Source: a virus. Taken from it: 27,785 nucleotides of DNA. Positions 1-27,785 of this stretch are shown here, one piece after another; the first letter of the stretch is position 1; each line of letters opens with the position of its first letter. The position numbers and the translations under genes are program-made. The notes under the pieces were generated by a model, which saw only the letters and a program-made list of their open reading frames with translations, had not been told where the DNA came from and did not search any database. The DNA lies in the IMG/VR virus record IMGVR_UViG_3300025151_000225, positions 1 to 27,785 of that record; one strand, written 5' to 3'.

Positions 1-321
1 GATAAGAATTATTTCTTTGAGGTTGAGATAAAAAATCAGTGGGGTAAAACTTGGAACCCTACTTGGAAAGAAGTTCGCATTCCAGAAAGGAAGAGCAGAC
101 TCATGAAACGAAAGGAGAAAGATTACCCAGAACATGATTTATATTTTGTAGTATTTAATACTGATTGTACTCAAGCTTGGTTTATTAAAGATAGTAATAT
201 TGATGATTCAAGTGTAGGTACAATACAAAACTCTAAGCAACCTAAAGACTCACCACACTTAAAAGAACCTTTCTTTCATATACCTGTAGAAAAAGCTAAA
301 TTAATTCAAATTAGCTATTGA
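1..321 (+). CDS. C-terminal part of a possible PD-(D/E)XK-like nuclease (5' end outside window)
   Basis: The frame is open from base 1 with no stop, so the ATG at 103 is probably an internal methionine and the gene begins left of the window. About 106 residues are visible. They begin with FEVEIKNQW, in which E-x-K would fit the catalytic strand of a PD-(D/E)XK fold. A positively charged stretch follows (residues near VRIPERKSRL), then a hydrophobic strand (YFVVFNTD) and a tryptophan-containing strand, an arrangement seen at the end of many small phage nucleases and resolvases. The nuclease call is inference from this one motif and the strand order, because the first catalytic acidic residue is missing. 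It lies upstream of the ssb promoter, in a replication context. Reading frame confidence is high and function confidence is low. Confidence 0.55.
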   Translation, partial: DKNYFFEVEIKNQWGKTWNPTWKEVRIPERKSRLMKRKEKDYPEHDLYFVVFNTDCTQAWFIKDSNIDDSSVGTIQNSKQPKDSPHLKEPFFHIPVEKAKLIQISY

Positions 322-346
322 CCTATAGAATTATGTGTGGTATAAT
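318..346 (+). promoter_or_regulatory. Strong sigma-70 promoter for ssb
   Basis: TTGACC (318-323) and a perfect TATAAT (341-346) are separated by exactly 17 bases. Transcription would start near 353, leaving a leader of about 58 bases before the ssb start codon. The -35 box overlaps the stop codon of the upstream gene. Confidence 0.82.
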
Positions 347-373
347 TATGTTGTTAAATTAATTGAAACTCAT

Positions 374-389
374 GTCACAATAGCGTGAC
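374..389 (+). promoter_or_regulatory. Small inverted repeat in the ssb leader
   Basis: GTCAC (374-378) and GTGAC (385-389) flank a 6-base loop, about 20 bases after the predicted transcription start and just before the ribosome-binding site AAGGA. It could be a 5' mRNA stem or a protein-binding site. Five base pairs is short, so its function is uncertain. Confidence 0.35.
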
Positions 390-410
390 GATAGAACAAG
401 GAAAATAGAA

Positions 411-884
411 ATGAATGATCCAATATATATTACAGGTAAATGTCACTATGCTTCAATCGTTGAGCCTAACACTAAGTTCGAGCCAGTGTGGTCAATACAA
501 GTTGAGGTTGATGAAAACAATCGTTCAATAATTGAGAGTGCTGGACTTCCTATCTCCAATAAAGGAGATGATCGTGGAGATTTTGTTACCATTAAACGTA
601 AGGTTATGCGTAAGGATGGTACGTCAAGACAAGGCCCAGTTGTTAAAGATTCCCAGAATAATGATTGGGATGGTAAGTTAATTGCTAATGGTAGCACAGT
701 CAATGTTAAGGCTGTACCATTTGAGTGGACATATGCAGGTAAGTCAGGAGTATCGGCTGATCTTGCAGCAGTTCAAGTAGTAGACTTTATAGAGTATTCT
801 GGTGGCGGTGGAGATGACTTTGAAGTTGTTCCCGGTGGCTACGTAACTGAAAACTCTAAAGAAGAAGTTCCTTTCGCCTCTTAA
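411..884 (+). CDS. ssb: Single-stranded DNA-binding protein (T7 gp2.5-like)
   Basis: This 157-residue protein has the make-up of phage OB-fold single-stranded DNA-binding proteins. It has an N-terminal beta-strand region, a basic segment around residues 62-78 (KRKVMRKDGTSRQGP), and the strand pair near residues 88-126 ending in VQVVDFIEY, which is characteristic of gp2.5-type proteins. A glycine/aspartate-rich linker leads to an acidic tail ending KEEVPFAS, like the DDDIPF tails that bind replication partners. It would coat single-stranded DNA during replication and recombination. AAGGA eight bases upstream supports the start. It sits alone between a strong promoter and a strong terminator, which suggests high expression independent of the genes downstream. 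Confidence 0.85.
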   Translation: MNDPIYITGKCHYASIVEPNTKFEPVWSIQVEVDENNRSIIESAGLPISNKGDDRGDFVTIKRKVMRKDGTSRQGPVVKDSQNNDWDGKLIANGSTVNVKAVPFEWTYAGKSGVSADLAAVQVVDFIEYSGGGGDDFEVVPGGYVTENSKEEVPFAS

Positions 885-903
885 TGTAAACTAAGGGAGA
901 CTT

Positions 904-941
904 GGGGTGGAGTTATCGAGTTTTCTCCACCCCATTTTTTT
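904..941 (+). terminator. Rho-independent terminator after ssb
   Basis: A perfect 9-bp stem, GGGGTGGAG (904-912) with CTCCACCCC (925-933), has a 12-base loop and is followed by A and seven T residues (935-941). It lies 20 bases after the ssb stop and ends only 3 bases before the next start codon. Confidence 0.93.
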
Positions 942-944
942 GTA

Positions 945-1805
945 ATGAAAAACATTGAAACATTAGTTGAAGATATTTATGATATATTTTCTCTTGATCC
1001 AATTAAGATGGATGAAAAGGAAGTTGATAAGCATATAGATAAATTTGGAGAGATGCTCAAGCTTCATATCAAAGAGTTTATGTACGAGCAACCTAGAACC
1101 AGAGGTAATTTGAGACTGTCTGCTATTGGGAAACCTGATCGTCAGCTTTGGTATGATGTTAATAGTAAACAAGAGATTGAAGATCTATCACCTAGCACAC
1201 GAATTAAATTTTTATATGGTTATATCTTAGAAGAATTACTTTTACTATGTGCTTCCATTGCTGGTCATGAAGTGACAGAACAGCAGAAGGAAGTAGATGT
1301 TGAAGGTGTTAAAGGTCATCAAGATTCTATGATAGACGGTGTTCTCGTTGATTGTAAAAGTGCATCAGGTTTTAGTTTTAAGAAATTTAAAAAAAATAAT
1401 CTTCTGGAAGATGATCCCTTTGGATATATAGGTCAGATATCTGCTTATGCTCAAGCCAATAACGTAGATAAAGCAGCATTTCTAGTGATAGATAAATCCA
1501 GTGGTGAAGTATGTCTTACTCCTGTACATTCAATGGAGATGATCAATGCAAAGGAAAGAGTTAAATATCTTAAAGGAATGGTTGGAAATAATCATGTGCC
1601 TGATAGGTGTTACAGTGATGTGCCTGATGGTGAGTCTGGCAATCGTAAGCTTCCCATTGGTTGTATTTATTGCGCTCATAAGCGAGAGTGTTGGCAAGAT
1701 ATTAATGATGGTAAAGGACTACGTGCTTTTCAATACTCCAGAGGACTTAGCTATCTTACAAAGGTGGCTAAAGAACCGAAAGTCGAAGAGGTAGTAAACT
1801 GGTAA
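945..1805 (+). CDS. RecB/Cas4-like PD-(D/E)XK exonuclease
   Basis: The 286-residue protein carries the motif series of RecB/Cas4-family nucleases: Glu in the helix near residues 96-97, GHQD at 124-127, DCK at 136-138 (the D-x-K catalytic strand) and Q164-x3-Y168. Cysteines at 222, 240, 243 and 249 near the C-terminus resemble the iron-sulfur cluster ligands of Cas4/AddB enzymes, although the usual lone N-terminal cysteine is not obvious (C102 is the only candidate). It probably processes DNA ends for recombination or degrades host DNA. The start is odd: no ribosome-binding site precedes the ATG, because the terminator T-tract ends 3 bases upstream. Later in-frame methionines at 1008 and 1053 would remove only non-conserved sequence. 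It is coupled to the next gene by TAATG. Confidence 0.8.
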   Translation: MKNIETLVEDIYDIFSLDPIKMDEKEVDKHIDKFGEMLKLHIKEFMYEQPRTRGNLRLSAIGKPDRQLWYDVNSKQEIEDLSPSTRIKFLYGYILEELLLLCASIAGHEVTEQQKEVDVEGVKGHQDSMIDGVLVDCKSASGFSFKKFKKNNLLEDDPFGYIGQISAYAQANNVDKAAFLVIDKSSGEVCLTPVHSMEMINAKERVKYLKGMVGNNHVPDRCYSDVPDGESGNRKLPIGCIYCAHKRECWQDINDGKGLRAFQYSRGLSYLTKVAKEPKVEEVVNW

Positions 1806-2203
1806 TGCATTGGAAGTATAAAGGTAAACCTGATTTAACTAAGTTTGGTTTTGTCTACCGCATTACCAATCTTAAAACACAACAAGCTTACATAGGCTGT
1901 AAACAATACTTTAATTATAAGAAAGGTAAGAAGAAAGCTGAATCTAATTGGAAGTCTTATATGGGTTCAAGCCAACACTTACTAGATGATATAAAAAAGT
2001 TAGGTAAAAAACATTTTAAGTTTGAGATCATAGCTGAGTTTAAAAATAAACGAAGCTTACGTTACTACGAGTGTTACTATCAGATGAAGTATAATGTTTT
2101 GTGTAGTATGCTTGACGGAACTGATACACCTGCTTATTATAATAACTATGTAGGTGGTAAGTTCTATAGGCCAGTGGAAGAATACCATGATCAATCCATT
2201 TGA
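1805..2203 (+). CDS. Small GIY-YIG-type nuclease
   Basis: This 132-residue protein begins with a GIY-YIG signature: GFVYRITN (residues 15-22) followed by YIG (29-31). The rest of the fold is present as a candidate catalytic Glu89 in the helix RYYECYYQ and Asn113/114 in YYNNYVGG. There is no extra DNA-binding module such as a NUMOD or zinc finger, so the protein is little more than a catalytic domain. GIY-YIG proteins nick or cut DNA. This one could be a free-standing homing endonuclease, but its place in the replication operon, overlapping the exonuclease by one base (TAATG), also fits a structure-specific nuclease that processes replication or recombination intermediates. The fold is well supported and the role is not. 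Confidence 0.72.
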   Translation: MHWKYKGKPDLTKFGFVYRITNLKTQQAYIGCKQYFNYKKGKKKAESNWKSYMGSSQHLLDDIKKLGKKHFKFEIIAEFKNKRSLRYYECYYQMKYNVLCSMLDGTDTPAYYNNYVGGKFYRPVEEYHDQSI

Positions 2204-2525
2204 ATTAAGTACAGATGTATCAGTCAATTCATTATATGATTTAACTGATAAAGATGGAGAAAGATCACTTTATATTGCTGTCATACTTCAAGCTTTATTA
2301 GATTTATCTAAACCTAAAATTAAAAATGAAGATAGTTCTATACAACTTTACAGAGATCAGGCTCATACATGGATATTTAAAGAAGTAGGTGTGACTTGTG
2401 AAGACTTTGAAGAAGTATGTTACTATGCTGGACTTGCTCCTAGTATAGTAAGAAGTTTTGCTTCTAATGTTATCAACTCAGAGGATAATTCTAATGTCAG
2501 AAGAAAATTCCAAACGCTGCTCTAA
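2187..2525 (+). CDS. Small conserved-looking phage protein of unknown function
   Basis: A 112-residue, mostly helical protein starting MINPFELSTDV. The ATG at 2187 was preferred over an in-frame GTG at 2154 because GGAAG lies six bases upstream. The start overlaps the end of the GIY-YIG gene by 17 bases. The centre is an aromatic and acidic helical block (HTWIFKEVGVTCEDFEEVCYY) followed by GLAPSIVR. This resembles the small helical proteins, with an aromatic-rich helix followed by a helix-turn starting GL-x-P, that many phages encode near replication genes. No enzyme motif or signal sequence is visible. I do not recognise a function. Confidence 0.62.
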   Translation: MINPFELSTDVSVNSLYDLTDKDGERSLYIAVILQALLDLSKPKIKNEDSSIQLYRDQAHTWIFKEVGVTCEDFEEVCYYAGLAPSIVRSFASNVINSEDNSNVRRKFQTLL

Positions 2526-2730
2526 ACCCTTAGATAGACAAGTGGGTGGTAATCACTATAAAGATTGTGGTATACAACCTGTGGAATATATACATGCAAA
2601 TAAGCTTGACTACTTTGAGGGTAATGTGGTAAAATATATAACTCGGCACAGAACAAAAGGCCAAGGTAAAAAAGATATAGAAAAAGCTATACACTATGCT
2701 CAACTTATTCTAGAACTAGAATACAAATAG
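2494..2730 (+). CDS. DUF3310 family protein
   Basis: This 78-residue protein starts MSEENSK and matches the DUF3310 pattern: QVGGNHYKD near residues 16-24, QPVEYI, a tyrosine/phenylalanine-rich segment, GNVVKYITRH and a final helix KDIEKAIHYAQLILE. DUF3310 proteins are very common in phages and are sometimes annotated as nucleotide kinase-like, without firm biochemical support here. AGAGG upstream supports the ATG at 2494. An upstream in-frame start at 2458 would lie deep in the preceding gene and is less likely. It overlaps the preceding gene and sits 14 bases before ribonucleotide reductase, which fits a role in nucleotide metabolism. Confidence 0.8.
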   Translation: MSEENSKRCSKPLDRQVGGNHYKDCGIQPVEYIHANKLDYFEGNVVKYITRHRTKGQGKKDIEKAIHYAQLILELEYK

Positions 2731-2744
2731 GAGAAGGGAAACTC

Positions 2745-4421
2745 ATGTTCAAATCAAATCGTAACCCTCAGTTTAGATCTAAGTTTAGTGAAGATATATT
2801 CAATGCTAAGTACGCTCATGAAGGCGCAGAAACTTTACATGAGTTAGCTTGCACTCTGGTTGAAGATGTCTGTCGAGATAATTTAAGCCGTGATGAAAAG
2901 GAAGAACTGATAGATCACATATCTAATCTACGTTTCCTTCCCGGTGGACGTTACCTCTACTATGCAGGTAGAGATAAAAAGTTTTTTAATAACTGCTACC
3001 TTCTCAAAGCAGAAGAAGATACAAGAGAAGATTGGGCTAACCTTTCTTGGAAGGCAGAGTCTTGTCTTATGACAGGTGGTGGTATAGGTGTAGACTATTC
3101 TGTATACAGGGCTGAAGGACAAACCCTGAAGGGAACAGGTGGTATAGCTAGTGGCCCTCTACCTAAGATGGAAATGATAAACTCGATTGGTCAAAAGGTT
3201 ATGCAAGGTGGTAGCCGTAGGTCTGCTATCTATGCTTCTCTTAACTGGAAGCATGAGGATGTAAATAAATTCTTAAAGATAAAGAACTGGTTTGATATAC
3301 CTGTAGGTACAACAGGACAAACCTTATTTGATATTAAACAAGATGACTTTAATTTTCCTGCACCTCTTGACATGACAAACATCAGTGTTAATTACGACAC
3401 AGAATGGTTACTTAATTATTGGGAGAAAGGAGAAATAGGAAATGTCTTTCAATCTAATTGTGGTCAGGCTCTTAAAACTGGAGAGCCGGGGTTCTCATTT
3501 AACTTCTTTGAAAAAGAAAATGAAACACTTCGCAATGCTTGTACGGAAGTTACAAGTGAGAACGATAGTGATGTATGCAATCTTGGCAGTCTTAATTTTG
3601 CTAGGATTGATGACCTTAACCAGTTGCAGCAAGTCGTACAGCTTGCGACCAAGTTTCTACTCTGTGGAACCACAAGAGCAGAGTTACCTTACGCAAAAGT
3701 TTATAATGTTCGTGAGAGTAATAGACGTTTGGGATTGGGACTCATGGGATTACACGAATGGCTCATACAACGTAATAACAAATACGAAGCTACCCCCGAA
3801 TTACATAGGTGGTTTAAAGTTTATGAAGCTGAAAGTGACAAAACCTCAAGAGACTTCTCCCGAACCCTTTCAGTTTCACAACCCGTTGCCGTCAGAGCAG
3901 TTGCGCCTACAGGTACAATAGGTATACTGGCTGGTACATCTACAGGTGTTGAGCCTATCTTCTCTGTTGCTTACAAGCGCAGGTATCTGAAGAACAAGAG
4001 ATGGCATTATCAATACGTAGTAGACAGTGCTGCTCAAGAGATGATTGATATCTATGGTGTGAAGCCTGACAAGATTGAATCAGCCCTTGACCTAGCCACA
4101 GACTATGAACGTAGACTAAGCTTCCAAGCTAATGTTCAAGAGTATGTAGACATGTCTATATCCTCTACAATTAACCTACCTGCTTGGGGAACTGAAGACA
4201 ACAACGAAGATAAGGTTGAAGACTTTGCTCAGACCTTGGCTAAGTATGCTCACAGGTTACGTGGCTTTACCTGCTACCCTGATGGGTGTCGTGGTGGTCA
4301 ACCGCTTACGACTGTGCCTTACTCTGAAGCTATTGAGAAGCTAGGCGAAGAGTTTGAGGACAACATTCAGGCTCATGACATCTGCGAAATCAGTAACTCA
4401 GGTGGGGTATGTGGAGTTTAG
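2745..4421 (+). CDS. nrdJ: Class II (B12-dependent) ribonucleotide reductase
   Basis: The 558-residue enzyme would reduce ribonucleotides to deoxyribonucleotides for phage DNA synthesis. Visible landmarks are FLPGGR (64-69), the first redox cysteine in NNC84, the N264-x-C266-x-E268 active site (thiyl-radical cysteine and glutamate), the partner cysteine C278 in CNLGSLN, and PTGTIG at 388-393. Two late cysteines, C547 and C556, lie at the extreme C-terminus and may be the redox pair that re-reduces the active site, although their 8-residue spacing is wider than the usual CxxC or CxxxxC. No N-terminal ATP cone is obvious, and no small-subunit (NrdB) gene is nearby, which favours the adenosylcobalamin class. 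It is shorter than typical NrdJ (about 700 residues). GGAG upstream supports the start. Confidence 0.85.
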   Translation: MFKSNRNPQFRSKFSEDIFNAKYAHEGAETLHELACTLVEDVCRDNLSRDEKEELIDHISNLRFLPGGRYLYYAGRDKKFFNNCYLLKAEEDTREDWANLSWKAESCLMTGGGIGVDYSVYRAEGQTLKGTGGIASGPLPKMEMINSIGQKVMQGGSRRSAIYASLNWKHEDVNKFLKIKNWFDIPVGTTGQTLFDIKQDDFNFPAPLDMTNISVNYDTEWLLNYWEKGEIGNVFQSNCGQALKTGEPGFSFNFFEKENETLRNACTEVTSENDSDVCNLGSLNFARIDDLNQLQQVVQLATKFLLCGTTRAELPYAKVYNVRESNRRLGLGLMGLHEWLIQRNNKYEATPELHRWFKVYEAESDKTSRDFSRTLSVSQPVAVRAVAPTGTIGILAGTSTGVEPIFSVAYKRRYLKNKRWHYQYVVDSAAQEMIDIYGVKPDKIESALDLATDYERRLSFQANVQEYVDMSISSTINLPAWGTEDNNEDKVEDFAQTLAKYAHRLRGFTCYPDGCRGGQPLTTVPYSEAIEKLGEEFEDNIQAHDICEISNSGGVCGV

Positions 4422-4422
4422 T

Positions 4423-4539
4423 ATGGCAAAGATAAAAAACAACAGAGGTAAGATGTCTCACTGCAATACAAAGAAAGAAAGAGATCCAGAATTAATTAAG
4501 CTATGGAAAAAAAGACTTGCAAAGAAACAAAAAGTGTAG
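4423..4539 (+). CDS. Basic 38-residue peptide
   Basis: A short reading frame begins one base after the reductase stop, with GGAG seven bases upstream of its ATG. The peptide is strongly basic (MAKIKNNRGK at the start, KKRLAKKQKV at the end) and contains one cysteine. It may bind nucleic acid, but nothing identifies a family. The good ribosome-binding site and coupling to nrdJ support translation. The hsp20 promoter overlaps its 3' end. Confidence 0.5.
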   Translation: MAKIKNNRGKMSHCNTKKERDPELIKLWKKRLAKKQKV

Positions 4540-4545
4540 TATAAT
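4517..4545 (+). promoter_or_regulatory. Strong sigma-70 promoter for hsp20
   Basis: TTGCAA (4517-4522) and a perfect TATAAT (4540-4545) are separated by exactly 17 bases. The predicted transcript starts near 4552 and has a leader of about 52 bases. This is the same architecture as the ssb promoter. Confidence 0.78.
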
Positions 4546-4549
4546 ATAG

Positions 4550-4576
4550 TATGGAATGCCAATAGTGGGTTCCATA
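4550..4576 (+). promoter_or_regulatory. Hairpin at the 5' end of the hsp20 leader
   Basis: TATGGAA (4550-4556) pairs perfectly with TTCCATA (4570-4576) around a 13-base loop, at or just after the predicted transcription start. The TTCC arm (4570-4573) could instead pair with GGAG (4593-4596) of the ribosome-binding site. This raises the possibility of a switch or thermosensor, but an operator or a 5' stabilising stem is equally possible. Confidence 0.5.
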
Positions 4577-4603
4577 ATATCTTGCTTTTAAAGGAGAATA
4601 ATT

Positions 4604-5050
4604 ATGAATTATACGTTACACACTAAGTCTAGTGATCCCTTTTCGCTGAGTGATTTTAGGGATTGGGTCATAGGTTATGACAGAGTATTTCAAAAGATGT
4701 TGACTCTGCCTTCGGCAGCAACACATTCCAACTATCCCCCTCATAATTTAGTAGAAGATGGTGAAGGCCAATACACAATTAGTATGGCTGTTGCTGGTCT
4801 TGATAAAGAAGATATCAAGATAACACTAGCTGAACAAAATCTTACTATTGAATATGATGGTAAAAGTTCTGGAGATCAAGACGGTACTGTTCTGTACCAA
4901 GGTATTGCTCATAGAAGTTTCAAGAAAATATTTCACCTTGCTGAAAACATTGAGGTGAGGGATGCTGCTATGGACAAAGGTTTAATAACTATTAAACTGG
5001 AACAGAACATTCCTGAAGAAAAGAAACCAAAAACTATTGAACTTAAATAA
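4604..5050 (+). CDS. Small heat-shock protein, Hsp20/IbpA family
   Basis: The 148-residue protein is an IbpA-like alpha-crystallin-domain chaperone that would hold unfolding proteins during infection or virion assembly. The N-terminal arm (about residues 1-45) includes an aromatic stretch similar to the IbpA start. The alpha-crystallin domain (about 48-140) has ISMAVAGLDKEDIKI, then GIAHRSFKKIFHLAE and GLITIKLEQNIPEE, all hallmark positions of the family. The C-terminal tail is short (KPKTIELK). AAGGAG seven bases upstream sets the start. It has its own promoter and leader hairpin. Hsp20 genes are recurrent in marine T4-like and T7-like phages. Confidence 0.93.
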   Translation: MNYTLHTKSSDPFSLSDFRDWVIGYDRVFQKMLTLPSAATHSNYPPHNLVEDGEGQYTISMAVAGLDKEDIKITLAEQNLTIEYDGKSSGDQDGTVLYQGIAHRSFKKIFHLAENIEVRDAAMDKGLITIKLEQNIPEEKKPKTIELK

Positions 5051-5061
5051 AGGAAATACTA

Positions 5062-5856
5062 ATGGGTATTAGTAAAGAGAAGAAGGTGAATACAGTTTTC
5101 ATAGGATACGATCCTAAAGAGAAGGTTGCAGCCCAAGTACTTAAATACTTAATTGAAGCTAACTCACCAAAGGATATTATAGTTAAGTTTCTACGTAAAG
5201 ATATCTTGGAGCATATGAATATGTTCAATCGTCCATTTGAATGGGAGAATGGTCAGATGATTGATTCCATAGATAAGAAACCTTTCTCAACTGAGTTCAC
5301 TTTTACTCGCTTTCTAGTACCTGCTTTGATGCAGTACGAAGGGTGGGCTTTGTTTATGGATTGTGATATGTATCCCAGAACAGATATCAATGAGATATTT
5401 GAAGATTATAACGATGAGCTTTATCCTTTGTACTGTGTTAAGCATGAGTATGAACCAACGGATAAATTTAAAATGGATGGACGGGAACAGACAAGATACA
5501 ATAGAAAGAACTGGTCAAGTCTAATGCTATGGAACTGTGGTCATGAGTTAAATAAAACACTAACACCATTCATGGTCAACAACAAGACAGGTAACTATCT
5601 CCATACCTTTGGGTGGTTGCCTAACAAGAACAGTGCCATAGGTAAGATGGATGAAGAGTGGAACTGGCTTGATGGTCACTCCTCTCCTGACATAGATCCT
5701 AAGATCGTACACTTTACCACAGGTGGGCCTTGGTTTCCTGAATGGAAATGTAAACGTGAGGTAGATGGCCTGATGGCTACAGAGTGGAATGGTGATTATT
5801 CATATTTAGTATTACATGGGAAAGTTGATGAACTACAAAATAGCGACAGCATTTAA
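5062..5856 (+). CDS. Glycosyltransferase, GT8-like (GT-A fold)
   Basis: This 264-residue protein has the GT-A plan: a first strand with VFIGYD (residues 12-17), a conserved STEFTFTRFLVP helix (76-87), and an intact metal-binding D100-C-D102 after the hydrophobic strand GWALFM. A C-terminal segment, IVHFTTGGPW (215-224), occupies the place of the H-x-x-G-x-x-K/W motif of GT8 enzymes. It should transfer a sugar from a nucleotide-sugar donor in the cytoplasm. The acceptor is unknown and could be host lipopolysaccharide, a virion protein or another protein. Its 3' end overlaps the next gene by 41 bases (29 if that gene starts at its second ATG), and a methyltransferase follows, so it is probably part of one glycan-modification unit. 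Confidence 0.8.
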   Translation: MGISKEKKVNTVFIGYDPKEKVAAQVLKYLIEANSPKDIIVKFLRKDILEHMNMFNRPFEWENGQMIDSIDKKPFSTEFTFTRFLVPALMQYEGWALFMDCDMYPRTDINEIFEDYNDELYPLYCVKHEYEPTDKFKMDGREQTRYNRKNWSSLMLWNCGHELNKTLTPFMVNNKTGNYLHTFGWLPNKNSAIGKMDEEWNWLDGHSSPDIDPKIVHFTTGGPWFPEWKCKREVDGLMATEWNGDYSYLVLHGKVDELQNSDSI

Positions 5857-8212
5857 CGAGACATTATTACAACATAGTACATTTCATTTATTAACTGAGT
5901 TTAAGGAGAACTGGGAACCTAGCATAGAGTTTCATTGTTATTACTACGATGTTGATCTAGCTAACTACTCCCTTCCTAAAGCTAAGAACATCTTCTATCA
6001 TAACCTACTAGAGATGGAAGAGTTCAAAGACTTCAGGAAAAACTTTCCTCAACACAACGGCACAGAAGGTGGGGCTATCCAGTACAACAACATGCTGGAT
6101 GCACAGAAGTACATGCCTAAAGTTCTGGCCCTGACTGAGTGTGCCTTTGAGAATACAGATAGCTGGTTGATCTGGCTTGACCCTATGGCTATGAACACTA
6201 AGGATATCTCTCTTAAAACATTAGAGAGTTTCTTTCCTGAACATTCAGAGAACATAGACCTGCTCATGTTAAAAGATAATTATCATTTCATGGCTTTTAA
6301 TTTAAGTAGGTCTACACCCGTTGAACTTCTTGGTGATCTACGTGGTGCTTACATAGCTGGTGAGTTTCTAAACTATAGAGAGTGGCATGATGTATTTATC
6401 TTAAATAGATTAAGAACTATCTACCTTGCTCATGGTATGGTGGAGCATCAGCTTAACGAAGACAACTCAAACATCTTCAGTGTCATTGTCAACATGGCAG
6501 ACAAGAAGAACTTTGCCTTGCGTAATAAGAAAGGTGAACGTATCTTTAAACTGTCTGACAGTAAAACATCAGGGGATATTCTTCCCAACAGGTACAGGCA
6601 ACTAGCTGATATTATACGCTTGTATAAGCCGAAGACATTGCTAGAGACAGGTACATGGAATGGGGGCAGGGCTATTGAGATGGCACTTGCTGCCTTTGAG
6701 AATCAAGATAAGGTTCACTACATGGGCTTTGATCTCTTTGAAGATGCAACCACAGAGACAGACCATGAAGAGTTTAATGTTAAACCTCACAACACAATGG
6801 AAGCTGTGGAGAAAAGGCTCACTGAATTTACAGAGCATATCAAGAAGGAAGAAGATAAAACATTTACTTTTGAATTAACCAAAGGTAATGTAAGAGAAAC
6901 TCTTGATAAGTTTGTAAAGACAGAAGCTTTGGAAGATGTTGATCTTGCTTTGATGGGAAGTGGTAACAGCATTGAAACAACCAAGAAAGAATATAAATGT
7001 TTTAAAAATATTCCTGTGGTTGTAGCTGATCATTACTTCACAAAGGAAGATGAAGAAGATGAAACAATGCCACCCGAAAGATATCATGGAGTTAAACATG
7101 TATTTGATAGCGTCAAGACAAAGATGGTTGGTAAGGAGAAGAAGGATACGGAAGGCTGGACAGTCTTTGAAGAAGAAGGTGGAGTACGTAAGTACATATT
7201 GCCCTCCCAAGATAAAGTGGCTGGTGGGGGTCATACTCATCTTGCTTTGTTTCTTCATGATACCAGCCTAGAGAACATACCAAAGGAACTAAAGAGTGTT
7301 CCTATTATTGTACACCCTAGAGACTGTGTTCCTAAAGACTATATTAGTAACAACATCAAGACAAACATGACCTTGATTGATCCTAAGAAGTGGGTAACAA
7401 AACATGCAGGGCATCATGAGAAAGCAGCTATGATTTCTGCTGGCCCTTACCTTGACTATGGAGAACTAAAGAAGTTTGTTCATGATAACCCAGATGCTAA
7501 GTTGCTGACGGTGAAACATGCCTATCCTAATCTATTAAAGAATGGCATTGTTCCTTGGGGATGTATCATTCTTGATCCTCGCCCTCTTACAGGTGTGTCT
7601 ACACATAACATAGTACGTAAGGATCTCTTCAAGAAGATAGATCTACGTACAACTTTCTTTGTTGCATCTATGACAGATCCTTCTGTTACCAACTTTATGA
7701 TTGATAAGAAAGTTAATCTCTTTGGCTGGCATGCCTTCACTGATTCTCTCAGATCAAAGACTGAGCAAGGTACGCAGATCCAGAACCAGCAGGTTAAGTT
7801 AGCTGATGATCTTAACATACCTCAAGGTGCTACGCTTATTACTGGTGGTACATGTGCTGCCATGCGAGGCATTGGTATGCTACACACGATGGGCTTTAGA
7901 GATATACATCTCTTTGGTTTTGATTGCTGTCGTGATGAGCCTACGGATGAAGAGAAGACTGAAACCACTGGAGACATAGAAGGTGGTGAAGTTCCAAAGC
8001 CTAAGTACATACAGGTTACAGTCAAGGAGAAAGACTACTGGACTACAGGTGAACTACTCGCTATGGCACAAGACTGTGAGAAAGTATTCCAAGATGAAGG
8101 TCTGGAAGGTGTCTTAACCTTTCATGGTAAAGATACTATGGTAGCTGACCTGTGGGATATACAACAGGGTAAACAATCAAGACCTACCTTTAAAGGATAT
8201 TATGATGCATAA
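5816..8212 (+). CDS. Three-domain fusion: GT-A-like, methyltransferase-like, MptE/Maf-like (DUF115)
   Basis: Residues 1-235 resemble a GT-A-type glycosyltransferase (WLIWLDPMAMNTKDI at 117-131, EWHDVFILNRLR at 189-200). Here the expected DxD reads D122-P-M124. Residues 255-460 resemble a SAM-binding domain: ETGTWNGG at 277-284 and acidic D306 after strand 2. However, the position expected to read DGGHS reads GSGNS (381-385), so the acidic and histidine metal ligands appear to be lost. Residues 535-710 carry the MptE/DUF115 pattern found in Maf flagellin sialic/pseudaminic acid transferases (SAGPYLD, IILDP, ITGGTCAAMRG, HLFGFDCC). An alternative ATG at 5828 has a GGGAAAG just upstream and may be the true start. 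It may be a multifunctional glycan enzyme or partly a pseudoenzyme scaffold. Domain calls rest on remembered family patterns. Confidence 0.75.
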   Translation: MGKLMNYKIATAFNETLLQHSTFHLLTEFKENWEPSIEFHCYYYDVDLANYSLPKAKNIFYHNLLEMEEFKDFRKNFPQHNGTEGGAIQYNNMLDAQKYMPKVLALTECAFENTDSWLIWLDPMAMNTKDISLKTLESFFPEHSENIDLLMLKDNYHFMAFNLSRSTPVELLGDLRGAYIAGEFLNYREWHDVFILNRLRTIYLAHGMVEHQLNEDNSNIFSVIVNMADKKNFALRNKKGERIFKLSDSKTSGDILPNRYRQLADIIRLYKPKTLLETGTWNGGRAIEMALAAFENQDKVHYMGFDLFEDATTETDHEEFNVKPHNTMEAVEKRLTEFTEHIKKEEDKTFTFELTKGNVRETLDKFVKTEALEDVDLALMGSGNSIETTKKEYKCFKNIPVVVADHYFTKEDEEDETMPPERYHGVKHVFDSVKTKMVGKEKKDTEGWTVFEEEGGVRKYILPSQDKVAGGGHTHLALFLHDTSLENIPKELKSVPIIVHPRDCVPKDYISNNIKTNMTLIDPKKWVTKHAGHHEKAAMISAGPYLDYGELKKFVHDNPDAKLLTVKHAYPNLLKNGIVPWGCIILDPRPLTGVSTHNIVRKDLFKKIDLRTTFFVASMTDPSVTNFMIDKKVNLFGWHAFTDSLRSKTEQGTQIQNQQVKLADDLNIPQGATLITGGTCAAMRGIGMLHTMGFRDIHLFGFDCCRDEPTDEEKTETTGDIEGGEVPKPKYIQVTVKEKDYWTTGELLAMAQDCEKVFQDEGLEGVLTFHGKDTMVADLWDIQQGKQSRPTFKGYYDA

Positions 8213-8903
8213 TGTAAAGTACGACCCAGAATTAAGTAGAGATAATCCATCACCAAAATACAAGGAGTTACTTAAAGAATATGTTGAGATGCATCAAGCT
8301 GGTGAGGGTATGTTTGATGGTAAGAGTTTAACAAAGTTTATCTATATCATTGATGGCTTTCTAAAGACAAACGAGTGTAAGACTTTACTAGACTATGGTG
8401 CTGGCAAAGGAACTCTTTACACTGAAAACTTTAAGAAACTAACTGATGATATTGATGAACCTCTTCAAGAGTATTGGGGTTTAAATATTGTTGATCAATA
8501 TGAACCTGCATTATTTAAACATAATACATTACCTGATAAGCATTACGATGCTGTTATATGTACGGATGTATTAGAGCATGTACCTACCAGTGATCTTGGA
8601 TGGGTGGTAGATGAGATATTAGAACGTGCAGATAAGATGGCATTCTTTAACATAGCTTGTTATCCTGCACTTAAAAAGTTTCTTGACGGAACAAATGTCC
8701 ATGTCTCTATCTTCAGTCCAGATGATTGGTTACTATTCTTCTTAGAAAAGATAGACAAGTGTAAGAACTTATCTATTTATTTATTCTTTGATGTTCTTAA
8801 TGAGAAGAATAAGAAGGTTACACTTGAAGGATTTAAGATAGATAATAAACCAAGGTTAATAAAATTAAAAGAACAGGAGGTTACTGATGATAGGGATAGC
8901 TGA
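8202..8903 (+). CDS. SAM-dependent methyltransferase (class I, type 11-like)
   Basis: The 233-residue protein has an intact SAM-binding motif I, LLDYGAGKG (62-70), an acidic residue after the second strand region, and CTDVLEHVP (120-128) as the motif following strand 4. NVHVSIFSPDDW (165-176) resembles the substrate-side segment of sugar and small-molecule methyltransferases. It overlaps the end of the fusion gene by 11 bases. AAGGA lies before two consecutive ATG codons, so the start could be 8202 or 8205. Unlike the internal methyltransferase-like domain of the fusion protein, this one looks catalytically competent. A sugar or glycan substrate is inferred from its neighbours. Confidence 0.82.
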   Translation: MMHNVKYDPELSRDNPSPKYKELLKEYVEMHQAGEGMFDGKSLTKFIYIIDGFLKTNECKTLLDYGAGKGTLYTENFKKLTDDIDEPLQEYWGLNIVDQYEPALFKHNTLPDKHYDAVICTDVLEHVPTSDLGWVVDEILERADKMAFFNIACYPALKKFLDGTNVHVSIFSPDDWLLFFLEKIDKCKNLSIYLFFDVLNEKNKKVTLEGFKIDNKPRLIKLKEQEVTDDRDS

Positions 8904-9291
8904 ATCAGTTATTGGAGTAGCAGGTAAAGTCCTTGATAAGTTTGTAGAGGACAAAGACCTGAAGACTAAATTAGAAGCAGAGCTAAAGACACAGATGGTG
9001 TCACTAGATCTTGCTCAAGCACAAGCAAATATAGAACAAGCGAAACATCCTTCCATCTTTGTAGCCGGGAGCCGACCAGCTATCATGTGGATATGTGCCT
9101 TTGCTTTAGGTTGGCAGTTTATCTTTGCCCCTATTATATCATGGGGATTAATAATCTGGTATCCTATGATTACACTGCCTAGCTTGCAAACAGCAGAGCT
9201 TACATCACTTGTCCTTGCTTTATTAGGACTAGGTGGTATGCGTAGCTTTGAGAAGTCTAAGGGTATTCAAAGGAACAACATGAAGAAATGA
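8887..9291 (+). CDS. Holin, 3-TM family (GTA_holin_3TM-like)
   Basis: The 134-residue protein begins with an amphipathic/coiled-coil segment (residues 1-53), followed by a conserved-looking AGSRPAIMW entry (60-68) and hydrophobic segments at about 66-83, 84-98 and 104-118, ending in a basic tail. This is the layout of the three-TM holins known from gene transfer agents and alphaproteobacterial phages. It would permeabilise the inner membrane so the endolysin can act. A strong AGGAGG six bases upstream fixes the start, which overlaps the methyltransferase by 17 bases. The matching endolysin is on the opposite strand at 10402-10779. Confidence 0.85.
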   Translation: MIGIAESVIGVAGKVLDKFVEDKDLKTKLEAELKTQMVSLDLAQAQANIEQAKHPSIFVAGSRPAIMWICAFALGWQFIFAPIISWGLIIWYPMITLPSLQTAELTSLVLALLGLGGMRSFEKSKGIQRNNMKK

Positions 9292-9608
9292 TTATCTTAA
9301 CAGATAATGCAGACATACATCTGTCATCAATCATAAACGAGAACAACGATACTGCTATCAGACTAGCTGTTAATAGTGGTGGCTGTTCTGGTTTCACTTA
9401 TGATTGGCAGTTGACCAGTGAAGAGGAAGACGGTGACTACATTGTTGACCTAGATTCTGGTAAGCTTCTGATAGATAGTGTATCTGTACTTTATCTGGAA
9501 GGCATGACTATAGATTATAAGAAAGATATCTTTGGTCAACGTCTGATGATAGATAATCCTAATGTTAAATCTATGTGTGGCTGTGGGGAGAGCTTTCAAC
9601 TGTCATGA
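9288..9608 (+). CDS. IscA/HesB-type iron-sulfur carrier (auxiliary metabolic gene)
   Basis: The 106-residue protein has the A-type carrier signature: three cysteines in GGCSGF (C33) and CGCGESF (C97, C99), with the intervening IDSVSVLYLEGMTIDY region typical of IscA, ErpA and SufA. It would bind and hand on Fe-S clusters in the cytoplasm. Possible clients within the window are few; the Cas4-like exonuclease, with its cysteine cluster, is one. It overlaps the holin stop by ATGA, so translation is probably coupled, and it may be made late. IscA-like genes are known from marine phage genomes. Confidence 0.9.
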   Translation: MIILTDNADIHLSSIINENNDTAIRLAVNSGGCSGFTYDWQLTSEEEDGDYIVDLDSGKLLIDSVSVLYLEGMTIDYKKDIFGQRLMIDNPNVKSMCGCGESFQLS

Positions 9609-9862
9609 CAAATATAATTGAGAAGATGTCACCTACTCTTACCTTTGATTGGTATGTTAAATGGATAGCTTCAGTTCTATTAATTGTAGGAACTATATTA
9701 ACCAGTAATAATATATTTCCTGCTAATTTATATTTCCATTCTGCTGGTTTGTTTGGATGGTTTATTGTATCTATTATTTGGAATGACAGAGCATTGCTTG
9801 TAATTAATGCTGTATCATTAGCTATTTTAATAAATGGAATGGTAGCAGATTATGTTAAATGA
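9605..9862 (+). CDS. Small three-TM membrane protein
   Basis: The start at 9605 overlaps the IscA stop by ATGA and gives 85 residues. An alternative upstream start at 9575 lies inside the IscA gene and is unlikely. Three hydrophobic segments (about residues 18-35, 43-60 and 64-81) are separated by short polar turns with NIFPANLY and WNDRA. I do not recognise a function. Its place between the holin and the terminase suggests a second holin, an antiholin or a host-membrane effector. It overlaps the next gene by 11 bases. Confidence 0.68.
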   Translation: MTNIIEKMSPTLTFDWYVKWIASVLLIVGTILTSNNIFPANLYFHSAGLFGWFIVSIIWNDRALLVINAVSLAILINGMVADYVK

Positions 9863-10373
9863 GAAGCAAGAAAAGTTTGCACAAGCCTATGTCTTACATA
9901 ACAATGCAACAGAAGCAGCTAAAGCAGCAGGTTATGCAGCAGCTTCAGCATCTAACCAAGGTTATAGGCTTCTTCAGATGGATGAAGTTTCTGAACGCAT
10001 ACGTATTCTTGAACTTGAATTAGAAACTAATGTCGATGTTATCGAAGAACTAGAGAGTCAATATACATATGCTAAACAAAATGGACACACTAATAGTGCA
10101 ATTAAAGCACTGGAGTTGCTATCTAGAGTACGTGGTGCTAACTCTGATGCTAATATTAATTTAGATTCAGAGACACTTGAGGGTGCAATCGTAGGATGCT
10201 TTAATGTTTTAGGTGAAGATGTGGTTATGAACCTATTATCTAAGTGTGACTTCGCAAATTCCTTGTTTGGAGAGGAAGATTTAGAAAAAACTTCAACAGA
10301 GAGCCTTATACAGAGCGATTCAGAGGGTACTCAGCACCCCTCCTACCTACCAGACCCTAATTCCTCTGTATGA
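9852..10373 (+). CDS. terS: Terminase small subunit
   Basis: The N-terminus, LNEKQEKFAQAYVLHNNATEAAKAAGY (residues 2-28), is the classic helix-turn-helix opening of phage terminase small subunits. A helical oligomerisation region follows (to about residue 95). The C-terminal part (about 100-173) is longer and more polar than usual, ending in a Ser/Pro/Asp-rich tail. The protein would recognise phage DNA and recruit the large subunit for packaging. No large subunit is next to it: it is the last plus-strand gene before the convergent minus-strand operon. Its ribosome-binding site is weak (GGTAG), and the overlap with the upstream gene suggests coupled translation. Confidence 0.85.
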   Translation: MLNEKQEKFAQAYVLHNNATEAAKAAGYAAASASNQGYRLLQMDEVSERIRILELELETNVDVIEELESQYTYAKQNGHTNSAIKALELLSRVRGANSDANINLDSETLEGAIVGCFNVLGEDVVMNLLSKCDFANSLFGEEDLEKTSTESLIQSDSEGTQHPSYLPDPNSSV

Positions 10374-10399
10374 CGCTTAAAATAGCGTACAAAGCATTT

Positions 10400-10413
10400 A
10401 GCTATTTATAGCT
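10400..10413. repeat. Perfect inverted repeat at the convergent operon junction
   Basis: AGCTAT-TT-ATAGCT lies where the two transcription units meet, overlapping the last codons of the endolysin gene. A second short repeat, ACGCT (10373-10377) with AGCGT (10384-10388), precedes it. Neither has a clear T-tract, so a bidirectional terminator is possible but unproven. Confidence 0.4.
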
Positions 10414-10779
10414 CCATATCCAAGGTCTTGGGTGGTCATCACTGTTTTCCATTGTATCTATGTGTATAAATCTCTTCTCATGTGGCCCTCTTTGAGACAC
10501 GCCTATACCAGTAAAGCCATATTCTATAGCAAGTTTAATTAATCTATATGCTTTCTTTCCGCTAACGACTACATCAACTGCTTTACCATAGAGATGTGGA
10601 GAGTTCTTAGCTCCTCCGATTACATGGTTGTAAGATAGATCCCTATAGCCAGAGGATATAACCATTGGCTCATTAAACTCATGTCTGAGTGACTCTAATT
10701 GTATCATGAATTGTTCATCCATGTGACACTCATCTGTTCCTTTACATTTAAGTTCGTCAACTGTGAAGTGTTCCCACAT
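10402..10779 (-). CDS. Endolysin, M15 peptidase (VanY/L-Ala-D-Glu type)
   Basis: The 125-residue protein is a compact zinc peptidase of the M15 family. The zinc ligands are visible as H62 and D69 in SPHLYGKAVDV and H106 in FIHID, with SSGYR (42-46) upstream as in family members. It ends PWIWSY, also common in M15_4 enzymes. It would cleave the peptide cross-links of peptidoglycan. It has no signal peptide and therefore should depend on the holin. Its start overlaps the stop of the upstream membrane-protein gene (TAATG). It is the last gene of the leftward late operon. Confidence 0.92.
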   Translation of the reverse strand: MWEHFTVDELKCKGTDECHMDEQFMIQLESLRHEFNEPMVISSGYRDLSYNHVIGGAKNSPHLYGKAVDVVVSGKKAYRLIKLAIEYGFTGIGVSQRGPHEKRFIHIDTMENSDDHPRPWIWSYK

Positions 10780-11138
10780 TAATTATGTTCCTTTGTTTCT
10801 GTTGGTGGATGTTTTCCATTATGCATAGACACCATACGGTTCATACGCTCTTCTAATATCTTTAACCTTTCCTCAGTCCTTCCATCCCTTTCACTCTGAG
10901 ACTTCAGTATCTGAGGGGATAAGATATCCTCACTAATAACTTTAATACTGTTCTTGATGACGGCTTGGGTAGCCTCTTGATTATCTACTTGCTGATAGAT
11001 CTTGGTGATGTCACTCTTGATATCATCTACCTGACCTACTATAGATTTGATTGTAGCCTTGAGTACGCCCCATGTGGCTGCTAATCCTGCCAACACTGTT
11101 CCTAGTGTGAGTAGTTCTCTTGGACCTAGCTCTAACAT
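10779..11138 (-). CDS. Membrane-anchored coiled-coil protein, possible i-spanin
   Basis: The 119-residue protein has one hydrophobic segment near the N-terminus (about residues 8-33), followed by a long helical, heptad-like region (VDDIKSDITKIYQQVDNQ onward) and a polar tail. This topology, immediately upstream of the endolysin and overlapping it by one base, matches Rz-like inner-membrane spanins. No embedded outer-membrane partner with a lipobox was found. Alternatives are an antiholin or a small virion protein. The lysis role is inferred from position. Confidence 0.6.
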   Translation of the reverse strand: MLELGPRELLTLGTVLAGLAATWGVLKATIKSIVGQVDDIKSDITKIYQQVDNQEATQAVIKNSIKVISEDILSPQILKSQSERDGRTEERLKILEERMNRMVSMHNGKHPPTETKEHN

Positions 11139-11144
11139 TTCTTG

Positions 11145-14100
11145 TTAATCCTCAAATTCAATTTCTTCTGGTACATCTTCAGATAATGATTTAGATTCAT
11201 ATCTACTTTCTATTTGTCTAAAAAATTTACTAAGTTGATTAATATTTACACTAGGATTCTTGTCTCTAATTTTACGAAAAAGTTTGTTATCTCTAGATAA
11301 TCTTTCTCCTTGTGGAATACTATATTGATTACTCATAAGAAATCGAATACCCTGTTTACCTAATGATCCTCGTACATCTTTATCATTTAATAATAATCTA
11401 TTAAGTTCTTGAGGTTTCATGAATTGTTTATAGCTACTGTAAACATCTGCTATTTGTTTCATTGCTGCAAATTCTTCAGATAACATTTCATCATATTCTT
11501 TACCTATTTTTTTATAATCAATATTTAATTTAGAATCTATTAACATCTTACTTATAGCATCTTTACCATCTGAAAAATCTCTGTTAGAATTACCTAATAA
11601 AGTTCTTGTAGCAAAAGCTAAATTCTTTTTAGGATTAAACTCTCTTTCTTTAGAAGCAAAAGACCAAGGAGCTAATACAACAGGCGCACCAGTATCAGGA
11701 TCATAAGTATTATAATTAATGTTTGGTCCAAGCCTAGCTAGAAAATCAGTAACATCTCCTGTATCAGAAAATCTTTTTCTTTCTTCACCAAAATATAAAG
11801 GAGTCATCATTCTTTGTATGTCATCAGATATTATATCTAAATCTGTGCCAGCTTCTCTAGCCATTTGTAGTAGACCGGGTTCTGCTATTTTATAATAATT
11901 AGTTAAAAATTTTGCAGCTCCGTCATCATCACCTTTAATCATAGATTCTACTGCACCGTACATATTTCTTCCTGCTTCAAAAGACATTGACGGATCTAAG
12001 AAAGCACCTGCTTGTTTAGTTGCTATACCTGTTATAGTCTTAGCTAAGTTTTCTTTTAAGTCTTCTCCATTAGCAGCAGCTACCATAAAAGGCATTATAA
12101 AATCAATAGCAAATTGATCTGGATTATTATAACTTAGGTCAGTATAATAATATTTATCTTTATCTTTTTTAGTATCCCCTTTACGAATAGCAAGGGCATG
12201 ATTTCTAGACCAAGGAGGAGTAGTTTTTCTTAATGCTGCTTCAACATTAGATGTTCCTTCTATTGCATTATAAGTATGAGCAGCAACAGAAGGAGCAGAA
12301 GCAATTACAGCTTGACTATATAATCTATTTCTACCTGCTCTTATAAGTTCTTTATTGTTAGTTCTTATACCTTCTTGAATTTCTTCACCAGCTATTTTAA
12401 ATAATTGATATTTATTTCTTAGATTTTCTGCTGGAAAAGCAGTAAAAGATCCAAGCACAGGAACCTTTCTCATCTTCTCTAGTATTCTAGGTATACGAGA
12501 ATAAACAGGAAGTAAGTTCATAGTTTTTTGTACGGCTGCTTCATCTAATAATTTAGACTCAAAGTTTTTAGATCTACCATCAATATTAAACTCTTTTGAA
12601 AACTTTTGTTTTAGTAATTTCTTTTCATCTGCTGACCTTGCATTCCAAATCTTCTCTGCTCTCTTTCTTTCTCTTAAAAATGTAGATATCTTACCTAAGT
12701 CATCAGTAGCTACATAAGCTTTCTGCGCTCCTTTAGCTATTCCTTGTGCTACCTTTCTTTCTAATTTTGTTCCAAATATACCCTTCTTTTCTAATCTAGG
12801 TACACCTAAAGTAAATGTGTTTAATAACATATTTGGTAATTTCTTTTGGCTAACTTTATCTAAATCTCCAATACGAGTCATAATTTGATTGATATCTACC
12901 TGACTACCTTTAAGACCTAGTTTACCTACAGCCTCACTTATCTCTCTTCTTCTTGTTGGATTAACTAATAGTGATAGACCATCAATTAAACCCATATAGT
13001 TACCTGATCCTATTGTATATTGTATTGCACCAAGAGCATTACGAGCATGAGCATTAGGATTATAAACTGTTTTACCTTTTTTAAGGTATCCTTGTATACC
13101 AGAAAATGTTCTTGCATAATCTTGCCATAAGCTTTTACTTTCTAAAAGGTCTTTTGGAAGTCTTCCATCAAATCCTTCTGATAATTCTTTCAACATAGAA
13201 GCTTGATCTTTAGTTACCCATACTCTTCTTAATTCATCAGTAACTAATGGAGTTTTTTTACTGTCTTTAAAAATAAAAGGAGCAAATTGATCTTCAGGTA
13301 CAGAAGATTTAGGTTTCATTGTAGTCACTAAAGGAACCATTTCTTTTTCAGGAAGACCAGTTTGTTTAGCATATTTTCTAGCTGCTTCAATACTATTATC
13401 TGCTTTAATAGCTAACTTTCTATTTAAAAGACTATCAGCTAAGTCTGAACCTAATCTTATTCTACTTGAAGAATCAATAACACCTTTAACAGTTTCTAAT
13501 GCTCTTACAGCAGGACTAAAATTAAAACCATATATTCTTTTAATTACTTCAGGAATTTTTTTCTTTTTAATTAATGCTCCTGCTCTGGCTGTCCTATCTA
13601 TATCAGTATTATATAATTTTTCAGCATATCGCTTTGTCATTTCTAATTTATCTGCTTCTGTTTTAAATCTAGGTTTACCGTCTTTAGTAAATAATTTAGA
13701 ATCTACTCCTAATTCTTTTTTATTTTTAGATATAGCTTCAAATAATTCTTGCACTAAAAATTCATTTTCTGGTTTATCCATAAATGAATTAAATGTTGGT
13801 CTATCTACCTTGATAAATTTTTCATAGATATCTCTAACATAAGGAACATTCTTTTTAGGTTTATATATTCCTCTAAGTTCATTACTTAAATAAGAAGATC
13901 CCATAGCTTTTTGTTGAGCTTGTTCTACATATCCAGCCCAATCTCTAATAAGAATTTCCATTTCAGGATCTATTTTTTTAACTTCATCTAATGCTCCTTT
14001 TTTACCTTGCATAGCAGCATTAAGTAATTCAGTTCCTTTGTCGTCATTAAAGTTTGCTTTAATTCGATCATCCATTTTTAGTGCTAATTTTTCCGCAGCT

Positions 14101-14975
14101 TCTTGAATAGGTCTAACTTCTCCTGTACTTTTTTCCATTAAACGTACAGATACTTCGTCTATAGCAGACAAAGGCATTAGATTTCTAGACAGTATATTAG
14201 TAACATCTTGAATAACTTGAGGGCTTCCATCTTTATTAGCTAACTCAACTGACTTTTGTATGAAATTTTTAGCTCCTTTAAGTGCAGGTTTAACTACTTT
14301 TCTACCAGCTACATTAATGACTGTTCCAGCTAAAGGAGTTCCTATTCCTTCAATAGTTCCTTGTAAAGCTATTTTACCTACATCATAATCACCCTCTTTA
14401 CGATTACCTAAAGCCATATCTACTTCTTGAGATTTTGTTTGTTGTAAAGCTCCACCACCACCAGCTACGGCTCCTTCAGCAGCTAATCCTTTTGAAACAT
14501 TCCATAAATTTTTTAAACCTTGTTTACTGATTTGAGACTTTAGTGTTGCCATTACTCCTTGTTTAACTGTTTCTTTACCTGCTTGTAAAAGAACACCACC
14601 AGTACCACCAGTAAATATACCAGCAAGTACAGACAATAAATTTGTAGGATCTGAAATAGCAGCAAGAGTGTAATCAATAGCAGCATCACCTAAAGGTGCA
14701 GCCCCCTCACCAAAGTTAGGAATAGCCTTAGTTTTATTTAATGCATATGAATATAATTTTTTATAATCTTGGGGAAGATCTTTAATTTGATTACCTTGAA
14801 CTATAGTAGCTCCTAGATTTACATCAAAGTATCTACGCTTAGTTAGAAAAGTATCTAAAATATCTTTAGGATCTTCAGATACATTTTCTCCCATACCTCT
14901 TAAAGAATGATAAGCAGAATCTAAAAAATCATTATCTTTAAGTAATCCTTCATAAGTAATTTGTTCATTAGCCAA
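11145..14975 (-). CDS. Very large internal virion / DNA-ejection protein
   Basis: At 1276 residues this is the second largest gene. The N-terminal part contains glycine/alanine-rich hydrophobic stretches (about residues 100-175, including DPTNLLSVLAGIFTGG and GAVAGGGG) that could enter membranes. The rest is lysine-rich, mainly helical sequence. Its length, lack of fibre-like sequence, and place at the end of the structural operon just before lysis genes resemble T7 gp16-like or P22-like ejection proteins. No transglycosylase motif is evident. The start is a TTG codon (14973-14975) with AAGGA nine bases upstream; no ATG fits as well. Confidence 0.6.
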   Translation of the reverse strand: MANEQITYEGLLKDNDFLDSAYHSLRGMGENVSEDPKDILDTFLTKRRYFDVNLGATIVQGNQIKDLPQDYKKLYSYALNKTKAIPNFGEGAAPLGDAAIDYTLAAISDPTNLLSVLAGIFTGGTGGVLLQAGKETVKQGVMATLKSQISKQGLKNLWNVSKGLAAEGAVAGGGGALQQTKSQEVDMALGNRKEGDYDVGKIALQGTIEGIGTPLAGTVINVAGRKVVKPALKGAKNFIQKSVELANKDGSPQVIQDVTNILSRNLMPLSAIDEVSVRLMEKSTGEVRPIQEAAEKLALKMDDRIKANFNDDKGTELLNAAMQGKKGALDEVKKIDPEMEILIRDWAGYVEQAQQKAMGSSYLSNELRGIYKPKKNVPYVRDIYEKFIKVDRPTFNSFMDKPENEFLVQELFEAISKNKKELGVDSKLFTKDGKPRFKTEADKLEMTKRYAEKLYNTDIDRTARAGALIKKKKIPEVIKRIYGFNFSPAVRALETVKGVIDSSSRIRLGSDLADSLLNRKLAIKADNSIEAARKYAKQTGLPEKEMVPLVTTMKPKSSVPEDQFAPFIFKDSKKTPLVTDELRRVWVTKDQASMLKELSEGFDGRLPKDLLESKSLWQDYARTFSGIQGYLKKGKTVYNPNAHARNALGAIQYTIGSGNYMGLIDGLSLLVNPTRRREISEAVGKLGLKGSQVDINQIMTRIGDLDKVSQKKLPNMLLNTFTLGVPRLEKKGIFGTKLERKVAQGIAKGAQKAYVATDDLGKISTFLRERKRAEKIWNARSADEKKLLKQKFSKEFNIDGRSKNFESKLLDEAAVQKTMNLLPVYSRIPRILEKMRKVPVLGSFTAFPAENLRNKYQLFKIAGEEIQEGIRTNNKELIRAGRNRLYSQAVIASAPSVAAHTYNAIEGTSNVEAALRKTTPPWSRNHALAIRKGDTKKDKDKYYYTDLSYNNPDQFAIDFIMPFMVAAANGEDLKENLAKTITGIATKQAGAFLDPSMSFEAGRNMYGAVESMIKGDDDGAAKFLTNYYKIAEPGLLQMAREAGTDLDIISDDIQRMMTPLYFGEERKRFSDTGDVTDFLARLGPNINYNTYDPDTGAPVVLAPWSFASKEREFNPKKNLAFATRTLLGNSNRDFSDGKDAISKMLIDSKLNIDYKKIGKEYDEMLSEEFAAMKQIADVYSSYKQFMKPQELNRLLLNDKDVRGSLGKQGIRFLMSNQYSIPQGERLSRDNKLFRKIRDKNPSVNINQLSKFFRQIESRYESKSLSEDVPEEIEFED

Positions 14976-14987
14976 TTTATTTATTCC

Positions 14988-17021
14988 TTATGGTCCAGAA
15001 ACTACAGGATTTGGTATTCTACTTACAGTAGCTTGTAGTGTACTCCTACCTGTTCTAGGTACATTTGGCAAGTTTGTTTGTACTTGAACATTAGGTACAG
15101 ATTTTTTGGCTGTTCCACTTCCAATTTTAGTTACTGCATCTATAATAAAATCAATTTTAGGCTGATCTATATTAGCTTGGACTAAACCAGCTATAGCTAC
15201 ATCCTTGTCTGTATAATATAAATCTCTAAAGTCTTTTATAAGTTGTGACTTTTTAATATCAATATTTTTTAAGTCTACATTCTTATACTTAGCTAATGCT
15301 AATTGATACTTTCTATCATCATTTTTAAGTTTAGCTAAAGCAGCTCTATGTTTTAATTGCTTATCATACTCAGATATTTCTAAAGTTCTTATAGTTTTAT
15401 ATTCATTTAAATATCTTTCTTTTGCTTTAGCTGGTAAGCTATCATACAAACGAGCTAATCCTCTATCTTCTTTAATAAAATCTATAGCTTCTTGTTTTCT
15501 TTTTGTAATTTTTTCACGCTTTGTTTTATACTTATCCTCTTCTAACTCTGCTTCTTTAGCAGCAAGTTTCATATCAAGATCTGAGATACCTTTAAGTGCA
15601 TCAGGCGCACCTTCTAGAAAACCACCTAATGCTCCTTTCTCACTACCTGCGATCACACCTATTAATCTTTGTATGACTGCACCTCTAGCCATAGGATTAT
15701 CTTTTATATTCGCAGCCCGACCTGCAAAGTATGCTTTATCTAACGCATCTAATTCAGCATTACTTTTTTGCATTAAATCTTTTTGTAAGCTAGTAAATTT
15801 TTGTTCCCTATCTCTTGCAATATTTATATTTACATCACGATACTCAGGCTTATTTATTATCTCATTTCTAGGTGTTTGCATCATCTGTTTTGAAGATTGT
15901 ATCATAGGATTATAATCAGGCAAACTATAAGGTTCTTGAACTATTATTTGTTCATCAAATTCAGTATCACCTAATGTTCCATTTTTTCTACGAACAACTG
16001 GAAGACTAGCCAGACCACCACCAACTTTACCACCAGAAGCAGTCCTTCTTACAGGTTGAGGACTGTATATATTAGCCAAGCTAAATTTACCCGGAGTAGG
16101 CGCACCAAATCCTCCACCCATACCATAGATATTAAGACCAGTTAATCCTAGACCTAATAAGTTTTGTCCAGTACTGGGTTGATAAGGCATTCCTGTAGTT
16201 GTAGTAGTTCGACTTGGTGTACCAAGCATAGGATTACCATAAATTGTACCTGAATATTTTGCTAATTCAGCTTGAGGAAATCCTCTTTCTTCTTTGAATC
16301 TAAATAAAGCTTCATCTAATAAGTTTTGAGCTAAACCTCTCTTAGTTTCTCCTACACCTTCTAAAGCTCCTGCTTCAGCTAAACCAGATTGAAATAATGT
16401 TGCTCCTGTACGACCTAAATCTCCAGCTAGTTGACGTTCTCTAGCTAATTGATCAGCAAAGACTGTCTTAGCATCTTGATATGCTTTCTCTGATCCTCTA
16501 GCTTGTATATCAGCTAATAGTTGAGCTTGTCCTTTTTGTAGTTCTGCTGCCTCTATGCCAGCCCTTGTACCAAGACCACCCGGACCACCACCTTCTCTTA
16601 TAGCTTGAGCTTCAAATCTAGGCATTACTTCGCCTTCAAATCTTTCTTTTGCTTCTCTTAACGCTATATCAGTAACAGCTTGTTGATAAGGAGACATTCT
16701 TTTTTGGGCTTCTTCGGCTGTAAATTCTCTTGCTCCTGTTCGATAGATATCTTCACCTTCTCTGATGTAAGGGTCTACAACACCAGCAAGTCCTGTGATT
16801 CGTTCCATCGATTGTAATTCTTCGGGAGTAAGATCAGCCGTAGTTTTTCCAGTATACGGAACATACCCTTCTGCCATTCTCTCTTGAAATTGTTTTTGAG
16901 CAGACTCCATAACCTCTGTAACATAAGGCTTTAGCTCCTCTGGTATTTTAGTAGCTTGTACTACCTGTGATTGTGCTGGCTTTGCATCATCAAAACCAAA
17001 TAATGAAGATAAGAAACCCAT
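14988..17021 (-). CDS. Virion-associated protein, probable internal/ejection protein
   Basis: The 677-residue protein begins with a short hydrophobic MGFLSSLFGF segment. A Glu/Gln/Ala-rich helical region (about 25-265), a low-complexity Gly/Thr-rich segment (about 275-345, with five consecutive Thr and GLGLTGLNIYGMGGGFG), and a second Lys-rich helical region (about 400-610) follow. Such helical proteins with glycine hinges, placed next to a very long virion protein, suggest part of the channel that leads DNA across the cell envelope. GGAAAGGG eight bases upstream supports the ATG. No catalytic motif is seen, so the assignment rests on context and composition. Confidence 0.52.
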   Translation of the reverse strand: MGFLSSLFGFDDAKPAQSQVVQATKIPEELKPYVTEVMESAQKQFQERMAEGYVPYTGKTTADLTPEELQSMERITGLAGVVDPYIREGEDIYRTGAREFTAEEAQKRMSPYQQAVTDIALREAKERFEGEVMPRFEAQAIREGGGPGGLGTRAGIEAAELQKGQAQLLADIQARGSEKAYQDAKTVFADQLARERQLAGDLGRTGATLFQSGLAEAGALEGVGETKRGLAQNLLDEALFRFKEERGFPQAELAKYSGTIYGNPMLGTPSRTTTTTGMPYQPSTGQNLLGLGLTGLNIYGMGGGFGAPTPGKFSLANIYSPQPVRRTASGGKVGGGLASLPVVRRKNGTLGDTEFDEQIIVQEPYSLPDYNPMIQSSKQMMQTPRNEIINKPEYRDVNINIARDREQKFTSLQKDLMQKSNAELDALDKAYFAGRAANIKDNPMARGAVIQRLIGVIAGSEKGALGGFLEGAPDALKGISDLDMKLAAKEAELEEDKYKTKREKITKRKQEAIDFIKEDRGLARLYDSLPAKAKERYLNEYKTIRTLEISEYDKQLKHRAALAKLKNDDRKYQLALAKYKNVDLKNIDIKKSQLIKDFRDLYYTDKDVAIAGLVQANIDQPKIDFIIDAVTKIGSGTAKKSVPNVQVQTNLPNVPRTGRSTLQATVSRIPNPVVSGP

Positions 17022-17023
17022 TT

Positions 17024-17839
17024 TTAAACCCTTTCCATCATTGGACGTAAGGCAGCTAGACCACTTATTTCATTTGGTTGTTGGTCTGTACCATACGCCT
17101 TTTCTCTAATATTTTTTACCATACGATCCATATATCTAGCTCCTTCATCAGGGTTCCCATTTCCTAATGCTGACATCGTATGTGCATCTATTACATATTC
17201 TTTTGGGCTAACAGCTAATGTTGCTACCTGTTCGCCTTTGTCTTTAATAGGCATAAACACATTATCTTCCATTCCATGTCCTCTGCCTTGTACTGCTCCA
17301 CTAAATCTACCACCTGCTGCCATACCAATTAAACCGCCATCTTTAGCTGTAGCCATTCTTGGATCAAAATTCATTGCATTACGAGGTAATCCACCTATTC
17401 TTTCTTGTCCTATTTTTCTTTGTAACATATTTGCAAGCTTACTAATTTTAGCTTCTTCTTGTCTACTTTCAGCTTTAACAATATCTTTTTGTACTTCTTT
17501 AGGTGTAATACTTTTTATTGCATTAGCAACTAAGACAGGATCTTTAAATATTCTATTTGCAGTTATTTCTTTTTTAGGTGGACTAGGAGGAATAGACATA
17601 GGTTGAGTAACTTCTGATCCCCTCATTCCTTTACTAAGATCTTCTATCACTTCAAATTCTGATCCCCTCATTCCTTTATTAGGGTCTTCTATGACAGGCT
17701 CATTACCTCTAGGTAGCATATCCATAGCCCCCATTGTGTCTCCTTCTTCAATAGTTTCTTTAAACTCTACGAACTTCTCATTAGGAGTTTCTATTTCTGT
17801 TTCACTTATACCTAACATATCAACTGGTTGATCAGCCAT
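17024..17839 (-). CDS. Structural protein with internal 15-residue tandem repeat
   Basis: The 271-residue protein has an acidic N-terminus and a tandem repeat of VIED-x2-KGMRGSE (two copies around residues 50-80). A Gly-rich DGGLIGMAAGGRF segment follows, then LAVSPKEYVIDAHTMSALGNGN (about 210-230). The last segment resembles the V-S-P-x-E-Y-V motif seen near the ends of many tail and virion-associated phage proteins. It is encoded 2 bases upstream of the 677-residue gene and overlaps the preceding small gene by 8 bases. A virion role is inferred. Confidence 0.55.
   Translation of the reverse strand: MADQPVDMLGISETEIETPNEKFVEFKETIEEGDTMGAMDMLPRGNEPVIEDPNKGMRGSEFEVIEDLSKGMRGSEVTQPMSIPPSPPKKEITANRIFKDPVLVANAIKSITPKEVQKDIVKAESRQEEAKISKLANMLQRKIGQERIGGLPRNAMNFDPRMATAKDGGLIGMAAGGRFSGAVQGRGHGMEDNVFMPIKDKGEQVATLAVSPKEYVIDAHTMSALGNGNPDEGARYMDRMVKNIREKAYGTDQQPNEISGLAALRPMMERV
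17612..17695. repeat. 45-bp tandem repeat inside a virion gene
   Basis: Two copies (17612-17650 and 17657-17695) are in the same reading frame with a 45-base period. They share TTCTGATCCCCTCATTCCTT exactly and diverge afterward, so the duplication is old enough to have drifted but is still obvious. Confidence 0.85.
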
Positions 17840-18071
17840 ATCTATATCCTATTTGCTGTAATTGATTAGCTGCAAAATTACTAATATCATTTTGAGTATC
17901 AAAGTTATTTTTATTATTATAATTATACCCTATCTTCTTTGATTTCGCAAATTGTTGTGGCATTTTTTGTACTAAATTGTATCTACTTTTATCAATAACT
18001 TTACCAGTATTATGATTTCCAATATATGTACTATTATTAACGATATCAAAATGTTCTGTTATGCTTTTCAT
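17832..18071 (-). CDS. Small Asn/Lys/Tyr-rich protein, unknown
   Basis: The start at 18071 (MKSITEHF) gives 79 residues and a TAATG coupling with the upstream gene, with CAGGA about nine bases before it. An alternative start at 18089 adds six residues. The sequence is rich in Asn, Tyr, Lys and Gln (SKKIGYNYNNKNNF) and lacks hydrophobic segments. Lying among tail genes, it is likely a minor virion or assembly protein, but no family is recognised. Confidence 0.5.
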   Translation of the reverse strand: MKSITEHFDIVNNSTYIGNHNTGKVIDKSRYNLVQKMPQQFAKSKKIGYNYNNKNNFDTQNDISNFAANQLQQIGYRYG

Positions 18072-18376
18072 TAGTTTAAATCCTGCCATGATGTTTCTGC
18101 ACCTAGACTTACATATCCTTTAAACTTTCCTGTGTTTATAGAGTATGCTATGTCACCTTTAGATGGTCTGCCAATGTCTGTTATTGTTACAACTGTATAA
18201 ATATTAGTACTTGGCTTTGCATCTACTTCTATATCTTTACTTCCTAACTCATCTATTAATACAGAAGACCACTCTTGTACTTGCTCATACATCTTACGTA
18301 AGTCTTCTATACTAAACTCACCATTCGTCTGATAGTTCCTGTTATGATAAACAGGTAAACTAGGATATCTTGCCAT
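18071..18376 (-). CDS. Small tail-associated protein, unknown
   Basis: The 101-residue protein has a helical middle (EDLRKMYEQVQEWSSVLIDEL) and ends KFKGYVSLGAETSWQDLN. This ending resembles the GTIYFDTTTNKFKGY...W-x-DL tails that many phage fibre and collar proteins carry. It is linked by TAATG overlaps at both ends, so it is probably translated together with the 728-residue tail protein. A tail or head-to-tail connector role is inferred. Confidence 0.55.
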   Translation of the reverse strand: MARYPSLPVYHNRNYQTNGEFSIEDLRKMYEQVQEWSSVLIDELGSKDIEVDAKPSTNIYTVVTITDIGRPSKGDIAYSINTGKFKGYVSLGAETSWQDLN

Positions 18377-20562
18377 TATCTACGTCCATCTGGTTGAAAA
18401 GCTAATCGGATTGACCCCCATTCCCAATTAGCTCCATTTGAACTACAAGACACCCTAATCTTTGCTTGCCTTCCCCTTGCTCTAAAATCTATTTTCTTAG
18501 TTGTATTATCGATTGCCTTAGAGACTGTAGTAACTACAGAACTCTCAGGAAATTGTTTAGGACTTACCTTAATAACTAATTCCTTACTATTGTTTAAATC
18601 AAAGTCAGGTATAATCCTGTTCATAAACATCAACTCATTACCATCTTGGATATCAAAGTCAGCAGACTCTATATAAGATACCAAGGTAGATCCATCTCCA
18701 GTATAGACATCAGCAGGTTCATTATCATATAAGAAGTTTCCTGTTGTTGTTGCTCCTGTTGTTATCGTATTATTAAATATTTCTCTATCTCTAAAGGTAG
18801 TAAAGAATGTATCTCCATAGACCCAGTATCCCTGTTCTGGTGAGAATATAACATATTGATTACATTCTGTAGCTGAACCTGTAACTAATAACCATACAAT
18901 CTCTCTAAACTCTGAGTTAATCCCTGTATATATCTTATCATAATAAGTTGTATTAATGTTATCAAATATATATTTTCTTACCGTACAATCTAATACATTT
19001 ACCTGACCACTGAAAGAATAGAAGTTATCATATCCCATCCAGTAAGTCACACCATTATAATCTATACTTGCATGTGGCCCTGCCAACCCACAGTTTGTAC
19101 CTGCCTGAGTAAACTTAAATGTAAATGGTGGGCCAGTAAACTGCATCAACCAAAGTGAGTTATCTGTCCATATGTTAATTGCATTCTTAGATCTCTTTGC
19201 TCCGACTATTCGTGTACCATCTGTCAGGACAACCTCACCTGCTGTGTTCTCCTTTGCTGGACTCCATGTAGTACGATCATCTTGATCAGACCATCTTACC
19301 AGCATAGGATTAAATGCACCACTTACAGTAGCACTTGCTTCATACTGATTACATCCCAGAGCAATCAAGTGCCTGTCATTAGGTGAAACTATAATTGAGT
19401 TTACACTGACAGGACTTGTTGTAACTGATGTAGCTCTGGTAGGACTTGTAGATGCATCCACATCAAAGTAGAATATTCCACCACCCTTACGGTTTAAGAC
19501 TACATCTTCACCCCAGTTATCTAAACTCCACTGTGTAATATCAAGGTTGACACCTTCTCCCAGAGTAGCTGACTCATCCCAAGATCTGCCAGTACCTGAA
19601 CCATCAGCTTGTTTATAGATCAAGGCTGTCATATTAAATCCTGATGTTACATCTCCGCTTGCACTTGCATTAGCTGCTGCACTGATAATAACCTGAGTAC
19701 CATTCACAGATACAATAGGAAACTCTGGTCCTCCTGCTGCTGGCTTTGTCAGGTTAAGATTACCACCTACTGTAGCAGCCACACTATCAATAGATGTATT
19801 CTTAAATACTACAAAGTCATTTGCAGACCCACCATGAGCCGATGCACAAGACACAGTAACTAACGCATTACCACCTGTTGCTGTTATCTTACTTAATCCT
19901 ACAGAAGTAGGATCAGCAGCATTATAAACTCCAGCACCATATCCAAGTCCTTGTGTTTGTACGGATGTTCCCGTAGCTATGTAATAATTAAAGTTAGCTG
20001 AACCAGATGTAGCAGATGTGGCAGCAGCCGTGTTAGTAACAGATATGGTAAAAGAGTTTAAATCAATTATTGAAGTGATTGCGTAAACGCTATTATTAAG
20101 AACAATATTAGAACCAATAGTAGTACTCGCACTAGTAAAATAGACATAATCACCCTTAGACCTTCCATGACTTCCATCAGAACAACACACTCTAGTTGTT
20201 CCTACACTCGTTCCAAAGCAGCTAGTCAAGGCTACAGTGGATGTTATGGGAGTTATATCATAGATGTTACCCCCATTGTACTCATAAACCTTGTCTGGTG
20301 TTGCGAATAAAGCTCGTTTGATATTGTCATTGTCACGCCATGTAAGCAAAGCTCTGGCAGATCCTTCAAATTCACCGCTAACAATAGGCATAGTCTTACC
20401 TGAAGCAGCAGCAACTTTCGTGGTATACCCACGCATATTCTCTGGTTTCCCGGCCCTAAACCTTACACGGTTGCCATCGTACCATTTACCTTCTTCTGCG
20501 TATTGGGTGCTTTCTCTATTAAACCCTGCCTTGAAGTCAAACTTTGCTAACGTAGCCGTCAT
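18376..20562 (-). CDS. Large tail protein (tail-tube/nozzle or gp10-like stabilisation protein)
   Basis: The 728-residue protein begins FDFKAGFNRESTQYAEEGKW followed by GNRVRFR and a GKPENMRGY segment. A beta-rich Ser/Thr/Ala insertion (about residues 110-310) precedes a core with repeated beta-propeller-like strands (for example RWSDQDDRTTWSP, IVGAKRSKNAINIWTDNSLWLM, TYWMGYDNFYSFSG). This start and core are common to a family of marine podovirus proteins that I associate with P22 gp10 or T7 gp12-type tail components. It would form part of the short tail between portal and fibres. The exact role is uncertain. AGGT lies seven bases before the ATG. Confidence 0.65.
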   Translation of the reverse strand: MTATLAKFDFKAGFNRESTQYAEEGKWYDGNRVRFRAGKPENMRGYTTKVAAASGKTMPIVSGEFEGSARALLTWRDNDNIKRALFATPDKVYEYNGGNIYDITPITSTVALTSCFGTSVGTTRVCCSDGSHGRSKGDYVYFTSASTTIGSNIVLNNSVYAITSIIDLNSFTISVTNTAAATSATSGSANFNYYIATGTSVQTQGLGYGAGVYNAADPTSVGLSKITATGGNALVTVSCASAHGGSANDFVVFKNTSIDSVAATVGGNLNLTKPAAGGPEFPIVSVNGTQVIISAAANASASGDVTSGFNMTALIYKQADGSGTGRSWDESATLGEGVNLDITQWSLDNWGEDVVLNRKGGGIFYFDVDASTSPTRATSVTTSPVSVNSIIVSPNDRHLIALGCNQYEASATVSGAFNPMLVRWSDQDDRTTWSPAKENTAGEVVLTDGTRIVGAKRSKNAINIWTDNSLWLMQFTGPPFTFKFTQAGTNCGLAGPHASIDYNGVTYWMGYDNFYSFSGQVNVLDCTVRKYIFDNINTTYYDKIYTGINSEFREIVWLLVTGSATECNQYVIFSPEQGYWVYGDTFFTTFRDREIFNNTITTGATTTGNFLYDNEPADVYTGDGSTLVSYIESADFDIQDGNELMFMNRIIPDFDLNNSKELVIKVSPKQFPESSVVTTVSKAIDNTTKKIDFRARGRQAKIRVSCSSNGANWEWGSIRLAFQPDGRR

Positions 20563-20569
20563 TTCTTAC

Positions 20570-20824
20570 CTATTTAAAATCGTGTAACATTACTGCATCA
20601 ATAGTTGCAGCACTTCTAACGCTGTAAACTAATATGCTTTGCGCTCCTGCTGATGTATCCATCGTAGGTGCAGACCCTGATACAAACTGCCATGCTGTAT
20701 TGTAACTCAGAGTACGTCCACCTGTAGCATCTTGTATTATTCTAATGCTTCCTGACTGTCCTACATTTGCACTTGTAGGTGCAGCCAATGTTCTATTGCC
20801 ACCCAAGGTAACTACAAAAGTATT
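20570..20824 (-). repeat. Fibre C-terminal module, copy 1
   Basis: The last 84 residues of the 300-residue fibre match the end of the right-edge partial gene (27359 to about 27640): VGQ-x-GSI-x3-Q, LS-x-N-x2-W-x-F and GA-x6-Y-x-V occur in the same order and at similar spacing. The copies are diverged at the protein level, indicating an old module shared between two fibres. Confidence 0.65.
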
Positions 20825-21472
20825 ACCTGCATCAAAGCTAGATGTAATAGAAGCAGCATCTGTTAAAGTAACTGTATTAACATTAACAGGTCCACTTACC
20901 AATACTGATCCTGTAAAGGTAGCTGCACTTGTCATCACAGCCCCACCTGTAATTGTTACAGTACTTGTGAATGTTTTAGCTCCTGTGATTGTCTGATTAG
21001 TTGCTAGTGTTGCATATCGTGAATCACCTGTTGCTGTTGTTAAACTATCCAGAGTAGCTACTGAAGTTCCATTAGTAAAGTAGAAACCTGTTCCACCTGT
21101 AGGTACAGTAACTCCTTGAGTTTGTCCTGCCACTCTTAATATAACAGCATCACTTGCCGTTGTATTAGCTGACACAGAATTTTTAATTGCATAAGTTTTT
21201 CCTGATCCACTAGGAAGATAGACAAAGATAGAGGTATGCGCTCCTCCAACTGTTCCTTTAATCTCTAGCATAGCAGATCTGGATTGATCAGCACTTCCTT
21301 GATTTTCTGTGAGTGCCACACTAGATGTTGCACCTACAGATATAGTCGTATACGAACCAACAGCTTGGTCAACAAGACTTAATACATTGTTAAGGATCTC
21401 TCCCCATGTGTTTGCATTGTCTCCATCACCTTGCTTTGTTAGGCGTATATTAGTTGTATAGGTACTCGCCAT
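20570..21472 (-). CDS. Tail-fibre-like protein
   Basis: The 300-residue protein opens with TTNIRLTKQGDGDNANTWGE, a typical start of fibre proteins that attach to the tail. Ser/Thr/Val-rich beta-repeat sequence follows (about 40-215) with a GDSRYATLATNQTITGAKTF linker, the joint commonly found before trimeric fibre shafts. The last 84 residues form a compact domain also found in the partial gene at the right edge. A strong AGGAG eight bases upstream fixes the start, which lies inside the preceding gene (23-base overlap). It probably contributes to receptor binding. Confidence 0.72.
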   Translation of the reverse strand: MASTYTTNIRLTKQGDGDNANTWGEILNNVLSLVDQAVGSYTTISVGATSSVALTENQGSADQSRSAMLEIKGTVGGAHTSIFVYLPSGSGKTYAIKNSVSANTTASDAVILRVAGQTQGVTVPTGGTGFYFTNGTSVATLDSLTTATGDSRYATLATNQTITGAKTFTSTVTITGGAVMTSAATFTGSVLVSGPVNVNTVTLTDAASITSSFDAGNTFVVTLGGNRTLAAPTSANVGQSGSIRIIQDATGGRTLSYNTAWQFVSGSAPTMDTSAGAQSILVYSVRSAATIDAVMLHDFK

Positions 21473-21821
21473 TTACTTCACTCCTAGTTTCTTTTGCATT
21501 TTTATCTTTTAATATTCCGGGTATACCACTAAAATATAAACAAGATAAACCTGCTGCGTTCTTCATTATAATTGCATAACCTTTTTGATCGTTAATAAAT
21601 ACTTCTATTACATTATGATTTTCTAATAATCCAGTAAATACAACTTGTTCATTTTTAAATACTTTGTCCATTTCTTTTGTAGGGCCACAACTTACAGGAA
21701 CAACCATATTAAATTGTGTTAGTGGTAATTGAATCTTTTTTTCTTCTAATAAAGGATCTTCAGCTAGTACAGGAAACGATATTAAAATAAATAGGATACT
21801 TAGGATAATTTTTTTATACAT
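21450..21821 (-). CDS. Exported (Sec signal) protein within the tail operon
   Basis: The 123-residue protein starts with a clear signal peptide: MYKK, an Ile/Leu-rich core and a cleavage site after VLA (about residue 20). The mature part has two cysteines (VPVSCGP and GLSCLY) that could form a disulfide, and the segment NHNVIEVFINDQKGYAIIM. It resembles a small periplasmic protein family I recall from alphaproteobacteria and their phages, with no known function. Export is unusual among virion genes. It may act in the host periplasm, for instance in superinfection exclusion or envelope remodelling. It starts by TAATG overlap with the upstream gene. Confidence 0.7.
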   Translation of the reverse strand: MYKKIILSILFILISFPVLAEDPLLEEKKIQLPLTQFNMVVPVSCGPTKEMDKVFKNEQVVFTGLLENHNVIEVFINDQKGYAIIMKNAAGLSCLYFSGIPGILKDKNAKETRSEVNGEYLYN

Positions 21822-22480
21822 TACTCTTCCAATTCAGGGAAATCAAATAAGATACCTGACTTCTTACCATCTTTATCATAAGACAAAAATAAAGCTATAA
21901 ATTCATCTATATCCTTTGCATCTGTAATAGCCTTTTCCATCTCAGTAGCTTTAGTTCGTATAGCTGCTCTCCATGTAGCTATCTTAGTTGGTATATCTGT
22001 ACCTGTATCAGCTTTACGAACAACAGCCCAATCACTTTGAGCTAGTAAAGAACCTTGTTGTTCTTTAACCTTATCAATATATTCTTGACGAATACCTTTT
22101 ACTTTGACAGTATTACCATCAGCATCTTTATAGTCTTCCATTTTAGCTGTATAAGTTTTACCATCTTCTTGATCCCCGGCTAAAACTTCTTTACCATCTG
22201 AATCAAGCCATATATGTTTACCATCAGAGTTCTTAGATTGAACCTGTCTATTATAATCATCAAGGCTTTTCGCTTTAATATTACTAATTCCACCTAGACC
22301 ATTATCTATCCAATTATAAAAACGTCCATCAGGTTTAGTATCTAGAGTGACTTCCTCTATATTCATAGCTTTTTTGTGATCATCACTCCAGATATGCCAG
22401 TTACGAGGATGTAAGACACCATCTTTATCTCTCCACCCCTTTCCCGGTGTAATCTCTGTAGTTTTGTTATATAAAAACAT
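21821..22480 (-). CDS. Probable tail fibre assembly/chaperone-like protein
   Basis: The 219-residue protein has a polar Gly/Asp/Lys-rich N-terminal half (KGWRDKDGVLHPRNWHIW) and a helical C-terminal part, about residues 125-205. This part includes QSDWAVVRKADTGTDIP, ATWRAAIRTKATEM and IDEFIALF. That ending is the pattern of phage tail fibre assembly proteins (for example T4 gp38/lambda Tfa-type C-termini: SDWxV-x-P...WRxALR). The location between fibre genes agrees. AGGAG lies six bases before the ATG. Confidence 0.6.
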   Translation of the reverse strand: MFLYNKTTEITPGKGWRDKDGVLHPRNWHIWSDDHKKAMNIEEVTLDTKPDGRFYNWIDNGLGGISNIKAKSLDDYNRQVQSKNSDGKHIWLDSDGKEVLAGDQEDGKTYTAKMEDYKDADGNTVKVKGIRQEYIDKVKEQQGSLLAQSDWAVVRKADTGTDIPTKIATWRAAIRTKATEMEKAITDAKDIDEFIALFLSYDKDGKKSGILFDFPELEE

Positions 22481-22496
22481 TTGTTTCTCCTGTATC

Positions 22497-23006
22497 CTAT
22501 TTCTTCATATTAGATATAATTAAATAAAAAGCTATAATAGTAGTTGCACCTACAATAATAAAACTACCTATAGTCTCTAAAGTTTTTATCCATCGCTTCT
22601 TAGCTTCATCCTTTTTTCTTTTATGTGCTGCTACTTTTTTATTATGTTTTTCTATTCTTTCTTTACGTTCTAGTAATATCTTATCCCAAGTTCCACCACC
22701 AAAACGGATATCAATCATTCTTTTTACTTTAATAAGCTGTTCTTCAGCTAGTTTTTCTTCTATTGTTTCTTTAGCTATAGCTCCTATTGAAAATCTATCA
22801 GCCGAATCTCCTAGAGTTTTACCTAAAAATTTATCCCACTTACTAACTAAAGGATGTGCTTCTTGTTTTACTTGTTTTGTTCCTTTAAATAAATTATCAA
22901 TGTCATCTGCAATAACAGAAATATCTTTTGCGGTTCCAATAGCCGTTTTAATTCCTTTAACTGCGCTATTAACTAAAGCAATACCTGCAAGAACTTCTGC
23001 AACCAT
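22497..23006 (-). CDS. Protein with C-terminal membrane anchor, unknown
   Basis: The 169-residue protein begins MVAEVLAGIALVNSAVKGIK, an Ala/Val/Ile-rich amphipathic segment, then a strongly charged helical middle (including a basic HNKKVAAHKRKKDEAKKRW, 120-138) and a hydrophobic segment near residues 147-165 with a short NMKK tail. This topology is a tail-anchored protein facing the cytoplasm or virion interior. I have the impression of similar proteins next to tail genes in marine phages, but no function is known. Its place between fibre genes hints at assembly or ejection. Confidence 0.5.
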   Translation of the reverse strand: MVAEVLAGIALVNSAVKGIKTAIGTAKDISVIADDIDNLFKGTKQVKQEAHPLVSKWDKFLGKTLGDSADRFSIGAIAKETIEEKLAEEQLIKVKRMIDIRFGGGTWDKILLERKERIEKHNKKVAAHKRKKDEAKKRWIKTLETIGSFIIVGATTIIAFYLIISNMKK

Positions 23007-23015
23007 AGCATTTTT

Positions 23016-26000
23016 CTACCTTCCAGCAAGGATACGTCCATCCGTATCTATTATTGGTGTTCCCATTGCTAAATAAATCATTGTCTCTGCGCCATTTAAC
23101 ATTTCATGAGATCCTCGTATTTTAAATCCACCTGTATCTATATCTATATAAAAAGTAGATCCAGTTTGTTCGGCTGTAGTTGTATCTGCTTCTAAAATAT
23201 TTTCCGATACATTGTATGGACTTCTAACCTTATCCCACATTATCCATGATCTAGCTTGAACTGTATTCTTTATCATTATCCAAGCTGGCTGGATAGGCAC
23301 TCCTGCTGAGTTGATCGTTGGAACAAACGGTCCATTTGTAGACTCATTACCCGTGAATGATCCTACGCTAATAAATTGCGAATCAGCAAAAGCCAAGTAA
23401 ACAAAATTTCCACCAGATATTGAGGTAGCATTACTATTTCCCTTTAGATAAAAAAGAGTTGAAGTATTCTCACTTGTATCAAAATAGTTGTTATCAGCTT
23501 CTGTAGATGCAGTGTTTAGAAATAAAGAATAGTCATCTGTTAAAGCTTCATGCCATACTGCCCAGTTATAAGTGTCGTTTAACCGTTTAATTATAACCAT
23601 CTTAGGATTTGTTAAACCTGTTTGAATTGTTTGGTTAGAATTTGAACCTGAATATGTACCCACAGCCATGCCCAGAGTAGTATCAACTAAGGCAGTTGTA
23701 TTAATATCACCACCTGTATAAGATGATCCACTACCTGTAGCTTCCATCATCCAATTCCAAAGAACAAAACTTTCACTAGCTGTATTCACTTCAGCATCAT
23801 CTCCGACCTGAACTCCACCAGCTAGAAAACTTTGTAATGTATTAACATTTGTAACTTCAATAGCAGTAGCATTACTGTGTAAATCTTTTGTTGCTCCACG
23901 CACACGATCAAACCACATTTGATTGTCTGTTGCATCTCTATTTTTTATCCAACTAAGTGCTGAGATAAATTGATCTGAGGAGGTTATATTATCTTGTGCA
24001 AGTTTAGAATACCCAGTTGGTATTGAGTAAGTAAAATCACTTGCACCAAAATTTACTGTTGCATTATTAGCAGAGCTTGCGCCACCATTTCTAAAATAAA
24101 AATAGTATGTAGTTCCTTGTGGTGTATTTAAATCTACTGTTGCTTTAGCAGTATTTGCTTGTCTAAATGTAACTTGATTATTATCAAGATCAAGCATAAT
24201 AGCATTAACTTCACCATTAGAAAAAGCTGAACCATAACTAGAAATTAAAGTTGCATTATTTCTATAAAGAGTTCCACCATCCCATCCTATACCATTTGCT
24301 GATTGACCCGGATATTGACCTGTATTTCTTTGATCAAAAGGCACAACACCTAACATTGGAGATCCAACAGTAGAACCACAAGTTAATTCACAATACCATT
24401 TTCCACTTGATACCCCGATTGTAGATACGTTTGAAGAAGAACTAGCATAACCTGACATAGTTAAATTTCCATCAGTATATGCTGAATATTTATAAGCATC
24501 ATCAAGAACAGAATAATTTACTGTAGGTGAATCTGTAGTTTGAGTTACAGTATTATTATTTGTCCAATCATTAGCATTTCCAGATTCATCATCACCTACA
24601 TTACCTGAATCTGCAAAGTCAAGATAAAAACCATTTGTTCCAAATGTAAGACCTGATACATCTTTAGGTATCCATCTATTTGTGGTTGTATCTGTTTGTC
24701 CAAAACTATCTGCATCTAAAGCACTATTATCAATAAAAACAACTTCTGCCATATATCCGTCATAATAATAATTTGTACTGTCGTGTTCTCCTCCAATATA
24801 TTGCGCTCCTGTACCATTCCAACCACTATCAGAGTTTTGAGAAGGGTATGTAGCTGTTCCTAACGTAGCAGTTACACCATTAATATAAATAGCGATACTA
24901 CTAGAGCTAGGAGTTGAAGGGGTTGAATCATACTTAACAACAATATGCATCCATTGAGAAGAATCTTCATATCTTGCACTTGTTATTAAATTTGTTAAAT
25001 AAGCACTACCACTCCATGTATAAAATTGTAAAGTGCCATCAGCTAAAAACTGAATTGCTGTGTCATTTCCATTAGCTGTTCTAATAATATTTTTAATTAC
25101 TCCAGTAACACCTCGTTTTACCCAACAACTCCATGTCCATTTCTTTTGATTTCCAGCCCCACTAAATGTTTTAGAAAGATATTCAGAATTATCATCATTA
25201 AACAAAGCACCATTACCAACGGTAAATGAGTTACCAAATGGCTGAAAATTACCCACTCTTTGAGTAGTACCATTTCCTTCATAAAGAACAGTCTTGAAGT
25301 ATTTATCTATATCATGTGCTGTACGAGTTGTATCTTCTGCAATATTAGTTGTATCTATAGCTGTAAATCCTGATGGTAAAGCTGATATCTCAAAATCAGT
25401 TGATGTTGTATAAAGTGATATAGAACAACTATTTCTACCACTTACAACAACCGACCAAGTTTTAGATGTTGAGATTGAACTTGTAATTGGATTACTACCT
25501 GATGCAGGATTACCTGAGTTATCCCACGTAACAGTTGATCCTGATAACTGTCCTGTCCAAAATTTTCCTGATGCTGTATCAAAAGCAATACACCCTCTAG
25601 TATTAACTGCTAATGTAGATGGTGTTGTCTCCACCGCTGATCCTCCGTTGTAAAGATCTCCACCAGTAAAGTACCAACCCCAAGAAGTTGAACCTCCACC
25701 TACATAATCATCAAAGGCAGACGCTTGAGATGTTTCAACAATTCCTGCACCCGGATGTGTACCAACTACTGAATACTCAAATTCAAAATAAACTTTTCCA
25801 GTACAAGGAAGTATGCAGACACCATTTGTTTGATCTCCTGAACCTGTACTTGTGACTGTTTTATTACCATTTGAAAGCGTTGCAACATTAGGGTTATTTT
25901 GATTAATTAATCCCGATATATTTGTTGGTGAATTAACATCTGTTGTAACACTATTATTATTTGTAAAGTTATTAGCTGTAGGTGGATCACTATACGCTGA

Positions 26001-27356
26001 TGTTGGAGCAGTAAATCCACTTGTATGTGCAGCATAACCTATTACAATTCTTACTTCATCAATCCATCCATTGAAATTTCCGGGGCTGGAAGAAACAACG
26101 TCATCACCAATCCACCATGCAGATGTAGAAGTTAAGTTATAACTAAAAGATTTAGAAGACAAAAGTGTTCCATCTTGAAATAAATATAAAGTGCTACCAG
26201 ATCGCACCAGTTCAACATGCGCCCATGTTCCATCAGGCAAAGATGTTGAATGATCGCCTGTTCCGATAATTGCTGAGTTTCCTGTTGATACGATTAATTT
26301 ATTAGCAGTACTTGTTAATATGCGAAGACCCGTATCAGCCCCTGAATCACCCCAAGTTAATAAGGCATTATCTGTATTTGATCCATTACGTCTTACCCAA
26401 AAATCTATGGTAAAATTCTGAGTTCCTACTGTAGCCAAAGATGCATGAGAAGCATAATCACCAGTTCCATCAAGTAATAAACTTGCTGTGCCAAATTTAG
26501 ACTGCGCTGTATCTAATTGAGCATCACCATTAGCCGTCCAGTTTGAGGCAAATGAACTACTATCAGTAAGAGTAGTTGAAGCATCGCTACCATCAAAATG
26601 TAAAAGACTATAATATTGAGATAGAACAACCGTATTATCATCTCCATCTTGAAAATCTAATTGTGGTGCATCAGTTACTTTATTGGCTAAATAAAATCCA
26701 TTAGTTCCAAAAGTTAATCCTTGTATTTCTGAACTTGTTTTAGGAGTCCAATACAAACCAGATGAATCAAATTGACCAAAATCAGATGCAGAATATCTAG
26801 TTCCATCTATCCACACGCTTTCAGCCATATAGTTATTTCCCATATTATTTGATCCGTCATAAGAGGCTACTCTCATAGGATTACTAGCCGTGTTAAAGTC
26901 ATTAGCAAAGTTAAGAGAGGGTGCGCTTGCAGTAGAGAAGTCAGTTACCCTTACTCCATTAATTTCAAGAATAACACGATTAGTAGAAGCAGCATCAGAT
27001 GTATCTATACCACAACAAAAATGTATCCAGCCACCATCTCTAAACTTCATGTCTGTTACATACTGCCAATCATAACCAGACGAATAATTGTACAAGATAA
27101 TATCATCATTACTATCAATATATAATTGAAATATATCGGCAGCACCTGCTGTTGCTGCAAATAGTGTTTGATCTGCTCCCGTTGGCATATGATAAAACCA
27201 AGTAGAAAATGTGCCTATTTTATTATTTCCATTAGTATCAGGAGTTCTAGACAAATACTGACTACTAGCACTTTTAAATAAAGCAGAGTTACCTACTGAA
27301 GTTATACTAGCAGATGTAGCTGCTGCTCCTGCCATTAATAAGTTATTATTAAACAT
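23016..27356 (-). CDS. Giant tail fibre / receptor-binding protein with LamG and SPRY-like domains
   Basis: The 1446-residue protein is modular. LamG/concanavalin-type domains lie at about 22-215, 250-455 and 705-900, recognised by openings like NSALFKSASSQYLSRT and strands such as GWIHFCCGID, FTIDFWV and WTWSCWVKR. SPRY-like domains lie at about 490-660 and 960-1110 (GKVYFEFEY and GKWYCELTCG). A C-terminal domain, about 1130-1446, resembles the DUF7483-type fibre ends of pelagiphages (IKNRDATDNQMWFDRVRG, MVIIKRLNDTYNWAVW, WIMWDKVRSP). It likely binds host surface glycans. AGGAG about twelve bases upstream is a weak ribosome-binding site. The two-fold LamG-SPRY arrangement implies internal duplication. 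Confidence 0.8.
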   Translation of the reverse strand: MFNNNLLMAGAAATSASITSVGNSALFKSASSQYLSRTPDTNGNNKIGTFSTWFYHMPTGADQTLFAATAGAADIFQLYIDSNDDIILYNYSSGYDWQYVTDMKFRDGGWIHFCCGIDTSDAASTNRVILEINGVRVTDFSTASAPSLNFANDFNTASNPMRVASYDGSNNMGNNYMAESVWIDGTRYSASDFGQFDSSGLYWTPKTSSEIQGLTFGTNGFYLANKVTDAPQLDFQDGDDNTVVLSQYYSLLHFDGSDASTTLTDSSSFASNWTANGDAQLDTAQSKFGTASLLLDGTGDYASHASLATVGTQNFTIDFWVRRNGSNTDNALLTWGDSGADTGLRILTSTANKLIVSTGNSAIIGTGDHSTSLPDGTWAHVELVRSGSTLYLFQDGTLLSSKSFSYNLTSTSAWWIGDDVVSSSPGNFNGWIDEVRIVIGYAAHTSGFTAPTSAYSDPPTANNFTNNNSVTTDVNSPTNISGLINQNNPNVATLSNGNKTVTSTGSGDQTNGVCILPCTGKVYFEFEYSVVGTHPGAGIVETSQASAFDDYVGGGSTSWGWYFTGGDLYNGGSAVETTPSTLAVNTRGCIAFDTASGKFWTGQLSGSTVTWDNSGNPASGSNPITSSISTSKTWSVVVSGRNSCSISLYTTSTDFEISALPSGFTAIDTTNIAEDTTRTAHDIDKYFKTVLYEGNGTTQRVGNFQPFGNSFTVGNGALFNDDNSEYLSKTFSGAGNQKKWTWSCWVKRGVTGVIKNIIRTANGNDTAIQFLADGTLQFYTWSGSAYLTNLITSARYEDSSQWMHIVVKYDSTPSTPSSSSIAIYINGVTATLGTATYPSQNSDSGWNGTGAQYIGGEHDSTNYYYDGYMAEVVFIDNSALDADSFGQTDTTTNRWIPKDVSGLTFGTNGFYLDFADSGNVGDDESGNANDWTNNNTVTQTTDSPTVNYSVLDDAYKYSAYTDGNLTMSGYASSSSNVSTIGVSSGKWYCELTCGSTVGSPMLGVVPFDQRNTGQYPGQSANGIGWDGGTLYRNNATLISSYGSAFSNGEVNAIMLDLDNNQVTFRQANTAKATVDLNTPQGTTYYFYFRNGGASSANNATVNFGASDFTYSIPTGYSKLAQDNITSSDQFISALSWIKNRDATDNQMWFDRVRGATKDLHSNATAIEVTNVNTLQSFLAGGVQVGDDAEVNTASESFVLWNWMMEATGSGSSYTGGDINTTALVDTTLGMAVGTYSGSNSNQTIQTGLTNPKMVIIKRLNDTYNWAVWHEALTDDYSLFLNTASTEADNNYFDTSENTSTLFYLKGNSNATSISGGNFVYLAFADSQFISVGSFTGNESTNGPFVPTINSAGVPIQPAWIMIKNTVQARSWIMWDKVRSPYNVSENILEADTTTAEQTGSTFYIDIDTGGFKIRGSHEMLNGAETMIYLAMGTPIIDTDGRILAGR

Positions 27357-27358
27357 TC

Positions 27359-27785
27359 TTAACTATACTCCTGAGATAATATTGCTTGTATATTTTCACC
27401 AGTATCATCACTTGATATAGAAGCAACAATATAATCTAATCTATCTACGGCTCCATTAGAAGTAGAGAAGGTTGGATCAGTTCCAGCAGGAAACTTCCAA
27501 CAGGCATTCCATGATAATGTACCACTACCACCTGACTGTACAAAGAATATACTTCCAACTTGTCCTACCCTAGCATTTGTTGGCCTTGCCATTGTATGTG
27601 CTGCTGTTACAGTTGTCAAGAAATTTTGTGCGCCACCTAAGTTAAGTGATACACTTGTTACTCCATTAATTGCCGTAGTATGTACAGAGGCTGCTGCTGA
27701 CTTAGAAAGAGCTATCTGTCCTAGGAAAGCTGCATTACCTGATACAGTTGCTGTACCATTAACATAGAGGTTTCCACCTACAGTT
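27359..27785 (-). CDS. C-terminal part of a second tail-fibre-like protein (5' end outside window)
   Basis: The minus-strand frame stays open to the right edge (about 141 residues visible), so a start near 27619 (a TTG codon) would be spurious. The visible part has Ser/Ala-rich fibre sequence (GGNLYVNGTATVSGNAAFLG), then a compact end domain with ARVGQVGSIFFVQ and LSWNACWKFPAGTDP. This end domain parallels the end of the 300-residue fibre at 20570-21472, which has NVGQSGSIRIIQ, LSYNTAWQF and SAP at matching places. It precedes the giant fibre gene by 2 bases. Confidence 0.78.
   Translation of the reverse strand, partial: TVGGNLYVNGTATVSGNAAFLGQIALSKSAAASVHTTAINGVTSVSLNLGGAQNFLTTVTAAHTMARPTNARVGQVGSIFFVQSGGSGTLSWNACWKFPAGTDPTFSTSNGAVDRLDYIVASISSDDTGENIQAILSQEYS

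Follow-up and report, generated by a model that had tools for sequence, protein, structure and literature searches.

The leader of the hsp20 gene in the viral DNA analysed here, a virus record of 27,785 bases that is called the window throughout, is probably a short, two-hairpin RNA element of the ROSE type (positions 4550-4606), borne by a phage and controlling the translation of its own Hsp20. Nucleotide sequence demonstrates both hairpins and the ROSE motif, together with compensatory change in hairpin I, a nearly invariant hairpin II and a tie to hsp20 across diverse phages. A class of element known from bacteria accompanies hsp20 in 80 of 80 loci picked by their protein (the best 80 of at least 550 relatives), and in 16 of 19 isolate genomes. 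The following features of the window are of relevance.

4517-4545, plus strand: promoter-like sequence, TTGCAA (4517), 17 nt and TATAAT (4540-4545), a sigma-70-like match
4550-4576, plus strand: hairpin I, TATGGAA-T pairing with G-TTCCATA, with bulged G4558 and with CC 4559-4560 pairing with GG 4567-4568
4581-4586, plus strand: anti-Shine-Dalgarno CUUGCU, including the ROSE motif UUGCU (4582-4586) with bulged G4584, as placed by the Rfam ROSE_3 alignment
4592-4596, plus strand: Shine-Dalgarno AGGAG, the 3' arm of hairpin II (4581-4596)
4604-5050, plus strand: hsp20, small heat-shock protein of 148 aa (Pfam HSP20, E 4.6e-16; phrog_432, E 6.6e-32)
1805-2203, near hsp20: SegE-like GIY-YIG endonuclease
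2745-4421, near hsp20: ribonucleotide reductase with a hint of a class II insertion domain
9288-9608, near hsp20: Fe-S assembly protein (Fe-S_biosyn)

An earlier note on this DNA had called the gene hsp20, congruent with the Pfam match, and the letters agree with its placement of TTCC at 4570-4573, of GGAG at 4593-4596 and of the ATG at 4604. The window also encodes a terminase small subunit and a virion structural protein, and a nucleotide search with positions 4400-5300 against phage records returned no match. Between the reductase and hsp20 lies a short, lysine-rich reading frame (4423-4539), within the 3' end of which the promoter match starts. The promoter of its own that the earlier note had assigned to hsp20 is recovered as a TTGCAA/TATAAT match with a spacer of 17 nt; however, the region holds 5 such sites versus 4.6 expected, and the match by itself is therefore no evidence. 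The -10 box and the stretch preceding it are kept in the close relatives, and we infer that hsp20 is transcribed from the TATAAT promoter.

The marks of ROSE elements are a U(U/C)GCU motif opposite the Shine-Dalgarno sequence and, in Pseudomonas ibpA, a two-hairpin layout, and such leaders are active in reporter assays (PMC3669281, excerpted text). The sequence examined here is likewise the leader of a small heat-shock gene, it possesses a conserved 5' hairpin, and a U(U/C)GCU motif faces the Shine-Dalgarno sequence in a 3' hairpin with a bulged G. The Rfam family ROSE_3 (RF02523) aligns over its full length (1-69) to positions 4550-4609, with 36.2 bits and an E-value of 2.8e-6 (201 bases searched), and sets CUUGCU 4581-4586 opposite AGGAG 4592-4596 with G4584 bulged. 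This E-value was obtained with laxer filters on the leader; RF02523 run across the window's own record gave nothing at E<=0.001. The score is below the gathering score of 43, hence the match does not represent a curated-level hit. Gathering-level matches to ROSE_3 were absent in the 8 sources searched, including the window, and 18 of 20 phage loci (59 kb) lacked a match at E<=1, the two exceptions being L108 with 34.1 bits and L113 with 26.8 bits. In P. putida, thermoregulation is lost when the upper G-C pair is opened (PMC3669281, excerpted text). Of the G-C pairs that flank the Shine-Dalgarno core in Pseudomonas, the lower is present in the window as C4581-G4596, and the place of the upper is taken at best by U4587-A4591, as judged by eye. 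A fourU thermometer was also considered and rejected, for the UUUU at 4586-4589 sits on the loop side beside the Shine-Dalgarno sequence and is not kept, relatives having for example CUUAUU or CUGAAA.

Hairpin I includes the perfect 7-bp hairpin that had been described previously, formed by TATGGAA 4550-4556 and TTCCATA 4570-4576. Folded alone (4548-4580) it reaches -10.6 kcal/mol with a z-score of -2.48, and 3 of 200 shuffles are as good. The longer leader 4550-4606 is less striking (z -1.65, 13 of 200 shuffles as good), the leader 4552-4606 is no better than shuffles (z -0.61, 56 of 200), and the stretch 4552-4640 has a z-score of +0.34 (117 of 200). If the RNA began at 4552, hairpin I would be shortened by 2 bp and, in the model, would drop to 0.43 at 10 °C, which counts against the ROSE reading.

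The association with hsp20 was assessed in two sets of viral sequences from IMG/VR. The first was picked by leader, using a fixed hairpin pattern, and comprises 38 contigs; in all 38 the leader is followed by an open reading frame with the same kinds of N-terminus, complete in 32, and the Pfam HSP20 family was matched in 9 of 9 cases, namely seven diverse pattern-picked frames, the window and L009. With the stem prescribed by the pattern, these contigs are uninformative on covariation, and a protein-based scan was therefore made, in which a profile of nine phage Hsp20s was run against IMG/VR and the best 80 of at least 550 relatives (at least 599 stretches) were kept. These 80 loci are consequently the nearest relatives and not a random sample. 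Among the 81 leaders (the window and the best 80 of at least 550), CTTGC or a variant stands beside hsp20 in 78, as CTTGCT in 70, CTAGCT in 3, CTTGC without the T in 3 and CTCGCT in 2, and the motif is absent from this position in three, L169, L173 and L174. In these three the element is found about 205 nt upstream, before a 65-aa open reading frame that ends at hsp20 (sequence read in L169). Within L169 (1186-1447) the frame after the element is without a Pfam match and hsp20 follows directly behind it, thus their translation or regulation may be coupled.

For covariation we used an alignment, A3, of 56 of the 81 leaders (identical ones dropped), made with MAFFT without structure; its rows L169 and L173 come from the wrong place, the element being further upstream, and count against the structure. 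RNAalifold, unaided, returned seven pairs on A3, all in hairpin I and six with two-sided changes. With the ROSE structure imposed, 93.2% of 822 cells are paired and 10 of 15 pairs display two-sided change, the two-sided cells amounting to 72 versus 14.2 in shuffled alignments, a value that none of 500 shuffles reached. When the partners are displaced by 1 to 3 columns, the pairing falls to 44-58%. Nearly all of the covariation is found in hairpin I, where 9 of 10 pairs show two-sided changes (56 leaders). Hairpin II is paired in 99.6% of cells, with three of five pairs that never vary, one that varies one-sidedly, and a two-sided change in a single pair of a single leader (L167, U-A to A-U). 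The case for hairpin II is thus made by its conservation and by the known family, and hardly by covariation.

That nearly all covariation sits in hairpin I would also be expected if the hairpin were a mere 5' stability or insulating element, with the ribosome-binding site free and CUUGCU kept for another reason, and the computed closure of the hsp20 Shine-Dalgarno sequence is unexceptional among the window genes. We regard this explanation as improbable, since CUUGC(U) is kept beside AGGAG in 78 of the 81 leaders (window and best 80 of at least 550) with varying letters in between, hairpin II has changed from U-A to A-U in the L167 lineage, and the ROSE_3 match spans both hairpins. The inverted repeat moreover closely follows the -10 box, around where transcription is expected to begin, as a DNA operator at the promoter would be. 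Such an operator is however judged very unlikely, as the two hairpin arms vary in concert and have no constant sequence, the loop spans 4 to 10 nt (54 leaders), and the upstream boxes are mixed. In the 81 leaders (window and best 80 of at least 550) these are TATAAT/TATACT in 50, TATAAATA, which we take to be the T4 late promoter, in 15, late-like in 4 and neither in 12, so that the promoter-like boxes preceding the element are not all of a single kind.

Alignment A3 also bears on the switch put forward in the earlier note, in which the hairpin I arm TTCC 4570-4573 would swap to pair with GGAG 4593-4596. The two are complementary, with four pairs including one G-U; nevertheless, the energy of this pairing is only -0.1 kcal/mol. 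Two checks that had been suggested alongside the proposal, folding of the leader at 10-37 °C and a search for compensatory changes, both spoke against it: the pairing probability is at most 0.0004, and on 56 leaders there are 0 two-sided cells, with a score identical to that of shuffled alignments (500 of 500 shuffles). For this alternative fold, a two-state switch resembling that of lambda cIII was rejected on the same grounds of energy, probability and missing covariation, and we regard the swap as exceedingly improbable. The earlier note had overlooked CUUGCU 4581-4586, and it is this segment that is conserved as the counterpart of the ribosome-binding site. The suggestion of an RNA thermometer as such fared better, being upheld in kind by the ROSE anatomy, the ROSE_3 match and the tie to hsp20, and failing in the particular switch that was described.

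The data support a model in which hairpin I remains folded and a separate hairpin II (UUGCU with AGGAG) hides the ribosome-binding site. Hairpin I would serve as a scaffold, CUUGCU with its bulged G would pair to AGGAG and keep ribosomes off, and the weak helix of hairpin II would open on warming and permit translation of Hsp20. That hairpin II hides AGGAG until it opens is the most likely arrangement, and we infer masking in vivo with heat as the signal. Computed accessibility of AGGAG is 0.04 at 4 °C and increases with temperature, reaching 0.24 at 37 °C and 0.39 at 50 °C. Among the window's 25 gene starts, 23 of which have a Shine-Dalgarno-like stretch, several are as closed or more responsive to temperature, and the computed melting is therefore no proof of thermosensing. 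For hairpin II in the ROSE register, nearest-neighbour energies are -1.9 kcal/mol at 4 °C and +1.8 kcal/mol at 37 °C, and they are around zero or positive across 25-37 °C; this model omits the non-canonical contacts of ROSE elements. A pairing shifted by one base, UCUU:AGGA, competes with the ROSE register in the ensemble, and the Shine-Dalgarno sequence is masked either way. The phage helix, which lacks the upper G-C pair, may be adapted to colder water.

A covariance model, R1, was built from A3 and matches 80 of 80 protein-picked loci (the best 80 of at least 550) at E<=1e-5; 77 of the 80 matches end at the hsp20 start codon and the other 3 lie before the short reading frame, and the best match elsewhere in those 246 kb has an E-value of 0.37. 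As most of these leaders are included in A3, the 80 of 80 is largely in-sample. Out-of-sample material was provided by isolates, by bacterial loci and by the upstream elements of L169, L173 and L174.

The isolates were chosen among those listed out of 506 Hsp20-matching records and comprise 21 regions, 19 of which were searched with R1 as whole genomes (3.67 Mb). These are the Pelagibacter phages HTVC115P, HTVC103P, Mosig and HTVC008M, the Methylophilales phage Melnitz, phage C48C1, the cyanophages S-TIM5, MED4-213, ACG-2014j, S-SKS1, P-SSM4, S-PM2, P-HM2, ACG-2014f, S-CAM8 and S-RIM2, the Sinorhizobium phage Phosso, the Agrobacterium phage Atu_ph07 and the Vibrio phage IBT_VpB-34. R1 reached E<=0.01 in 16 of the 19 genomes, including the cultured phages S-PM2, P-SSM4 and HTVC008M, with a single such match per genome that in every case ends at the first codon of hsp20. 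Four further matches elsewhere in the 19 genomes have E-values of 0.23 to 0.75. Among the 19, S-TIM5, ACG-2014j and IBT_VpB-34 are without a match at E<=0.01, ACG-2014j having a partial one at its own hsp20 (E 0.79). A structure-free model of alignment A3 recovered 8 of the 16 isolate matches at E<=0.01. Two additional sequences are outside the 19-genome search, L206, a 5-kb single-cell virus fragment that matches R1 at E 2.7e-05, and L114 (OQ572409.1, Pseudomonas phage Y7, unverified). The latter carries an apparent Pseudomonas ibpA gene with a ROSE leader, and is probably host DNA.

Eighteen leaders outside the training set, those of the 16 isolates together with L206 and L009, served as a held-out set. 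Here, 96.0% of 250 cells are paired and two-sided cells number 52 versus 14.8 when shuffled, in an alignment that is fitted to the model and leans its way; in this fitted alignment, hairpin I again shows two-sided changes in 9 of 10 pairs. For P-HM2 (L200, NC_015284.1, PHM2_147) we note that the annotated hsp20 start is 72 nt too far upstream and overlaps the element. The ATG at position 335 of L200, 72 nt inside the annotated gene, fits the element as well as the protein start of MED4-213.

In bacteria, a pattern of hairpin I plus YTTGCT identified 56 loci in a species-genome collection, of which 37 lie before dnaK (Rhizobium and kin), 7 before hsp20 and 1 at a contig end, and the 11 others look like chance. 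Six of the 7 hsp20 loci were assigned by Pfam, and L070, which is cut off after 9 residues, by likeness to L079. R1 recognizes L076, L052, L054 and L050 at E<=0.01 and is weak for L079, L070 and L071 (E 0.08 to 3.5). The closest bacterial leader is L076, labelled Rhodobacteraceae, with 69.3 bits. The ibpA leader (L052) of Pseudomonas mendocina, a species among those tested in PMC3669281 (excerpted text), served as a yardstick and is matched by ROSE_3 with 66.6 bits and by R1 at E 1.3e-6. ROSE_3 also matches L054, at 31 bits, and gave no match at E<=0.5 for L076, L079 and the dnaK leader of L063. The dnaK leaders (37 of the 56 loci; L051, L055-L058, L063 and others, from Rhizobium and kin) share GGAATGCC..GGGTTCC..CTTGCT and AAGGAG, and the gene downstream in L063 was confirmed as dnaK (Pfam HSP70). 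On these leaders R1 reaches only E 0.2 to 3. The Rhizobium-type dnaK leader may be a ROSE-like element.

Alternatively, the ROSE fold might be kept mainly as a sensor of protein aggregation, with free Hsp20 of the phage or IbpA of the host binding the leader and repressing it. Misfolded protein would then draw Hsp20 off during infection, so that the stress of infection and not heat triggers the gene. We hold this to be possible although on the unlikely side, and it is compatible with a thermometer. The phage Hsp20s were aligned to IbpA, and the places referred to here presumably correspond to Arg93 and Arg97. An Arg occupies the Arg93-aligned place in 75 of 79 distinct phage Hsp20s (73 by script and 2 by eye; L169, L173 and L174 not counted). 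This recalls E. coli, where IbpA binds the 5' UTR of its own message and thereby represses translation, Arg93 being required (PMC10474464, excerpted text). However, an Arg at this place may be a common trait of the protein family, only 21 of 70 proteins have a basic residue at the place aligned with Arg97, which E. coli IbpA likewise requires, and three of the four proteins that lack the Arg (L165, L168 and L113) come from loci carrying the element. Self-binding of Hsp20 is possible as a second layer of control on top of the ROSE-type element favoured here. Taken further, ROSE could be a regular component of hsp20 genes across many groups of phages, where it would report misfolding brought about by infection rather than heat: Hsp20 of phage or host would bind its own leader and release it as client protein accumulates during virion production, supplying chaperone on demand at the level of translation. 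We advance this only tentatively and consider it rather unlikely.

Among the papers listed in our literature search, which covered open-access articles other than preprints, none reports ROSE elements in phages. By term search, two papers on cyanophage small heat-shock proteins (PMC3827213, PMC5028025) contain neither 'thermometer' nor 'upstream', and two papers on ROSE before ABC transporters (PMC12857270, PMC11342760) contain neither 'phage' nor 'virus'. What would be new is a ROSE-like anatomy in phage, as predicted here, that falls below the Rfam gathering score and lacks the upper G-C pair. The findings suggest selection on sensing the state or the temperature of the infected cell, and the questions of why and when marine phages use hsp20 become testable by a simple reporter fusion. 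Phage RNA thermometers have been described as few, and comprise lambda cIII, SPbeta blyA (fourU) and the sigma70 leader of a gut phage (fourU) (PMC11182007, 2024, excerpted text). The window leader resembles these in being a structured leader RNA of a phage, theirs setting translation by temperature, and differs in structure class and gene, as none of the three is a ROSE element and none precedes hsp20 (PMC11182007, excerpted text). With E. coli ibpA it shares a ROSE-type leader before a small heat-shock gene and the Arg at the Arg93 place (75 of 79), whereas the Arg97 place is mostly non-basic in the phage proteins (21 of 70 basic), a comparison by sequence alone (PMC10474464, excerpted text). 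Unlike the curated members of RF02523, the window leader scores 36.2 bits against the gathering score of 43. It further deviates from the ROSE element of Pseudomonas ibpA in residing in a phage, in being AT-rich and in having no G-C pair above the Shine-Dalgarno core. In other respects it is built like the short Pseudomonas ibpA ROSE, a small heat-shock 5' UTR of about 55-60 nt with two hairpins, U(U/C)GCU against the Shine-Dalgarno sequence with a bulged G, and the AUG unpaired (PMC3669281, excerpted text).
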